DNA of 64,000 bases from Alicyclobacillus sp. SP_1. Lineage in GTDB: Bacteria > Bacillota > Bacilli > Alicyclobacillales > Alicyclobacillaceae. Shown here in pieces: positions 1-64,000 of the stretch. Made by a program: the position numbers and the translations under genes. The notes beneath the pieces were generated by a model that was not told the origin of the DNA, made no database searches, and saw nothing but the letters and a program-made list of their open reading frames with translations. Within the stretch, counting starts at the first letter, position 1. The number at the start of each line of letters is the position of its first letter. The stretch is from contig NZ_JAMCCX010000039.1 in the NCBI RefSeq assembly GCF_024706985.1, forward strand, positions 62,001-126,000, in the 5' to 3' direction.

Positions 1-512
1 AGCATCATTAAGAGGTCTCCTGCTAAATATCCTGGATTTCCCGGACGAGGAAAACCAGCAATCGCGTACGCCCCAATGAGTGCCAAGAGCAGCGCCAGCC
101 ATCGTCGGAGCGGTAAGCGCTCGCGCGAGGCTATGGCCGACAGGACCGTAGTGAAGAGTGGCTCCATTGCAATGGCAATCGCTGCGATGGCCGGACTCGA
201 CAATCGCAATCCGTCGGTCTCGAGAAAGACTGGAAACGTAAATCCCATCACCCCAAGAAAAGCGGCAAGTAACAAGATGCGCTTGTTCCATAGGCGGCGC
301 CCTCCGCCAAACCACCACCACGGAGACAAAACCAGCGTGGCGACGCCGAGGCGAATGAGCGTCAGCAAAATGGACGGAATCGTGCGCACAGCAATCGCCG
401 TGGCGGGAAAACTCATGGCCCACAACAAATTGACAAAAATCACCGCAGACAGACCAAGCGCCTCGCGAGAGCGCGAGGCGCTTGCAGCCGATTGGGGAGG
501 TTCCGGTTGCAT
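1..512 (-). CDS. EamA/DMT-family transporter, 3' end cut by window edge
   Basis: About 170 residues of a hydrophobic protein are visible before the window edge. It starts [11 protein letters not shown] and has several membrane segments (for example LSAVIFVNLLWAMSF and RILLLAAFLGVMGF). The pattern VFLETDGLRLSSPAIAAIAI followed by a segment with MEPLF and then a helix ending GAYAIAGF is typical of the first EamA repeat, so it is probably a ten-helix exporter of small metabolites in the cytoplasmic membrane. The ATG (512) overlaps the hisIE stop as TAATG, and AAGGAG lies inside the end of hisIE, so it should be translationally coupled to the histidine operon. The substrate cannot be told from sequence; the operon position only hints at an amino acid or an imidazole by-product. 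The C-terminal half lies outside the window. Confidence 0.8.
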   Translation of the reverse strand, partial: MQPEPPQSAASASRSREALGLSAVIFVNLLWAMSFPATAIAVRTIPSILLTLIRLGVATLVLSPWWWFGGGRRLWNKRILLLAAFLGVMGFTFPVFLETDGLRLSSPAIAAIAIAMEPLFTTVLSAIASRERLPLRRWLALLLALIGAYAIAGFPRPGNPGYLAGDLLMM

Positions 513-1345
513 TAACGAGATCGGCTCCTTAAGACATTCAGCACTTCGGTCGGCGCCACCCCAGCAATACGCCAGAGGACCAGCAGGTGGTAAAGCAAAT
601 CTGCACTTTCATGCGCCAATTCGGCATGCATAAATGCGGCATGTCCCGCCTCTTTATCGGGCAAATGGGTCGGCGACGGCTTTGGCGCGCCAGTTTGAAC
701 GGCGGCCAGTGCCACTTCGACGCCCTCTTCTCCCACTTTTTTCGCCACTCTTGCCAATCCTTGCTGAAACAGCAGTGACGTATAGCTACCAGATGGACGC
801 TCCTTGTCCCGAGCTACTATAGTATCCCACAATTTTGCGAGTGCCTCAAAGTCTACAGGAAAATTCTCGTTCTGGTCCGCAGCCGTCGAAGCGGCGCCTG
901 CGATGGCTTCTCCCGCGCCTCCCTCGTCCTGTTGCTCTAGAGAGTTGCCGTTGAAATCGGAAGACTCGCCTAGGAGTGCTCCAGGGTACGCTTCGTCTGA
1001 AACGACGTTGGTGAAAAAGCAGGAACTTGCACCCGTGTGGCACGCGGGACCATGGGCTGCGACCAAATAGAGCAACGCGTCTCCGTCACAGTCGACCCGC
1101 ACCTCAAGAACTTTCTGGATGTTCCCAGAAGTCGCCCCTTTGTGCCATAGTTCGCGCCGAGACCGACTGTAAAACCAAGCTTCGCGACTCGCCAAGGTTC
1201 GCTTGACCGCCTCGCGGTTGGCGTAGGCCAACGTCAACACCGCACCTGTGCTTGCCTCCTGAACCACTACGGGGACGAGTCCGCTCCTAGCGTCATAGCG
1301 CACGGTGGCGAGCATCTTAGTCATCGTGGTATCGTGGTTGTCCAT
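512..1345 (-). CDS. hisIE: Bifunctional phosphoribosyl-AMP cyclohydrolase / phosphoribosyl-ATP pyrophosphatase
   Basis: Catalyses steps 2 and 3 of histidine synthesis in one chain. The HisI domain (about residues 10-125) has [18 protein letters not shown], the metal site DCDGDA (Cys86) and GPACHTG (Cys102). The HisE domain (about 165-277) has [11 protein letters not shown], a [14 protein letters not shown] helix and [10 protein letters not shown], the acidic pyrophosphatase signature. A linker of about 40 residues rich in Ser, Glu and Ala joins them. Last his gene of the operon; its stop overlaps the EamA start as TAATG. The ATG at 1345 is chosen because a GAGGGGGG run sits about 9 bases upstream; it overlaps hisF by 25 bases. 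The alternative ATG at 1324 would overlap the hisF stop as ATGA but has no clear ribosome site. Confidence 0.95.
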
Positions 1346-2103
1346 CGCATCAACACCCCCCTCTGTTGACAGTGTGCTTTGACGCTCGCGATGGAGGTTT
1401 CCGCGAAGTGAAAAACGCTGGCTGCCAGGGCCGCGTCCGCCATCCCTTCCGTCAGGACCTCGTAAAAGTGCTCACGCTTTCCCGCACCGCCACTGGCAAT
1501 CACCGGCACCGATACGGAAGTAGAGACGGCGCGGGTCAAAGCGACATCGAACCCAAGGCGCGTGCCATCCTGGCGAAACGACGTGAGCAGAATTTCACCA
1601 GCGCCAAGACTGCCTACGCGTTTAGCCCACTCGACCACTTCAAGGCCGGTGCTGCGCTTGCCCCCTTCGATGACCACCTCATATTGTCCCGTCTCAGGAT
1701 GCTTTTTGGCGTCAATGGCGACCACGATGCACTGCTCCCCAAAACGATGAGCAGCTTCGCCAATAAGAGAGGGTTGGCGTACGGCTCCCGTATTGATGGA
1801 CACTTTGTCGGCACCAGCAAGAAGCAGCTCGCGCACATCCTCGATACGGCTCACGCCCCCACCGACCGTCAGCGGAATGTTGATGGCCGTGGCCACCTCT
1901 TCAACCACGCGCCGCGTTGCAAGCCGGCCCTGTTCAGACGCAGAGATATCGAGCAGAACCAGTTCGTCCGCTCCTTCGTCACAGTATCGCCGCGCCAGTT
2001 CAAGCGGACTGCCCGCATCTTGGCGCTGCTCGAGGAAACCGACGTGCTTGACAACACGACCGCCGTCAACGTCGAAGCACGGGACGATCCGCTTCGTCAG
2101 CAT
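1321..2103 (-). CDS. hisF: Imidazole glycerol phosphate synthase cyclase subunit
   Basis: HisF takes ammonia from HisH and turns PRFAR into imidazole glycerol phosphate and AICAR. It is a 260-residue (beta/alpha)8 barrel, slightly longer than the usual 252 or so because of a C-terminal tail ending TTTIPR. Seen: [20 protein letters not shown] with catalytic Asp11, the phosphate loop [10 protein letters not shown], and IVVAIDAKK with the second catalytic Asp131. The normal CDRDG-type loop reads [13 protein letters not shown] here. The ATG (2103) has GGAGG 10 bases upstream and overlaps the end of hisA by 7 bases. It works as a heterodimer with HisH, encoded two genes upstream. Confidence 0.96.
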
Positions 2104-2852
2104 GGTGGCGCTACCTCCTCTAGAGCTGCCGCCAGTGCCGTGTTCACGGTTAAGCGCCCGCTGTAGAGCGCCTTTCCAACCACCACACCGGCGAGTTGGG
2201 CCGCTTTCGCCGCACGAATGTCAGCAACCGTCGTCACGCCACCCGAGGCGACCACCGCGAGTCCGGAAGCCTGTTGCAACTGCGCGGCCAAATCCAGATT
2301 GGCCCCCGCCTCCATACCGTCGCGGCGAACGTCCGTCACGATGGCGCCAGTCACCCCAACCGCTGCGAGTCGGACGGCCAAGTCGACGAGCGAGACCGTC
2401 GTCTGCTCCTCCCACCCCATCGCCGAAAACCGGCCATCGCGCCCATCCAAGCCCGCAACGACCGCGTCCGCGCCAAACTCCCGGACCGCCTCCGCCATAA
2501 AGTCGGGCTCTAGTGCCGCCGTGCCCACAATGCAACGCGCCACGCCGAGTTTTAGCCACTGGCCGATCCGTTCCAAACTGCGCACGCCACCCCCCACTTG
2601 CACGCGTGCACCAAACGTCGCCGCCGTCCTCACCAACTCGGCAATCTGCGCCTCGTGATAAGGGACGCCAGTGCGCGCGGCGTTGAGGTCGACAATGTGC
2701 AACCACCGCGCTCCGGCCCCGAGAAATTGCTCTGCCGTGTGGAGCGGATTGGGACTGACCCTTTGGCCTTCGGAAAAGTTGCCTTGACTGAGCCGCACAC
2801 AGTACCCGTCGAGAAAGTCGAGCGCCGGAAACACGTCAAAGTTGGAGAACAT
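2097..2852 (-). CDS. hisA: ProFAR isomerase
   Basis: 251 residues, the normal HisA length. It carries out the Amadori rearrangement of ProFAR to PRFAR, the substrate of HisH-HisF. Family marks: [13 protein letters not shown] near the N-terminus with the catalytic Asp, [18 protein letters not shown] (phosphate binding), TDVRRDGM with the second catalytic Asp, and a late ASGGV phosphate loop. The barrel is paralogous to HisF just downstream. The ATG at 2852 follows AGGAAGG and overlaps the end of hisH by 17 bases, in keeping with the tight packing of the operon. Confidence 0.96.
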
Positions 2853-3516
2853 CGTTACCTTCCTCTCTCATGCGCTCATGAATTCCGCGGGACCAATAAA
2901 CGAAGTTCTGCAAGATGCGGTGCCCAATTGGGCCACTTTTTTCAGGATGAAATTGGGTTCCGCAAAGGTTGCCCTCGGCGACGATAGCCGGCACCTCCAC
3001 ACCTGCGTACGGCGTCACCGACACGACTGTTTTGGGGTTGGGCACCTCGGCGTAGAAAGAGTGGACGAAATAGACATACTCCCCTTCGTCTAAGCCTTCG
3101 ACGAGAGGGTGAGGCCGCATGCGCTCCAAACTGTTCCAGCCCATGTGCGGCACTTTGAATCCGCTCGGCAAACGGAGGATATTCCCCTCCAGAAGGTGAA
3201 GTCCCACACTGCCCGAACTCTCTTCCGAAGTGGCGAACAGGAGTTGCATACCGAGGCAGATGCCGAGCAAAGGCACGCCCGACCGTGCCGCCTTGCGGAG
3301 CGGAGTCAGCAATCCTCGTGCTTTCAGTTGGAACATGGCGTCTCCAAATGCCCCGACTCCCGGCAAGATGACCGCTTGCGGCAGCCCCCAGACGGCAAGT
3401 TGTTCCGACCAGTCTGTGCCAGATGCAATCAGCACTGAAGATTCCCCGCACCGCTCAAAACCAAACTGGACACTCGATAAGTTGCCAATGCCGAGATCGA
3501 AAATAAAAATCACCAC
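2836..3516 (-). CDS. hisH: Imidazole glycerol phosphate synthase, glutamine amidotransferase subunit
   Basis: Class I glutaminase that feeds ammonia to HisF. At 226 residues it is about 20-25 longer than many HisH proteins. Triad seen: Cys87 in LLGICLGMQLLF, then His190 and Glu192 in GTQFHPEKSG. The N-terminus FDLGIGNL and the oxyanion strand LPGVGAFGDAM are standard. The start codon is GTG (3516), overlapping the hisB stop by 7 bases; a second GTG follows directly, so the exact start is uncertain by one codon. A tail of about 15 residues ([17 protein letters not shown]) runs over the hisA start and is probably dispensable. Confidence 0.95.
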   Translation of the reverse strand: MVIFIFDLGIGNLSSVQFGFERCGESSVLIASGTDWSEQLAVWGLPQAVILPGVGAFGDAMFQLKARGLLTPLRKAARSGVPLLGICLGMQLLFATSEESSGSVGLHLLEGNILRLPSGFKVPHMGWNSLERMRPHPLVEGLDEGEYVYFVHSFYAEVPNPKTVVSVTPYAGVEVPAIVAEGNLCGTQFHPEKSGPIGHRILQNFVYWSRGIHERMREEGNDVLQL

Positions 3517-4151
3517 TCCACCAGACCTTTCGTGCTGGGAACCGACGGTCCCAAAGAGACGCCACCCAGTTCGCTGTGTAGCGCCGACGGAACCGTCACC
3601 GCCTCGGCCAAAGCGCGGCCAAACGCTTTAAACAGTGCCTCCACTTGGTGATGGGTGTTGTCTCCGTAGAGAACGGCGAGATGAATGGCCATGTTTGCTT
3701 CATTGGCGACCGACTTAAAAAATTCAAACACCAATTCGGTCGGAAAATCGCCAACGAGATCGCGCGAAAATTGTGCTTGGAGGACGCATGCGCTGCGTCC
3801 CGAGATGTCGACGACGGCGCGCGCCAGAGTTTCGTCCATCGGCACGTGGCGCTCTCCATAGCGGGCAATCCTACTCTTGTCCCCGAGCGCCACGCGCAAT
3901 GCGCGGCCAAGACAGAGACCGATGTCCTCCGTCAAATGGTGTGCGTCCACATCCGTGTCTCCCTGCGCCAGGACGTCCAGCCGAAAACCACCGTGTGCCG
4001 CAAACAGTTGCAGCATGTGGCGCAGAAATGGGATGGGCATCTCTAGCTGCGCGGTGCCATCTCCATCCAGTGCCAGCGTCAAGTCAATCTCCGTCTCCGA
4101 CGTGGCCCGCGCAATATGCGCCAAGCGCGGTGCGGCAGTTGTGTCACTCAT
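3510..4151 (-). CDS. hisB: Imidazoleglycerol-phosphate dehydratase
   Basis: Monofunctional IGP dehydratase, 213 residues from the chosen start. Metal-binding and catalytic motifs: FLRHMLQLFAAHGGF, the DAHHLTEDIGLCLG signature, GDNTHHQVEALFKAFGRAL and an early ETEIDLTLALDGDG strand. It lacks the N-terminal phosphatase domain of the enterobacterial fusion. The start ATG at 4151 is chosen because GGGGAG lies 9 bases upstream and it overlaps the hisD stop by 8 bases. An in-frame upstream ATG at 4160 abuts the same GGGGAG and is too close to it. Next step after HisH-HisF in the pathway. Confidence 0.95.
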   Translation of the reverse strand: MSDTTAAPRLAHIARATSETEIDLTLALDGDGTAQLEMPIPFLRHMLQLFAAHGGFRLDVLAQGDTDVDAHHLTEDIGLCLGRALRVALGDKSRIARYGERHVPMDETLARAVVDISGRSACVLQAQFSRDLVGDFPTELVFEFFKSVANEANMAIHLAVLYGDNTHHQVEALFKAFGRALAEAVTVPSALHSELGGVSLGPSVPSTKGLVEW

Positions 4152-5454
4152 GCTTTCCATCTCCCCAATCCGGTGCCACGCGGCAGCAAACCGATGCTGC
4201 GTGCCCATCCAATCCTTCTGCCCGTGCCAAAGTCACGACTGCATCCGCGTGCGCTGCCAAAGCCTCCGCCGTGTATTCGACGTACGTGTTGCGCCGCAGA
4301 AAATCGTGCACCGACAGCCCGGACGCGTAGCGAGCAGTCCCGTGCGTCGGCAACACGTGGTTTGGTCCCGCGAAGTAGTCCCCGACAGCTTCCGGCGTGT
4401 GCATGCCGACAAACACCGCGCCAGCCGTCCGCAAGCGCGGCAGATAACGGCGAGCGTCGTCAACGAGAAGCTCCACATGTTCCGGCGCTGCGCGCTCGAC
4501 CACGCCGAGCGCTTCCTCCATCGTCTCCGCGTAGAGTAGCGCACCCGCAGCGGACAACGAGGCCGCCGCAATCTCGCGGCGCGGCAGGCGACTGAGCTGT
4601 ACCTCCAGTTGCAGAGCGACCTCGTCGAGTAGGGGGCGATCCGTTGCGAGGACTACGCACCCTGCATCTTCATCGTGCTCGGCTTGTGCCAACACATCTG
4701 CGGCGATGACTCTCGCCTGCGCTGTCTTGTCCGCTAACACGAAAACTTCACTCGGACCGGCAATCGAGTCCAACCCCACATCCCCCATCACGAGCCGTTT
4801 GGCAGAGGCCACGTAGCGATTGCCGGGACCGACAATCTTGTCGACGCGGCGAATCGTTTCCGTCCCGTAAGCCAAAGCAGCGATTGCCTGTGCGCCACCG
4901 ACCGCGTAGATTTCGGTCACGCCCGCCAGTTGGGCAGCCACCAACACGAGTGGATGCGGCCACGGCGACGGCGATGCAGGCGGAGAAACCAAGACGATTT
5001 CGGGGACTGCCGCCACCTGAGCCGGGATGGCGTTCATCAACACGGTAGACGGATACGCGGCACGACCTCCCGGTGCATAGACACCAACGCGACCGAGGGC
5101 ATGCCACACCATTCCGAGTCGCTCTCCATGGCTTCCGACCACCTCCGTGGGTTGAGGCAATACCGCGCTGTGAAACGCGCGAATGCGCTCCGCAGCTTCG
5201 CACAGCGCCGCACGAACGGAGGAAGGCACCGCCAGATGGGCAGCCTCCACCACTTCGTCCGGTACACGCAGGTTGTCAGCACCAACATTCGAAACCCTGT
5301 CGAATTCTTTGGAGAAGCGCTGCAACGCCGCATCTCCCTCGCGGCGCACCGCCTCCACAATGCGGGCGACGGTCGCACTCAAATCCGGCTCATCGCCGCC
5401 GAGCATCCGCGTCCACGAAAACTCTCGAGCCAATCCCCGCGCGATGTCAAGCAT
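4144..5454 (-). CDS. hisD: Histidinol dehydrogenase
   Basis: NAD-dependent zinc enzyme that oxidises histidinol twice to give histidine. 436 residues, a normal HisD. Seen: the YAVGGAQAIAALAYGT nucleotide motif, the long signature DKIVGPGNRYVASAKR followed by DSIAGPSEV, AQAEHDEDA, APEHVELLVDD, and a C-terminal GPNHVLPT region with HDFLRR. The start ATG at 5454 has GGAGG 7 bases upstream; a GTG at 5460 sits too near that site. Its first 8 bases overlap the end of hisG. The product acts at the end of the pathway although its gene is third in the operon. Confidence 0.96.
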   Translation of the reverse strand: MLDIARGLAREFSWTRMLGGDEPDLSATVARIVEAVRREGDAALQRFSKEFDRVSNVGADNLRVPDEVVEAAHLAVPSSVRAALCEAAERIRAFHSAVLPQPTEVVGSHGERLGMVWHALGRVGVYAPGGRAAYPSTVLMNAIPAQVAAVPEIVLVSPPASPSPWPHPLVLVAAQLAGVTEIYAVGGAQAIAALAYGTETIRRVDKIVGPGNRYVASAKRLVMGDVGLDSIAGPSEVFVLADKTAQARVIAADVLAQAEHDEDAGCVVLATDRPLLDEVALQLEVQLSRLPRREIAAASLSAAGALLYAETMEEALGVVERAAPEHVELLVDDARRYLPRLRTAGAVFVGMHTPEAVGDYFAGPNHVLPTHGTARYASGLSVHDFLRRNTYVEYTAEALAAHADAVVTLARAEGLDGHAASVCCRVAPDWGDGKHE

Positions 5455-6088
5455 GCACACGCCTCCTTCGGACTGCCGCCGTCAACCCCTCGACCACCGT
5501 CGCAATTTCCGTCGATTTCAATCGATAACTCGACCGATTGACAATCAGGCGTGCAGAAATCTGCTCCACTTCATCGAACACCGTGAGACCGTTCGCGGCC
5601 AAAGTAGCGCCAGTTTGAACGAGATCGAAGATTCGGTCGGTCAGACCAATCACGGCTGCGAGTTCAATGCTACCGCCGAGTTCTACGAGATCGACCACTT
5701 GTCCTTGACGACGAAAATACGACTCAGCGAGACGGGGATACTTTGTGGCTACGCGCTGCGGCGTTTCTGCCGCAAGCTCGGGCCGACCGGCCACACAAAG
5801 GCGACAGCGGGCGACTTCGAGATTGAGCAATTCGTAGACGGCGCGCTCCTGCTCGAGCAGAATGTCTTTGCCGACCACACCGAGATCCGCGACGCCATAA
5901 AACACATAAGTGGGGACATCCATCGGCTTGGCGAGCAGGAAGCGAATACGCTCACCGGGAGGCCAGTCGACTTCAAACACGAGGGCGCGACTGCTCAGCA
6001 CGTCTTCAGGGCACGGCAACAGCGATTCGCGCCAGAGCGGAACGAGGTCTTCGGCAGTCCGGCCCTTGGCAAGCGCGACGGTCAGCAT
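5447..6088 (-). CDS. hisG: ATP phosphoribosyltransferase, short-form catalytic subunit
   Basis: First committed step: ATP plus PRPP to phosphoribosyl-ATP. At 213 residues it is the short form without the C-terminal regulatory domain, so by family knowledge it works as a hetero-octamer with HisZ, which is encoded directly upstream. Seen: LTVALAKGRTAED at the N-terminus, DVPTYVFYGVADLGVVGKD, and the PRPP loop in LVQTGATLAANGL. The ATG at 6088 follows GGGGGTG and overlaps the end of hisZ by 7 bases. Feedback inhibition by histidine would act through HisZ. Confidence 0.96.
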   Translation of the reverse strand: MLTVALAKGRTAEDLVPLWRESLLPCPEDVLSSRALVFEVDWPPGERIRFLLAKPMDVPTYVFYGVADLGVVGKDILLEQERAVYELLNLEVARCRLCVAGRPELAAETPQRVATKYPRLAESYFRRQGQVVDLVELGGSIELAAVIGLTDRIFDLVQTGATLAANGLTVFDEVEQISARLIVNRSSYRLKSTEIATVVEGLTAAVRRRRVHA

Positions 6089-7125
6089 GACGCCACCCCC
6101 GCGCGCGTGCTCCAGCCGATGGCCATTCCTTTTGCCTCCATCAATTGCTCCAGTTCAAACGCAAATCCGACGGCTGGTGCCTCGGCTCCAAATTGTTGCA
6201 AGAGATGGTCATACCGACCGCCAAGCGCGATGGGCACACCTACCCCGGGAGCGAATGTCTCGAAAATGAGCCCCGTGTAATAGGCGACATCGCGGTGAAA
6301 CGTAAGGTCAAACGTCATGTCTGCCGAAAGACCACTTTCCCTCATGCGCGCCGCCAGTTCGACCAACTCAGACCAGGCTGCGACCAAGTCGCTCGAAGGA
6401 GACACCCTTTTTCCGAAGGTGACAAACACGTCTTCCAGAGAACGCGGCTGCTCCGGGCGCAGTTTCCTGAGGGCCGACAATAGCCCACCGTGCACTGGCG
6501 TGGAACCAGCCAATTCCTCAAAGTCGACGTATTTCCCAGCGTGGAGCAGCGCCAGTAACTGCGCCACGAGTCCCTGCGAAATCCCTACCGCAGCCAGGAA
6601 CAGTGGCGCAATGCGCGCATGCGACAGAACCGTGTGCGCCTGTGCCAGACCTGCCTCACGGAGTGCCGAGTGACACAATTCCAGCAGACGCACATCGGCC
6701 AACACACCACTGCCTCCAATCCACTCCACACCCACTTGAGTGGATTCCCGGACACTGCCCGAAGCAAATTGCAGCGAGGCCGTCGGCGCAGCCACGCGGC
6801 GATACACTCTCTCCGCATAGCTCCACCGAAGCGACCGCTGCCCAGACGAAACGAGCGGCGCGGCCATGCGCGCGATAGAGGGTGTCATTTCCGGTCGGAG
6901 CGCCACCGCGCGACCGGAAGCATCCACCCACTGCACCCACTGTTCCAGAGGGCCGACGGGTCGGGCTCGCAGAAGCGTCTCCACATATTCAAAAGCGCCG
7001 CAACTGACCAACTCGTGACCTTCTCGTTCCAAGTGCCGTACGATGGTCGATTCGAGAACGCGGCGCTGCTTCGCAAAACCTGCATAGCCATCCTGCATGC
7101 CAAGTGGCTTATCAGCAAATTCCAT
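6082..7125 (-). CDS. hisZ: ATP phosphoribosyltransferase regulatory subunit
   Basis: HisZ is a catalytically dead histidyl-tRNA synthetase paralogue required by short HisG. Class II synthetase motifs remain: the start FADKPLGMQDGYAG, VALRPEMTPSIARM (motif 2-like), and the late TFHRDVAYYTGLIFETF and ALGGRYDHLL. The C-terminal anticodon-binding domain of HisS is missing. First gene of the operon. The start is unsure: the conserved domain begins at the ATG at 7125 (347 residues), but the only strong ribosome site, GGAAGGAG, is 22 bases further up. In-frame alternatives are ATG 7167 and TTG 7200, both with poor sites, and a TTG at 7146 too close to the good one. Confidence 0.9.
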   Translation of the reverse strand: MEFADKPLGMQDGYAGFAKQRRVLESTIVRHLEREGHELVSCGAFEYVETLLRARPVGPLEQWVQWVDASGRAVALRPEMTPSIARMAAPLVSSGQRSLRWSYAERVYRRVAAPTASLQFASGSVRESTQVGVEWIGGSGVLADVRLLELCHSALREAGLAQAHTVLSHARIAPLFLAAVGISQGLVAQLLALLHAGKYVDFEELAGSTPVHGGLLSALRKLRPEQPRSLEDVFVTFGKRVSPSSDLVAAWSELVELAARMRESGLSADMTFDLTFHRDVAYYTGLIFETFAPGVGVPIALGGRYDHLLQQFGAEAPAVGFAFELEQLMEAKGMAIGWSTRAGVASC

Positions 7126-7251
7126 CCACTGCTCGATGCCAATCAATCTCCTTCCAATGACGGCCATCCACACATTCCACTCAACCCTTGCAATCGCCAA
7201 AAGCAGGACAGCGCCCTACTTTACTTCTCTAATAAGATAAAGCATGAAAGT

Positions 7252-7280
7252 ATTCTAGCGGCTACAGGGACAAAAAGCAA
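7252..7280 (-). promoter_or_regulatory. Candidate promoter of the his operon
   Basis: On the minus strand TTGCTT (7280-7275), 17 bases, TAGAAT (7257-7252; five of six matches to the -10 consensus). The start would fall near 7245, leaving a leader of about 120 bases to the ATG at 7125. The -35 box lies in the U-run that follows the upstream hairpin. Confidence 0.4.
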
Positions 7281-7314
7281 GCTAGCCATGTCATGATTCT
7301 TCAATGGCTAGCTT
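7279..7314 (-). terminator. Hairpin with U-run upstream of hisZ (terminator or attenuator)
   Basis: Perfect 11-base inverted repeat AAGCTAGCCAT / ATGGCTAGCTT with a 14-base loop, followed on the minus strand by GCTTTTTG. It can end transcription from the DinB gene, whose stop is at 7439. If the operon promoter is the upstream TTGACA element it would instead sit inside the his leader as an attenuator. Confidence 0.6.
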
Positions 7315-7438
7315 CGATAGAGGAATCCACATTGTGCCACTCTGCGTTGACATACTGTCAAGAAGGAACTTAGTTTAAGTGCATTCCGAATTTATTCAAG
7401 GCGCAATTGTGCTCGACTGAAAGACGCCTTCTGCAGTC

Positions 7439-7894
7439 TCAACCTGAAATATTGTACTGAATTCCCAGCCCTACTAAATAGACACTTACAATCCCTTGAT
7501 GAGTACATTCGAAGTGCGTCAGCCAGTCGAGACACGCTTCAACATCTAGGTCGTCGCCCATACCCTTCCACGGTACTTCTTTGCTCCAATCCACTTCGGA
7601 TGCAAAAAAAGCATTAAAACGTTGACTTAGTTCCTCAAAGTAAGCCTTAAGGTTTGCGACACGGACTGCCATCTCCGGATCCATACGCTTTTCTTTCCAC
7701 GATGGACCCACGCCATCAACCATCGCCCGCAGATAAATTTCGCGGGAATCCGCGATATGACGAAGCTCTTCTCCCAAAGTTTTCATGGACGCATAAGGGC
7801 GATATTGCAAATGCTCATCGACAAGGTGTTCCAGTAACCCTTCGGTAAGCCCAGAGTAGTACTGAAAAAATTCGATGTTTGTGATTTTACTCAT
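7439..7894 (-). CDS. DinB-like (DUF664-type) protein
   Basis: 151 residues, small and predicted helical. It resembles the DinB / mycothiol-dependent S-transferase four-helix superfamily: MSKITNIEFFQYYSGLTEGL at the start, then HLVDEHLQYRP, LGEELRHIADSREIYLRAM and a late WLTHFECTHQGIVSVYLVGL. In the family three His residues bind a metal; candidates here are in ELRHIAD and FECTHQG. The start ATG at 7894 has GGAGG 8 bases upstream; the longer reading frame to 7975 has no ribosome site. Biochemical role unknown. It directly follows an acetyltransferase pseudogene on the same strand. Confidence 0.75.
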   Translation of the reverse strand: MSKITNIEFFQYYSGLTEGLLEHLVDEHLQYRPYASMKTLGEELRHIADSREIYLRAMVDGVGPSWKEKRMDPEMAVRVANLKAYFEELSQRFNAFFASEVDWSKEVPWKGMGDDLDVEACLDWLTHFECTHQGIVSVYLVGLGIQYNISG

Positions 7895-7981
7895 GTCATG
7901 ACCTCCATCCTGAACGTGCTGAGGTGACGGAACGGATTCTAACGCAGTCCTATTCGGCGCCCCAAAGACCTCCAAATCGGT

Positions 7982-8265
7982 TCACAGACCTGAGCGTGAA
8001 AGTGTCCGCCCGCTTTCGCCTGAATTCGATAGCTTCAGAATCATCAAATCTTCATCAACATACTGTCCGTCATGTTTCAATGCATGGGGTTCTACACCGT
8101 AAACTGGTTTTCCGTATGTTGAATCCTCTCAGCAAATTTTTCTAGAGGTCTTACAGCTTCTTGCTCATATGTCGATCCGAAGGAATCCGGATCAGTCTTT
8201 AACGCAAGCAACCTTACTGCTTGATAAGCCAGAGAGTCAGACTCATGCAGCAAACGAATGTTCAT
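7982..8265 (-). pseudogene. GNAT acetyltransferase remnant with internal deletion
   Basis: From the ATG at 8265 (GGAGGTG 4 bases upstream) the minus strand reads MNIRLLHESDSLAYQAVRL, then LLALKTDPDSFGSTYEQE and PLEKFAERIQHTENQFTV, and stops. This is the normal N-terminus of a GNAT N-acetyltransferase. Immediately after, in another frame, the sequence reads YGVEPHALKHDGQYVDEDLM and ILKL, the usual C-terminal end of the same family (an EP.ALK..G.Y.DEDLM pattern). The central acetyl-CoA-binding part (roughly 90-100 residues) is missing. The two ends meet around a GTTTACGGTG stretch, so one out-of-frame internal deletion explains it. Confidence 0.75.
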
Positions 8266-8589
8266 ATGTCACCTCCAATTTGTAAAACGACTCTATCTCC
8301 TTCTCAAACAAGCTCAGCCATAATACACAGTCCCTTCATACAGTTCTTTCATTTCCACATGATAGCATGTCTTGAGCGGCTTAAGACATCAGACGCAGCG
8401 CCTGTTGGCATTGTGTTAGCGCCGCGCACGAAGAAGCGTTTGACACGGTCAGCGCCGACATACTGCAAAATCCTGCGCACCGTTCATAGCGTGTTCATAT
8501 TCGAGCGATATACTGGGAAGACAATAGTTTGCCATACGCTCATCCGCCTCCCAGCGGCTGATGCAGAGAAAGAAGGGACCCGCGAAACA
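8266..8589 (+). promoter_or_regulatory. Region upstream of the response regulator gene
   Basis: 324 bases without a gene. The left part holds the upstream region of the GNAT remnant. The right part holds the response regulator promoter (listed separately) and an untranslated leader of about 70 bases ending in GAAGGGA before the ATG at 8590. A reading frame open from 8221 runs into the regulator but has no protein-like character and no ribosome site. Confidence 0.5.
8482..8514 (+). promoter_or_regulatory. GTTCATA direct-repeat box and -10 of the response regulator promoter
   Basis: GTTCATA (8482-8488), four bases, GTTCATA (8493-8499), nine bases, then -10 TATACT (8509-8514). The 11-base repeat period and its place over the -35 position match the layout of PhoB/OmpR-type activator boxes. 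No good -35 hexamer is present, which fits activator dependence. The same box at the same spacing occurs before the ABC exporter genes on the opposite strand (12304-12336). Confidence 0.7.
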
Positions 8590-9264
8590 ATGGCTGTTGT
8601 GTTGGTTGTGGACGATGAAGAGCATATTCGAGAACTCGTCGCACATTATCTTCGCCGGCAGGGCATGGCAACGCTTGAGGCTGAGAATGGCGTTCAGGCA
8701 CTCGGGATTTTGAATGCACACCGGATCGATCTCGTCGTACTCGACATCATGATGCCCGGAATGGATGGATGGGAATTGTGCACGGAAATCCGTCGGGGAG
8801 GCTCGTTACCGGTTCTGATGTTGACCGCTAAAGGGGAAACGATGCAAAAGGTGAGGGGACTACGCCTCGGTGCAGACGACTATATGGTGAAGCCGTTCGA
8901 GCCGGAGGAGTTGATCGCCCGCGTCCAAGCTTTGCTGCGCAGATACCGAATTGTCACAGAACAGGTCGTACAAGTGGGGCAGGTATCGCTCGACGCAAAG
9001 GAGCGCATGGTGACTTGCCGTAGTCTTTCCGTCTCACTGCCACCCAAGGAATTCGATTTACTGTTCAAGCTGATGAGCTATCCTGGGCGAACACTGTCCC
9101 GAGACGAACTGATTGAATCCGTTTGGGGCTACGACTTTGATGGCGATGAGCGGACGGTCGATGTTCACATTAAGCGCCTTCGCGACAAATTCCCGGAAGA
9201 CCTCAGTGCATGGCGCGTGGTCACCGTGCGTGGATTGGGCTACCGACTGGAGGAACTCTCTTGA
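8590..9264 (+). CDS. OmpR/PhoB-family response regulator
   Basis: 224 residues. The receiver domain (1-120) has the acidic pair DDE (8-10), phospho-acceptor Asp52 in VVLDIMMPGMDG, Thr in LMLTAKG and Lys in YMVKPFEP. The C-terminal winged helix (about 130-224) has LPPKEFDLLFKLMSYPG, LSRDELIESVWGYDFDG, RTVDVHIKRLRDKF and VRGLGYRL. It should bind direct repeats of about 11 bases; a matching box lies in its own promoter and in that of the facing ABC exporter. The ATG at 8590 is chosen because the receiver fold starts there; an open frame from 8221 is not coding. Its stop overlaps the kinase start. Confidence 0.95.
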   Translation: MAVVLVVDDEEHIRELVAHYLRRQGMATLEAENGVQALGILNAHRIDLVVLDIMMPGMDGWELCTEIRRGGSLPVLMLTAKGETMQKVRGLRLGADDYMVKPFEPEELIARVQALLRRYRIVTEQVVQVGQVSLDAKERMVTCRSLSVSLPPKEFDLLFKLMSYPGRTLSRDELIESVWGYDFDGDERTVDVHIKRLRDKFPEDLSAWRVVTVRGLGYRLEELS

Positions 9265-10358
9265 GCCGCGAAGCGCTACGCAGGCGAGTCAAACAATTCG
9301 GACTCATCTCATCCTGGTGGATTTTGGGGTTGGTCGGCATCGGTAGTGTCTACTCGCTATCATTTTTACTTACCGCATGGCTCACTTCTCGGTTTCACTG
9401 GGTACTTGGGATGTATCTGCGTGACATGACAACACTCGGCATGACTCTCCTCCTGCTGGTCATTCTCGGCACTGCGGTTCATCGATTGGTTCGGCCGCGA
9501 CAGCGACTCCTGTGGCAGTCACTGATCGAAGCGCTTCGAAATATGTCCAAAGGCAACTTTGATGTTCGCTTGAATGTGGACATGATTCGAGGAGAGCCAG
9601 GAGGACAGGAACACCCCATTCGCCTCCTTGTCCACAGTATTAATAATATGGCGCAAGAATTGGCGGAGCTCGAACAGATGCGTCAGGAATTCATTTCAAA
9701 TGTGTCGCACGAAATTCAATCCCCCCTGACCTCCATTCAAGGCTTTACCGCTGCTATACGACAAGGGAACTTGTCTACCGAGCAGCAGGAACACTATCTC
9801 AATATTATCGAAGCGGAAAGCAAACGATTGTCACGGTTGAGCGACAACCTGTTGAAGTTGACGTCCCTTGAGTCCGGGTATCACCCGTATCACGCGGAGC
9901 CCTACAGGCTAGACCGACAAATTCGAGATATCGTTTTAGCTTGTGAGCCAACATGGTCGGACAAACACATTCAAGTGCAGGTTGAAGCACCTTCTGTCGA
10001 AATTTGTGCGGACAAAGACTTGTTGAGCCAAGTATGGGTGAACATCCTATCCAATGCGATTAAATTCACACCCGAACAAGGCTTCATTGACATTTCCGTA
10101 CACGTATCCGCGGAAGGGGTAGTGGTAAGCATCACGGATACCGGGATGGGCATGACGGAAGAGGAGCAAGAGCGGGTTTTTGAACGATTTTACAAGGCCA
10201 ATACGTCCCGTGTGACCTCTGGTGCCGGACTAGGATTGTCTATTGTGAAAAAAATAGTCGACTTACACCACGGCACAGTGCAGGTGGTGAGCGCCGTCAA
10301 CGGCGGATCGACCTTCACCGTCTCTCTACCCCGCGCGCAGACACCACTCCTGTCGTAA
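9261..10358 (+). CDS. Sensor histidine kinase, probably intramembrane-sensing
   Basis: 365 residues from a TTG start that overlaps the regulator stop as TTGA, with GGAGG 7 bases upstream. Two membrane helices (about 18-40 and 56-76) are separated by only about 15 residues outside the cell, so there is no room for an extracellular sensor domain. A HAMP-like linker follows, then the dimerisation helix with phospho-acceptor His150 in NVSHEIQSPLTS, and the ATPase domain with N box NILSNAIKFTPE, DTGMGM, FERFYKAN and GAGLGLSIVKKI. It pairs with the regulator upstream. Kinases of this type in Firmicutes often sense envelope stress together with an ABC transporter, which fits the neighbouring exporter. 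Confidence 0.93.
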   Translation: MSREALRRRVKQFGLISSWWILGLVGIGSVYSLSFLLTAWLTSRFHWVLGMYLRDMTTLGMTLLLLVILGTAVHRLVRPRQRLLWQSLIEALRNMSKGNFDVRLNVDMIRGEPGGQEHPIRLLVHSINNMAQELAELEQMRQEFISNVSHEIQSPLTSIQGFTAAIRQGNLSTEQQEHYLNIIEAESKRLSRLSDNLLKLTSLESGYHPYHAEPYRLDRQIRDIVLACEPTWSDKHIQVQVEAPSVEICADKDLLSQVWVNILSNAIKFTPEQGFIDISVHVSAEGVVVSITDTGMGMTEEEQERVFERFYKANTSRVTSGAGLGLSIVKKIVDLHHGTVQVVSAVNGGSTFTVSLPRAQTPLLS

Positions 10359-10411
10359 AGCGGATGGGAGTGGTGTGCTCAGCCGCGTATTCGGTTGCGG
10401 CGGCCCATCCG
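10341..10411. terminator. Inverted repeats between convergent kinase and ABC permease genes
   Basis: Two overlapping pairings are possible: ACACCACTCC (10341-10350) with GGAGTGGTGT (10367-10376), and CGGATGGG (10361-10368) with CCCATCCG (10404-10411). Neither has a clear U-run. They lie exactly where both convergent transcripts must end. Confidence 0.4.
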
Positions 10412-10420
10412 ATGAGGACT

Positions 10421-11239
10421 TTATGCGCGCCGCATATAGTTGCGAACCGTTAGTGGTGCAAAGATCAACACGACCACGGCGGCACCGATGAGTGAGATGC
10501 CCAGATTGCTGCCGATGGTGCCGCTGTCAGCGAGTTCGCGCACGGCGCTGACCAGGTGAGAGAGCGGATTGATGTGGACGAACCATTGTAGCCAATGCGG
10601 CATGGTCTTGACTGGTACAAAGGCATTGGAGAGAAAGGTGAGCGGAAACAAAATGAGCAGTGAGATTCCTTGCACACTAGAGGCTGTGCGAGCAATCACG
10701 CCAAAGAACGCGAATATCCAACTCATTGCCCATGCGCATACAATGACCAGTACGGCGGCAACAGCCACATGACCGAGTCCTCCGCTTGGGCGATATCCCA
10801 GGATGTATCCCATCGTAAAGGTAAGTGTTGTGGCAATCGCATATCGAATGGTGTCGGCCAGCAGTGCCCCGGCGAGCGGAGCGATACGCGCAATGGGCAG
10901 AGACTTGAACCGGTCGAACACGCCCTTATCCATGTCTTCTCGCAGTTGAACACCGGTCACAACCGAAGTGGTAATGACGGTCTGAACAAGGATACCAGGA
11001 ATAATCACCGGTAAATAACTGTGAACATTCCCGGAAATAGCTCCACCAAAGATATAGGTGAACATCAACGTGAAAATGAGGGGCTGCAATGTGACGTCTA
11101 TAAGTTGCTCTGGCGTACGGCGAAGTTTCAAGAGCCCTCGATACGCCATGGTCAAAGAGTTTTGTACCGACTGGCCTAGGCTCACGCGGTTTTTTAACAA
11201 AGGCTCGACCTCTGGCAAAATGGCTTGTTGGCTACTCAT
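10421..11239 (-). CDS. ABC-2 type exporter permease (DrrB-like)
   Basis: 272 residues with six predicted membrane helices after a cytoplasmic N-terminus of about 55 residues. Typical ABC-2 features: RTPEQLIDVTLQPLIFTLMF at the first helix, PGILVQTVITTSVVTGVQLR, MDKGVFDRFKSLPIARIAPL (the coupling element between helices 2 and 3), and LLILFPLTFLSNAFVPVKTM near the C-terminus. It ends with RNYMRRA. Its start overlaps the stop of the ATPase gene as ATGA, so the two are made together. By homology it exports hydrophobic drugs or lipids; the substrate is not known. Confidence 0.92.
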   Translation of the reverse strand: MSSQQAILPEVEPLLKNRVSLGQSVQNSLTMAYRGLLKLRRTPEQLIDVTLQPLIFTLMFTYIFGGAISGNVHSYLPVIIPGILVQTVITTSVVTGVQLREDMDKGVFDRFKSLPIARIAPLAGALLADTIRYAIATTLTFTMGYILGYRPSGGLGHVAVAAVLVIVCAWAMSWIFAFFGVIARTASSVQGISLLILFPLTFLSNAFVPVKTMPHWLQWFVHINPLSHLVSAVRELADSGTIGSNLGISLIGAAVVVLIFAPLTVRNYMRRA

Positions 11240-12264
11240 GATAGAAACTCCTCCTCGCTGGCTGCACCCTCCGGTGTCTTTCCTAAATTCTGCCCCGTGT
11301 CGTGTCCTGTGATGGTTAAAAACACTTCATCAAGCGTCGGCTTTTGCACACTCATTTCAGCCAGGCCAATCCCTGACTCACGGAAATACAGAAGTAAATC
11401 AGTCACCCGGTCTGCATCGGCCATTGGAGCCGTAATTCCTCCTGCTTCTGAGGAGACGATGGCCTTCACGCCGAGTACCTTTTCAATCATCCGGCACGCA
11501 CTTTGAATTTCTGCTGCATTCTTGAGCTGCAGTTGCAAAGAGGATGTACCGACCGACATTTTCAACTCATCCACGGTCCCTTCGGCAACGACTCGACCGT
11601 GGTCGATGACGGCGATACGGTCCGCTAGTTGATCGGCTTCGTCCAGATACTGTGTGGTTAACAGTACGGTCGATCCCGTTTTCACCAATCTTCGAATCGT
11701 GTCCCACATCTGGGATCGTGTACGGGGGTCAAGCCCAGTGGTCGGTTCATCGAGAAAGATAAGCGGCGGTTGGGCGATTAAACTCGCTGCTAAATCCAAC
11801 CTGCGACGCATGCCTCCAGAGAACTTCTTGAGCGGTCGTTTCGCCGCTTCCACCAAATCGAATTCCTCCAACAATTCTGCCGCTTTCCGCTTCGCGTCCG
11901 AACGACTAAGCCCGAGTAGTCTGGAAAAAATCACAAGATTTTCGGTGGCACTTAATGTTTCATCGACAGAGGCATATTGTCCCGTCACGCCAATCAGCTG
12001 ACGAACACGGTACGGTTCTCGCACGACGTCATGCCCGAAGATGCGCGCAGTCCCCGCGTCTGGCTTTAATAATGTGGCAAGCATGCGAATGGTAGTTGTC
12101 TTTCCGGCCCCGTTGGGGCCGAGTACGCCGTAAATGGTCCCTGTGCGAACCTGCATATGAATCCCATCCACGGCCCGATGAGTGCCGAAGCTTTTGACCA
12201 AACTTTCTGCCTCGACAGCCCACATGGATTCACGCTTTATCTCGCTGTTGCTCGCGCGGCTCAT
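11236..12264 (-). CDS. ABC exporter ATPase (DrrA-like)
   Basis: 342 residues. Walker [15 protein letters not shown], the Q-loop region in [12 protein letters not shown], signature [15 protein letters not shown], Walker [13 protein letters not shown] and a switch His replaced by Gln in [11 protein letters not shown], as is common in the DrrA group. A C-terminal domain of about 90 residues ends with [16 protein letters not shown], also DrrA-like. The start ATG at 12264 has GGGAGGAAC 8 bases upstream. The frame stays open to 12438, but that stretch contains the promoter box and is not coding. Makes a homodimer on two copies of the permease. Probably controlled by the response regulator encoded on the other strand. 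Confidence 0.94.
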
Positions 12265-12303
12265 CTCTGTTCCTCCCCATCCACTCTTCTTCGTTCCTTC
12301 CGC

Positions 12304-12336
12304 ACAATAACGGAGGTTTATGAACGCCGTATGAAC
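12304..12336 (-). promoter_or_regulatory. GTTCATA direct-repeat box and -10 of the ABC exporter promoter
   Basis: Minus strand: GTTCATA (12336-12330), CGGC, GTTCATA (12325-12319), nine bases, then -10 TATTGT (12309-12304). Box sequence, 11-base period and the nine-base gap to the -10 are the same as in front of the response regulator gene. Predicted start near 12297, about 33 bases before the ATPase ATG. Confidence 0.7.
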
Positions 12337-12454
12337 ATCGGCATCTAGGGTTCTCGGCGATAGAGGTGGCCACGGCGAATCGAGAAGGGAGAACACGATT
12401 CGCCGAATCTCACAAATACCATTTGAACATTCATGCAACGCTCGTGATTTAGAC

Positions 12455-12460
12455 TATACT
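12455..12460 (+). promoter_or_regulatory. Candidate -10 box of acsA
   Basis: TATACT, with a start expected near 12467 and a leader of about 115 bases to the ATG at 12582. No good -35 hexamer is seen at the right spacing. The region 12265-12581 otherwise holds only the divergent ABC promoter. Confidence 0.35.
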
Positions 12461-12581
12461 GTGCTTATACGTAACTTTCAGAGAACAGAGACAGCTTCTT
12501 GTGTCATGCTGCTTGAGCACTATGCCGCCTTGCTGTCGTGTTGACTCTATTCCATTCTGTTTGTACGAGGTGACGATTGTT

Positions 12582-14537
12582 ATGCCGACAGAACTCCCTC
12601 CCTTTATCAGCAATTCTCTTCCTATTCATCCATCAGATGCGTACAGGAACACATCATTTATCTCGTCCGAAGCAGAGTACGCAGCGCGCTATCAGCAATC
12701 ACTTGAGCACCCTGAGGCTTTTTGGTCGGACATCGCAGCCGAACTTCGATGGTTTCATCCGGCAAACACAGTCATCCAAGGTGCCCTGCCGGACTTCGCA
12801 TTTTTCCCTGGAGGAAAAATAAACGTCTGCGACAACTGTGTGGACCGCCATGCCGAACACCCAAATACGAGAAATAAAGTCGCTCTGTTTTTTGAAGGTG
12901 AGCGCGGCGAGCGCTCGTCCTTAACGTACGCGCAACTCCATCGCGAAGTATGCAAATTTGCGAACGTGCTTCAATCCTTGGGACTTCGTTCCGGAGATGT
13001 GGTAAGCGTTTACATGCCTAATTCACTAGAGACCTACGTTGTATTGCTCGCTTGCCTTCGCAGTGGAATCATCTACAATACGGTGTTTGCGGGGTTTTCA
13101 GCAGAAGCTTTGCACGAACGGGTAGTCGCCAGCGGTGCGAAAGCGGTCATCTGCGCCAATGGTAGCTATCGCCGAGGCAAAATCATTGCCTTAAAGGAGA
13201 CGGTAGACGCCGCCTTGGCGCGCGATACGCAAGTGGAACACGTGGTTGTCTGTCATCATGTACCTGACCTAGACACGCCGATGACTCCCGTTCGAGATGT
13301 GGATTATGGCGAACAGATGGAGCGAGCTTCCGCCGACTTTCCAGCGCTCCCGCTCGATCCGAATGACCCCGGTTTACTCATTTTCACGAGCGGAACAAGC
13401 GGAAAACCGAAAGGCATTGTTCACGCTGGCGGAGGGTTTCTGCTCGGCACATACGCGTACACAAAATACCAACTCGATCTCCACGCGGAAGATGTCTACT
13501 GGAACACAGCAGACATTGGCTGGTTGACGTCTCACATCTTCGTACTCGTTGGCGGCCTCGCACTCGGCACCACAACCCTGCTGTATGAGGGGGCCATCGA
13601 TTATCCGCACCCAGGTCGTCTCTATGAAATGGTCGAACGCTATCAAGTCAACAAACTTTTTTCCGCTCCGACGGCTTACCGGATGCTCTTAAAACACGGC
13701 TCCCGTCTCGCCCAACAATACGACTTATCCCATGTGACCTTGCTCGCATCGGTCGGCGAACCGCTCAATCCCGAGGCGTGGAACTTCATGCGCAGCATTT
13801 TTGGCGATGGCAAGGTCGTCATTAACAACACGTGGGGTCAAACAGAGACGGGCGGCACTCCGCTCGCATCTCTGCCGGGTGCCGTATCCATGAAACCTGG
13901 GAGTTGCGGCGTACCGTTTTTCGGTCACCACCTCGACATTGTGGACGGCGACGGCCAGCCAGTGCCCGCAGGTACGCCTGGCTATCTTGTCATTCGAAAT
14001 GCCTTTCCGAGTTTGGCGAGAGACATTTTTGGCGATCACAATCGGTATCTGTCTTCCTACTTCCGCCAAGTCCCTGGCGCCTACTTTACGGGAGACAGCG
14101 CCGTCCGAGACGCTGATGGGCACTACTGGGTACTGGGTCGCGTGGATGACGTCATCAACGTCTCCGGCCACCGCATCAGCACGATGGAAATGGAAAGTTC
14201 GCTGATTGCACACCCAGCCGTAGTCGAAGCGGCAGTCGTGGGGCAACCGGATGACATTCGCGGCCAAGTGCCAGTCGCTTTCGTGACACTCGATGCGCGT
14301 TTTGCAGCCGAAGAGGCGTTGTCGAAGGAACTGATGGCTAAGGTCGTTTCCGACATCGGGTCGTTCGCACGACCAGCATCTATCCATTTTGTCAGCGCTA
14401 TGCCAAAGACGCGGTCTGGAAAAATTATTCGCCGAATGCTTCGCGAAATCATTCAGACTGGCGAGGTGCGAGGAGACGTAACGGGGCTGGAGGACAGCGA
14501 CATTCTCGACCAGTTGCTTGACGACATGCGCGGTTAA
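12582..14537 (+). CDS. acsA: Acetyl-CoA synthetase-type acyl-CoA ligase
   Basis: 651 residues, the normal Acs length. Adenylate-forming enzyme: acetate (or propionate) plus ATP and CoA to the acyl-CoA. Motifs: P-loop-like LIFTSGTSGKPKGIVH, A5 WGQTETGG, A7 YFTGD, A8 YWVLGRVDDVINVSGHRIST, and the C-terminal A10 PKTRSGKIIRR whose Lys is the usual acetylation site. An N-terminal ACAS_N block (FWSDIAAELRWF, PGGKINVCDNCVDRH) is present. The tryptophan that limits the acyl pocket cannot be placed with certainty, so propionate or a slightly larger acid remains possible. The ATG at 12582 has GAGGTGA upstream; longer frames have no ribosome site. Confidence 0.88.
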   Translation: MPTELPPFISNSLPIHPSDAYRNTSFISSEAEYAARYQQSLEHPEAFWSDIAAELRWFHPANTVIQGALPDFAFFPGGKINVCDNCVDRHAEHPNTRNKVALFFEGERGERSSLTYAQLHREVCKFANVLQSLGLRSGDVVSVYMPNSLETYVVLLACLRSGIIYNTVFAGFSAEALHERVVASGAKAVICANGSYRRGKIIALKETVDAALARDTQVEHVVVCHHVPDLDTPMTPVRDVDYGEQMERASADFPALPLDPNDPGLLIFTSGTSGKPKGIVHAGGGFLLGTYAYTKYQLDLHAEDVYWNTADIGWLTSHIFVLVGGLALGTTTLLYEGAIDYPHPGRLYEMVERYQVNKLFSAPTAYRMLLKHGSRLAQQYDLSHVTLLASVGEPLNPEAWNFMRSIFGDGKVVINNTWGQTETGGTPLASLPGAVSMKPGSCGVPFFGHHLDIVDGDGQPVPAGTPGYLVIRNAFPSLARDIFGDHNRYLSSYFRQVPGAYFTGDSAVRDADGHYWVLGRVDDVINVSGHRISTMEMESSLIAHPAVVEAAVVGQPDDIRGQVPVAFVTLDARFAAEEALSKELMAKVVSDIGSFARPASIHFVSAMPKTRSGKIIRRMLREIIQTGEVRGDVTGLEDSDILDQLLDDMRG

Positions 14538-14573
14538 GCGCGAGTCTTCTCAGATGTCTTATATCCATGGATT

Positions 14574-14600
14574 TTGCGGCGCCGAGTCGTGGCGCCGCAA
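14574..14600. terminator. Hairpin between acsA and the lipoprotein gene
   Basis: Perfect 10-base stem TTGCGGCGCC / GGCGCCGCAA with a 7-base loop, placed between convergent genes. No U-run on the plus side; the minus side continues AATCC. Confidence 0.55.
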
Positions 14601-14620
14601 CGGACACAGTGCGAGTTGAC

Positions 14621-15175
14621 TCAAGACAACAACATGGGAATGGCCGACTTCATCGCCGTTGTCGCCTTTTTCCCGCCGCTCAAATTCAGGTTCATGAGTT
14701 GTACGCTGGTACCTTGCACCATCCATGAAGCCGCTACCAACTCCCCGTCTGCATTGAACGACTCTGTGATTGTTCGGCCATCCATGCGGACAGTTCGATT
14801 GACCGATCCGCCACCAACCTCTACCTTTCCACCCATTTCAATCACTTGGAATGCTGTGTTGGCTGTGTGGTTCGTCAGCGAAAAGGACAACTGCTTTACG
14901 ACACTGTTTCCATCAGCGGGCGATACAGAAGGACTCTCCACGGTCCATCCACTCGTCAATTGAGGATACACAATCTTGAAGGACACTTTGTCTTGGTACG
15001 CGTGTAGAGGAGAGGTGACAGTGTCCGATACGGCCTTTGACGAAGTCGTGCCCACATTGGCATTATGGTTTCCAGAGGTATGCACGCCGCACCCCGCTAA
15101 GACACAAACACTCACAAGAGATAGCGATAACGTTGCAAATTTCTGCTTTGGAAACTTGGCCAAAATCATGTTCAC
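14621..15175 (-). CDS. Lipoprotein of unknown function
   Basis: 184 residues. A type II signal peptide (KFPKQKFATLSLSLVSVCV then lipobox LAGC) predicts a lipid-anchored protein on the outer face of the membrane. After a Ser/Asn/Thr-rich spacer the mature part has beta-strand character: VSFKIVYPQLTSGWTVES, LSFSLTNHTANTAFQVIEMG and a Gly-rich turn KVEVGGGSVNRTV. I do not recognise a named domain. The start is taken at GTG 15175 because GGAGG lies 7 bases before it; ATG 15169 is the alternative. Divergent from the desaturase gene. Confidence 0.75.
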   Translation of the reverse strand: MNMILAKFPKQKFATLSLSLVSVCVLAGCGVHTSGNHNANVGTTSSKAVSDTVTSPLHAYQDKVSFKIVYPQLTSGWTVESPSVSPADGNSVVKQLSFSLTNHTANTAFQVIEMGGKVEVGGGSVNRTVRMDGRTITESFNADGELVAASWMVQGTSVQLMNLNLSGGKKATTAMKSAIPMLLS

Positions 15176-15412
15176 ACCCATGCCTCCATTCCGTCTGCTC
15201 AATCAAGCGGGTGATGCCAAAAGGCCATGAGATTTTAAAAGGCACAAACGATGCCCCTTGCTGAATACCCCGAAATGTGCCATACTGGGTACTGTGGTTC
15301 ATTTTATCCCGCCATCACCTAAGGTAGCATAGTTTATGGAAATCGGCTACCGCCTCTTGTCTCTCCTCCCTGTTTCTTCTCGGTTTTGTTTGTAAGAGAA
15401 AGGATGCCAATT

Positions 15413-16447
15413 ATGAAAATGATGCCAAACGCAAGCGAATGGAAGTCGGACATCGCTCCGTACGCGTTGCCAAGTCGGTCTAGAAGTAGTTTGCAATTTA
15501 TTGGTAATATCATCCCTTATCTCCTGATTGTTGCAGCTGCGTATTTCTCCTACTCTATTTCTCTGTGGATATCCGTCGCACTCAGCATTGCCGCAACTGC
15601 CTTTCTGGTGCGAATTTTTATTATGTTTCACGATTGCACACACCACGCATTTTTTCGCAGCAGACGTGCCAATACAGTTTTTGGCGTTATCACGGGCTTA
15701 CTCACGTTTTTTCCTTACTATAGGTGGAAGAATGAGCACTGGATTCACCATGCTACCAGCGGCAATCTCTCGCGCCGCGGCACCGGAGATATTTGGACCT
15801 TAACGGTGGAAGAGTACCAGTCCCGCTCCAAATGGCAGCAAAGATTCTATCGCCTGTACCGCAATCCTTTCGTTATGTTTGGACTCGGTCCATTGCAACT
15901 CTATTTAGTCGAATACCGATACAACACGAAAGGTGCCCGACCTAAGGAGCGTTGGAACACGCACTTGACCACCGCTGCTTTAGCCCTCATTGTGGCAACT
16001 TTGTGCTACTTCTTCGGCTGGAAAGAGGTCTTAATCATTCAAGGGACCATGTTGTACCTTGCAGGAATGATTGGTATTTGGCTCTTCTATGTGCAACATC
16101 AATTCGAAGACACGTACTTTGAGAAAGACGAAGAGTGGGAATATGTGAATGCGGCGTTGGAAGGGAGTTCTTTCTATAAACTTCCCAGAGTCCTGCAATG
16201 GGTGACAGGGAATATTGGATATCATCACATCCATCACCTCAGTCCACGCATACCCAACTACTACCTTGAAAAGGCTGCAAAAACATGTACTTCGTTGCAA
16301 AATGTTCCATCGGTTACCCTGGCCACCAGCCTAAAATCTTTGAATTTCCGCCTGTGGGATGAGTCGCAAAAACAATTTGTAGGCTTCCGAAAAGTCCATC
16401 ATAGCATTCGCTTAGCGAGACGTGCTCGACGAATCCAAAAAGCATAA
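15413..16447 (+). CDS. des: Membrane acyl-lipid fatty acid desaturase
   Basis: 345 residues; close in pattern to Bacillus subtilis Des (delta-5 acyl-lipid desaturase). Three histidine boxes bind the di-iron centre: HDCTHH, HWIHHATSGNLSRRGTGDIW and GYHHIHHLSPRIPNYYLE. Membrane pairs flank them (IIPYLLIVAAAYFSYS, LWISVALSIAATAFLVRIFI, ALALIVATLCYFFGW). It inserts a double bond into membrane lipid acyl chains, usually when temperature falls. No DesK/DesR pair lies next to it. ATG 15413 has AAAGG 9 bases upstream; ATG 15404 abuts that site. A TTG-led frame from 15386 is not supported. Confidence 0.92.
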   Translation: MKMMPNASEWKSDIAPYALPSRSRSSLQFIGNIIPYLLIVAAAYFSYSISLWISVALSIAATAFLVRIFIMFHDCTHHAFFRSRRANTVFGVITGLLTFFPYYRWKNEHWIHHATSGNLSRRGTGDIWTLTVEEYQSRSKWQQRFYRLYRNPFVMFGLGPLQLYLVEYRYNTKGARPKERWNTHLTTAALALIVATLCYFFGWKEVLIIQGTMLYLAGMIGIWLFYVQHQFEDTYFEKDEEWEYVNAALEGSSFYKLPRVLQWVTGNIGYHHIHHLSPRIPNYYLEKAAKTCTSLQNVPSVTLATSLKSLNFRLWDESQKQFVGFRKVHHSIRLARRARRIQKA

Positions 16448-16547
16448 GCGGCCACGGTGCTCACGCTTTAATAGCAACACCCAGTGTCCACCCATTCGCC
16501 GTGAAGCCTGACTAGCGGCGCGAAGAATCTTGACAGCGGTATATGGA

Positions 16548-16600
16548 AAACGCATCCTACACTGGCGGCCTCTAGAGCCGCCGTGTGGCAGGATGCGTTT
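16548..16600. terminator. Strong bidirectional terminator hairpin
   Basis: Outer stem AAACGCATCCT (16548-16558) with AGGATGCGTTT (16590-16600), inner stem GGCGGC (16564-16569) with GCCGCC (16577-16582). It lies between the convergent desaturase and aldehyde dehydrogenase genes and has T-rich flanks on both sides. Confidence 0.8.
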
Positions 16601-16611
16601 GATTGTGTTGC

Positions 16612-18060
16612 TTATAATCCGAGGGAGACGAATTTGACTTCTAAAAATTCATCCATGGCATAGTGTCCGCCTTCTCGGCCGATGCCACTTTCCTTCATCC
16701 CACCAAACGGAGCTTGAGTTTGTGTGACTTCCCCATCATTCACACCTACAATGCCGTACTCCAACGCTTCCGCGACACGCATTGCCCGGCTGAGATTCTG
16801 CGTAAAGATGTAGGCAGCCAGCCCATACGGAGTATCATTAGCCATGCGCACCACTTCTTCTTCATCAGAAAATGTGAGGACTGGCAACACCGGGCCGAAG
16901 GTCTCTTCTTGACATACCAACATGTTCGCCTGAACGTTGGTGAGAATCGTGGGTGCCACAAAAAATCCTTTCGCATACTCTCCCTCCGTGAGGCGACTTC
17001 CGCCGTGTACGACAGAAGCTCCTTTGCTGCGCGCATCGTCAATGTGCCGCATCACCTTTTCCACGGCACGTTCATTGACCAGCGGTCCAATTTCAACCGA
17101 CTTGTCTCGGCCATCCCCTACTTTCGCAGCAGCCACACGAGCTTTCAGCTTCTCGACAAATGCATCGTGAACATCCTCATGGACAAACAGCCGATTCGTG
17201 CAGATGCACTGTTGGCCAGACGCTCGATATTTGCTCTCAAACACCCCGGCCACCGCCGCATCCAAGTCGGCGTCGGCGAAAACAACGGTCGGCGCATGCC
17301 CACCGAGTTCCAGACTGATGCGTTTCACCGTCTTAGCCGCGCCTTCCATCAGCAACTTGCCAACGCGGGTCGATCCGGTAAAGGCAATTTTGCGCACTTT
17401 TTCCGAATTGATGAACGCTTCGCCAATGGAATCGGGCTTGCCCAAGACAAGATTCGCGACTCCTGGTGGAAAGCCAGCTTCGGCAATCAACTCGAAGAGT
17501 CGAATAGCGGACAGCGGGGTGCTCTCCGCTGGTTTCAAAATGACCGTACAACCAGAGGCGAGGGCCGGAGCCACTTTCCGGGCCACCATATTCACTGGGA
17601 AATTCCATGGTGTGATAGCAGCCACCACACCAACCGGTTGGCGCATCACTAATATGCGTTTATTCGGCACGGACGATGGAATGGTTTCGCCATATACACG
17701 CTTCGCTTCTTCTGCGTACCAGAGGAAGTTATCTGCAGCCCCAAGCACTTCCCCTTTGGCTTCGCGCAGGGGCTTGCCCATTTCCAGCGACACCAGTTCC
17801 GCCAATTCATCTCGATGAGCACGCACTAAGTCGTGGAGCTTCAAGAGATATTTCGCGCGTTCCCGAGCTGTCGCCGAAGACCAACCGGGAAATGCTTGGG
17901 CCGCAGCATCGATGGCGCGCTTGGCATCGTCTCCATCACCAAACGCGACCTCGCCCACCAAGTCACCCGTCGCTGGATTGTACACTTTCCACGTATCCCC
18001 GTGTACTGCTTCAACCCACTCGCCACCCATGTACATCTTTCCTACATCCATTCCATTCAC
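16612..18060 (-). CDS. NAD(P)-dependent aldehyde dehydrogenase (succinate-semialdehyde dehydrogenase-like)
   Basis: 482 residues, GabD-like. ALDH signatures: ITPWNFPVNMVARKVAPALA, GCTVILKPAESTP, FTGSTRVGKLL, ISLELGGHAPTVVF with the general-base Glu, and the catalytic Cys in SGQQCICTNR. It ends FVSLGL like succinate-semialdehyde dehydrogenases. The ATG at 18060 has AAGGAG 5 bases upstream. As the last gene of the paa operon it may oxidise the semialdehyde of ring-opened oxepin-CoA. That job belongs to the ALDH half of PaaZ in other bacteria, and no paaZ fusion is present here. This is inference from position; a housekeeping SSADH role is the alternative. Confidence 0.88.
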   Translation of the reverse strand: MNGMDVGKMYMGGEWVEAVHGDTWKVYNPATGDLVGEVAFGDGDDAKRAIDAAAQAFPGWSSATARERAKYLLKLHDLVRAHRDELAELVSLEMGKPLREAKGEVLGAADNFLWYAEEAKRVYGETIPSSVPNKRILVMRQPVGVVAAITPWNFPVNMVARKVAPALASGCTVILKPAESTPLSAIRLFELIAEAGFPPGVANLVLGKPDSIGEAFINSEKVRKIAFTGSTRVGKLLMEGAAKTVKRISLELGGHAPTVVFADADLDAAVAGVFESKYRASGQQCICTNRLFVHEDVHDAFVEKLKARVAAAKVGDGRDKSVEIGPLVNERAVEKVMRHIDDARSKGASVVHGGSRLTEGEYAKGFFVAPTILTNVQANMLVCQEETFGPVLPVLTFSDEEEVVRMANDTPYGLAAYIFTQNLSRAMRVAEALEYGIVGVNDGEVTQTQAPFGGMKESGIGREGGHYAMDEFLEVKFVSLGL

Positions 18061-18099
18061 GCTCCTTCATTTCGAACTTTTCGTCGTGGTCTGCACTGC

Positions 18100-18492
18100 T
18101 CAAGACATCGCTTCAATACGGTCGACAATCTTTTGACGCGGTAAAATCGCTTGGGTGAAACTGCCCGCACCGACCACCGCCTTATCGTGTACCGCGCGCA
18201 CGTCGCAAATAACGAGGCGCCCATCGTTATGCGTTACCTCAGCGATAAAAGTAACTTTTTTCCCGACCGGGGCCGGAGCGCTGTGGCGAACATTCAATTC
18301 TGCCCCAATACCTTCCTCTCCGTCTTCGAGAAACGGCAGAATGACTTTGCGCGCCACCCACTCCATGTGGTAAATCATCGAAACCGTCGACATCGTCTGA
18401 TGAACCGTCTCTCCATCGAACTGAGGACACATCTCGACCGTGACTTCCATCTCCAGTTGCTCTCGATAGCCCGGTTCCAGCCCTGGTTTCAT
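18100..18492 (-). CDS. Hotdog-fold thioesterase (FlK-like)
   Basis: 130 residues. The pattern resembles the fluoroacetyl-CoA thioesterase (FlK) group of hotdog thioesterases: MKPGLEPGYREQLEMEVT, TVSMIYHMEWVARKVILPFL, EGIGAELNVRHSAPAPVGKK and VTHNDGRLVICDVRAV. In paa clusters a thioesterase (PaaI or PaaY) rescues CoA from dead-end intermediates such as the spontaneous product of ring-opened oxepin-CoA. This gene may be the local replacement for PaaI, which is not found in the window. The ATG at 18492 has AAAGGAG 8 bases upstream; the frame open to 18567 lacks one. Confidence 0.75.
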   Translation of the reverse strand: MKPGLEPGYREQLEMEVTVEMCPQFDGETVHQTMSTVSMIYHMEWVARKVILPFLEDGEEGIGAELNVRHSAPAPVGKKVTFIAEVTHNDGRLVICDVRAVHDKAVVGAGSFTQAILPRQKIVDRIEAMS

Positions 18493-18576
18493 GCGCCCAC
18501 TCCTTTCTTGTTGTGCACGAACGCGCATTTTCCGAAGGCACCTTCCACGCATCCGCCTCGCCAGCACAACGTCTCG

Positions 18577-19377
18577 TCAGCGACCACGAAAGGCTGGTTT
18601 TCGCTTTTCGAGAAAAGCTTTCACACCTTCTTGATGATCCGCTGTGCGTCCCGCTTCTCCCTGGAGCTTTGCTTCAGCCGCGAGCGCACTCGTCAAGTCC
18701 ATCCCGAGCGCAGCGTGCATCGCCTGCTTCGTCAATCCAATCGCAAGAGTCGGCAGCGCCGCAAGACGCGTTGCCACTTTGGCGACCACTTCTTCAAACT
18801 CGTCCATGGGCGCGACCGTCATCACTAAACCCAGTTGACGCGCATCGTCTGCGGTCAGACGATCTCCGAAAAAGGCTAGTTCTTTTGCTTTGGACAATCC
18901 CACTAAACGCGGTAACCACCACGACCCTCCGGAGTCAGGCACCAAGCCAATCGGAACAAATGACTGTAAGAACGAGGCTTGCGCCGAGGCGACAACGAGA
19001 TCGCACGCGAAAGCCAAATTAGCTCCAGCCCCGGCCGCCACGCCTTGCACGGCTGCGATGACTGGCTTTTTACTCGTGGCAATCTGTTCAACCAACGGGT
19101 TGTAGCCACTCTTCACAATCGCCTCATAATCAACTGGCAACGAGCTGTCCACTGCGGATAAATCTTGGCCAGCAGAGAACCCTCGGCCGCGGCCCGTCAA
19201 CACGATGGCCCGCACGTCTTCGGATGCGTCACACCAGCCGATGGTCGCAGTCAACTCGCGTAACATGGGCATCGTCAACGCATTTAACTTGTCAGGTCGA
19301 TTCATGAACACATAGGCGACCGATTCGCGTAATTCCAGTTGAACAGAGTCTTCCGTCGGACTGTACATTTCAGCCAC
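18577..19377 (-). CDS. paaG: 1,2-epoxyphenylacetyl-CoA isomerase
   Basis: 266 residues, crotonase fold. PaaG turns ring-1,2-epoxyphenylacetyl-CoA into oxepin-CoA. Features: FMNRPDKLNALTMPML, the oxyanion-hole segment GRGRGFSAGQDLS, AVQGVAAGAGANLAFACDLV and PIGLVPDSGGSWWLPRLVG, where the Asp of PDSG is the PaaG catalytic residue rather than the Glu of hydratases. It ends FLEKRKPAFRGR. The start GTG at 19377 has GGGGAGG 8 bases upstream; another GTG at 19383 overlaps the paaF stop as TAGTG but sits 2 bases from that site. Confidence 0.9.
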   Translation of the reverse strand: MAEMYSPTEDSVQLELRESVAYVFMNRPDKLNALTMPMLRELTATIGWCDASEDVRAIVLTGRGRGFSAGQDLSAVDSSLPVDYEAIVKSGYNPLVEQIATSKKPVIAAVQGVAAGAGANLAFACDLVVASAQASFLQSFVPIGLVPDSGGSWWLPRLVGLSKAKELAFFGDRLTADDARQLGLVMTVAPMDEFEEVVAKVATRLAALPTLAIGLTKQAMHAALGMDLTSALAAEAKLQGEAGRTADHQEGVKAFLEKRKPAFRGR

Positions 19378-19382
19378 TGGCA

Positions 19383-20168
19383 CTACCTCCCCTCAAAGCG
19401 GGGCGGACGCTTTTCGAGAAATGCCTGCACGCCCTCCGCCTTATCGTCTGTCGCAAAGAGCAGATAAAATAAATTGCGTTCCGCTTCCATGCCCACTCCT
19501 AAAGGAACATCTGTCGCCTGATAGACCGCTTCCTTGATGGCGCGCACGGAGAGAGGAGCCTGCTTGGCAACATGCACAGCCCATTCAATCGCCACATGCA
19601 CCGTTTCTTCATCAGCCACCACGTGCTCCACAAGACCCATATCGAGTGCGCGCTTCGAATCCACAGGCTTGCCCAACCAGAGCATCTCGAGTGCCCTCGA
19701 AGTGCCCACTTTGCGTGCCAGCCGCTGCGTTCCACCAGCGCCCGGCATGAGGCCAAGATTCACTTCAGGAAACCCAAACCGCGCAGACTCTCCTGCCACC
19801 ACCAGGTCACAAGAGAGCGCCAATTCCAAGCCCCCGCCAAGCGCATAGCCGCGCACGGCTGCAATGAGGGGCTTGCTGAACGTCCGCAAGCGGTCCCAGT
19901 CGCGAAATTGGTTGCGGGTTTTCATCTCAGCAACGGTCACATCGACCATCTCACCAATGTCCGCGCCCGCAGCGAAAGCCCGCTGTCCCCCGGTCAGAAC
20001 CACCGCACGGACCGTGTCCTCTCGCTCTAACTCAAAGAGAACCTCTACAATCTCCGCAACCCGCCCTATCGAAAGCGGATTTAGGTCGTTTTCAGTACCG
20101 AATGTCAACAATGCAACGCTTTCGGCGGGCCTCGAAACCTGCGTAAACTCCCGCAGCATTTCCGTCAT
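19383..20168 (-). CDS. paaF: Enoyl-CoA hydratase of the phenylacetate pathway
   Basis: 261 residues, crotonase fold. PaaF hydrates 2,3-didehydroadipyl-CoA late in the pathway. Seen: GGQRAFAAGADIGEM (oxyanion hole), AAVRGYALGGGLELALSCDL, and PEVNLGLMPGAGGTQRLARK with the hydratase Glu. Ends FLEKRPPRFEGR. The ATG at 20168 overlaps the stop of the EthD-type gene as ATGA. It could also serve as the oxepin-CoA hydrolysing hydratase that is fused into PaaZ elsewhere; sequence alone does not decide. Confidence 0.88.
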   Translation of the reverse strand: MTEMLREFTQVSRPAESVALLTFGTENDLNPLSIGRVAEIVEVLFELEREDTVRAVVLTGGQRAFAAGADIGEMVDVTVAEMKTRNQFRDWDRLRTFSKPLIAAVRGYALGGGLELALSCDLVVAGESARFGFPEVNLGLMPGAGGTQRLARKVGTSRALEMLWLGKPVDSKRALDMGLVEHVVADEETVHVAIEWAVHVAKQAPLSVRAIKEAVYQATDVPLGVGMEAERNLFYLLFATDDKAEGVQAFLEKRPPRFEGR

Positions 20169-20473
20169 CCCTCTTGAACAGTCCCGGTCACCATCGTCAC
20201 AATGGGCCGAGCAAAAGACATCAAGTCCTTCGCGGCAGCTTTGCCTTCTGCCGAGTTCATGGCCGCCGTCAACGTGGCCTCATCCGCAAAGGACATCTCC
20301 GCGAGCAAAAAGTAATCCGTGGGACTGCCCATCGCATCCGCATCAATTTTTGTAACGTCCAATTTTTCCAATCCCGGCATTTTTCGAACGAGAGGCGTAT
20401 GCACTTCACGGTAGTGTTGCAGAAAAGCAGCTTCATCCTCTGGTTTGCGGTAAATCGCAATCAACTTGACCAT
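20165..20473 (-). CDS. EthD-family protein in the paa operon
   Basis: 102 residues, a dimeric alpha-beta barrel of the EthD type: VKLIAIYRKPEDEAAFLQHY at the start, then EVHTPLVRKMPGLEKLDV and YFLLAEMSFADEATLTAAM. Such proteins include small lyases, isomerases and monooxygenase-like proteins; none has a fixed role in phenylacetate breakdown that I know of. ATG 20473 has AGGAG upstream. It lies between paaK and paaF and overlaps paaF by ATGA, so it is part of the operon. It could act on one of the unstable ring-opened intermediates, but this is only a guess from position. Confidence 0.78.
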   Translation of the reverse strand: MVKLIAIYRKPEDEAAFLQHYREVHTPLVRKMPGLEKLDVTKIDADAMGSPTDYFLLAEMSFADEATLTAAMNSAEGKAAAKDLMSFARPIVTMVTGTVQEG

Positions 20474-20558
20474 CGCTTCCCATCTCCTCTTCCCTACAGT
20501 CTGTGGCTAACGCAATCTTTTCTGACAAGCACCCTTCGTGCTGCGAGACCGCCAGCCG

Positions 20559-21881
20559 TTACTTACGGCGGTCTACCAGGCGCACAGCTTTCCCTTCACT
20601 GCGCGGCAACGTGCCTGGCGGAACGAGCCGCACACCGATGCCTAGCCCGAGCACGTCTCGCAGTTCCTGCGCCACATCAGCCGCCAAGCCGGGTGCCCTG
20701 TGCTCTGCGACGAGACCCGTCACGACTTGTCCAGCAAGTGAACCGTATTCTGGCTGGACTTCGACGTGGACTTCCAGCACGTCCAAGTGCTCCTGTTTAT
20801 CCACATAGATGACATAGTGCGAACTCAGTTCTTCGCGTGCAACAACAACGCGCTCAATTTCCGACGGAAAGACATTGACACCACGAATGATGAGCATGTC
20901 GTCAAGTCGACCGAGCACGCGCGACATCCGCGCGTGGGTTCGACCACAGACGCACGGTCGAACATCAAGATAGACCATATCGCCCGTGCGGTAGCGCACA
21001 ACCGACATCCCCTCTTTGGTCAGCGCCGTCAAGACCAATTCTCCGCCCTCCATCGGTGCAGCGGGCTCCCCTGTGTCGACATTAATTACTTCGGCAAAAA
21101 AATGGTCTTCGGCAATGTGTAGCCCATTCTGCGCTTCCTGGCACTCGATAGACACTCCGGGTCCCATCAACTCGGACAAACCATAGACGTCACAAGCTTT
21201 GATGTGGAATGTCTTTTCTAAGTTCGAGCGAATCGCATCCGTCCACGGTTCGGCCCCAAAAATGCCGTAACGAAGCCCGAGTTGACTGGGGTCGGCCCCA
21301 CTGTCTCGAATCGCATCGGCGATCGCCATCGCGTAAGAGGGAGTGCAGACCAGTCCTTCTGGGCGCAAATCCTGTAAGAGCATAGCCTGGCGTGCCGTCT
21401 GTCCCCCGGAAGCGGGGATGACCGTGGCTCCGAGCCGCTCGACTCCGGCATGAAAGCCGAGGCCCCCGGTGAACAGACCGTATCCGTAGGCCACGTGAAT
21501 CGTGTCTGCAGGCGAAGCTCCTGCCGTTACCAACGCGCGAGCCATGAGATCCGACCAAACAGCGAGATCTGCCTTCGTATAGCCGACTAACGTCGGCTTC
21601 CCCTTGGTCCCGGAAGATGCATGAAACCGCACGATATCAGAACGGGGTGCGGAAAAGAGACCAAATGGATACTCCGCGCGAAAGTCCTTTTTCGTGAGAA
21701 ACGGGAGCTTCCACACATCGGCAATCGACTGAATATCTTCTGGTGCAACTCCCCGCTCATCCATCCGTGTGCGGTAGAAGGGAACGCGATCGTAGGCGCG
21801 ACGAACGGCCGCAGACAGCCGAGTGGACTGTAGTGCGGACAGCTCGTCTCGGCTCATGGTCTCCAACTCGGCTTGATACAT
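20559..21881 (-). CDS. paaK: Phenylacetate-CoA ligase
   Basis: 440 residues, the PaaK length. It activates phenylacetate with ATP and CoA, the entry step for free acid. Motifs: RFHASSGTKGKPTLVGYT (AMP-binding), YGIFGAEPW, DVYGLSELMGPGVS, YRTGDM, LGRLDDMLIIRGVNVFPSEIE, plus a Cys-His cluster RPCVCGRTHARMSR seen in the PaaK family. ATG 21881 with GAGGGTG upstream. Phenylacetyl-CoA may also reach this pathway without PaaK through the dehydrogenase operon upstream. Confidence 0.95.
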   Translation of the reverse strand: MYQAELETMSRDELSALQSTRLSAAVRRAYDRVPFYRTRMDERGVAPEDIQSIADVWKLPFLTKKDFRAEYPFGLFSAPRSDIVRFHASSGTKGKPTLVGYTKADLAVWSDLMARALVTAGASPADTIHVAYGYGLFTGGLGFHAGVERLGATVIPASGGQTARQAMLLQDLRPEGLVCTPSYAMAIADAIRDSGADPSQLGLRYGIFGAEPWTDAIRSNLEKTFHIKACDVYGLSELMGPGVSIECQEAQNGLHIAEDHFFAEVINVDTGEPAAPMEGGELVLTALTKEGMSVVRYRTGDMVYLDVRPCVCGRTHARMSRVLGRLDDMLIIRGVNVFPSEIERVVVAREELSSHYVIYVDKQEHLDVLEVHVEVQPEYGSLAGQVVTGLVAEHRAPGLAADVAQELRDVLGLGIGVRLVPPGTLPRSEGKAVRLVDRRK

Positions 21882-21895
21882 GCTCTCACACCCTC

Positions 21896-22372
21896 TTATA
21901 GCGTTTTCATGGCTTCAAATGGTTGGCGGCAACTGTTGCAGTAGTACACCATCCGGCACGGAGCCGGGCCGAAGCGGCTGCTTCGCTCCGTCTCAGTTGA
22001 AGCGCAGTACGGGCACGGCACTGGCTCTCCGGGAGCGACGGGCGGCGCTATGCCATAGTTGCGGAGCGCTCTCCGGCCTTCCGCCGTCACATCATCTGTC
22101 GTCCATGGTCGGTCGTAGACGTAACGCACGTCCACGCCTTCCACTCCCGGCAGAAGCTCGATGTCACGGCGCACTTTGTCGCGTATGAAATCGAGTGCCG
22201 GGCAGCCCAGAAACGTAGGCAAGAGTTCAATCCGCACAGCACCGTCGGTGACGTCGACTGCATGCACCACACCCAAATCTGCCAAACTGATGGCCGGCAT
22301 CTCCGGGTCTGTGAGGACCCAGAACCGCTCCGTAACCGCTTTCTTCAAGTCGGCATCTGCAACTACTGGCAT
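21896..22372 (-). CDS. paaD: Phenylacetyl-CoA epoxidase maturation protein
   Basis: 158 residues. An N-terminal MIP18/DUF59 domain (1-105) has FWVLTDPEMPAISLADLGVV, ELLPTFLGCPALDFI with a conserved Cys, and YVYDRPWTTDDV. A C-terminal zinc ribbon follows with CPYC (about 120) and CNSC (about 146) pairs and a final FEAMKTL. PaaD is needed to build or load the di-iron centre of PaaA and is not itself a subunit of the active oxygenase. Fourth gene of the operon, 14 bases before paaK and 61 after paaC. Confidence 0.94.
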   Translation of the reverse strand: MPVVADADLKKAVTERFWVLTDPEMPAISLADLGVVHAVDVTDGAVRIELLPTFLGCPALDFIRDKVRRDIELLPGVEGVDVRYVYDRPWTTDDVTAEGRRALRNYGIAPPVAPGEPVPCPYCASTETERSSRFGPAPCRMVYYCNSCRQPFEAMKTL

Positions 22373-22433
22373 GTGGATTCCCCCTTCCTATGCCTTCCGT
22401 ATGCCCTGCTGTGGGCCACACAGTGAGACTCAA

Positions 22434-23240
22434 TTACCAGCGCACGCCCTCTTCTGTGGACGAAACTTCTTGAAGTGTGCCGAGCAACTCAGTCAGCGAG
22501 GCGCTGTGGTCTCCACTCCGTCCCGACGGACCGGGCAGTGACCAACGAGCGTTTCCCAGACCGTAGCGGTGTAAAGCCTGCTCGATCCGCTGGTGAAACA
22601 CCAACTCCGCCTGCTCCCAATTCAAGCTTCCCGAGACGCTCGAAGAAAGTTCCTGCGGCAGTACGGAGAGGTCAGCCGCCTCCGCAAACACGGCCTCGAC
22701 CGCACGCACCAATCGGTCTTTCGCTTCGCCGCCCGACGAGAGCCGCGCGAGCCAAGCATCCATGTGAATCAAATGATAATATTCCTCGCGCTGCATTTTG
22801 CGAACTCCGTCCGCAAGCGCTGGAAACGGACACTGAATGAGCACCTCTAGACGCACAGCATCCCACGTGTCATACATCCACTGACGCACGACCGCTTCCG
22901 CAAAATCCCCGCGCGCGCGTTCCAAGAGGCGCGAATTACGCCAGTGGGTTGCTTGGCGGCGATAAACGAGATGGTCTGGAGTAGGCTCCCCCAAATGGTG
23001 AAGCAATTCGTAATAAAATCGCGCATGGCCAATTTCATCCTGTGCAAGCGAGGCAAACGCAATGTCTTCCTCCACCGAAGGTGCCAGACCGAGCCACTCC
23101 GATGCGCGATGACCCGCGACTAACTCATCGTCTGCAAGCGTATACAATAACGGGATGTATTCGCGATATGCGTCGGCGACACTGGCATCCGGAGCTTTCT
23201 GGTTTGGTGCATCTTCGATTGCGGACCGATGTTTTGTCAT
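22434..23240 (-). CDS. paaC: Phenylacetyl-CoA epoxidase structural subunit
   Basis: 268 residues, a ferritin-like helical protein. It lacks a full di-iron site and forms the stable PaaAC core. Motifs: LYTLADDELVAGHRASEWLG, IAFASLAQDEIGHARFYYEL, LERARGDFAEAVVRQWMYD and MQREEYYHLIHMDAWLARL. A tail of about 35 residues rich in Ser and Gly extends beyond the usual family length. ATG 23240 overlaps the paaB stop as ATGA, which should balance subunit synthesis. Confidence 0.95.
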   Translation of the reverse strand: MTKHRSAIEDAPNQKAPDASVADAYREYIPLLYTLADDELVAGHRASEWLGLAPSVEEDIAFASLAQDEIGHARFYYELLHHLGEPTPDHLVYRRQATHWRNSRLLERARGDFAEAVVRQWMYDTWDAVRLEVLIQCPFPALADGVRKMQREEYYHLIHMDAWLARLSSGGEAKDRLVRAVEAVFAEAADLSVLPQELSSSVSGSLNWEQAELVFHQRIEQALHRYGLGNARWSLPGPSGRSGDHSASLTELLGTLQEVSSTEEGVRW

Positions 23241-23578
23241 GGTTTTCGCACATCCTCAATCACTTCGTCGAGCGATAGCGCCCGCGACTTGAACTCCTTC
23301 CAGCGCAACGCGTTGTCTGCGTATCCACTCACTTCGCGATAAGAGCGGTCAAACTCGCGCGCAAAGAAGTCTACATCTTCGCCGCCGACGCTGGCGACTG
23401 CGGTTCGCGGGACCACCCAGAGACTGACTGCCTCATCGCGCCGAAGAAAATTTTCACGGGCGAGCAGTATGGCCATCGACACGTCCGAGGCAAGCAAACT
23501 CCCCACGTGCACATGGGCATCTTGGTGCGTGCGCTGCACAAAAACTTCGTACGCCCCGTACTCTTTGACGCCCTCCAT
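23237..23578 (-). CDS. paaB: Phenylacetyl-CoA epoxidase subunit B
   Basis: 113 residues. PaaB bridges PaaAC dimers in the epoxidase. Recognised by EYGAYEVFVQRTHQDAHVHV, LLASDVSMAILLARENFLRR and SLWVVPRTAVASV. ATG 23578 has GGGAGG 8 bases upstream; the frame could begin at TTG 23584, but that is too close to the ribosome site. A 38-base gap separates it from paaA. Confidence 0.94.
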   Translation of the reverse strand: MEGVKEYGAYEVFVQRTHQDAHVHVGSLLASDVSMAILLARENFLRRDEAVSLWVVPRTAVASVGGEDVDFFAREFDRSYREVSGYADNALRWKEFKSRALSLDEVIEDVRKP

Positions 23579-23616
23579 CGGCAAGACCTCCCTCTAACTT
23601 TTTGCAGCGACTCTTG

Positions 23617-24606
23617 TCATAGTGCCACTTGACGAGCCCACGCCTGCCCTTCATGGGCAGCTTGACGCAGATGAATGCGCTCTGCTGACTTTGGACCGAC
23701 ATTTTCTCGCACCATCATGCTGAAATACTCCCAATCAGGCTCTTGATAATGCCACAGACCGTCGGCATCTCGATGCAAGGAACTGTCTGGAATGGTCAAA
23801 CCAACCGCGTGAATTCGCGGCACATAGCGATTCAAAAACTTTTGTCGAAGTTCTTCATTCGTTCGCTGGCGAATTTTATACTTCATCATTTTTTCCACAG
23901 GCGAAGAGATCTCTTTCGGCCCGAAGAAGAACAAAAGCGACGGCCACCAGCGGTTCAAAGCGTCTTGTAACATCTGACGTTGCGTCTTGGTGCCCTCTGC
24001 CAAGGTGAGAATAATAGACTCACCATGCTGCATGTGAAAGCTCTCTTCTGCACAGACTCTGCGCAAAACCCGCGTGTACGGAGCGTATGACCCGTCCAGC
24101 AGTGCCGTCTGCGTGATGATGGCTGCGCCGTCGACCAGCCAACCAATGATACCCGCATCCGCCCATGTGGGAGCATCCATATGAAAGACATTGTGAAATT
24201 TGACCTTCCCGGTAAAGACATCGGTCATGAGCGAGTCTCGATTGCCGCCAATGGGCTCCGCCAAATCTTCCGCCACGCGCAACAACAATTGACCGTGCCC
24301 CACCTCATCTTGCACTTTTGCCAAGAGCGAAAGTTTTCGCGCCAATGTGGGAGCTTTGGGCACCCATTCCTTCTCCGGATACGCACCCATAATCTCGCTG
24401 ATGCCATGCATGTGAATCAGCCGCAAGAGAAGCAGGCGATATTCGAGTGGCATCCAATCCGTCGACTCAATTTTGTCGCCGGCTTCAATCCGTCGCATAA
24501 ACGCTTCCATCTGCTCGGCTTCTTTTGTTTCGACCTGACTGTCGACGTCTGCGGACTGGCCATGTGCACCTCGCACGCCAGTTCGATTTGACTTGAGGTC
24601 CATCAT
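23617..24606 (-). CDS. paaA: Phenylacetyl-CoA epoxidase catalytic subunit
   Basis: 329 residues. Di-iron oxygenase subunit that epoxidises the ring of phenylacetyl-CoA. Ferritin-like helices carry the iron ligands in KVQDEVGHGQLLLR and CAEESFHMQHGESI, with a conserved LEYRLLLLRLIHMHGISE helix. It ends with the typical WARQVAL-type tail. ATG 24606 overlaps the paaR stop (TGA inside ATGATG) and has GGAGGTG 9 bases upstream, so it is coupled to the regulator gene. Electrons normally come from PaaE; no paaE lies in this operon, so a reductase encoded elsewhere must serve. Confidence 0.96.
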   Translation of the reverse strand: MMDLKSNRTGVRGAHGQSADVDSQVETKEAEQMEAFMRRIEAGDKIESTDWMPLEYRLLLLRLIHMHGISEIMGAYPEKEWVPKAPTLARKLSLLAKVQDEVGHGQLLLRVAEDLAEPIGGNRDSLMTDVFTGKVKFHNVFHMDAPTWADAGIIGWLVDGAAIITQTALLDGSYAPYTRVLRRVCAEESFHMQHGESIILTLAEGTKTQRQMLQDALNRWWPSLLFFFGPKEISSPVEKMMKYKIRQRTNEELRQKFLNRYVPRIHAVGLTIPDSSLHRDADGLWHYQEPDWEYFSMMVRENVGPKSAERIHLRQAAHEGQAWARQVAL

Positions 24607-25241
24607 TCGTCTTCACCTCCGCGATGTTGTCCAATCCCATCCAGAATCAACTGGGTAAATCGACGAGCAATACGTTCCGGGTCATCCGGTCCATCTCGGT
24701 GGTACCACTGATATACCCAATTCGCCGCAGACAAGATGAGCAAGCGTGCAAACTGAGTATCCCTCGCCTGAAATTCCCCAGACTGGACGCCTTCCTCAAG
24801 AATCTTCGACCACAGCTGCTCGTAGTCCACTCGCTTCTGAAAAATGATACTGCGACGCGGTTCACGAAGCGCATACCACTCATGGAAGAAGACGCGAGCG
24901 GCGTCCAAGCGAGTGGCGACTACTTGGATATGTGCCGTCAAGCCAGCCAAAAGCTTTTCTGACGCGGGTCGATCCGCTTCCACGACCGGCCGCAACGCTT
25001 CCAAAAATGCGGTCGCTCCTTCGTCTGCAATCTCAAACAGCAAATCTTCTTTCGAACTGATATGAGCATAGAGACTGCCGGACAAAATTCCGCGCGCTTC
25101 GGCAATTTCGCGAATGGTCGTGCCGTGGTAGCCTTTACGGCTGAATAAGGCGCCCGCCGCAGCCAAAATGGACGCTTTTGAACTCTCTTTGAGCGGCTGT
25201 ACAGTGACCGCGTCCGCTTCTTCGACTGGTTCTCTGTCCAT
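24603..25241 (-). CDS. paaR: TetR-family repressor of phenylacetate catabolism
   Basis: 212 residues. An N-terminal TetR helix-turn-helix (about 22-68): SSKASILAAAGALFSRKGYH, then GTTIREIAEARGILSGSLYA, HISSKEDLLFEIAD. The C-terminal ligand domain has HIQVVATRLDAARVFFHEWY, like acyl-CoA-responsive members; PaaR of Thermus is a TetR protein that releases DNA on binding phenylacetyl-CoA. First gene of the paa operon, so autoregulated if it binds the operator at 25331-25350. Start ATG 25241 has GAGGTTG upstream; an ATG at 25283 in the same frame has no ribosome site. The same operator occurs before the hisC-dehydrogenase operon. Confidence 0.9.
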   Translation of the reverse strand: MDREPVEEADAVTVQPLKESSKASILAAAGALFSRKGYHGTTIREIAEARGILSGSLYAHISSKEDLLFEIADEGATAFLEALRPVVEADRPASEKLLAGLTAHIQVVATRLDAARVFFHEWYALREPRRSIIFQKRVDYEQLWSKILEEGVQSGEFQARDTQFARLLILSAANWVYQWYHRDGPDDPERIARRFTQLILDGIGQHRGGEDE

Positions 25242-25330
25242 CGCCTGTTCAACCTCGAATCTTTGCGAACGCCTTACCTGCATCTGAGCAGTTTCGACGG
25301 ATGTCTCTGGTCCAACAAGAACAACGCGCC

Positions 25331-25350
25331 AAACAAGCGCTTGCTTGTTT
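25331..25350. promoter_or_regulatory. Operator site 1 (probable PaaR site) of the paa operon
   Basis: AAACAAGC-GCTT-GCTTGTTT, an 8-4-8 perfect outer palindrome with an inner CAAGCGCTTG. It starts 2 bases downstream of the -10 box and covers the expected start point, the place for a blocking repressor. Together with the base before it, 18 bases (CAAACAAGCGCTTGCTTG) are identical to site 2 at 30102-30119. Confidence 0.75.
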
Positions 25351-25352
25351 TT

Positions 25353-25381
25353 ATCGTACGCCTAGCGGAGCCAGTTGTAAA
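25353..25381 (-). promoter_or_regulatory. Promoter of the paa operon
   Basis: Minus strand TTTACA (25381-25376; five of six), 17 bases, TACGAT (25358-25353; four of six). Expected start near 25346, inside the operator, about 105 bases before paaR. Confidence 0.6.
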
Positions 25382-25404
25382 TGGTCTCTTTCCTCATCTG
25401 ACCT

Positions 25405-25424
25405 GCCGCCCTCTCATCGGCGGC
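25405..25424 (-). terminator. GC-rich hairpin after the E2 gene
   Basis: GCCGCC / GGCGGC with an 8-base loop, between the E2 stop and the paa promoter. No U-run, so only a weak candidate; some read-through from the dehydrogenase operon into paa is possible. Confidence 0.35.
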
Positions 25425-25441
25425 TCAAATTCCTGCGCCAA

Positions 25442-26767
25442 TCACGCAAGTTCGAGCAGCCACAGTTCCGGCTGTTCCAACAACTCCTTGATTCGATTCG
25501 TAAACCGAACTGCCGTCGCTCCATCGAGCAACCGATGGTCGAACGAAAGAGAAACGTTCATCATTTTGCGAATCACGGGTTCGTCGTTGCGAACGACGAC
25601 CCGCGGCTCCATCTTGTGAAGAGCAAGGATTGCTACTTCCGGATGGCGAATGATCGGCGTAGCATGAATGCTGCCAATGCCGCCCATATTGCTGATGGTA
25701 ATGGTCCCGCCTGCGGTTTCCCCGAGTCCAAGTTTCCCCAGACGCGCTTTCTCCGTGAGAACCTGAATGTCACTGGCCACTTGCAAAACCGACTTGGCAC
25801 CAACATTTTGTACGACGGGTACAAGGAGTCCCGCCTCCGTGTCGGTCGCAATGCCAACATTGACCCGATGCTTGACGAGGATTTCTCCAGCGGCTTCGTC
25901 GAGCGAACTGTTAAGTAGCGGATAATCGCGGACGGCCATACTCATCGCCTTAGCCACATAAGCCAACAAAGTCAGACGAGTTCCTTTCTGCTCCGCGTGC
26001 GGCTTGGCCTTTTTTAACACGTCCATCAGTGCATCCATTTCTATTTCTTCCATATGTGTCACATGCGGTATGGTCCGTACCGACATCACCATGTGTTCTG
26101 CGATTTTTTGGCGAATCCCGCGAAATGGAATGCGCTCTACGTCTGCCCCCGGCGCTGCCTGCACCGTCCCTCTGCCAGACTGGCTGGCGACAGCGTCGCT
26201 CTTCGTTCCGCCAGCCTGATGACGAACGTCCTCTTCGCTAATTCGGCCATTGCGACCCGTCCCCTGCAGCGTGGTCAAATCGACACCGAGCTGACGTGCC
26301 AAATGTCGCACATAGGGCGTAGCACGGACACGCGCACCCGTTGCTGCGGCAGGTTGTCCTCCCCCATCGACTGATGCCCGGGATTTCTCTGTATCCGCAG
26401 ACTTCCCCGCCGCAGTACTGTCCGCTACAGCTGCGCTCGCTACACGCTCGCGCGCCACCGTTGTTGCAGACGGCGCAGGGACCGCCGCCGTTCCTTGCGA
26501 CTGTTGCGAAGCAGACGCCCCCGCGCCCGTGCGAATTTTCAGCAGCCCGGCACCCACTTCGACAGTATCGCCAGCAGCGGCGAGCAGCTTGTCAACAACT
26601 CCCACCACAGGCGACGGCAGTTCCGCCGTGACTTTGTCAGTTTCCACCAATACGAGCGGCTCATCCATGCGGACGGCCTGCCCTTCTTCGACCAACCAGC
26701 GGACGATGGTCGCCGTTTGTACGCCTTCCCCAATATCTGCTAGTTTAAATTCAAACAGGTCTGCCAC
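25442..26767 (-). CDS. 2-oxoacid dehydrogenase complex E2 (dihydrolipoyl acyltransferase)
   Basis: Acyltransferase core of a pyruvate/branched-chain type complex, about 441 residues. Domain order: lipoyl domain (1-78, lipoyl Lys45 in ETDKVTAELPSP), an Ala/Ser/Thr-rich linker (about 80-145), peripheral-subunit binding domain (RATPYVRHLARQLGVDL, GTGRNGRISEEDV), a second linker, and the catalytic domain from about 205 with the active His in SFDHRLLDGATAVRF. One lipoyl domain only. GTG 26767 is favoured because AAAGGGG is 9 bases upstream; ATG 26776 touches that site and GTG 26800 overlaps the E1beta stop as GTGA. Placed next to paa it probably hands phenylacetyl to CoA. No E3 gene is near. Confidence 0.9.
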   Translation of the reverse strand: MADLFEFKLADIGEGVQTATIVRWLVEEGQAVRMDEPLVLVETDKVTAELPSPVVGVVDKLLAAAGDTVEVGAGLLKIRTGAGASASQQSQGTAAVPAPSATTVARERVASAAVADSTAAGKSADTEKSRASVDGGGQPAAATGARVRATPYVRHLARQLGVDLTTLQGTGRNGRISEEDVRHQAGGTKSDAVASQSGRGTVQAAPGADVERIPFRGIRQKIAEHMVMSVRTIPHVTHMEEIEMDALMDVLKKAKPHAEQKGTRLTLLAYVAKAMSMAVRDYPLLNSSLDEAAGEILVKHRVNVGIATDTEAGLLVPVVQNVGAKSVLQVASDIQVLTEKARLGKLGLGETAGGTITISNMGGIGSIHATPIIRHPEVAILALHKMEPRVVVRNDEPVIRKMMNVSLSFDHRLLDGATAVRFTNRIKELLEQPELWLLELA

Positions 26768-26796
26768 CGCACTCATCCCCTTTGCAGTCGTCGCGC

Positions 26797-27783
26797 TCAC
26801 TCATACGTCACCGCTTCTGTCACCCCAACTTTGACACGGTCCTCATCTGGAAGATAGGCGTCTTCGACGGCAAACGATGGAACTGGCACATCATAGCCCG
26901 TCACGCGCATGATGGGTGCCCGCAAACAGTCGATAGCTTCTTCAGCGATCAACGCCGCAACTTCACCGCCGAGCCCTCCCGTCTTGTGCGCTTCGTGCAC
27001 GATGACAGCGCGCCCCGTCTTCTCCACCGAGCGAAGAATCGTCTCACGGTCCAAAGGCATGAGCGAGCGCAGGTCCACCACGTCCGCAGTCCACCCACGC
27101 TCCTCGTGAAGCGCCAATGCAGCACGTTCCGCGACCGGTACCATCGCTCCCCACGCGAAGATCGACACGTCGTCTCCTTCATGGAGCACCTCAGCCTCAT
27201 CCAAGGGAACGCGGTACAATCCTCCGGGAACGCTCCGCTTACCAGCTCGATAAAGCCTTGTGGGTTCCAAAAACATGACCGGATCGTCCAATTCCATCGC
27301 GGCAATCAACATACCTTTGGCATCGTACGGATTACTCGGCACAACCACGCGCAGCCCTGGAGTATGGACAAACAGGGATTCGAGACTTTCGGAATGCAGT
27401 TCAGGCCCGCGGATACCCGCGCCATAAGGGGTGCGAATGACCATCGGCAGTTGAAACCGACCGCGCGTCCGCGAGCGCATCCGAGCCACATGAGCAAAGA
27501 CTTGCTCAAGTCCGGGAAACATAAACGCCAGAAACTGGATTTCGGCGACTGGCCGGAACCCATTTAACGCGAGTCCCACCGACGAACCGATAATGCCAGA
27601 CTCGGCTAACGGAGTATCAACAACGCGGTTTTGCCCGTATTTCTTCTGCAATCCGTCCGTCGCGCGAAAAACCCCGCCGTTGACGCCGACGTCCTCGCCG
27701 AGAATCATGATGCGTGCGTCGTCCGCCAATTTTGCGTCGAGCGCTGCGGCAATCGCCTGGACCATATTCAGTTCTTCTGCCAT
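26797..27783 (-). CDS. 2-oxoacid dehydrogenase E1 beta subunit
   Basis: 328 residues, transketolase-like. MAEELNMVQAIAAALDAKLA at the start, GEDVGVNGGVFRATDGLQKK, DTPLAESGIIGSSVGLAL, IRTPYGAGIRGPELHSES, VDLRSLMPLDRETI and HEAHKTGGLGGEVAALI are all standard for PdhB/BkdAB. It pairs with E1alpha to bind thiamine diphosphate and decarboxylate the oxoacid. ATG 27783 overlaps the E1alpha stop as TAATG with GGGAGGGG upstream. Sequence does not settle the substrate: pyruvate, branched-chain oxoacids and phenylpyruvate are all possible, and context favours phenylpyruvate. Confidence 0.9.
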   Translation of the reverse strand: MAEELNMVQAIAAALDAKLADDARIMILGEDVGVNGGVFRATDGLQKKYGQNRVVDTPLAESGIIGSSVGLALNGFRPVAEIQFLAFMFPGLEQVFAHVARMRSRTRGRFQLPMVIRTPYGAGIRGPELHSESLESLFVHTPGLRVVVPSNPYDAKGMLIAAMELDDPVMFLEPTRLYRAGKRSVPGGLYRVPLDEAEVLHEGDDVSIFAWGAMVPVAERAALALHEERGWTADVVDLRSLMPLDRETILRSVEKTGRAVIVHEAHKTGGLGGEVAALIAEEAIDCLRAPIMRVTGYDVPVPSFAVEDAYLPDEDRVKVGVTEAVTYE

Positions 27784-28895
27784 TACGCTTCCCCTCCCGC
27801 CTGCAGCCCCTGCCGCTGTTCCTTGAGGTGCCACAATTCCTGCCCATAGACGTGATGGAACATTTCCGCAGGTTGGGACATCGGCACGGCAGCCGCCTCG
27901 TCAAACGCCGCGAGCAACTCCTCGGACGTGCTCTCCAAGAGCCGCTGCTCCTCGCTGTCAGACCACACACCCTTCTGTAGCATCAAACGACGCAACCGCA
28001 CAATTCCATCCCGTTCGTCGCGCCATGCTTCGTCCATCGATGCCTGATCCCGATAGCGCGTCGGATCATCCGCGGTGGTATGGGCTCCAAACCTCTGCGT
28101 CACCGCTTCGATGAGCGTCGGCCCACCGCCGTCCCGCGCCTTCTGGACAGCCGACTGCACGGCCAAGTAGACGGCCAACCCATCATTGCCGTCGACGCGA
28201 ATGCCGTCCATCGCATAGGCGGAAGCGCGCTCTGCAATCGTCCGAGACGCCGATTGGCGCTGAAACGGAACGCTGATGGCAAATCCGTTGTTCTGGCAAA
28301 AAAAGACGACAGGCAGATGAAAGACCCCCGCAAAATTCAGGGCCTCGTGAAAATCTCCTTCGGAAGTGGCGCCATCGCCGAAATAGCAGATGCTGACGGT
28401 GTCTTCGCCACGCAATTTCGCCGCCCAAGCCACCCCGACTGCGTGCAATAAGTGCGTGGCAATCGGGACACACGGGTGCAAAATATTCAAGTCATCAGGC
28501 ACGTCAAATCCGTCGAGTTGGCCCATCCAGTAGCGAAACATCGTTTTGAGCGGCATACCATGCGTCATCGAGGCGGCACCATCCCGATACGTCGGAAACA
28601 CCCAGTCACTTCGGCGCAAAGCGAGCGCACTGCCGACCTGTGCGGCCTCCTGGCCTTCAAACGGAGCGTAGGTTCCCATCTTGCCCTGCCTCTGCAACGC
28701 GATGGACTTCCGGTCAAACTGGCGCACACGCACCATCTGCCGATAAATCTTCTGAATCTGCTCGACGGTCAAGTGTGCGAGCATGCTTTCCTCCGCTTTG
28801 CCATCCGGCTGCACCACTCGAAAGAGTGGAAGCACGTCGTTTTCGCGATGACGAAAAAAACCAGTCAATTGAGATAACTCGTTCTCGGCAATCAT
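27783..28895 (-). CDS. 2-oxoacid dehydrogenase E1 alpha subunit
   Basis: 370 residues, PdhA-like. Thiamine diphosphate motif GDGATSEGDFHEALNFAG followed by CQNNGFAISVP; also KMGTYAPFEGQEAAQVGSAL, FPTYRDGAASM, the phosphorylation-loop-like RFGAHTTADDPTRYRD and an AVGVAWAAKL helix. In the B. subtilis PDH subunit the equivalent N-terminal block is QGRLGFYAPTAGQEAS, so the family is clear. ATG 28895 overlaps the hisC stop as ATGA. Second gene of the four-gene operon hisC-E1alpha-E1beta-E2. Confidence 0.9.
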   Translation of the reverse strand: MIAENELSQLTGFFRHRENDVLPLFRVVQPDGKAEESMLAHLTVEQIQKIYRQMVRVRQFDRKSIALQRQGKMGTYAPFEGQEAAQVGSALALRRSDWVFPTYRDGAASMTHGMPLKTMFRYWMGQLDGFDVPDDLNILHPCVPIATHLLHAVGVAWAAKLRGEDTVSICYFGDGATSEGDFHEALNFAGVFHLPVVFFCQNNGFAISVPFQRQSASRTIAERASAYAMDGIRVDGNDGLAVYLAVQSAVQKARDGGGPTLIEAVTQRFGAHTTADDPTRYRDQASMDEAWRDERDGIVRLRRLMLQKGVWSDSEEQRLLESTSEELLAAFDEAAAVPMSQPAEMFHHVYGQELWHLKEQRQGLQAGGEA

Positions 28896-30019
28896 CCCTG
28901 CATCGTCTCCTTTCGCAAATCTGGCAGAACTTCCTGTAACACTGTCAATAAAAAGTCATTTTCCTCAGGGGTCCCAACACTGATGCGAAGCGTATGAGGG
29001 TTTGCCTCCAACTGAGCGCCGCAGCGAATGACCACACCCCGTTTAAGCAGCGCATTAAACCAATCCATACCGTCTTCCTCGACCAGCGCCATGACAAAGT
29101 TGGCCTCCGACGGGTAGACTTCCAGTCCAAAGCTCCTCAGTGCTTTTGTCAAACGTTCTCGCTCCTGCGCATTCTGATTCCGGCAATTCTCGACAAATTC
29201 GTCATCTTCGAGCGAAGCCAGCGCCGCCGCTTGCGCCAGTCGACTGGTATTAAACGCATCTTTCACCTGAATCAGCGACTGCACCACTGCCGGATGCATA
29301 AAACCATAGCCAATACGTAGTCCAGCCAGCCCGTATATCTTGGAAAACGTGCGCAAAATCACAAGATTCGGATGCTCTTGGAGCAGTGCGATGGAATCAA
29401 GCATCTCTTGCTCCACGTATTCAATGTAAGCTTCGTCGAGAACCAACAGGACATGTTCAGGAACCGCGCGAATGAATTCGAGAAGTGCCTTCTTGTCGAC
29501 GACCGTCCCGGTGGGATTATTCGGATTGCAGACGAATACCATCCGCGTCTTGTCACAGATTGCCGCCTTCATCGCCGCTAAGTCATGAACGCCCTCTCGG
29601 AGTGGTACTGCGACCACGCGCCCGCCTTCGATGCGCACATTCGTCTGGTAACGGGGAAACGTGATATCAGCCATCACCACTTCATCGCCAGGATGAACGT
29701 AGGCGCGGGAAAGCATGCGAATAATCTCGTCCGACCCGTTGCCAATCAACACTTGCTCGGCACGAACTCCGGCTTTTTGAGCAAGTTTCTGGACTAATTC
29801 TGGACCGAGCGACTCAGGATAAAGCGATGCTCGAGTCATTTCCCGGACGACAGCATCTGTCGCCTTGTGCGAACAACCATATGGATTTTCATTCGATGCC
29901 AATTTGACAATGCGCTTCAATCCATAACGGCGCGCCACTTCCTCAATAGGCATTCCTGGTGCATAAACACCCAGCCCTCGCAATTGCGGCCGTGGTTCCA
30001 CTGGATGAACGGTATCCAC
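28892..30019 (-). CDS. hisC: HisC-type histidinol-phosphate / aromatic aminotransferase
   Basis: 375 residues, PLP fold type I. It resembles B. subtilis HisC, which is known to use histidinol phosphate and also phenylalanine and tyrosine. Seen: VKLASNENPYGCSHKATDAV, GNGSDEIIRMLSRAY, CNPNNPTGTVVDKKALLEF, VLDEAYIEY, the PLP Lys in LRTFSKIYGLAGLRIGYG, and LRISVGTPEEND. GTG start at 30019 with AGGAGG about 10 bases upstream. It is not in the his operon but heads the dehydrogenase operon under a probable PaaR operator, so a main role in deaminating phenylalanine to phenylpyruvate is likely. It may also be the only HisC; the window cannot tell. Confidence 0.9.
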   Translation of the reverse strand: MDTVHPVEPRPQLRGLGVYAPGMPIEEVARRYGLKRIVKLASNENPYGCSHKATDAVVREMTRASLYPESLGPELVQKLAQKAGVRAEQVLIGNGSDEIIRMLSRAYVHPGDEVVMADITFPRYQTNVRIEGGRVVAVPLREGVHDLAAMKAAICDKTRMVFVCNPNNPTGTVVDKKALLEFIRAVPEHVLLVLDEAYIEYVEQEMLDSIALLQEHPNLVILRTFSKIYGLAGLRIGYGFMHPAVVQSLIQVKDAFNTSRLAQAAALASLEDDEFVENCRNQNAQERERLTKALRSFGLEVYPSEANFVMALVEEDGMDWFNALLKRGVVIRCGAQLEANPHTLRISVGTPEENDFLLTVLQEVLPDLRKETMQG

Positions 30020-30101
30020 CTGTCGCCCTCCTCCTGACCAAACTGGCCAATGGTCTCTTCATAATGCTATCGTACCTGACGAGTCCCTCCGAAATAAAGC
30101 A

Positions 30102-30120
30102 CAAACAAGCGCTTGCTTGG
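30102..30120. promoter_or_regulatory. Operator site 2 (probable PaaR site) of the hisC-dehydrogenase operon
   Basis: CAAACAAGCGCTTGCTTG, 18 bases identical to site 1 before paaR; the outer palindrome is less complete on the right (GCTTGG). It begins about 15 bases after the -10 box of the hisC promoter, just past the expected start point. Confidence 0.72.
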
Positions 30121-30133
30121 TATCACCCTGTCT

Positions 30134-30163
30134 ATGATAGCGTTTTCAGCACGAGAGTATCAA
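30134..30163 (-). promoter_or_regulatory. Promoter of the hisC-dehydrogenase operon
   Basis: Minus strand TTGATA (30163-30158; five of six), 18 bases, TATCAT (30139-30134; five of six). Expected start near 30127, leaving a leader of about 107 bases that contains operator site 2. Confidence 0.6.
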
Positions 30164-30432
30164 GATTCATGACTCCATCTGGCAGAAACGCAATATTTCG
30201 TTGTAATACTCAAAAAAAAGCGATGATTTTTGCGCAACTTTATGATACGTTGTATCCCTCAATTCACCTCCAACCGCCGATCACCCGTCGTCGCCAGCGC
30301 CTCGTAGTCTGGGCATGGTGTACGCCCTCAACACGGATGCTCGCAACAAGTAATAACCTTTTGGACACCTCTTGCACGAACGCGCTTCAACGGAATGGAA
30401 AAAAGCACAAACGAATGAGGGGGCCATCTATT

Positions 30433-32286
30433 ATGGCAAAGAGAAGTCATACGCAAAACACCATGCCATCGAGCATCCAAGCGAAATTGGCAGTGAAAAA
30501 TCGCCATCGCCGGATGGTGACGGCGACCATCGCCCTGTCTACCGGAGTCGTCTTGGCCGTGAGTGGCTGCGGAACGAGTAGTTCCAACCACACGGCCAAC
30601 AGCAGCGCGACCAACAACAGCGGCACGACCGCAGCTTCTGCAGGAAAACCGACTCCTGGGGGGACCATCACCTTTGCGGTCTCAGCGCAGACGAATTTAA
30701 ACTGGTTCATTCCCATTGCCAACTCAGGTGCCGACAGCGTTGCCAACTTCCAGATGATTTACGATATGTACAAGCCCTTGTTGTGGATAAACCCTAATTA
30801 CTCTATTAATTGGAACTCGTCGATTGCCGACAAAATTACCTACAACAAGGCAGGCACGGTCTATCATGTCTATCTGAATCCGAAGTGGCATTGGTCGAAC
30901 GGACAACCCGTCACCTCGAAAGACCTCATGTTTACTTGGAACGTGGTCAAAGCGGCATCCGCCAACAATGCTCCGTCGCCATGGCCATACGTTGGCGTAG
31001 GAACAGGAGACATCCCGAACGGCATCAAGAGCGTGGTCCCCAACGGCAAGTACGAAGTGACCTTTACGCTCGACAAACCAGCCAATCAGCATTGGTTTAT
31101 TTACAACGGGATCATCCAATTGGTACCGATGCCAGCTTCCGTCTGGGATATCCACAAAAACATCATGACAGAAATCAAGTATCTTGGCACAGAGGCGACC
31201 AATCCGTCGTTTGACACGGTGGTCGACGGCCCCTTCAAAATGAAAGATGCCGTGCCCAGCCAGTCTTGGACTTTGGTTCCCAATCCAAATTACGATGGCC
31301 ACAAAAGCATCGTGGACAAACTCGTCTTTGCATACCAAGCGTCTACTGCGGCAGAATTTTCAGCGCTTAAGACGGGAACCGTCAACGTTGGCTATTTGGA
31401 TTTGAGTCAGTACGGCTCCCGCTCCGCGCTGACCTCGATGGGTGACAAAATCACGCCAGAGTACGGGTTTGGATTCTTTGAGACGCAATTGAATATGTTC
31501 AAGGGTTCCACGACTGCGCCTATTTTCGACCACCTGTACGTTCGCCAAGCCCTTCAGATGGGGATTGACCAACAGTCCGTCGACACTGCCATCTACCACG
31601 GCTACGCACCGCCAGTGTATGGTCCGATACCGACCACGCCGCAGACGCAATATTTGGACCCGCTGCAATCCAAACCAATTTACCCATTCAACCCTGCCGC
31701 CGGCAAGAAATTGTTGGAACAGCATGGCTGGAAAGAAGTGAACGGTGTCATGACGAAAGGGAATGAAAAGATGAAGTTCGTCATGCTCTACACCAGTGGC
31801 AGTGCCGCGGCGCAGGACACGGTAGAACTGATGAAACAGGACTGGGCGGAAGAAGGCGTGGATGTGACCCTCAAACCCATGCCATTCAGCACGCTCATCA
31901 GCGTCACAAGCAATCCGAAAGCACCAAAAACTTGGGAGATGGCAAATGGGTCCGGCTGGTTCTACAATGGCCCCGGCTACTATCCCACCGGTGGCCAGTT
32001 GTTTGCGACTGGTGCTCCGTCCGGCTTTGGCTATAGCAACAAGACCGAGGACGCTTTGATTGCGGCCACGCATCAGCCTTATGCAAGCGATGCCGCCAAT
32101 ATGGCAGCCTTTCAGAAATATGCCGATTTCACGGCGCGGCATCTGCCGTTCCTGTGGAACAACAACTACGCCACGCTGGTCGTCAGTGCTCCCAACGTCC
32201 ACGGCGTAGCCGAATACTACGATGGTGCCGTCGGATTCCCGCAGATGCAGTATTGGTGGGTTTCCGGGGCAACATCGGGCAATTGA
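30433..32286 (+). CDS. Peptide/oligosaccharide-type ABC substrate-binding lipoprotein, copy 1
   Basis: 617 residues, SBP_bac_5 (DppA/OppA) family. A positively charged leader, a hydrophobic stretch TATIALSTGVVLAVS and lipobox cysteine (VSGC) mark a lipoprotein; a Ser/Asn/Thr linker of about 35 residues follows. Family segments include VYHVYLNPKWHWSNGQPVTS, KDLMFTWNVVKAAS, the strand VDGPFKMKDAVPSQSWTLVP with NPNYDGHKS, and LYVRQALQMGIDQQSV. ATG 30433 has GAGGGGG 11 bases upstream. It should deliver a peptide or similar solute to an ABC importer, but no permease or ATPase gene is adjacent. A paralogue follows in tandem. Confidence 0.9.
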   Translation: MAKRSHTQNTMPSSIQAKLAVKNRHRRMVTATIALSTGVVLAVSGCGTSSSNHTANSSATNNSGTTAASAGKPTPGGTITFAVSAQTNLNWFIPIANSGADSVANFQMIYDMYKPLLWINPNYSINWNSSIADKITYNKAGTVYHVYLNPKWHWSNGQPVTSKDLMFTWNVVKAASANNAPSPWPYVGVGTGDIPNGIKSVVPNGKYEVTFTLDKPANQHWFIYNGIIQLVPMPASVWDIHKNIMTEIKYLGTEATNPSFDTVVDGPFKMKDAVPSQSWTLVPNPNYDGHKSIVDKLVFAYQASTAAEFSALKTGTVNVGYLDLSQYGSRSALTSMGDKITPEYGFGFFETQLNMFKGSTTAPIFDHLYVRQALQMGIDQQSVDTAIYHGYAPPVYGPIPTTPQTQYLDPLQSKPIYPFNPAAGKKLLEQHGWKEVNGVMTKGNEKMKFVMLYTSGSAAAQDTVELMKQDWAEEGVDVTLKPMPFSTLISVTSNPKAPKTWEMANGSGWFYNGPGYYPTGGQLFATGAPSGFGYSNKTEDALIAATHQPYASDAANMAAFQKYADFTARHLPFLWNNNYATLVVSAPNVHGVAEYYDGAVGFPQMQYWWVSGATSGN

Positions 32287-32749
32287 TGCAAGTTTGTTTG
32301 TCCGCACCCGAATGACGCAATTCAGCTAGGCTAAAACATCTCACTGTCACCTACAAAAGCCCATGGAGAAAGCGTTCTCCATGGGCTTGACGACGGAGGC
32401 AACTTCCCTGTCATGAATTCTCCCAATAACCCACGACTTTCGTGCATTACAGTAGCAGAGCAGAAAAAAATCCCTGTACAACCACTCCATTCACGCCTCT
32501 CATGTGACCTTTGCCGACAAAATTGCAAATATAAATAAGGTTCCTAGTGAATTTTTTGTTTGATTGTGATATTTTAAATTAACGAAACTTTCTTGATGGT
32601 CTCTGGGCTTTCACCATTGGAAATACTGAGGTTTTTCGCCAAGGACGTGGAGTCTGTTTCATAAGATACCCATCTTGACCGATTGCCGCAGTGAGGAAAG
32701 TGGACAAAGGGGTTTCGCCAAAGTGACCACGCACAACACAAAGGGGGAA
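32287..32749 (+). other. Intergenic region between the two binding-protein genes
   Basis: 463 bases without a supported gene. It starts with the hairpin at 32357-32388, then about 130 bases of mixed composition, then an AT-rich stretch (about 32519-32600) that probably holds the promoter of the second copy. Only poor -35/-10 pairs are seen there. Confidence 0.45.
32357..32388. terminator. Perfect hairpin after binding-protein copy 1
   Basis: 14-base stem AAGCCCATGGAGAA / TTCTCCATGGGCTT closed by the tetraloop AGCG, 70 bases after the stop. The T-run lies on the minus-strand side (TTTTG), so it would end transcription best from the right. Confidence 0.7.
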
Positions 32750-34573
32750 ATGGTTTTGTCCAGTCCAAAAAAATCTGTATCCAAGCGACGCAGACGCTCG
32801 CTACTGACCGTAGGTGCTCTCTCCACCGGGTTAATTCTCACGGTCACAGGTTGCGGCACGAGTTCTAATTCAACCGCCTCAAACACGACAAAAACAAGCA
32901 ACACCACGTCCACGTCGTCCTCGTCCAGTTCCACCAAAGTCACCAAAGGTGGCATCATCACGATTGCCGAGTCTGCGCAAACCAACTTGAACTGGTTTAT
33001 ACCCATAGTTAATGCCGAGGATGATTCGGTCGACAACACGGTGTTTTATGACCAACTGTATAAACCGTTGCTCTGGATTAACAACAATTACACCATCAAT
33101 TACAAGTCATCCATCGCGGACAAAATCACCTATAACAAGGCAGGTACCGTCTATCATGTATTTTTAAATCCAAAATGGCATTGGTCGAATGGGCAACCCG
33201 TCACTTCCAAAGACCTCATGTTCACATGGAACGTGGTCAAAGCCGCCTCATCCGCGAAAGCTCCCTCGCCGTGGCCCTATGTTGGCGCAGGTACGGGCGA
33301 TATTCCGAATGGCATCAAGAGCGTGGTGCCCAACGGCAAATACGAAGTGACGTTCACACTCGACAAACCGGCCAACCAGCAGTGGTTTATTTTTAACGGA
33401 CTTATTCAATTGACTCCCATGCCGGCCGCAGTTTGGGACATTCACAAAAACATTATGAAGGAAATCAAATACCTCGGTGCGAACGCAACAAACGCCATGT
33501 TCGACAAAGTCGTGGACGGTCCGTTCATGGTCCAAAGCGCCATTCCAAGTCAAGCCTGGACACTCGTTCCAAACCCGAACTATGACGGCCATAAGAGTAC
33601 CGTCAAGAAAGTGGTCTTTGACTATGAGGCATCAACCGCTGCCGAATTCTCTGCAGTAAAGACAGGCGCTGTCAACGTGGGTTACATCGACTTTTCTCAA
33701 CTTGGCTCCAAAGGCGCCCTGACGTCGATGGGCGACAAAATCACACCTCAATATTCATTTGGTATGTTCTACACGGACCTCAACATGTTCCCTGGCTCAA
33801 AAGTGAAGAGCTTGATGGATAAACTGTATATTCGCCAAGCGCTGCACATGGGCCAAGATTTGCAAGGCATTGACACGTCCATTTACAAAGGCTATGGCCC
33901 ACCGATTGATGGTCCCATTCCAACTACTCCGGTCACTCAATTCCTCGACCCAGCCCTCAACACCAACCCGTATCCGTTCAATATTGCTGCTGGTAAAGCA
34001 TTGCTCGAAAAACACGGTTGGAAAGAAGTCCATGGCGTCATGACCAAAGACGGCAAACCACTGAAACTCCTGATGATCTATGCGAGCGGCAGTACATCCG
34101 GTATGGATGTCGCTGAATTGATGAAAGAGGACTGGGCGAAAGAAGGCATTGACGTCACACTCAAGCCCATGCCGTTCACCACAGAAATCAGCGTCACCAG
34201 CAACCCGAAAGACGCGTCGCAGTGGGATATGGCGACAGGCTCTGGCTGGGACTACAACGGACCTGGATTTTATCCGACGGGCGGGCAGTTGTTCGCAACG
34301 GGTGCGCCGTCCGGCTTTGGATACAGCAGCAAAAAAGAGGATGAATTGATTGCCGCAACCCATAAACCTTATGCGACCGAGGCGGAGACCATGAAACATT
34401 TCTTCGCTTACGAGGACTACACCGCCAAACAACTTCCCTTCCTCTGGGCGAATAACGTCGCGAGTTTGACGGTCACTGCACCGACTGTTCACAACGCCAT
34501 CAAATACAGCGACTCGGCTGTTGGTTTCCCGCAAATACAGTACTGGTGGGTGAGTCCGAGCGCCTCCAACTAA
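32750..34573 (+). CDS. Peptide/oligosaccharide-type ABC substrate-binding lipoprotein, copy 2
   Basis: 607 residues, paralogue of the gene before it and colinear along the mature part; several blocks are identical, such as NPKWHWSNGQPVTSKDLMF and SGFGYS. Lipobox VTGC after LLTVGALSTGLILT, then a very Ser/Thr-rich linker that differs from copy 1. The parts lining a likely ligand pocket (for example DQLYKPLLWI, YEASTAAEFSAVKTG) vary more than the surface frame. ATG 32750 sits close to its GGGGG; a TTG at 32756 would have better spacing. No permease genes follow; the next gene is convergent ispG. Confidence 0.9.
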   Translation: MVLSSPKKSVSKRRRRSLLTVGALSTGLILTVTGCGTSSNSTASNTTKTSNTTSTSSSSSSTKVTKGGIITIAESAQTNLNWFIPIVNAEDDSVDNTVFYDQLYKPLLWINNNYTINYKSSIADKITYNKAGTVYHVFLNPKWHWSNGQPVTSKDLMFTWNVVKAASSAKAPSPWPYVGAGTGDIPNGIKSVVPNGKYEVTFTLDKPANQQWFIFNGLIQLTPMPAAVWDIHKNIMKEIKYLGANATNAMFDKVVDGPFMVQSAIPSQAWTLVPNPNYDGHKSTVKKVVFDYEASTAAEFSAVKTGAVNVGYIDFSQLGSKGALTSMGDKITPQYSFGMFYTDLNMFPGSKVKSLMDKLYIRQALHMGQDLQGIDTSIYKGYGPPIDGPIPTTPVTQFLDPALNTNPYPFNIAAGKALLEKHGWKEVHGVMTKDGKPLKLLMIYASGSTSGMDVAELMKEDWAKEGIDVTLKPMPFTTEISVTSNPKDASQWDMATGSGWDYNGPGFYPTGGQLFATGAPSGFGYSSKKEDELIAATHKPYATEAETMKHFFAYEDYTAKQLPFLWANNVASLTVTAPTVHNAIKYSDSAVGFPQIQYWWVSPSASN

Positions 34574-34651
34574 GTACAGTGTTCGTTGTTACGCGCTTGT
34601 ACGCTTAATGGAGTGGCATGGCGCCCCCATCCAAACGGACAGAGCATATGC

Positions 34652-34716
34652 GGTGGTGTGACTATTCCACACCACCATTGATAAGGAACGCCCCGTCGCG
34701 TGGCGGGGCGTTCCTT
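34652..34716. terminator. Two hairpins between binding-protein copy 2 and ispG
   Basis: First GGTGGTGTG / CACACCACC with a 7-base loop (34652-34676), then AAGGAACGCCCC / GGGGCGTTCCTT (34683-34694, 34705-34716) followed on the plus strand by GTTTCTTG. The second looks like the working terminator for both convergent genes. Confidence 0.75.
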
Positions 34717-34783
34717 GTTTCTTGAAAACGGTGTAGAGACATAGTCGGCGCCCGTCTATCTCACCAGGGCGACTGTTTCGCGA

Positions 34784-35893
34784 CTAAGAGACAGGCTGTT
34801 CGACTTCTTCGTCCACACTTCCTGTGCGGGCGTACCGCTCGGCCATTGCCGTAATTTCCTTTTTTAACTCTGCCACCAATTCCGCCTCGGGCACCTTGCG
34901 CACTACCTTGCCTTTGCGAAACAGCAATCCTTCGCCGCGCGCACCAGCAATCCCAATATCCGCTTCTTTTGCTTCACCGGGACCATTGACGGCACAGCCT
35001 AGCACCGACACTTTGATGGGGGCTTTGATGTTGGCAGTGAATGCTTCAATTTCATTGGCAATCGAGATGAGGTCGATGTCAATGCGTCCGCACGTGGGGC
35101 AGGAAACAATCGTGACTGCGTCCGATACCACGTGATACACTTTCAACAGTTCGCGAGCCACGCGAATTTCTTCCACTGGGTCCGCCGAGAGAGAGACACG
35201 AACCGTATTGCCTATTCCCATGGACAACAGGGTACCGAGACCTGCCGAACTCTTAATGGTGCCGCTAAACAAAGTACCTGACTCGGTAATTCCAAGATGA
35301 AGCGGATAATCGAATGTTTCCGCCGCCAATCGGTACGCTTCGATGGCAAGCGGCACATCCGAGGCTTTCATCGAGACGATGATATCGTGAAAGTCGAGTT
35401 CCTCCAAAATCCGGATGTGATGAAGCGCGCTTTCGAGCATACCTTGAGCCGTTGGGTACCCGTACTTCTCCAAAATCTCCCGCTCTAAGCTACCGGCATT
35501 GACACCAATGCGAATGGGGATATTTCGCTCTTTGCAGGCTTTGACGACCGCTTCGACGCGGTCGCGCTTTCCAATATTTCCTGGATTAATGCGCACTTTA
35601 TCAATGCCGCGAGCGATGGCTTCCAGAGCCAATCGATAATCGAAGTGAATATCCGCCACCAGTGGGATGTGAATTTGACGTTTGATGTGCGAAATAGCTT
35701 CTGCCGCCTCATGGTTGTTTACCGTGACGCGAACCAACTGGCAACCCGCCTCTTCAAGACGGCGAATTTCCGCCACCGTCGCCTCGACATCTGCCGTCTT
35801 TGTGGTCGTCATACTTTGAATGACGACTTGGTCGTTCCCACCAATGGTCACGTCGCCAACCCTGACCGGCCTTGTTTGCTGCCGCAAATACAC
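34784..35893 (-). CDS. ispG: (E)-4-hydroxy-3-methylbut-2-enyl-diphosphate synthase
   Basis: 369 residues, bacterial GcpE/IspG of the MEP pathway, a [4Fe-4S] enzyme that makes HMBPP. It starts [20 protein letters not shown]; cluster cysteines are in SCPTCGR and [27 protein letters not shown] and GVNAGSLE are typical. The GTG at 35893 has GAGGAGA upstream; an ATG-led frame from 36016 crosses the divergent aldolase leader and is not supported. It supplies isoprenoid units, among others for the carotenoid locus at the right end of the window. Confidence 0.95.
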
Positions 35894-36062
35894 GGTATTC
35901 TCTCCTCTCGCCAAAGCGAACGTATACCGCCGCTGGCATAACAGGGCCACGCCCCATGTTTCGTCCAAGGTCCGTTTCTGGTACATTATTAATCGTACAA
36001 AACTAGGTTCGGGCATTCAAGTACAAATTGCGCTACGGACAAAGAGGAGTGGAGATTTCAGA

Positions 36063-37130
36063 ATGATTGAGACGATTCGAGAGTATCTTGGAGACCAAGC
36101 GGACTACCTACTTCAGCACGTCAGTCAAACCATCCCAAACAGTGAATTGTACGCCCCTTCAGCGTCCGTCGTGGACGAAGTCTACGCTGCGAGCAACCGC
36201 AACAACCGCGTCCTTGGCAACTTGGAGTGGCTTCTTCAGGCTGGCCGTCTCGGTGGCACCGGGTATGTCTCCATCCTACCTGTTGACCAAGGCATTGAAC
36301 ATTCCGCAGGCGCCTCTTTTGCAAAAAACCCGGCATATTTCAACCCTGAAAATATCGTTAAGTTGGCTCTTGAAGGCGGCTGCAACGGTGTGGCTTCGAC
36401 GCTCGGCGTGTTGGCACTGACATCCCGCAAGTACGCGCATAAAATCCCCTTTATTGTAAAAATCAATCACAACGAGTTGTTGACCTACCCAAACAAATTT
36501 GACCAAGTCATGTTTGCCAGTGTTCAGCAAGCGTACGATATGGGTGCCGCAGGAATTGGGGCGACCATTTATTTTGGGTCGGACGAATCAACGCGTCAAC
36601 TCCAAGAGGTCAGTGAAGCATTCGCACTCGCCCATGAACTCGGTCTCTTCACCATTCTCTGGTGCTATCTGCGAAATCCAGAATTCAAACAAGGGCAAAC
36701 CGATTACCACGTAGCTGCCGACTTGACTGGTCAGGCAAATCACCTCGGCGTCACCATCGAGGCGGACATCATCAAGCAGAAATTGCCGGAGACAAACGGT
36801 GGGTTCAAGGCACTCAACATGGAGGGAAGCTCCTACGGAAAGACTGACGAACGCATCTATCGCGAATTGACCAGCGACCACCCAATCGATCTCGCTCGTT
36901 ACCAAGTCGCCAACTGCTACATGGGGCGAATTGGGCTCATCAACTCTGGTGGTGCGAGCGGACAGAACGACTTCGCTGAAGCCGTTCAAACTGCCGTCAT
37001 CAACAAGCGCGCTGGTGGCATGGGGCTCATCTCCGGTCGAAAGGCGTTTCAGCGGCCAATGGCGGAAGGCGCAAAACTGCTGCACACCATTCAGGATGTC
37101 TACCTTTGCAAAGAGGTCACATTGGCTTAA
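36063..37130 (+). CDS. Class I fructose-bisphosphate aldolase (DhnA/FbaB type)
   Basis: 355 residues. (beta/alpha)8 Schiff-base aldolase of the archaeal/FbaB type: [60 protein letters not shown] (with a candidate Schiff-base Lys), [16 protein letters not shown], and the phosphate-binding end [14 protein letters not shown]. It cleaves or makes fructose 1,6-bisphosphate. ATG 36063 follows GAGGAG/GGAG; the frame open from 35820 runs back over ispG and is a shadow. Divergent from ispG with about 170 bases between starts. Confidence 0.9.
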
Positions 37131-37194
37131 GGAAGAAAGCGCATGTGGCCGCACTTGGTGCTGCCGACCGGATGGTTCTAATTCCGAACGCACG

Positions 37195-37223
37195 AGCGGC
37201 TTCAATGAGATAGCAAAGCCGCT
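37195..37223 (+). terminator. Weak hairpin after the aldolase gene
   Basis: AGCGGCTT / AAGCCGCT with a 13-base loop, 65 bases past the stop. No U-run. Confidence 0.35.
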
Positions 37224-37305
37224 TACGGACTTGCATAGGAAACTTCAGACGACCTCATACTGTCTTTGCGGGCGAAAGACCGCGTGAGAAAGTGAGGTGC
37301 GGACA

Positions 37306-37518
37306 GTGGGTGGCGAACACAACCAGTTTGAAGTGGGATGGAAGGCGCCGAATGACGGAGTGTATCGAGAAATCGGGGAACACCCAGACAGTGAGGGCAT
37401 CTCGCATCCGAGAGAAATTCACTTGAAAAAAGGAGAACCGTTTCCCGAACCGACAAACGCACATCGCAAATGGACGCGTGTCAAAAATGGAGATGTGAAA
37501 CATCGAAATGGCGGTTAA
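37306..37518 (+). CDS. Small YjzC-like protein
   Basis: 70 residues, hydrophilic. The pattern FEVGWKAPNDGVYREIGE near the start, then IHLKKGEPFPEPTNAHRKW, resembles the Bacillus YjzC family (a short protein with G-x-x-x-P-x-x-G-x-Y and a late L-x-KGE-x-FP). Function unknown. GTG 37306 has GAGGTG 6 bases upstream; the GTG at 37297 lies in that ribosome site. It has its own downstream hairpin, so it is probably a single-gene unit. Confidence 0.6.
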   Translation: MGGEHNQFEVGWKAPNDGVYREIGEHPDSEGISHPREIHLKKGEPFPEPTNAHRKWTRVKNGDVKHRNGG

Positions 37519-37519
37519 C

Positions 37520-37545
37520 GGGGCGAATCCGGGCGGATTCGCCCC
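37520..37545 (+). terminator. Terminator hairpin after the YjzC-like gene
   Basis: Perfect 11-base stem GGGGCGAATCC / GGATTCGCCCC with tetraloop GGGC, starting two bases after the stop. Followed by a C/T-rich stretch rather than U-run. Confidence 0.65.
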
Positions 37546-37668
37546 GCCGTGTCTCCCCCCTTGAACGAAACCGAGACCTTCCCCATAATGATGAAGAATG
37601 ATGCATTCATGGTATGCTGTGCATACATGCTGAAATTGAGTCGTCATCTCCAAAGAGGGGGACATGGA

Positions 37669-38874
37669 ATGTCGCAACTGCAAACACCATCCAAGGATAT
37701 TATGGAAGTGACCGATCGCTACGGAGCTCACAACTACCATCCTCTACCCATCGTCGTCAGCAAAGCGGAACGTATCTGGGTAGAAGACCCAGAAGGCAAT
37801 CGCTACATGGATATGCTGAGTGCTTATTCGGCACTCAACCCAGGCCATCGCCATCCGCGGATTATCGCCGCGCTGAAAGAACAGGCGGACCGTGTGACCT
37901 TGACCTCTCGCGCATTCCACAGTGATAACTTGGGACAGTTTTATGAAATGTTGAGCAGGTTGACGAAGATGGAAAAAATTCTCCCCATGAATACTGGCGC
38001 AGAAGCTGTGGAGACGGCCATCAAAGCGGCCCGCCGATGGGCTTACGATATCAAAGGCGTACCGGATGGCATGGCGGAGATCATCGTCTGTCAAGGGAAT
38101 TTTCACGGCCGAACGGTAACGGCCATCTCCATGTCATCGGACGCAGAATACCAACGCGGATTTGGCCCCTTAACGCCAGGCTTTAAAATGATTCCTTACG
38201 GGGATATTGACGCACTGACAGAGGCTATCACCCCGAACACTGCTGGATTTCTGTTCGAACCGATTCAAGGTGAGGCGGGTATTCTCATTCCACCCGACGG
38301 ATTTTTGAAAAAAGCGTCTGACCTTTGTAGAGCACACAATGTGCTGATGATGGCCGACGAAGTTCAGACCGGATTTGGAAGAACAGGGAAATTGTTTGCC
38401 TGTGAGTGGGAAAACGTTCAGCCGGATATTTATATTCTCGGCAAAGCTCTGGGTGGCGGCGTCTTCCCCATCTCCGCTGTCGCAGCGAACCATGACATTT
38501 TGGATGTCTTCAATCCCGGTTCTCACGGGTCTACTTTCGGCGGAAATCCGTTGGCTTGTGCCGTGGCCATCGCGTCCATGGAAGTGATGATCGACGAAAA
38601 ATTGGCAGAACGGTCTAATGAACTGGGCGCCTACTTCCTCAAAGGATTGCAGCAAATCAACAACCGCCATATCGTTGAAGTGCGCGGTCGAGGTCTGTTC
38701 ATTGGAATTCAGTTGGACCACCCGGCTCGACCCTACTGCGAGGCACTCATGGAGCGAGGACTTCTTTGCAAAGAGACGCACGAGAACGTAATTCGCTTCG
38801 CACCGCCGCTCATCATTGAAAAAGCCGAATTGGACGACGCATTGACGAGAATTCGAGCCGTGATGCAGTCGTGA
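37669..38874 (+). CDS. rocD: Ornithine aminotransferase
   Basis: 401 residues, class III PLP aminotransferase. It moves the delta-amino group of ornithine to 2-oxoglutarate, giving glutamate semialdehyde. Seen: [91 protein letters not shown] and the PLP Lys in [19 protein letters not shown] 37669 with AGGGGG 8 bases upstream. The frame extends left to 37549 but without ribosome site or homology. Its stop overlaps the tagO start. Confidence 0.95.
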
Positions 38875-39833
38875 ATGTCTGGTTGCCAGGACTCGTTGCC
38901 TTTCTCGTCGCTTTCACAACCACCCCGATGGCGCGCAAGCTTGCCATCCGGTGGCGGTTTGTAGACTTGCCCAGTGAGCGAAAAATCCACGCGAACCCTC
39001 TCCCGCTCCTGGGTGGAGTGGCGATATTCGCAGGATTGCTGGTAGCCGGAGTGATGTATCTCTTCAAAGCCCATCACCTCTTTTCCCCATATTTAGGGAT
39101 GATGATTGGAGCTTTCTGCTTATTCGGCATCGGTGTGGTCGACGACTTTTATAAGAGCCGCGGTCGCGACTTCTCGGTGGCGATTCGGTTCTTAATTCAA
39201 ATCGGCGCCGCACTGCTCATCCCGCTCTTTGGAGGTGCAGTGCGCGTCATAAGCACTCCCTTTGGGGGCGGTGGCTTTGTCGCCATTCCCCAGGTTCTGT
39301 CCGTGGTGGTGACGGTCGTCTGGATTGTCGGCGTCATCAACGTCTTTAACTTTCTCGATGGAGTCGACGGACTGGCGGCAGGAATTGCCGCGATTTCCGC
39401 GGGAACGTTATTTTTCGTCGCCTTGCTCAAAGGCGATATCGCTTCGGCCATCTTTTCGCTGGCCATTGTCGGTGCCGCACTCGGCTTTCTGCGTCACAAC
39501 TTTCATCCCGCAAAAATCATTATGGGCGATGCCGGGAGCACGGTACTCGGCTATGCACTGGGTAGCATTGCGGCCATCGGCGCTTTTAAGTCTGCCACCG
39601 TAGTCGCTATCATCGTTCCAGTTCTCGCCCTCGGTGTTCCGATTTTCGATGCTTTGCGGGTAGTCGTAGTCCGTGCTTGGCGTGGACAACCTGTCTACAA
39701 GCCAGATAAGACACACGTCCACCACAGTTTGCTTCGCGCCGGTTTTTCACAGCGTCAGACCGTGGCCCTGATGTACTTAGTCAGCGCCTGCTTTTCTCTG
39801 GTTTCGATGATTGTCGTCTTATTGGACAAGTAG
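38871..39833 (+). CDS. tagO: Undecaprenyl-phosphate GlcNAc-1-phosphate transferase (TagO/WecA)
   Basis: 320 residues with about ten membrane helices. It starts synthesis of wall polymers by loading a sugar phosphate on undecaprenyl phosphate. Family motifs: [30 protein letters not shown] (the DD pair), [16 protein letters not shown] (D-G-x-D), [11 protein letters not shown], and the late cytoplasmic [17 protein letters not shown] with the conserved HHSLL. The GTG start (38871) overlaps the rocD stop as GTGA. No clear ribosome site apart from coupling. Confidence 0.92.
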
Positions 39834-39884
39834 TCGCCCCAACGCCAACTGGGAAAAGTGTCGGCAGAGACAAGGAGCTTTTGC

Positions 39885-41069
39885 ATGAATCATGTCACCT
39901 TCATCGCCACAGCCGCCTTCGGCTTGGAGGCGGTCGTAGCTCGGGAATTGCACGGTATGGGCTATACGAATACCACATCGCACAATGGGTACGTGGAATT
40001 CCAGGCAGACGCGACCGCGTTGGCGACCGCCAATTTGTGGCTGCGAACAGCGGATCGACTCTACCTTAAAATGGGTGAATTTGCGGCGGACACCTTCGAC
40101 CAACTGTTCGAAGGCACAAAACAATTGCCGTGGTGGGAGTGGCTACCCGTCAATGCGCGGTTTCCCGTCAGCGGTCGGTCAGTGGACTCGGTGCTGCACA
40201 GCGTGCCAGCGTGCCAGAGTATTGTCAAAAAGGCCATTGTGGATTCACTCCTCGCCCACTACCAGACCGCGGAATTGCCGGAAACAGGCGCGACGTTTGC
40301 GGTCCAGGTGGTGCTCATCAAGGACGTCGCTCACTTGTGGCTGGATACCAGCGGCGAAGGCCTGCACAAACGCGGCTACCGCCAACTCACGGCTACAGCC
40401 CCACTGCGCGAGACGCTGGCTGCTGCCCTCGTTTTGCTCAGTCGATGGCAAGGCCATCGTCCTTTGCTCGATCCGCTCTGTGGCTCAGGCACCATCGCGG
40501 TCGAAGCGGCGCTGATTGGCCGCAATCGTGCGCCGGGGCTCGACCGCCGCTTTGCCAGCGAAGAGTGGCCCGCACTCTCCCCCGCTGCTTGGCGGGAAGC
40601 ACGAGAAGTCGCGCGGTCATCAGAGCGAACGGACGCTCTCGACATTGTGGCGAGCGACATCGACAAGAGCATGCTCTCATACGTCGGCTATCACGCCCGA
40701 AAAGCCGGAGTTGGAAAAGATATCCGCATCGAACAGGCCGATGTGAGATCACTCCGTATCGACCGCGACTACGGCTGCTTGATTACCAATCCGCCTTACG
40801 GCGAACGCATGGGTCATCGCGACGAACTGGGAGACCTCTACTTAGCGTTTGCGCGGATGCTCCGCAAAGCGCCCACATGGTCGCTGTTTGTCATCACGAG
40901 CGATACTCACTTCGAAAAGCAGTTTGGACGCCGCGCCGACAAGCGGCGCAAGCTCTACAATGGGCGCATTGCGACGCAGTTCTATCAAGTGCTCGGGCCC
41001 ATGCCGCCGCGCCCGGCAGAGCACTGGCTGCGGTCCGGTCCGTTGCAAAGGGACAAGCAAAAGGAGTAG
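39885..41069 (+). CDS. THUMP-domain class I rRNA methyltransferase (RlmL/YpsC-like)
   Basis: 394 residues. An N-terminal ferredoxin-like/THUMP part (1-165) with FIATAAFGLEAVVARELHGM and RFPVSGRSVDSVLHSVPACQ is followed by a Rossmann methyltransferase domain: PLLDPLCGSGTIAVEAALIG (SAM site), DIVASDIDKSMLSYV, and the catalytic motif LITNPPYGERMG. This is the N2-guanine rRNA methyltransferase group (RlmK/L N-terminal part, Bacillus YpsC). ATG 39885 has AAGGAG 7 bases upstream. Follows tagO by 51 bases and may share its transcript. Confidence 0.88.
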   Translation: MNHVTFIATAAFGLEAVVARELHGMGYTNTTSHNGYVEFQADATALATANLWLRTADRLYLKMGEFAADTFDQLFEGTKQLPWWEWLPVNARFPVSGRSVDSVLHSVPACQSIVKKAIVDSLLAHYQTAELPETGATFAVQVVLIKDVAHLWLDTSGEGLHKRGYRQLTATAPLRETLAAALVLLSRWQGHRPLLDPLCGSGTIAVEAALIGRNRAPGLDRRFASEEWPALSPAAWREAREVARSSERTDALDIVASDIDKSMLSYVGYHARKAGVGKDIRIEQADVRSLRIDRDYGCLITNPPYGERMGHRDELGDLYLAFARMLRKAPTWSLFVITSDTHFEKQFGRRADKRRKLYNGRIATQFYQVLGPMPPRPAEHWLRSGPLQRDKQKE

Positions 41070-41310
41070 AGTTTCTTAGGGCTGAAATCCGAATGAGCAT
41101 TCGGTTTGGCATTCGGGGTGGCGTGAAACTTGGTCGAGCATCGGTCCTGGCCCAAGTTTCGCGTCGACCAGAGCAGCTAGACGGCGCGAATGTTCAGTGA
41201 TTTTTTCCGTCGATAGCCTCATCGAGAAACAAAATACCTATTTTACTTCGACACGAGGTATCTGTAACAATGACATGGAAACCAGTGTCGCTGCAAAGGA
41301 GTGAAGACCC

Positions 41311-44028
41311 ATGACAGTCCAGAACTTATTTCAGTCGCGTACCACATTGACAGTCCAGGGAAAAGATTATGTTTACTATGCTCTGCCCACGCTGGAAGCA
41401 GAAAACGTCGGGCCCATCTCCAAATTGCCATTTTCCATCAAAATCCTCCTCGAAGCTGTATTGCGTCAGTATGACCAGCGCGTCATCACCGAAGAACATG
41501 TACGCCATCTCGCCAACTGGAACGCCGCCAAACCGCAGAATGCGGATGTGCCATTCAAGCCCGCACGCATTTTGCTGCAAGATTTCACGGGCGTTCCCGC
41601 AGTGGTCGATCTCGCTGCACTGCGTGCCGCCATGCACGAACTGGGTGGTGACCCGAATCGGATTAACCCACTCATTCCGGTCGACCTTGTGATTGACCAC
41701 TCCGTCCAGGTGGATGCCTTCGGCTCCGCAGAGGCATTGCAATTCAACATTGAGCGGGAGTTTGAGCGCAACGAAGAGCGTTACAAGTTCCTTCGCTGGG
41801 CACAGACGGCGTTCGACAATTTCCGCGTGGTTCCGCCTGGCACGGGAATTGTTCACCAGGTCAACCTTGAGTATTTGGCGAAAGTCGTACAGCAGAAACA
41901 AGACGCTGACGGTGCGACAGTCCTTTATCCAGACTCGCTGGTCGGAACGGATTCGCATACCACGATGATCAATGGCATTGGCGTCCTCGGCTGGGGTGTG
42001 GGAGGTATTGAAGCGGAGGCCTGCATGCTTGGGCAACCGCTCTATCAACTGTTACCCGAAGTCATTGGCTTCAAGCTGACCGGCCAACTTCCTGAAGGGT
42101 CCACCGCAACCGATTTGGCGTTGACGGTCACCAACATGTTGCGCAAAAAGGGCGTAGTCGGTAAGTTTGTAGAGTTTTACGGTAGCGGTCTATCCAGTAT
42201 TTCCGTTGCCGACCGCGCGACAGTCGCCAACATGTCTCCTGAATACGGAGCGACGATGGGCTTCTTCCCAGTAGACGCGGAAACCTTGGAATACTTGAAG
42301 AGCACAGGCAGAGACGAGCATCTGGTGGAGATTGTCGAGGCATACACGAAAGCTCAAGGGTTGTTCCGCACGGATGCCACGCCGGATCCCATCTTTACAG
42401 ACACGCTGGAACTCGACCTTGCCACGGTTCAGCCAACCATGGCAGGCCCGAAGCGTCCACAGGACAAAATTGAACTGTCGAACATGAAATCGACATTTGA
42501 ACAAGGACTGCACACCCCCATTGAAAAGGGTGGATTTGGACTTAGTGCCGAAGACGCGCAAAAGACGGTCCACATTCGTCACGCAGATGGGCATTCATCC
42601 ACGATGAAACCCGGTGCCGTCGCCATTGCGGCCATCACGAGTTGCACCAACACATCGAACCCTTACGTCATGGTTGGCGCTGGCTTGCTCGCTAAAAAAG
42701 CAGTCGAGAAAGGCTTACAGCCGCCTCATTACGTGAAAACCAGCTTAGCTCCTGGCTCACGCGTAGTCACAGACTATTTGGAGCGGGCGCAACTGCTTCC
42801 GTTCTTGGCCAAGATTGGATTTGATGTCGTCGGCTATGGCTGCACCACTTGCATTGGAAACAGTGGTCCGCTCCCAGAAGAGATTGCGGAACCCATCCGA
42901 GAGAATGACTTACTGGTATCGGCTGTGCTTTCTGGCAACCGTAACTTTGAAGGTCGCATTCACTCGTTAGTTCGTGCCAATTACCTAGCTTCGCCGCCGT
43001 TGGTCGTTGCCTACGCCTTGGCCGGAACGGTCGACATTGACTTGACCACCGAACCACTGGGAACTGGTAAAGACGGTCAGCCTGTGTACTTAAAAGACAT
43101 TTGGCCGACCAGCCAAGAGGTTGCTACCACCGTGCGCCAAGCGTTGGACGCGGACATGTTCAAGAGTCGATATGGAGAGGTCTTTACGGGTAACGAACGT
43201 TGGAATGCACTGGACGTTCCTAAAGGCGAGCTGTACGCGTGGGATAAGGAATCGACATACATTCAACACCCACCCTTTTTCGTTGGCATCAGCGAGCAGT
43301 TGCCAGCACCCACGGACATCGAGTCCGCGAGAGTCCTCGCGTTCCTCGGCGACTCCGTAACAACGGACCACATTTCGCCTGCTGGTAGCATCCTTCAAAG
43401 CGGTCCGGCCGGACAGTACTTGACGAGCCACGGCGTTGAGCCTTATGACTTCAATTCCTACGGTTCACGGCGTGGAAACCACGAAGTGATGATGCGTGGG
43501 ACGTTTGCAAACATTCGCATTCGCAACAAAATCGCTCCGGGGACAGAGGGCGGAGTGACCACGTACTTCCCGACCGGAGAAGTCATGTCCATCTACGATG
43601 CTTCGATGAAATATCAAGCTGCCAAGCAACCACTCATTGTTCTAGCTGGGAAAGAGTATGGCACGGGTTCTTCGCGCGACTGGGCTGCCAAAGGCACTTC
43701 CTTACTCGGAGTGTCTGCAGTGCTCGCAGAGAGTTTCGAGCGAATTCACCGCAGCAACTTGGTTGGCATGGGTGTCTTACCGCTCCAATTCAAACCCAAT
43801 GAAAGCGCAGCTTCACTCGGCTTGACGGGCCGGGAATCCTTTACCATCAAAGGGCTTCGCGGTGATTTGAATCCACGTCAGGAACTGACCGTACACGTGG
43901 TGAAAGAAGACGGAAATGAACTGCATTTCCAAGCCATCCTGCGGTTAGACAGCCCCATCGAAATCGATTATTACCGCAATGGAGGCATTTTGCAGACCGT
44001 GTTGCGGGGATTCATCGAGACGGCGTAA
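41311..44028 (+). CDS. acnA: Aconitate hydratase A
   Basis: 905 residues, AcnA/IRP1 type. It interconverts citrate and isocitrate in the TCA cycle. The [4Fe-4S] ligands are in [14 protein letters not shown] and [14 protein letters not shown]; other marks are [33 protein letters not shown], a C-terminal swivel domain with [28 protein letters not shown] and [19 protein letters not shown] 41311 has AAAGGAG 10 bases upstream. The 240 bases before it show no further gene and no confident promoter. AcnA of Bacillus also binds RNA; nothing in the leader here identifies a target. Confidence 0.97.
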
Positions 44029-44167
44029 CTTTGCGTTACGCCCGTCTCCCCGTCTCTCGCATACTCTTGTGACCGGGCTAGCGCGTGTGGGCACAGTATG
44101 CTCCTGCTGGTCCATCTAACCCGGTTTTACGCATGCATGCAAGACCTTGAGAAGTCGGTCACGCACA

Positions 44168-44223
44168 AACAGGACCTCCTCTTAGCGCTGTGGCGACACA
44201 CTGCGCAGAGCGGAGGTCCTGTT
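44168..44223. terminator. Bidirectional terminator between acnA and the lipoprotein gene
   Basis: 12-base perfect outer stem AACAGGACCTCC / GGAGGTCCTGTT around an inner GC-rich part, followed on the plus strand by GTTTTGTAG. Confidence 0.75.
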
Positions 44224-44258
44224 GTTTTGTAGCGAGAAGCGTTTTCACCCGTTCACCG

Positions 44259-44747
44259 TCACTGCTGTGCATACGTCCGAACCAATCCAAATTGGCCTTC
44301 ATTCGTCCGAATGATGAAGAACAGAGGCTCTTTGTCGGACAGAGGAAACGACTTGTAATTCCATCGTACCGACCACGTCCCATTCGGCTGAATGGTCCCT
44401 TGTGCTACTTTCTGCACATTTTTTGTGCCATTCAGTTGGTAGTGACCCGAGTGGTAGAATAAGTCATGGCGGGGTACATAAAAAATTTCCACTTGGTGTC
44501 CGTACCAAGCCACGTTAGAATAGAAGTGCAAGGTGTGTCCTTCAATGATCGCATGCGCAGGCGGAGGATTTTGTATACGCCGCGGCATATTGATGGTGAC
44601 AGGTGGTTGTGCGACTGTCACCGGCAACACTTGAGAATTTTCATCCATGAGCATTTTTTCGTTTTGTTCCGGTCGATATTCACCACAAGCGGACACAGAT
44701 AACATGCTCAGCAATGCAGATATCACCAAAATTCGAGACCGATTCAC
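44259..44747 (-). CDS. Lipoprotein of unknown function
   Basis: 162 residues. The GTG at 44747 has AGGAG 8 bases upstream. The signal peptide NRSRILVISALLSMLSV leads to lipobox SAC. The mature part includes a Pro-rich spacer (MPRRIQNPPPAHAI) and a single beta domain: GHTLHFYSNVAWYGHQVEIF, FYHSGHYQLNGTKNVQKV, GTIQPNGTWSVRWNYKSFP and FFIIRTNEGQFGLV. This looks like an immunoglobulin-like fold, but I do not recognise the family. Divergent from the secreted peptidase gene, with a dyad between them. Confidence 0.75.
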   Translation of the reverse strand: MNRSRILVISALLSMLSVSACGEYRPEQNEKMLMDENSQVLPVTVAQPPVTINMPRRIQNPPPAHAIIEGHTLHFYSNVAWYGHQVEIFYVPRHDLFYHSGHYQLNGTKNVQKVAQGTIQPNGTWSVRWNYKSFPLSDKEPLFFIIRTNEGQFGLVRTYAQQ

Positions 44748-44851
44748 GGGCACCACTCCTAACGCTGGACAATATTCTATACAGAGTGTGCCCTGCGCTT
44801 CGAGAGAACATGACCGTTGAACTATTTTCGTCACCATTACGTAAAAAGTTG

Positions 44852-44887
44852 GACAACATTTTCAATGTGTTTTCGAACTATGTTGTC
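44852..44887. promoter_or_regulatory. Dyad between the lipoprotein and peptidase genes
   Basis: Perfect 8-base arms GACAACAT / ATGTTGTC with a 20-base gap, centred in the divergent region. Could be an operator for both genes; no promoter pair with good hexamers was found on either strand. Confidence 0.3.
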
Positions 44888-44934
44888 TAGAGTAAACTAT
44901 AAGAGATGAAGATTATTGATGGAGGTGCTGTGTG

Positions 44935-46098
44935 ATGCTCCGAGGAGCGATTTTGATGACTGCCGCGTTAGCGGTTCCTGCCGCACTAGTGGCTCAAGTT
45001 GCACACCAGCCAACCAAAACCACAGGAAAACAGCCTGTCTATTACGCTGCGAATGTAATGGGCAGCAAAAACTGGGCTGGCTACGTAGACCTGGCCAACA
45101 ACGGCCAATTGCTTCGCACCGTGACCGGAAGTTGGCAAGTTCCTTCGGTGCATGGAGCGGAACAATCTGCAGCCGCTCAGTGGATTGGTCTAGGTGGAGT
45201 GCAGACGACGGATCTCTTGCAAATGGGCACGGTAGAGACTGTTCAAAACGGTCAGGCGTCCAATGTTTTGTTTTGGGAAAAACTTCCTGGAGCAGCGCAT
45301 GATTGGGTCAGCCTGCCTGCCGGAGCCACAGTGAGTGCTTCGATTCAGCCGGTGCCCGGTCAACAAGGCATGTTCGAATTGAAGGCAACGGTAACAGCGA
45401 ATGGCCAGTCTAAGACGTTTACCAAATACGTGCCTGTGTCCTACACGTACGCTTCGCAGATGGAGCAAAGTGCGGAGTGGATTAGTGAGGACCCGTCCAA
45501 TCAGAATCTGAGTTTAGTTCCCCTCGCCAACATGGGGACCATTCACTACAGTGATGCAACTGCCAATGGACAGCCCATCGTTCAAAGTGACGCGTCAACT
45601 CAGAGAATGGTGTTGGTTGACCCGAATCAAGATACAGCGCTGATTCGCCCGTCAGGTTTGACGAATGGATACACGGCATTCACCACCAAGCCAACGGGCA
45701 ATTCCGTTAGTGGCGAAACACAAGGACCGCAACCGGTCACCGTTATTCAGGTACCAACGGGTCCATTGCCAGCAAGCAATGTTGGACCTGCATGGCAACA
45801 GTGGCAGCAAATTCAGCAGCAATTGCAGCAACAACTGAAACAAGCGTTTGGGAACAGCGGATCGCAATGGGAATCTGAAATGCCTTCCTCTGCCCAATGG
45901 AATGCGATTCAAAATCAGTTGAATCAGCAGTTACAGGAAGCAGTCAGTCAATTCCAGTCCATGTGGTCCAATGCACAACACAATCCGTCCGTGCAAAGCT
46001 GGAATCCTTTCGACTACATGTCAAAGAAAGAAAACACAGAGACGGCGCATGGCACGAGCAATGGATGGAAGTGGACGGTTCAAGTCACACAGTGGTGA
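44935..46098 (+). CDS. Secreted glutamic peptidase (family G1, eqolisin)
   Basis: 387 residues. The signal peptide MLRGAILMTAALAVPAALVA is exported by Sec. The G1 domain (about 45-225) has NWAGYVDL, GSWQVP, SAAAQWIGLGG, the catalytic Gln96 in DLLQMGTVE and the catalytic Glu181 in SAEWISEDPS, matching the Gln/Glu pair of fungal eqolisins. These enzymes work at acid pH and resist pepstatin; one is known from Alicyclobacillus. After a hinge (about 250-280) comes a Gln-rich tail (QQWQQIQQQLQQQLKQAF, QLNQQLQEAVSQFQSMW) that the catalytic fold does not need. ATG 44935 has GGAGG 9 bases upstream; a GTG three bases earlier is also possible. Confidence 0.9.
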   Translation: MLRGAILMTAALAVPAALVAQVAHQPTKTTGKQPVYYAANVMGSKNWAGYVDLANNGQLLRTVTGSWQVPSVHGAEQSAAAQWIGLGGVQTTDLLQMGTVETVQNGQASNVLFWEKLPGAAHDWVSLPAGATVSASIQPVPGQQGMFELKATVTANGQSKTFTKYVPVSYTYASQMEQSAEWISEDPSNQNLSLVPLANMGTIHYSDATANGQPIVQSDASTQRMVLVDPNQDTALIRPSGLTNGYTAFTTKPTGNSVSGETQGPQPVTVIQVPTGPLPASNVGPAWQQWQQIQQQLQQQLKQAFGNSGSQWESEMPSSAQWNAIQNQLNQQLQEAVSQFQSMWSNAQHNPSVQSWNPFDYMSKKENTETAHGTSNGWKWTVQVTQW

Positions 46099-46142
46099 CC
46101 CTGTGCCGGGAACAGTCACTTCATGGGAAAAACTGCAAAGAA

Positions 46143-46186
46143 GCATCAAGGGACTCGGGGCAGATGCGCCTTGAGTCCCTTGATGC
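46143..46186. terminator. Bidirectional terminator hairpin
   Basis: Perfect 14-base stem GCATCAAGGGACTC / GAGTCCCTTGATGC with a 16-base loop, between convergent peptidase and alcohol dehydrogenase genes. Confidence 0.75.
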
Positions 46187-46203
46187 TATAGAGTTAAGTG
46201 ACA

Positions 46204-47367
46204 TTACAATGCTGCCGTTAGGATGGCCAATACGTCTGTTTTCTCCAGTTTTCGATAATTTCCAATGGCTCCAAAGCGCACGCTTTGCTCAGCCATCCAG
46301 TCCAATTGGTCGGAACCAATGCCGTACTCTGCGAGTCGCTGCGGCGCCCCAATCGATGCGTAAAAATCACGCAGCGCAGCAATTCCGGCGCGAGCCAGCG
46401 ACAATTCCGACGTTGCTTCCGAAATGCCAAACACATTCCGAGCCAAATCGGCAAAGCGCAACGGCGCCTCTTCCACCACATAATCCATCCAATGTGGGAA
46501 CAAAATCGCCAAGCCCCCGCCGTGCGGGATATCGTAAATCGCGCTGACCTCATGTTCCATCGCATGATTGGCCCAATCCCCTTGAATCCCCATACTAACC
46601 ATCCCATTCAAAGCCATCGTCGAGCAGTACATCATGGTTTCGCGGGCATCGTAGTCCTCAGGATTCGCGAGCACTTTTGGCGTGGTTTCAAGAATTGTCT
46701 TCAAAACCGATTCAATCATCCGACGCTGCAACGGAGCATTCTCCGTTCGATGAAAATAGTGTTCCAAAGCATGGGCCAACATATCGCAAGCCCCGTAAAC
46801 AGTCTGATCTTTGGGGACGGTAAACGTATTCTCAGGGTCACAGAAAGAAAACTTCGGATATGTAAATGGCGAACCTCCGCCCAATTTCTCCTTCGTCTCC
46901 CAATTCGTGATGACACCACCAGAATTCATTTCCGATCCGGTAGCTGCCAAGGTCAACACGGTTCCTATGGGCAATGCTCCGGTGGCGACCGCTTTGCGTT
47001 GATAGATGTCGTATACCTCTCCATCGAAGCAGACTCCCATCGCAATCGCCTTGGCACAATCGAGAACGGAACCTCCGCCAACCGCCAGGATGAGGTCGAT
47101 ACTATGCGTGCGGCACAGCTCGATACCACGATGAACGGTGGTCAAACGCGGATTAGGTTCAACCCCAGCCAACTCAACGACTGCGATATCCCCGGCCTGC
47201 AACAAGCCAACCACTTTGTCGTAGAGGCCATTTCGGCGAATGCTACCGCCGCCATACAACAGGAGAACGCGTTGACCATAGTGCTTCACTTCGTTGACCA
47301 ACTCAAGTTCCAGTTGACCTTTCCCATAGTACAAGGCGGTTGGATTGTGGAATCGAAATGGATTCAT
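46204..47367 (-). CDS. Iron-dependent alcohol dehydrogenase (BDH/YugJ type)
   Basis: 387 residues, group III alcohol dehydrogenase of the butanol dehydrogenase kind. It reduces aldehydes with NAD(P)H. N-terminal MNPFRFHNPTALYYGKGQL, nucleotide motif AVGGGSVLDCAKAIAMG, and iron ligands in ACDMLAHALEHYF, WANHAMEHEVS and DIPHGGGLAILFPHWMDY. ATG 47367 has GGGAGGAA 7 bases upstream; the frame open to 47493 lacks a ribosome site. Substrate in vivo unknown. Confidence 0.9.
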   Translation of the reverse strand: MNPFRFHNPTALYYGKGQLELELVNEVKHYGQRVLLLYGGGSIRRNGLYDKVVGLLQAGDIAVVELAGVEPNPRLTTVHRGIELCRTHSIDLILAVGGGSVLDCAKAIAMGVCFDGEVYDIYQRKAVATGALPIGTVLTLAATGSEMNSGGVITNWETKEKLGGGSPFTYPKFSFCDPENTFTVPKDQTVYGACDMLAHALEHYFHRTENAPLQRRMIESVLKTILETTPKVLANPEDYDARETMMYCSTMALNGMVSMGIQGDWANHAMEHEVSAIYDIPHGGGLAILFPHWMDYVVEEAPLRFADLARNVFGISEATSELSLARAGIAALRDFYASIGAPQRLAEYGIGSDQLDWMAEQSVRFGAIGNYRKLEKTDVLAILTAAL

Positions 47368-47606
47368 GTTCTTATTCCTCCCCAGCTTCTGTCTATCAAC
47401 CGATTTGCGACCAGAAGAACGAACCCATCCACGGCATGGTCGAACGGCATCATTCACCCATGCCATGGAACGGCTCACGTCTCGCCACAACAACGCACAG
47501 TTTCCGGTGCATAGGTCATTTTATCACACGCGCCGCTAAATCTTAGACATGGTACACTGAGTTGGATTGCGCCAGACTCTCAAAGCAAACGGAGGATGCC
47601 TGTATT

Positions 47607-48887
47607 ATGACCCATAGAGTAGCGTCGGACGTGGTCGTGATTGGCGGAGGTCCAGCGGGCCTTATGGCCGCCATCGCAGCTGCAGAAACGGGCGCTGCCA
47701 CCACGCTTCTCGAAAAAGGAGACCGCCTGGGACGCAAGCTCGGAATTTCCGGTGGCGGAAGATGCAACGTCACCAATGCCAAACCACTGGCTGAGCTCAT
47801 GGAGAACATCCCCGGGAATGCTCGATTTCTCCACTCGGCCTTGTCCCGTTACAACAACCAAGACATCATGGGCTTCTTCGAAGGACTGGGAATCGCGTTA
47901 AAGGAGGAAGACCGAGGTCGCGTCTTTCCCAAGACCGACAAAGCCTTAACGGTCGTCGCCGCAATGGTGGAGGCCGTCCGCGAAGCAGGCGTCCAAGTTT
48001 ATTTAGAGACTCCCGTGCGCAAACTGTTGAGCACGGAGCAACAAATCCATGGCGTGGAACTGCAGGGTGGACAGCAACTACTGACTAAGGCGGTCGTCCT
48101 TGCGACTGGTGGGTGCAGTGTTCCACAAACCGGGAGTACAGGGGATGGATACCCTTGGGCTGCACGGCTTGGACACACCATTGTGCAACCTTTTCCAACG
48201 GAAGTACCACTGACCAGCGACGACCCTCACATTGTTCGACGAGCTCTACAGGGGTTGTCCTTTCAAAACGTCCCTCTGACTGTCCTCGACGACCAGAACA
48301 AACGCTGGACGACAGAAACCGGCGATGTTCTCTTTACTCACTTTGGCCTCAGCGGTCCAGCCGCCCTCCGCTGCAGCCACTACGTCTCGGTCGCACTTCA
48401 GAAACGACCGAGCGCCCAGTTGCGCGTGGAGATGGACCTGCTTCCAGAAGAAGCCGGTGAATCGTTTCGTGAACAGTGGAACCACTACCGCCACACTGCT
48501 CCAAGAAAGCAGGTCAAAACGGTCCTACTCGACGTATTGCCGGAACGTATGGTGGAAACCATTCTCGCCCGGTCCGGAATTGATGGAAATGTGCAATCCG
48601 CCCACCTGAAAAATATCGACATCGACCTCCTAGAGCGGCAAGTTCACCACTTCCCGGTCCGAATTACTGGAACCCTGCCGCTCGCTAAGGCGACGGTCAC
48701 GGGCGGCGGCGTGTCGGTGCGAGACATCGATCCAAAAACGATGGCTTCCAAACTTTGCCGAGGTCTGTACTTCGCTGGCGAAGTGATGGATGTTCACGCG
48801 CACACAGGTGGTTACAACATCACTGTGGCATTTTCAACGGGTCGAGCGGCGGGGGCCAGCGCCGCACGATACGCAATAGAACGGTGA
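47607..48887 (+). CDS. HI0933/YtfP-type flavoprotein
   Basis: 426 residues, NAD(P)/FAD-dependent oxidoreductase of the HI0933-like family (YhiN, YtfP). FAD motif VVVIGGGPAGLMAAIAAAET, then the family block GDRLGRKLGISGGGRCNVTN, AVVLATGGCSVPQTGSTGDG, GDVLFTHFGLSGPAAL and a C-terminal GLYFAGEVMDVHAHTGGYNI. Reaction unknown. ATG 47607 with GGAGG about 11 bases upstream. Its last 68 bases overlap the end of the convergent MFS gene. Confidence 0.9.
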   Translation: MTHRVASDVVVIGGGPAGLMAAIAAAETGAATTLLEKGDRLGRKLGISGGGRCNVTNAKPLAELMENIPGNARFLHSALSRYNNQDIMGFFEGLGIALKEEDRGRVFPKTDKALTVVAAMVEAVREAGVQVYLETPVRKLLSTEQQIHGVELQGGQQLLTKAVVLATGGCSVPQTGSTGDGYPWAARLGHTIVQPFPTEVPLTSDDPHIVRRALQGLSFQNVPLTVLDDQNKRWTTETGDVLFTHFGLSGPAALRCSHYVSVALQKRPSAQLRVEMDLLPEEAGESFREQWNHYRHTAPRKQVKTVLLDVLPERMVETILARSGIDGNVQSAHLKNIDIDLLERQVHHFPVRITGTLPLAKATVTGGGVSVRDIDPKTMASKLCRGLYFAGEVMDVHAHTGGYNITVAFSTGRAAGASAARYAIER

Positions 48888-49986
48888 TATACACGAAAGC
48901 GAGGACGAAGAGTGACGCCGATAGCCAGAGAAGCGCCTTCAACTGTCGATGGGCGAGCAAATTGCCGCCAATTGCCGTCCCGATGGCACTACCCACATTA
49001 GCCCCGAAGACACGCAAGCCAAACATCTGAGAAAACTCGGTCGCTTCCATATTTCTTAGAAACGCCGCATCGATAATGGGTTGCGGAATGGAGGCACTGG
49101 CCGTGCGCAGCAGATACAGTCCGGCGAATGGAAAAAATCTCGGTGTGAACGATTGCGCTGCAGTTGCACCGGCTGTCGTCGCAAAGGCAATAGCCAGCGT
49201 TGGACCTTGCCGAATTTTGCGAATGAGTGGGCTGACGGTGGCGGATCCTACTGAGACCATGAACATCGCCAATGCTGAGACGATAGCGGTCCACTCTGTC
49301 GATGCACCATAGTCGTTTTTCAACACGAGCGTCGCAAATTGGGACAAGAGACCGGGAGCCATGCCGAACAGGAGAGAGAAGCCACTCATCCACAGCATTT
49401 TCCGATTCGGGACTCGGAACGCCCGATGTGACTTGGCATCGGGTGCCCGCACAAAGACGCGTATGCATGGGGCGATCAACGAGATGGCTGCACCCATCAA
49501 GACGACTGCGCGAAATCCGATGTGTGGCGCGAGAAACCCAGCCAACACGCTGCCCGAACCCATGCAGAACATATACATCGCTACAAAACGACTGAAAATG
49601 TGAGCCTTTTCCGTGCCGCTTGTGAGCGAGGAAAGAACCACATTCTCTGTAGACACCAAGAGAGCCCCTCCTGCACCAGCGAAGGCGGAGGTCACGAGCC
49701 ACCATGGATAAGAATGCATGAGACCCATTCCCAAGTAACTGACGGCGAGCAACAGAGTCGCAAACTTCCAGGCCACGGATGCACCCAACTTATCCGCCAG
49801 AGGTGCGAGAAGTAAGGCTACAAAAGCTCCTGTCAGGGCATTGACGGAAAAGAGAATGCCGATGCGCGCATCGCCAACGGCATGAGCTTCATAGAAGAAT
49901 GGCTGTGCGTACTGAACCATGCCAATGCCCAAGCTGAGCAGTGTTTCGCTTCCAAGATAGAGTGCCAAGGCACGGCGTTCTCTCAT
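48820..49986 (-). CDS. Major facilitator superfamily transporter
   Basis: 388 residues with about twelve membrane helices. Start LGSETLLSLGIGMVQYAQPF; loop 2-3 reads APLADKLGASVAWK, a variant of the MFS A-motif; helices LVTSAFAGAGGALLVSTENV and FVAMYMFCMGSGSVLAGFLA; a central loop FVRAPDAKSHRAFRVPNRK separates two six-helix halves. Substrate unknown; the second half is like drug or sugar efflux MFS proteins. ATG 49986 has AAGGAG 10 bases upstream. It overlaps the flavoprotein gene tail to tail by 68 bases. Confidence 0.88.
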   Translation of the reverse strand: MRERRALALYLGSETLLSLGIGMVQYAQPFFYEAHAVGDARIGILFSVNALTGAFVALLLAPLADKLGASVAWKFATLLLAVSYLGMGLMHSYPWWLVTSAFAGAGGALLVSTENVVLSSLTSGTEKAHIFSRFVAMYMFCMGSGSVLAGFLAPHIGFRAVVLMGAAISLIAPCIRVFVRAPDAKSHRAFRVPNRKMLWMSGFSLLFGMAPGLLSQFATLVLKNDYGASTEWTAIVSALAMFMVSVGSATVSPLIRKIRQGPTLAIAFATTAGATAAQSFTPRFFPFAGLYLLRTASASIPQPIIDAAFLRNMEATEFSQMFGLRVFGANVGSAIGTAIGGNLLAHRQLKALLWLSASLFVLAFVYITVLLRIVRRWPPPLDPLKMPQ

Positions 49987-50077
49987 GAACCCTGTTCTCC
50001 TTTTTTGCGAACATCGCTAGAAGACAAGCGTCGTGCCGGAGCCAACCGTTCTCCGGCACGCAGATTCCTCTCCCCAC

Positions 50078-50269
50078 TCACTGCAGGTGAGAGACCGACG
50101 ACCCATACTCTCCTCCGAGTTTCCTGCTGTATTTTCCGACTTTTGGAGTGCCATGGCGATGTGGCTGATCCACTTTTGCTCCGCGAGCCATTGCCTGACT
50201 GGCATTCGCCGACATAATTGGACCAACTGCTTCATCGCCACGACCAATCGACTTGCGACGCGTGGTCAT
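50078..50269 (-). CDS. Small basic protein, hypothetical
   Basis: 63 residues, start MTTRRKSIGRGDEAVGPIMS, rich in Lys, Arg, His and Gly, no membrane segment. The ATG at 50269 has AGAAGGGGG 8 bases upstream, which is the main support. It lies 91 bases before the MFS gene on the same strand and is divergent from maf. Not recognised; size and composition are like small spore or nucleic-acid-binding proteins, but there is no family evidence. Confidence 0.4.
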   Translation of the reverse strand: MTTRRKSIGRGDEAVGPIMSANASQAMARGAKVDQPHRHGTPKVGKYSRKLGGEYGSSVSHLQ

Positions 50270-50365
50270 ACAACAGTCCCCCTTCTGGTGAGTTGTGTTG
50301 TCCGCCATATCATGCGCAAAATGAAGACAGACCATAAGCTCATGCCACACGAACCACATTTATTG

Positions 50366-50371
50366 TATAAA
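50366..50371 (+). promoter_or_regulatory. Candidate -10 box of maf
   Basis: TATAAA within TTGTATAAAATGG, 28 bases before the maf ATG. No convincing -35 hexamer; it is placed very near the start, so the leader would be only about 20 bases. Confidence 0.4.
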
Positions 50372-50398
50372 ATGGAATAAAGGAAGGTGTTCGTCTCG

Positions 50399-51034
50399 AT
50401 GTCCGAAAACCGCGCAGTCCATGTCGAAAGCAAGGATACCCTTCGCATCATTCTGGCATCCAGTTCTCCGCGCCGTTTACAGATATGCGAAATGCTCGGT
50501 CTCCACGTCACTGTTGAGCCAAGCCACGTTGACGAACATGTCCCGTCCGAGTGGGCGGTGGAAAAACAAGTGGAAACGCTGGCCACACAAAAAGCGCGGG
50601 CTATCGCCGCCAATTATTCGCATTCACCGAGGACCTTCATTCTCGGTGCGGACACGCTCGTCGTCGTCGACAACAAAATTCTCGGCAAACCAGCAGACCG
50701 TCAGGCAGCAACACAGATGTTGCGCCTGCTCTCCGGCCGCGTTCACGACGTCTGGACTGGCACCTGTCTGATTGACGCAGCAACTGGCAAGGAGTACACC
50801 CATTCAGACCAAACTGAGGTCGTTTTCGAAGTATTGAGTGAGGCCGACATTGTGCACTACCTTGCTACGGGTGAGTCTCTGGACAAAGCCGGGGCTTACG
50901 CTGTCCAAGGCATGGCAGCCCAGTTCATTCAAGCGATTCACGGCGATTTTTTCACGGTGATGGGCCTGTCGCCACGTGTCATGCGCCTGCTCTTTCAGAG
51001 AGCAGGCGTCGACCTACTGCTCTCCAATTCTTAG
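50399..51034 (+). CDS. maf: Maf-family nucleotide pyrophosphatase
   Basis: 211 residues. It hydrolyses non-canonical or modified nucleoside triphosphates and is linked to septum inhibition in Bacillus. Motifs: IILASSSPRRLQICEMLGL, the catalytic block FILGADTLVVVDNKILGKPA, and KAGAYAVQGMAAQFIQAIHG with GDFFTVMGL. ATG 50399 with GGAAGG about 11 bases upstream; a GTG at 50387 lies within that ribosome site. Confidence 0.93.
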   Translation: MSENRAVHVESKDTLRIILASSSPRRLQICEMLGLHVTVEPSHVDEHVPSEWAVEKQVETLATQKARAIAANYSHSPRTFILGADTLVVVDNKILGKPADRQAATQMLRLLSGRVHDVWTGTCLIDAATGKEYTHSDQTEVVFEVLSEADIVHYLATGESLDKAGAYAVQGMAAQFIQAIHGDFFTVMGLSPRVMRLLFQRAGVDLLLSNS

Positions 51035-51056
51035 TAGACATGACGACAGCGGCGAC

Positions 51057-52211
51057 TCAATGCAGTACGTTTAAAGCGTACTTCAACGCAGCATCTAAGT
51101 CCGCTTTGAGGTCGTCGACATCTTCAATACCGACCGACAGGCGCAGAAGTCGGTCGGTGACGCCACACGCATTCCGGATATCTTCCGGAATGTCAGCATG
51201 CGTCTGCACGGCTGGATAAGTCATGAGCGATTCTGTGCCACCCAAGCTTTCCGCAAAGGTTACGAGTTGCACTTGCTTTAAAATCTCCGGCACCATTCGA
51301 GCATCAGCCACTTCAAACGACAGCATGCCCCCAAACGAACTTGCTTGCAGGCGTTGCGTCTGGTGTCCTGGGTGACTCACGAGCCCTGGATAATAGACGG
51401 TAGGCACGGCCTCATGACGAACTAACCAGTTGGCCAAAGACAGGGCATTCTGTTCATGCCTTTCCATGCGCAAGGCCAGTGTCTTCATACCACGAAGAAG
51501 TAACCAACTGTCGTCGGGACCGAGCGTGGACCCAATGGAGTTCTGGATAAAATAGAGCTTGTCGGCTATCTCCTCAGTCTTGCTCACGACTAAACCAGCC
51601 AAGACATCATTGTGGCCGCCAAGGAATTTTGTAGCCGAATGAATGACGAGGTCCGCCCCGTATTCAAGCGGCCGCTGCGTATAGGGGGTCATGAACGTGT
51701 TATCGACCATCAGTAACAACTTCTGGTCATGACAGAATTCTCCGATAGCAGCCAAATCTGCCACACGCAGCGTTGGATTCGTCGGAGTCTCGACAAAAAC
51801 ACCTTTGGTGTTGCTTTGCAGCGCCGCTTCAATCGACGCAAAGTCACTCGTATCGACATACGTGGCCTCTATCCCAATTTTGCGCAAAAACTGCTCCACC
51901 AACCGATACGTTCCACCATAAAGGTCACTTGATAGAATCAAATGGTCGGACGGTTGAAAGAGATTCATCACTGCGTGCACCGCTGCCATTCCGGATGCGA
52001 AGGCGAATCCTCTGCAACCGCCCTCCAAGTCGGCAATCGCTCGTTCCAGAACGGCTCGAGTCGGATTGCCCGTGCGTGTATAATCGTAACCGGTACTCTT
52101 CCCGAGTTCTTCGTGAGCATAGGTCGTGGCGCGATAAATAGGGGTTGAAATACTGCCCGTACGCGGGTCTTGGCGATTTCCGAGCTGTGCGAGCACCGTT
52201 GTGCGTTCCAT
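51057..52211 (-). CDS. metI: Cystathionine gamma-synthase / O-acetylhomoserine thiolyase-type enzyme
   Basis: 384 residues, Cys/Met metabolism PLP family. Seen: PIYRATTYAHEELGKSTGYD then YTRTGNPTRAVLE, FASGMAAVHAVMNLF, LYGGTYRLVEQFL, ETPTNPTLRVADL, the PLP Lys in IHSATKFLGGHNDVLAGLV, and SLGGTESLMTYPAVQTHADI. Closest in pattern to Bacillus MetI; MetC-type lyases are similar, so the exact reaction is not certain. ATG 52211 has AAAGGAG 8 bases upstream. The 86 bases to the divergent gene are too short for a SAM riboswitch. Confidence 0.85.
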   Translation of the reverse strand: MERTTVLAQLGNRQDPRTGSISTPIYRATTYAHEELGKSTGYDYTRTGNPTRAVLERAIADLEGGCRGFAFASGMAAVHAVMNLFQPSDHLILSSDLYGGTYRLVEQFLRKIGIEATYVDTSDFASIEAALQSNTKGVFVETPTNPTLRVADLAAIGEFCHDQKLLLMVDNTFMTPYTQRPLEYGADLVIHSATKFLGGHNDVLAGLVVSKTEEIADKLYFIQNSIGSTLGPDDSWLLLRGMKTLALRMERHEQNALSLANWLVRHEAVPTVYYPGLVSHPGHQTQRLQASSFGGMLSFEVADARMVPEILKQVQLVTFAESLGGTESLMTYPAVQTHADIPEDIRNACGVTDRLLRLSVGIEDVDDLKADLDAALKYALNVLH

Positions 52212-52297
52212 GACTGTATCTCCTTTACCTGCACTTTGCGCCATTCAAATCCATGAAACTCCACCCAAAACCATGTTAATGCTCAGGAGGCTTCGTC

Positions 52298-53245
52298 ATG
52301 TCCGCGCAGACACGCGCTCTCTCTCCTAAACACGCGGCGCTACTCGTGCTGGGAGTCATTGCAGTTTCATTTTCAGCCATTTTCATCAAGTGGTCGAGTG
52401 CTCCTGCCAGCATGATTGGATTTTATCGGATGACGTTCTCAGCACTCGTCTTGTTGCCTCTTGCGCTTCGCGAAAGGCATCTGTGGCGCGCAATTCATCG
52501 ACGCGACTTGACCATCATGCTGATTGCTGGCATTTTTCTCGGCCTGCACTTTGTGTTTTGGATACAATCTTTAAAAGATACGAGCGTCTCTTCATCCACG
52601 CTCATCACCGCATTGCAGCCCGTTTTTGTCGGAGCTGGTGCATACTTCGCTTTCCATGAACGGCAGTCCAAACGAGAAATGGCCGCAGCTATTCTCGCCA
52701 TCGCCGGTGCGAGTGTCGTGGGCTACAGTGATGCCGAAGCATCGTCCAGAGCGTTCCTCGGAGACATCGATGCGCTCCTCGGAGCCATCGGGGCTTCTCT
52801 TTACATGTTAGCTGGACAGCGGTCTCGCACATCCATGCCTCCGTGGACTTATAATACCACGGTATTTTCTGTCGCAGCAGTCGTGTTGGCAGGCGATGCG
52901 CTCTTCACGCACGCTTTGTTTTTTGACTACGATGCCCGAAATTGGATTCTATTTGCGCTACTCGCGCTCGTTCCCACGCTCTTTGGACACGCCCTGTTCA
53001 ACTACCTCTTGAAGTTTGTCCGTGCCTCCAGCGTTGCCATGACGATTCTCGGAGAACCGGTCGGCGCAATTCTCCTCGCCTATGCCTTGTTGCATGAGAC
53101 CATCACATGGCGTGACGCTCTCGGCGGAGCGCTCCTGTTGGCCGGAGTTTACTGGTTCCTTCGCACACGCGCAAAGTCGTCAACCGACGAAGGAGACGGA
53201 AGCGTGATCGTCACAACGGGAAATGACGAAGTTGAGATGCTTTGA
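52298..53245 (+). CDS. EamA/DMT-family transporter
   Basis: 315 residues, ten membrane helices in two EamA repeats: LGVIAVSFSAIFIKWSSAPA, IAGIFLGLHFVFWIQSLKDT, SSSTLITALQPVFVGAGAYF, and in the second half DIDALLGAIGASLYMLAGQR and SVAMTILGEPVGAILLAYAL. Probably an exporter of amino acids or other small metabolites. ATG 52298 has AGGAGG 8 bases upstream. A hydrophilic tail ends GNDEVEML, and its last 66 bases overlap the convergent HD-GYP gene. Confidence 0.9.
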   Translation: MSAQTRALSPKHAALLVLGVIAVSFSAIFIKWSSAPASMIGFYRMTFSALVLLPLALRERHLWRAIHRRDLTIMLIAGIFLGLHFVFWIQSLKDTSVSSSTLITALQPVFVGAGAYFAFHERQSKREMAAAILAIAGASVVGYSDAEASSRAFLGDIDALLGAIGASLYMLAGQRSRTSMPPWTYNTTVFSVAAVVLAGDALFTHALFFDYDARNWILFALLALVPTLFGHALFNYLLKFVRASSVAMTILGEPVGAILLAYALLHETITWRDALGGALLLAGVYWFLRTRAKSSTDEGDGSVIVTTGNDEVEML

Positions 53246-54283
53246 CAAATCAATATCATACGGAGTGACGTCGCGATTGGACTCTTGTAAAATCCGAACT
53301 ACCGGACGCATCAGTTGATCTGTGTTAATATCTACGACAATACCGGACAGATTCTGATTCAACGTCACAGGCGTACCCGGGGGATAGACGTTGACGTGTT
53401 TGACGAACAACTGGACAAACTTAGGGTCGAAATGAGCATTGCTTTCCCCATATAAAACTTCCACTGCTTCGTGTGGTAAAAATGCTTTCCGGTAGGCACG
53501 ATTGGATGTCAGGGCATCATATACATCGGCTACCGCTAAGATGCGGCCGACTTCGTGAATCTCTTCACCAACCAAGCCACGCGGGTAGCCCGTACCGTCA
53601 AATTTTTCATGATGCTGCAAAGCACAATGTGCGGAGGTTCTTGAGATGTTCGGCTGTTGCGTAAGCATATCGTACCCGAGTTGACAGTGCATCTCCACTT
53701 GTCTTTTTTCGTCCTCCGTCAGAGCACCCGGTTTGTCCAGAATTTTGCGGTCAATGGCCAGTTTGCCGATGTCATGCAGCATGGCCCCAACGCCGAGGTC
53801 CCGCACTTTGGCTTCAGAGTATCCGTAGCCGATGGCAACCGCACCAGCGTACAGCGCGACGTTCATACAATGCGAATAGAGAAAGGTGTCACTGGAGTAC
53901 ATGGAAGTCAAATTCGTCAACACGACTTGGTTCTTCAAGACATTCTGAAAGAGCATGTTAAAGAGGTCCCGAAATGTGGCTCCAAGTTCGCCTTCCCGAA
54001 GCAAGCTGCGGCGCTCAATTCCGTTTGCAAATCGGTCGAGCGTCCGATGAATTTTGCGGACAATCTCCTGGCGCAACTCAGAGGACATAGATTGCTGTAG
54101 TTCTACATCCTCAGTGCGAGGATCTCGAACAAACACATACGTACATCCATATTGGCGCAATCGCCGAATGTAGGAACTCGTCAACGCGACATCGACCTGC
54201 AGCAACACTTGCCCTGATTTCCCATATACAGGTTGTCCCAACACATCTCCTGGCACCAGCGATTCCACAGATTTCAGACGCAT
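53180..54283 (-). CDS. HD-GYP domain protein, probable cyclic-di-GMP phosphodiesterase
   Basis: 367 residues. An N-terminal part of about 110 residues (LKSVESLVPGDVLGQPVYGK, RRLRQYGCTYVFVRDPRTED) precedes an HD-GYP domain: LYSHCMNVALYAGAVAIGYG, GAMLHDIGKLAIDRKILDKP, the signature LQHHEKFDGTGYPRGL and VADVYDALTSNRAYR. The HD and GYP metal and substrate motifs are intact, so it should break down cyclic-di-GMP. No membrane helix, so cytosolic. ATG 54283 has GAGG 8 bases upstream; the ATG at 54340 has none. Confidence 0.9.
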   Translation of the reverse strand: MRLKSVESLVPGDVLGQPVYGKSGQVLLQVDVALTSSYIRRLRQYGCTYVFVRDPRTEDVELQQSMSSELRQEIVRKIHRTLDRFANGIERRSLLREGELGATFRDLFNMLFQNVLKNQVVLTNLTSMYSSDTFLYSHCMNVALYAGAVAIGYGYSEAKVRDLGVGAMLHDIGKLAIDRKILDKPGALTEDEKRQVEMHCQLGYDMLTQQPNISRTSAHCALQHHEKFDGTGYPRGLVGEEIHEVGRILAVADVYDALTSNRAYRKAFLPHEAVEVLYGESNAHFDPKFVQLFVKHVNVYPPGTPVTLNQNLSGIVVDINTDQLMRPVVRILQESNRDVTPYDIDLSKHLNFVISRCDDHASVSFVG

Positions 54284-54402
54284 CTTCCACGCCTCACGTT
54301 TCCCGTTAAATTGGTAAGCTCTCTGTCCCTGATGACTCATAAATGGAACGCGGAAATCCTACCGAACGACTGATCTATGTAAAACAAAAGTAGAACGAAC
54401 GC

Positions 54403-54765
54403 TCAAAGCAGATGCCATGCTCGAATCGCCAAAAGTGCCCAACCGACCAGAAAGCAAAGGCCCCCAATGGGTGTAACCGCTCCAAAGCGCTTCATACCCG
54501 TCCAGACCAACACGTACAGACTCCCCGAAAAGAAGACAATTCCAGCCACAAAAAACCAAGCTGCCGCAGTGAGCAGTGAACTTGGGTGCTGTAAAGACCA
54601 CAGGCCAATCGCGATTAAGGCCAGTGCGTGGTACATCTCATACTGCGCTCCGGTCGCAAAGACCGCGCTCTGCTCTGCACTCACGCGCCGCCTCAGCGCG
54701 TGAGCAGCGAACGCCCCAAGAGCCACGCTGAAAAAACCCAACACACTGCCGAGTAAGATGAACAT
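54403..54765 (-). CDS. DUF423 small membrane protein (YwdK-like)
   Basis: 120 residues, four membrane helices: FILLGSVLGFFSVALGAFAA with HALRR, the family pattern QYEMYHALALIAIGLW, a third helix FFVAGIVFFSGSLYVLVWTG and a fourth PIGGLCFLVGWALLAIRAW. Function unknown. ATG 54765 follows GGGGGG with 6 bases spacing; the frame open to 54849 lacks a ribosome site. Confidence 0.85.
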   Translation of the reverse strand: MFILLGSVLGFFSVALGAFAAHALRRRVSAEQSAVFATGAQYEMYHALALIAIGLWSLQHPSSLLTAAAWFFVAGIVFFSGSLYVLVWTGMKRFGAVTPIGGLCFLVGWALLAIRAWHLL

Positions 54766-55100
54766 GTCAATCCCCCCAACTGCAAAGCGTGACCCAAGTC
54801 GTTTCATCGGTTGACTTTTCACGAATCCAAGAAGCTCTCTCTGCGACAAAATAACTATTCATTCGACAATTCATCAACAATTGAGTAGCCTATTCGACTT
54901 TTTGACCACATTTCCCTTCTCCACCGCCTGAATTTTTTAGATTCGACTGCCAATCTGGACAGAGGCATCATGAGTAGTATGTATTGTGCACTCCGAAACG
55001 TTCCTGAATTTTTCAAAAGGCATCACATCCCGTAGGAATTCAGGAATGTGATGCCTTGGTTGGCCAAACGGTTTGACGGCACAAGGTGACGCCAAGTTTG
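54766..55100 (-). other. Gap between crtP and the DUF423 gene
   Basis: 335 bases without a gene. Apart from the crtP terminator at 55017-55057 I see only AT-rich sequence around 54840-54910 that probably carries the DUF423 promoter; no hexamer pair is convincing. Confidence 0.4.
55017..55057 (-). terminator. Terminator of crtP
   Basis: 12-base perfect stem AAGGCATCACAT / ATGTGATGCCTT with a 17-base loop, followed on the minus strand by TTTTGAAAAATTC. An alternative pairing TTCCTGAATT / AATTCAGGAA overlaps it. Confidence 0.8.
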
Positions 55101-56618
55101 TCAGGATGAAACATCCAGTTTGCGAATCTCCGGTGTTTCTTGCTGGCCGATTAAATCGGCCGTCAACTGTCCGCAAAGAGTCACCATCGGCACGCCGCCA
55201 CCCGGGTGCACCGACCCACCGACAAAGTACAGGTTCGACAGCAGACTGCTCCGACTGGCTATTTTAAAACCACCATTTTTTTTGCGATCCGTCACTACTC
55301 CATAAATGGAGCCGCCATTCGCGCCGTAGAGTTGATGTAGGTCGTCCGGAATAAACTGGTGTTCGAAGACAATGTGGCTGCGAAGATCCTTAAGACCCAT
55401 CCGCTCCAACTTATTCAAAACTAAATCTCGATACCACTCCCGCCTAGCTTCAAAACTCTCTGTTGGAGCGAGTGGCGGTACGTGCGTCAGCACGAACAGA
55501 TTGTCCATTCCTACAGGTGCTTGGCTAGGGTCACTGCGACTCGATACCCCTAAATAGACTGTAGGGTCTTCAGTTGGCTTCCGGTCATGGAACATATCTC
55601 GAAACTCTCGCTCCGGATTCTCCGAGAAAAAGAAGTTGTGGTGCCGCAATTGCTCATATTGGCAGTCGACTCCCAGCAACAAAACATGGCCTGAAACCGT
55701 TGGTTCAAATTTAGAAAGTTTGGAGATGACGGCGTCTTTATCCGGATGCTGAGCTAACAGCGATTGATGCGCCGGGATGACTTCGCGGTTACAGACTAAG
55801 ATGTCCGCTGACACGACTTCTCCTGATTCCAATCGAACGCCCGTTGCTCGGTTCCCTGTGAACAGAATTTCCTCCACTTTGGCATCCGTATGGATGTCCA
55901 CCGACAACTCGCCAGCCAGTTTGAGCATGCCCTCTGCAATTTGATACATGCCACCTTTGACATAAAAGATGCCGAGGCCCAACTGAACGTAGATGAGTTG
56001 CGACAGAATCGCTGGCGCATCATAGGGTGAACTACCCACGTACATGACAAAGAAGTTAAACATCTGCCGCAGGTGCGGGTCTGTCAAATACTTCTCAGTG
56101 ACGGTGTTCATCGTCTTCAGTGGGTCCATCTCCATTAATTCGCGAAGAGAATGCTCTTTGCGCAAATCCGGAAGTCCCGATAAACTTTTTTTATAAAAAC
56201 TCTGACGACTCAATTCGTACATCCGTCCGCAGTACTGGAGATATTGAAGAAATTTTGCTCCATCCGACGGGTTTAAACTCGAAATCGTCGAAAGAAGACT
56301 CGGCAAGTCGCCTTCCAAATCCATAGTGTGCCCATCCTCGAAGAAAGAACGCCACTGTGGCTCAACGCGAACAATCTCCATATAGTCGCGTATATCTCTA
56401 CTGGCAGCTGCAAACAAATTCTCCAAAACCCACGGCATGGTCAAAATCGACGGGCCAGTGTCAAATGTAAACCCGTTTCCAGACACGCGATTGAGCTTTC
56501 CACCGACTCGTTGATTTTTTTCTAATACAGTGACATGATATCCATCCACTGCTAAACGGATGGCTGCGGACATTCCAGCTAGTCCACCACCAATGACGAC
56601 CACTTTCCGTTGCGCCAT
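55101..56618 (-). CDS. crtP: 4,4'-diaponeurosporene oxygenase (CrtP-type)
   Basis: 505 residues, CrtI/CrtN superfamily. FAD motif VVVIGGGLAGMSAAIRLAVD, DTGPSILTMPWVLENLF, then marks shared with staphylococcal CrtP rather than CrtN: EPQWRSFFEDG, YVGSSPYDAPAILSQL, NREVIPA, RHHNFFFSENPE, SIYGVVTDRKKNGGFK and FVGGSVHPGGGVPMVTLCGQ. By family it oxidises the terminal methyl of diaponeurosporene to an aldehyde or further. ATG 56618 has GGAGGAG upstream. Divergent from the aldehyde dehydrogenase gene that should take the next step. Confidence 0.9.
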   Translation of the reverse strand: MAQRKVVVIGGGLAGMSAAIRLAVDGYHVTVLEKNQRVGGKLNRVSGNGFTFDTGPSILTMPWVLENLFAAASRDIRDYMEIVRVEPQWRSFFEDGHTMDLEGDLPSLLSTISSLNPSDGAKFLQYLQYCGRMYELSRQSFYKKSLSGLPDLRKEHSLRELMEMDPLKTMNTVTEKYLTDPHLRQMFNFFVMYVGSSPYDAPAILSQLIYVQLGLGIFYVKGGMYQIAEGMLKLAGELSVDIHTDAKVEEILFTGNRATGVRLESGEVVSADILVCNREVIPAHQSLLAQHPDKDAVISKLSKFEPTVSGHVLLLGVDCQYEQLRHHNFFFSENPEREFRDMFHDRKPTEDPTVYLGVSSRSDPSQAPVGMDNLFVLTHVPPLAPTESFEARREWYRDLVLNKLERMGLKDLRSHIVFEHQFIPDDLHQLYGANGGSIYGVVTDRKKNGGFKIASRSSLLSNLYFVGGSVHPGGGVPMVTLCGQLTADLIGQQETPEIRKLDVSS

Positions 56619-56705
56619 GACTGCTCCTCCCCACACTCGCTGTGCATAGATGCGTCAGTATTTCACCCTACATCCCGTTTCTCCACTCGACACGCTTACC
56701 TAGAT

Positions 56706-56735
56706 ATCGTAAAGTGATTGTACAGGGTTTGTCAA
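56706..56735 (-). promoter_or_regulatory. Promoter of crtP
   Basis: Minus strand TTGACA (56735-56730; perfect), 18 bases, TACGAT (56711-56706). Start expected near 56699, about 80 bases before the ATG. The rest of the 254-base divergent region shows no equally good promoter for the other direction. Confidence 0.6.
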
Positions 56736-56872
56736 ACTTTTGCGGACACGTCTCACATAGAGAAAAACAGCATGGATGAGCACGGAAACCACCACTACAT
56801 GTCTTCTGCGTCTTCTCTGCAATGTCTGCCATCCCTACTCGCTTTCATATATAGATGGAGATGAGGTATCTC

Positions 56873-58396
56873 ATGCAAGTTTCGTCTATGGAGGTTAACC
56901 CAACAATCAAGGAAGCATCTCAGAACTCAACAAAATCTTCCGGCAGAACCCCAGACAGCGAAGCAAATGAAGCATTGCGGCGCGCCAAAGATGCCCATCT
57001 CACATGGGCCTCTCTATCCTTAAAAACACGTCTCGGATACTTGCGCCGCTTGGAAGCAGCGTTGGCAGACGAGATGGACACGTACATCCGCGTTCTCGGA
57101 GAAGACTGCAAAAAAACTCCGATGGATGCACTGATGACGGATATCTTTCCAACGCTTGAGGCGATTCGATATTACCGTCGGCATGCCAAGAAAATGCTTG
57201 CCGACGTTCCTGTGCGCACCCCTCTCTACATGTGGCCAGCAAAGTCCCGCATTGTGCGCCGCCCCTATGGTGCCGTCCTCGTCCTTGCCCCCTGGAACTT
57301 TCCGGTGCAACTCGCCTTAGTTCCTTCGATTACGGCACTCGCAGCGGGTAACACAGTGGTGCTTAAGCCCTCAGAAGTTCTAACTGGCATTCCCCAGTTG
57401 CTGACAGAGACCATCCAACGCGCAGGACTGCCGCCTTACGTCCTGCAAATTGTCGAGGGTGACAGCGACATTGGCCGGGCGTTGGTCAACGCAGGTCCAG
57501 ACAAAATTTTTTTCACGGGCAGTGTGAAGGTAGGCAAAGAAATTGCGCAGCACGCCGCCCAGATGTTGATACCCTGTGACCTCGAACTGAGTGGCAAAGA
57601 CGCGCTTCTCGTGTTGTCCGATGCCAACCTCGAGCGCGCCGCCCGCGCCGCAGTCTGGGGTGGGTTTTTGCACAGCGGTCAAGTCTGCGTCTCCGTGGAG
57701 CGCGTTTACGTCGACGCGCGCGTCAAAGACCAATTCGTTCGCCTCGTGTGCCAACGAACGCTGGAACTCCGTCAATCGACCAGCCAATTTGCCGACCTTG
57801 GTGGCATGACCACGGAGGCCGGATTAGCAAGGATGCAGGCCTTGGTCGACAACGCCGTCGCACGCGGTGCCGTCGTCCACTGCGGGGGAGCGGTCGCAGC
57901 AGGAACTTCCCGAGATTGTTATCTACCGACCGTGTTGACGAATGTCACGGACCAAATGGACGTGATGCGCGAAGAGATTTTTGGACCCATTTTGCCAATT
58001 ATCTCGTTTACTGACGAGAGCGAAGCCATTCGCCGTGTCAATGCCTCCGAGTTCGGACTCGGCGCCAGTATCTTTACCTCCAATCAACGGCACGGCATGG
58101 CGGTGGCGCGGCAATTAAATGTGGGCACGTGTTCCGTCAATGGCGTCATCCTTCAACTGTCAAACATGAACTTACCCTTCGGGGGCGTCAAAGCCAGTGG
58201 CTACGGACGCTACCACGGAGCGGCAGGCATCCAGACGTTCACTTACGAGCAAGCCCTCATGACCGAAAGCGGAAGAGCAGCGAAAAGCCTGACCTGGTTT
58301 CCCTACGACGAACGCAGCTATCAGTTTTTACGCCGTTGGATGCATTGGAGATCGCGCTCCAAAAACAAGACCACGACGGAGGTCGACCGGCCATGA
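56873..58396 (+). CDS. Aldehyde dehydrogenase of the C30 carotenoid locus
   Basis: 507 residues, ALDH class 3-like with a C-terminal membrane-tethering type tail (FLRRWMHWRSRSKN). Signatures: VLAPWNFPVQLALVPSITAL, NTVVLKPSEVLTG, FTGSVKVGKEI, CDLELSGKDALLVL with the general base Glu, the catalytic Cys in HSGQVCVSVERV, and REEIFGPILPIISF. By context it is the diaponeurosporenal (4,4'-diapocarotenal) dehydrogenase, equal to staphylococcal AldH. ATG 56873 has GAGG 6 bases upstream; ATG 56855 is possible. Its stop overlaps crtQ as ATGA, a direct coupling to the next enzyme. Confidence 0.85.
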   Translation: MQVSSMEVNPTIKEASQNSTKSSGRTPDSEANEALRRAKDAHLTWASLSLKTRLGYLRRLEAALADEMDTYIRVLGEDCKKTPMDALMTDIFPTLEAIRYYRRHAKKMLADVPVRTPLYMWPAKSRIVRRPYGAVLVLAPWNFPVQLALVPSITALAAGNTVVLKPSEVLTGIPQLLTETIQRAGLPPYVLQIVEGDSDIGRALVNAGPDKIFFTGSVKVGKEIAQHAAQMLIPCDLELSGKDALLVLSDANLERAARAAVWGGFLHSGQVCVSVERVYVDARVKDQFVRLVCQRTLELRQSTSQFADLGGMTTEAGLARMQALVDNAVARGAVVHCGGAVAAGTSRDCYLPTVLTNVTDQMDVMREEIFGPILPIISFTDESEAIRRVNASEFGLGASIFTSNQRHGMAVARQLNVGTCSVNGVILQLSNMNLPFGGVKASGYGRYHGAAGIQTFTYEQALMTESGRAAKSLTWFPYDERSYQFLRRWMHWRSRSKNKTTTEVDRP

Positions 58397-59550
58397 CGTA
58401 CCTTTTGCCGCTGCTCGGCTTTTGTGCTGGGCTCTACCTGTACTTGACAATGCCGAACACGCTGAAGCCAAGGCGCAACACGGCTCGTGTCGTGCAACTG
58501 GGGGTGGACCGACATCTGCCTCGGGAATCTCGCGTATCACGGGCGAATGTGTCCATCATCATTCCCGCTCGCAATGAGGAAGTCAACTTGCAGAAAAACT
58601 TACCCACCTGGATGACACTGGCCGCTAAACTTCCGCGTCACATCGCCGAAGTGATGGTGGTCGACGACCATTCTGAGGACCGCACTACCGAGGTAGCGGC
58701 GGCCTGCGGTGCGCGCACCATTGCCACAGAAGACTTACCGGAAGGATGGTATGGAAAGCCACACGCGTTGATGACCGGATCGACCAAGGCGTTTGGCTCG
58801 TGGCTCTTGATGGTCGATGCGGATGTCTCCATCGAGGTCGATCCGTTTGCCGAATGGCTACAAACTGCCATTCGCCATGAGCGCTATTACAGCATCCAAC
58901 CGTATCATCAGGTGCTCTCCTGGTTTGAACAGGCGTCTGCGTTGCCTGGCGCAGTATCGGTCTTGGCGATGCACGCCGGCAGCGCCCCACCAAGAACACA
59001 CGGCGGCTTTGGTCCTTTTGTCTTGTGTCCGAAAAAAATCTATCAACACGTCTCCGGCCATTCGGACATTCGTTCGAAAATCCTCGAAAATTTTTATTTG
59101 GCTATGCGCGTGGGTAAAGCATCACACATTGTCAATCTGTTGGGCCGTGGCTACGTTCGTTATCGCATGTATTCGAGCTTATCCTCTCTCTGGCAAGGTT
59201 GGACGAAATCCCTGGCAGTCGGAGCGACGGCGGAAAACGGAGTCCGTGGATGGCTCACTGTCGTCTGGATAGCAGGACTTCTCAGCTGTTGGCCACTCCT
59301 GTTTGCACACCTGCTCCAGTCGCCTCTCGAAACATTGCTGTTATACGTCGCACAAGCACTGCTCATGCAACTGGTATTGCGCCGCATTGGCTCGTTTTGG
59401 AGTCTCAACAGCATCTTGTTCCCACTGTCGGCACTGCTCTTTCTCATTCTTTTTCTGTCATCCGTCTGGCGGGTGAAAATACTCCATTCTGTTCAGTGGA
59501 AAGGTCGCACGATGCACCCAACCAAAACTTCCGAAGAAAAGTCGAAATGA
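58393..59550 (+). CDS. crtQ: 4,4'-diaponeurosporenoate glycosyltransferase (CrtQ-type)
   Basis: 385 residues (staphylococcal CrtQ about 375). An N-terminal membrane helix, then a GT2 domain: VSIIIPARNEEVNLQKNLPT, MVVDDHSEDRTTEVA, GKPHALMTGST, LLMVDADVSIEVDPF (DxD), and HGGFGPFVLCPKKIYQHVSG; the last 150 residues hold about four helices. It adds a sugar to the carotenoid carboxylate. ATG 58393 overlaps the aldehyde dehydrogenase stop (ATGA) with GGAGG upstream. crtO follows after 37 bases. Confidence 0.88.
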   Translation: MTYLLPLLGFCAGLYLYLTMPNTLKPRRNTARVVQLGVDRHLPRESRVSRANVSIIIPARNEEVNLQKNLPTWMTLAAKLPRHIAEVMVVDDHSEDRTTEVAAACGARTIATEDLPEGWYGKPHALMTGSTKAFGSWLLMVDADVSIEVDPFAEWLQTAIRHERYYSIQPYHQVLSWFEQASALPGAVSVLAMHAGSAPPRTHGGFGPFVLCPKKIYQHVSGHSDIRSKILENFYLAMRVGKASHIVNLLGRGYVRYRMYSSLSSLWQGWTKSLAVGATAENGVRGWLTVVWIAGLLSCWPLLFAHLLQSPLETLLLYVAQALLMQLVLRRIGSFWSLNSILFPLSALLFLILFLSSVWRVKILHSVQWKGRTMHPTKTSEEKSK

Positions 59551-59587
59551 CGACGAACTCAGCCAAAGAAGGGGGAACGCATCATCC

Positions 59588-60097
59588 ATGAACGTTCATA
59601 TCTCACCTTGGATCGTCATTCCTGCCTGTGGCCTCTTCTGGTTTGCCGTGCAGCTTGGTTTCTCGGCGCTGGCTCTCTACATTGGGCCGAGTCAGTTGGA
59701 GCCGGGGCGACCCATGTTCCGGGAACGCCGATTTGAGCGAGGAGGGAAGCTGTATGAGCAGGTCTTTTTCATTCGCCGCTGGAAAGAACGGCTTCCGGAT
59801 GGCGCTGCTTTTTGGGGAAAAGGATTTCGCAAAAAACGTCTGGAGTCCCTGGACAGCGACTACTACCAAACCTTTGTGCGCGAGACGTGCCGAGCGGAAC
59901 TCACGCACTGGATGCAAATTCCGCCTGCGCTTCTGTTTTTGTTCACTGGAAATTGGCCGCTGACTGCGGCAATGCTTGTCTATGCGGTACTGGTCAATCT
60001 ACCCTGCATCCTTGCTCAGCGGTACAACCGTATTCGCTTCTTGAGGGTGCTGCACAGGCGCCAGCGCTCGGTCCTGTCCGAAGGGCATGGCGTTTAG
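59588..60097 (+). CDS. crtO: Glycosyl-diaponeurosporenoate acyltransferase (CrtO-type)
   Basis: 169 residues (staphylococcal CrtO about 165). Two membrane regions flank the family core FRERRFERGGKLYEQVFFIR with RWKERLPDGAAFWGKGF and RAELTHWMQIPPALLFLFTG. It puts a fatty acyl chain on the sugar in the last staphyloxanthin-type step. ATG 59588. Its last 99 bases overlap the end of the convergent fni gene, which is long for a tail-to-tail overlap. Confidence 0.85.
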   Translation: MNVHISPWIVIPACGLFWFAVQLGFSALALYIGPSQLEPGRPMFRERRFERGGKLYEQVFFIRRWKERLPDGAAFWGKGFRKKRLESLDSDYYQTFVRETCRAELTHWMQIPPALLFLFTGNWPLTAAMLVYAVLVNLPCILAQRYNRIRFLRVLHRRQRSVLSEGHGV

Positions 60098-61174
60098 AGC
60101 ACCTGTTCCTTGACGTCGCGCCAAGCCACCGGCATCAATGCCACGCAGGGTACACCATTCCAACGTGCGTCCTGTCACCACCACAGGTTGGTGACACAAC
60201 TCGCGGACATCGACCACACCAAGTGCGGTCATGAGCGTCACCAGCCCATCCAAAAACCCGCGCAAATACGCTTCCACCGCAGGGACGCCGCCGTCTCGAA
60301 AGGACCGCAAGATGGGTCCCGCGATTCCAATCGCTCGAGCCCCCAGCACCAAGCTTTTTAACCCGTCTAAAGGATTTCGAATGCCGCCGCTGGCAAACAG
60401 CAGCACTTTATGGGCAAGCGACTCCGCTTCGAGTAAAGAAACGGCCGTCGACTGTCCCCAGCCTCGCCAATAGTCAAAGTCGGTCGCGACTCTGCGCTGA
60501 TTTTCAATGTGCACGAAGTCGGTGCCGCCACGGCCACCCACATCCACCCAACGGACGCCAGACGCAGCGAGGGCAAAGACCGTCTGGCGCGACATGCCAA
60601 ATCCGACTTCCTTGACAATGACGGGAACCGGACAGCATTCCACGATTTCCGCAATGCGTTCCAAAACACCGCGAAAATCTCGGTCTCCTTCCGGCATGAC
60701 TAATTCCTGCGGCACATTCAAATGAACTTGCAGCGCATTGGCTTCAAGCATCTCCACGGCGAACAGTGCGTCCTGCACGGAAACGGTCGCACCAACGTTG
60801 GCAAACACGATGCCATCCGGATTGACGTCGCGCACGACCCGGTACGTCCTTTGTAGTGTGCGGTCGCGCAAAGCGGCGTGCTGCGACCCGACTGCCATCG
60901 CTACACCTGTCGCTTGGGCCGCCAACGCTAAGCCTCGATTTATGTCCTCCAGACCCAGAGCGCCACCCGTCATCGCATTAATGTAAAGTGGAGTTTTCAA
61001 AGACAACTGGTCAAGCTGAACATCCAACCGAACATCCGCCTTCCGTACATTAGGAAGCGAATTGTGAATGAGATGAATGTCGTCAAAATCTTCGACGGGT
61101 GTGACGGCATCCTCCCGACTCGCCAGTTCCACGTGTTCTATTTTTCTTTGCTCGCGTCCAGACGTCGTATTCAT
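59999..61174 (-). CDS. fni: Type 2 isopentenyl-diphosphate isomerase
   Basis: 391 residues, FMN-dependent IDI-2. It interconverts IPP and DMAPP. Seen: REQRKIEHVELASRED at the start, DDIHLIHNSLPN, YINAMTGGALGLEDINRGLA, VGSQHAALRD, LQVHLNVPQELVMPEGDRDF, IVKEVGFGMS, WVDVGGRGGTDFVHIENQRR and FASGGIRNPLDGLKSLVLGA. A tail of about 40 residues beyond the barrel covers the crtO overlap. ATG 61174; the only ribosome-site-like GAGAGGA is about 15 bases upstream. Feeds FPP for CrtM. Confidence 0.93.
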   Translation of the reverse strand: MNTTSGREQRKIEHVELASREDAVTPVEDFDDIHLIHNSLPNVRKADVRLDVQLDQLSLKTPLYINAMTGGALGLEDINRGLALAAQATGVAMAVGSQHAALRDRTLQRTYRVVRDVNPDGIVFANVGATVSVQDALFAVEMLEANALQVHLNVPQELVMPEGDRDFRGVLERIAEIVECCPVPVIVKEVGFGMSRQTVFALAASGVRWVDVGGRGGTDFVHIENQRRVATDFDYWRGWGQSTAVSLLEAESLAHKVLLFASGGIRNPLDGLKSLVLGARAIGIAGPILRSFRDGGVPAVEAYLRGFLDGLVTLMTALGVVDVRELCHQPVVVTGRTLEWCTLRGIDAGGLARRQGTGALNAMPFGQDRALAPVQHPQEANTVVPLSKDAG

Positions 61175-61242
61175 GTCAGAACTGCGTCATCCTCTCTGTG
61201 ATAGCCTCGCCATTCTCATAAAAACGTCGATTCCTTCAACGT

Positions 61243-62826
61243 TTAGCCTTGTTCGGTAAACGCGGCAAAATCATGCGCCAAGTGCCTTCGGTCACTCCAC
61301 GTGGGAAGGTCTTTCGACGTCTGGTGCGCGTTCGGCAGATACCCAGGATAATCTTCCGACATAATGCGTTCAATAGTCCTCGCCCCCGTCATGACAATCG
61401 GCACTCCACCGCCGGGATGCGTACTGGCGCCGACAAAATAGAGACCACTGACGGTTTTCGATTTTAACGAAGGTCTCCAATAAGCCGATTGCCGCAATCG
61501 TGGCATGACGCCAAAAGCGGCCCCTTCTGCCAGGCCGAGAGACGCTTCCCACGTATCCGGCGTGTAAATCGCCTCGAACTCCAAATGCTTTTCAAGGTCG
61601 CGAAACCCCACTCGTTGAAGACGTTGAATCATCGCATCGCGAAATGGTTTCTTTTCCTTCGCCCAGTCAATCGGCGCCGTCTTGTTCGGCACAGGCACCA
61701 ACACGTAAATTCCCTGTTTACCAGGTGGCGCGACCGAATCATCGATGAGATTGGGCAGGTGAACATAAAAAGACGGGTCGTTCGGCAACACTTTCCGACG
61801 AAACACATCGTCTGTGAAACCCTGAAAATCCCGAGAAAAATAGACGTTGTGAACATCAGCATGTCGATAGGACTGGTCCACACCTAAGTACATCATAAAT
61901 GCACTACAAGACTGCTCCATTTTGTCGATTCTCGCATCCGAGTAGTCGGGACGCGCGCTCTCCGGAACGAGTCGCTTCGCAGCGAGGGGAAAATCTGCTC
62001 CCACGACGACCGCATCCGCAGACTGTAATTGTCCTCTGACGCGCACGCCCACAGCCCGTCCGCCTTCCACCTCGACGGTTTCCACCGGGGTGCCCAGGTG
62101 CAACCTGCCGCCCATCTCTTCCAGCAACCGCACGAGCGCTTCGGTCACCGAATAGTATCCCCCTTTGCAGTACCAGACGCCACTGTAGGACAACTCCATG
62201 TAGCCAATCACATTGTAGATGGCTGGCGCCTCAAATGGGTCAATCCCGATGTATAAACTCTGAAAAGTCAGCGCGGTTTGCAGTCGCGGGTCCTTGATAA
62301 ATCGACGGACATCGCGGTTCATAGTCTGCACTGTGTGCAGTCCGTAGAGTTTCCACAACTTCCTCAAATCGACTAATTCTTTCATCGTAAGCATGGGTTC
62401 TTCGATAAAGTCGTAGCGAGCCACGCGATACCGCCGCTGCATCCACGCTAGATAACGCATAAATCCATCCAAATCGGATGGCGCCAAACGCTCGATTTCT
62501 TGCATCATTCGTTGTAAATTAGACGTAGAGTCTAAATATGAACCGTCCGCGAAATGCAAGCGGTAGTTCGGCTCGAGCGGGCGCAGTTCTAAATAATCTT
62601 CGAGACGCCGTCCTAAATCTGCAAAGAGCCGATAAAACACGTCTGGCATGAGGACGATGGTGGGGCCCAAATCAAATTTGAATCCCCCGCCCTCAATGCG
62701 TCCAAGTCTGCCCCCGGCGCGCATATTCTTTTCATAGACATCGACTTCCCAACCGTTGCGCAGCAGGCGTAAAGCGGTCGTCAATCCGCCAACGCCAGCA
62801 CCGACTATTGCCGCTCTCTTGGCCAT
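61243..62826 (-). CDS. crtN: 4,4'-diapophytoene (dehydrosqualene) desaturase
   Basis: 527 residues, CrtI superfamily. CrtN-type marks: AAIVGAGVGGLTTALRLLRN, FDLGPTIVLMPDVFYRLF, FQSLYIGIDPFEAPAIYNVI, WYCKGGYYSVTEAL, EQSCSAFMMYLGVDQSY, IYVLVPVPNKTAPIDW and FVGASTHPGGGVPIVMTGAR. It desaturates dehydrosqualene to diaponeurosporene. ATG 62826 has GGAGGAG 7 bases upstream; the longer frame to 62994 runs over the promoter region. A C-terminal extension of about 40 residues lies beyond the staphylococcal length. Confidence 0.92.
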   Translation of the reverse strand: MAKRAAIVGAGVGGLTTALRLLRNGWEVDVYEKNMRAGGRLGRIEGGGFKFDLGPTIVLMPDVFYRLFADLGRRLEDYLELRPLEPNYRLHFADGSYLDSTSNLQRMMQEIERLAPSDLDGFMRYLAWMQRRYRVARYDFIEEPMLTMKELVDLRKLWKLYGLHTVQTMNRDVRRFIKDPRLQTALTFQSLYIGIDPFEAPAIYNVIGYMELSYSGVWYCKGGYYSVTEALVRLLEEMGGRLHLGTPVETVEVEGGRAVGVRVRGQLQSADAVVVGADFPLAAKRLVPESARPDYSDARIDKMEQSCSAFMMYLGVDQSYRHADVHNVYFSRDFQGFTDDVFRRKVLPNDPSFYVHLPNLIDDSVAPPGKQGIYVLVPVPNKTAPIDWAKEKKPFRDAMIQRLQRVGFRDLEKHLEFEAIYTPDTWEASLGLAEGAAFGVMPRLRQSAYWRPSLKSKTVSGLYFVGASTHPGGGVPIVMTGARTIERIMSEDYPGYLPNAHQTSKDLPTWSDRRHLAHDFAAFTEQG

Positions 62827-62883
62827 ACCTGTACTCCTCCTCGACGCGCCCATGCTTTCAAGGTAGTCGACAAGCGGCGCGCG

Positions 62884-62912
62884 TAGACCTGGATGTATAT
62901 CTTCTGTATAAT
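62884..62912 (+). promoter_or_regulatory. Promoter of crtM
   Basis: TAGACC (62884-62889; four of six), 17 bases, perfect TATAAT (62907-62912). Start near 62919, leader about 25 bases. Confidence 0.65.
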
Positions 62913-62913
62913 G

Positions 62914-62941
62914 ATTGTACCATGTTTGAGGGGTGAGACAA
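62914..62941 (-). promoter_or_regulatory. Promoter of crtN
   Basis: Minus strand TTGTCT (62941-62936), 16 bases, TACAAT (62919-62914; five of six). It lies back to back with the crtM promoter, the two -10 boxes being one base apart. Confidence 0.5.
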
Positions 62942-62943
62942 CT

Positions 62944-63870
62944 ATGCAAATGGACGAGGCCTACGAGATTTGCGAAGGCGTTGTGAAGCAACACTCATCG
63001 AGTTTTTACAACGCATTCTCTCAACTCCCAACAGCCGAGCGTCAGGCAGTATGGGCCGTATATGCATACTGCCGAATGGTTGACAACATGGTCGACGAAG
63101 GCGACGAGCCTTCTAGCGAACGCCTCGCGCAACTCGCAGAGGTCGAGAGGCTGTTGGCCTTGGCGAAACTAGGGCAGTGGTCCCGGGACATGCCAGTCTG
63201 GATGGCACTGGAAGATACCTTCCAACGCTTTCCGATGTCTTTCGAACCATTCGAACATATGATTGAAGGACAGCGCCGCGATTTGCACTTTGAACAGCCA
63301 AAAACCATTCGTGACTTGGAACACTATTGCTATCTGGTAGCGGGTACCGTAGGGTTGATGCTGTTGCCCATCCTCGTCGGCCAAGGGAATGAGCGAATGC
63401 AGAAAGCTGCGGTCGATCTCGGTCTGGCCATGCAACTCACCAACATTCTGCGAGATGTCCGTGAGGATGCGGCGATTGGACGAATCTACCTCCCACTCCA
63501 ATGGATGCAAGCTTGTCATGTGAACGCTGACGATATTCAAACCAATCTACTCACCGACCACTGGCGCCAGCTCGCGGCGAAAGTGGCGCGCCATGCGGAC
63601 CGCAAGTATCGGCGGGGACTGATGGTGGCAGCCGATTATCCTGCGACTAGCCGATTGGCGTTCCTCGCGGCGGGATGGTTCTATCGAGGCATCCTCCACA
63701 AAATTGTCAGTCTCGACTACGATGTCTTTCATGAGCGCGTCTATCTGTCGGATGCAGACAAGACCTCACTCCTGCTTCGTTTAGAAGATACATATCACCT
63801 GTCCAGTCAGTTTCCGGACTCGCCGTCCCCATTCGCATCCGATTTGCCGATTGTGGCGAACCATCTATGA
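62944..63870 (+). CDS. crtM: Dehydrosqualene (4,4'-diapophytoene) synthase
   Basis: 308 residues, trans-isoprenyl synthase fold. It joins two FPP to dehydrosqualene, the first committed C30 carotenoid step. KQHSSSFYNAFSQLP and YAYCRMVDNMVDE (first Asp-rich motif), YLVAGTVGLMLLPIL, and AMQLTNILRDVREDAAIGRI with the second Asp motif DVRED and YLP. ATG 62944 has GGGGTG 8 bases upstream. Squalene or phytoene synthase is the alternative, but the adjacent crtN, crtP, crtQ and crtO favour CrtM. Confidence 0.92.
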   Translation: MQMDEAYEICEGVVKQHSSSFYNAFSQLPTAERQAVWAVYAYCRMVDNMVDEGDEPSSERLAQLAEVERLLALAKLGQWSRDMPVWMALEDTFQRFPMSFEPFEHMIEGQRRDLHFEQPKTIRDLEHYCYLVAGTVGLMLLPILVGQGNERMQKAAVDLGLAMQLTNILRDVREDAAIGRIYLPLQWMQACHVNADDIQTNLLTDHWRQLAAKVARHADRKYRRGLMVAADYPATSRLAFLAAGWFYRGILHKIVSLDYDVFHERVYLSDADKTSLLLRLEDTYHLSSQFPDSPSPFASDLPIVANHL

Positions 63871-64000
63871 ACACACGTCATCCCCTTAACCATTCTGCGA
63901 TGGACCCCGTCCGCCCGTGGCGTCTCACCTCCCTCGTTTGGCTCGCCTGGTCGGCTGTTGGCACGGCGCTGCTCTTACATGGACCACTGCCCGCATGGCT
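63867..64000 (+). CDS. Unknown gene, 5' part only
   Basis: The ATG overlaps the crtM stop as ATGA. The first 44 residues start MNTRHPLNHSAMDPVRPW and continue into a hydrophobic segment (LTSLVWLAWSAVGTALLLHG), so an N-terminal membrane anchor is likely. Coupling to crtM suggests a carotenoid or lipid-modifying role, for example an acyltransferase, but there is too little sequence to name it. Confidence 0.5.
   Translation, partial: MNTRHPLNHSAMDPVRPWRLTSLVWLAWSAVGTALLLHGPLPAW

Follow-up and report, generated by a model that had tools for sequence, protein, structure and literature searches.

Two promoters that face each other in the 64,000-base stretch analysed here (the window) carry the same direct repeat, one in front of a response regulator/kinase operon and the other, on the opposite strand, in front of an ABC exporter operon, which raises the question of what this shared box does. 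It is very likely the operator of the regulator encoded at 8590-9264, whose phosphorylated form would activate both its own operon and the operon of a DrrAB-type exporter. The features of the locus are as follows:

8482..8499, + strand: direct-repeat box GTTCATA-GCGT-GTTCATA of the regulator/kinase promoter
8509..8514, + strand: -10-like hexamer TATACT, nine bases (ttcgagcga) after the box, without a recognisable -35
8590..9264, + strand: OmpR/PhoB-family response regulator of 224 aa, receiver plus winged helix
9261..10358, + strand: sensor histidine kinase with two predicted membrane helices, a short outside loop, HisKA and HATPase_c
10421..11239, - strand: ABC-2 type exporter permease, DrrB-like (PF01061)
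11236..12264, - strand: exporter ATPase of the DrrA family (TIGR01188)
12304..12309, - strand: -10-like hexamer TATTGT, nine bases (aacctccgt) after the box
12319..12336, - strand: direct-repeat box GTTCATA-CGGC-GTTCATA of the exporter promoter

The original prediction, in which GTTCATA-N4-GTTCATA is followed by nine bases and TATNNT at both promoters, is exact at these positions on both strands, and its comparison of the period of 11 and of the placement over the -35 with PhoB boxes agrees with what is found in boxes of the PhoB type. When every period from 7 to 29 was scanned, the GTTCATA pair was the sole 7-base direct repeat recurring at the same period in the window, where these two sites are also the only exact matches. 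The genome scan that had been proposed, for the box at nine bases from a -10, recovered the exact box at just two promoters, and both exact matches to GTTCATA-N4-GTTCATA in the whole 3,395,104-base genome lie at the regulator/kinase and exporter promoters. The best other site (G000:C50:5628) has one mismatch, lacks a -10 in register and was left out of the counts; according to a reversed-pattern control in the same genome, sites with two mismatches are background. The box pair is real and well above chance.

The two operons are convergent, with the regulator and kinase on the + strand, the exporter on the - strand and the promoters at the outer ends. Their stop codons are separated by 62 bases, and no intrinsic terminator was found between them. 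Assignment of the regulator to the OmpR/PhoB family follows from its matches to PF00072 (115.9 bits) and PF00486 (91.2 bits), both over the cut-off, and its closest solved structure is RegX3 (2oqr, 188 bits). Its identification as PhoB itself (TIGR02154, 218 bits against a cut-off of 296.2) or as MtrA (NF040689, 230.1 bits against a cut-off of 300) was rejected. The ATPase passes the DrrA model TIGR01188 (375.8 bits against 312.45), and the permease falls below the DrrB cut-offs (TIGR01247, 81.7 against 223.05; TIGR00025, 103.1 against 146.9) and passes ABC2_membrane (PF01061). The hydropathy profile puts one kinase helix at about 19-39 and the other at about 55-77, leaving a loop of about 16 residues, and a HAMP-like match is weak and below the cut-off. 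Such an arrangement is typical of membrane-sensing kinases, in which two N-terminal helices flank an outside loop of less than about 25 residues and any further sensor domain is absent. The substrate of the exporter is probably a membrane- or envelope-active compound.

Of the 41 family genomes, the one containing the window among them, 20 have a regulator ortholog. Across these 41 genomes the pattern GTTCA-N6-GTTCA-N11-TANNNT occurs at 41 sites, compared with 3 for the reversed pattern and 3 for an off-register control in which the -10 was placed two bases closer. Most of the in-register sites (29 of 41) directly precede an ortholog of the regulator (10) or of the exporter ATPase (19); the remaining 12 comprise two before another ABC ATPase gene behind a kinase gene, two before a GtrA-type gene beside a related regulator, one at a truncated regulator and seven at something else. 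Because some loci had been found through the box, and were thus both found and counted by its register, the ATPase was also searched for without reference to the box, which gives the fair count. This search returned 26 orthologs, 22 of which have a box with a score of 11 or more out of 12; among the Markov controls, 5 of 7,800 regions reach 11. The exceptions are those of two sister-family genomes without a close regulator and, in G032 and in G040, one exporter copy out of two.

Upstream of the regulator itself, a box scoring at least 11 is present in 17 of 21 orthologs, the one in the window included, and the four orthologs that lack it (G022-G025) belong to genomes whose exporters are boxed. 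The arrangement of the genes varies among the genomes. Regulator and exporter genes are divergent in G002, G009 and G035, where the two boxes face each other across the intergenic space, and exporters unlinked to the regulator are still boxed in G001, G008, G016, G022 and G023. At other sites the spacer varies and the half-sites are constant, which bears out the earlier view that the differing spacers (GCGT and CGGC) mark a conserved signal. As for the predicted autoregulation and exporter control by this regulator, the part that can be tested on sequence holds, through the conserved boxes before both orthologs.

Several individual loci were observed beside this general picture. In G023 (L055:4955) and G022 (L056:7999), a box is situated in the interval that separates the kinase gene from another ABC exporter (ATPase about 43% identical), and the usual exporter of both genomes is located elsewhere and is also boxed. 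An in-register box at G036:C15:23824-23856 (L136) is followed by a gene for an HtrA-like protease; such a target would suit a role in envelope stress, but the site may be chance. The regulator ortholog at G007:C1:1046105-1046551 (L185) consists of residues 73-221 only (60% identical) and is possibly truncated; the exporter box is kept. The boxed regulator gene at G013:C72:7328-7360 (L139) is seemingly fused or truncated, with kinase-like sequence after it, and a search of this genome yielded no exporter ortholog.

The box might instead serve as a Pho-type operator of general use, with the phosphate regulator or another OmpR-family paralog binding it in place of the neighbouring regulator. The half-site resembles the Streptomyces PhoP and E. 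coli PhoB boxes and is common to related regulators, so a paralog could bind it, and in G004, G014 and G052 regulators 51-54% identical to this one are neighbours of similar boxes at genes for cell-envelope sugars. In G006 the exporter is boxed and a close regulator is absent (best 48% identity), and a paralog would therefore have to act there. Against this, the only two exact boxes of the genome under study are both at this locus, the regulator's own gene is preceded by the box in most orthologs as counted above, and the boxed genes that were read in the family included no phosphate gene. We therefore consider action through a paralog unlikely, and keep the neighbouring regulator as the protein that would bind the box.

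At the sugar loci themselves (G004, L068:6006-6038; G014, L067; G052, L135), the same box accompanies genes for a GtrA-type flippase, a glycosyltransferase and GalU- and GalE-like proteins. Together with the related regulators, this suggests a second circuit for cell-surface sugars that uses the same box.

With regard to the direction of control, a -35 match of at least 4/6 at 16-18 bases is present in 2 of 116 boxed promoters, compared with about 11% in random sequence, so these promoters probably need an activator. Activation rather than repression is likely on this ground. Repressors also sit over the -35, and the box overlaps that position, so that the bound regulator might be imagined to block polymerase there; but with those two exceptions there is no -35-like sequence left to repress, and fixed spacing next to the -10 fits activators that touch polymerase, which makes a repressor site quite improbable. 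PhoB is such an activator, placed next to the -10 at a fixed spacing. That the similarity of the two promoters is due to chance or to a recent copy of one of them, as could happen with two short sites in one locus, has a negligible probability and was rejected, because the two sites differ in spacer and flanks and orthologous promoters in dozens of genomes keep this box, a conservation that rules out both.

Self-activation by the regulator and activation of the exporter are both very probable. The kinase would signal to the regulator, presumably by phosphorylation, and the phosphorylated regulator would bind as a head-to-tail dimer with one subunit on each GTTCATA half-site. Given the period of 11, both subunits of this dimer would lie on the same side of the DNA and overlap the position at which a -35 element is lacking; from there the dimer could recruit RNA polymerase to the -10 nine bases further on, with activation of the regulator's own operon and of the DrrAB-type exporter operon as the expected outcome. 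The 21 family regulators share an almost invariant recognition helix, DERTVDVH(I/V)KRLR, in keeping with the invariant core of the half-site. A comparable arrangement is known from M. tuberculosis PhoP, which binds 7-bp direct repeats as a tandem dimer with a strict 4-bp spacer (PMC4832192).

Beyond the family, 80 exporter loci from named Bacilli (Paenibacillus, Cohnella, Neobacillus, Gottfriedia, Sporolactobacillus and others) were read, of which 77 were scored. With G or A allowed at base 1 and C or T at base 4, 72 of the 77 exporter promoters contain both half-sites and a -10 in register. Base 4 of the half-sites is T in both in 37 of these promoters, C in both in 35 and mixed in none, a concerted change that is predicted by the binding of two identical subunits. 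Many Paenibacillus exporters have GTTTA in both half-sites, which is a new observation. In Cohnella rhizosphaerae (G083, L309), a regulator fragment with GEERTVDVHINRLR lacks an in-frame start codon and probably represents either a pseudogene or an error of assembly.

In Paenibacillus genomes whose exporter boxes are of the GTTTA form, there is a group of regulators with the motif GNERT(V/L/I)DVHI(N/S)RLR (N-type), which forms one clade nested among the K-type regulators (support 89). The motif occurs in 25 of 37 GTTTA genomes and is absent from the other 12, compared with 1 of 35 GTTCA genomes, the single exception being a GEERT fragment outside the N-type clade. The association between box type and N-type regulator has a Fisher p of 2.6e-9, which does not count as independent evidence, since these genomes are related to one another and only one well-supported contrast is left on the exporter tree: box type changes about 8 times on that tree, on weakly supported branches, with one well-supported independent pair. 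An exact in-register GTTTA box precedes the regulator's own gene in 6 of 27 N-type members, and 2 more have ATTTA in the second half. Both forms coexist in G061 and G064, where the N-type regulator has a GTTTA box and the K-type regulator of the same genome a GTTCA box; in the GTTTA-exporter genomes G059, G062, G065 and G066, too, K-type regulators are accompanied by GTTCA boxes.

These patterns would be consistent with a natural specificity switch in which the helix changed from GDERTVDVHIKRLR to GNERT(V/L)DVHI(N/S)RLR together with base 4 from C to T in both half-sites, a tentative reading that we hold slightly more doubtful than probable. The C to T change would have taken place at the exporter and in some genomes also at the regulator's own promoter, with K-type regulators of the same genome keeping GTTCA. 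In the alignment, the residue changed from Lys to Asn corresponds to Ser219 of M. tuberculosis PhoP, which contacts a DNA phosphate and is not described as contacting bases; any effect of Lys or Asn on base choice would therefore be indirect or shared with other changes. If the switch is true, a difference of one or two residues would be enough to separate two parallel circuits.

The present analysis provides a previously unstudied two-component system with a predicted operator and a putative regulon of two operons, and indicates that the wiring between regulator and exporter is old, being kept across Bacilli even where the genes are separated. The paired GTTCA and GTTTA boxes provide natural variants for studying base choice by PhoB-type regulators, and they bear on how paralogous circuits stay apart. 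This natural split is the more noteworthy part of an otherwise ordinary system.

Compared with known systems, the GTTCATA box, a 7-base repeat with a 4-base spacer that covers the -35 position and adjoins the -10, belongs by its layout to the established PhoB/PhoP class of direct repeats. Searches of open-access papers returned no previous description of it. The S. coelicolor PhoP box is quoted as GTTCACC-N4-GTTCACC (PMC4832192). In the form quoted, it shares the 7-base direct repeat, the 4-base spacer, the period of 11 and the first five bases, GTTCA, and differs in ending with CC instead of TA; the box studied here stands at an exporter and its own regulator, not at phosphate genes. For E. 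coli PhoB, the same source quotes the pho box as CTGTCAT-(A/T)4-CTGTCAT (PMC4832192). As quoted, this is likewise a period-11 direct repeat with a TCAT core, and the recognition helices are similar, whereas TGTCAT stands in place of GTTCAT and the present regulator is under the PhoB family cut-off. Both the E. coli pho box and the GTTCATA box take the place of the -35.

RegX3 of M. tuberculosis (2oqr) is alike in its recognition helix (GDTKTLDVHVKRLR compared with GDERTVDVHIKRLR). RegX3 serves phosphate starvation, whereas the partner here is a DrrAB-type exporter. BceRS-BceAB is a Firmicutes two-component system next to an ABC exporter, and BceAB is of the FtsX type. The present locus resembles it in having an OmpR-family regulator, a kinase with two membrane helices and a short loop, and an adjacent ABC exporter that would be under their control; it differs in that the exporter is DrrA/DrrB (ABC-2) and a transporter-kinase sensing complex is not indicated. 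In kind, the system appears ordinary, a well-supported case of a predicted PhoB-type operator through which a two-component system would regulate itself and control an adjacent exporter.
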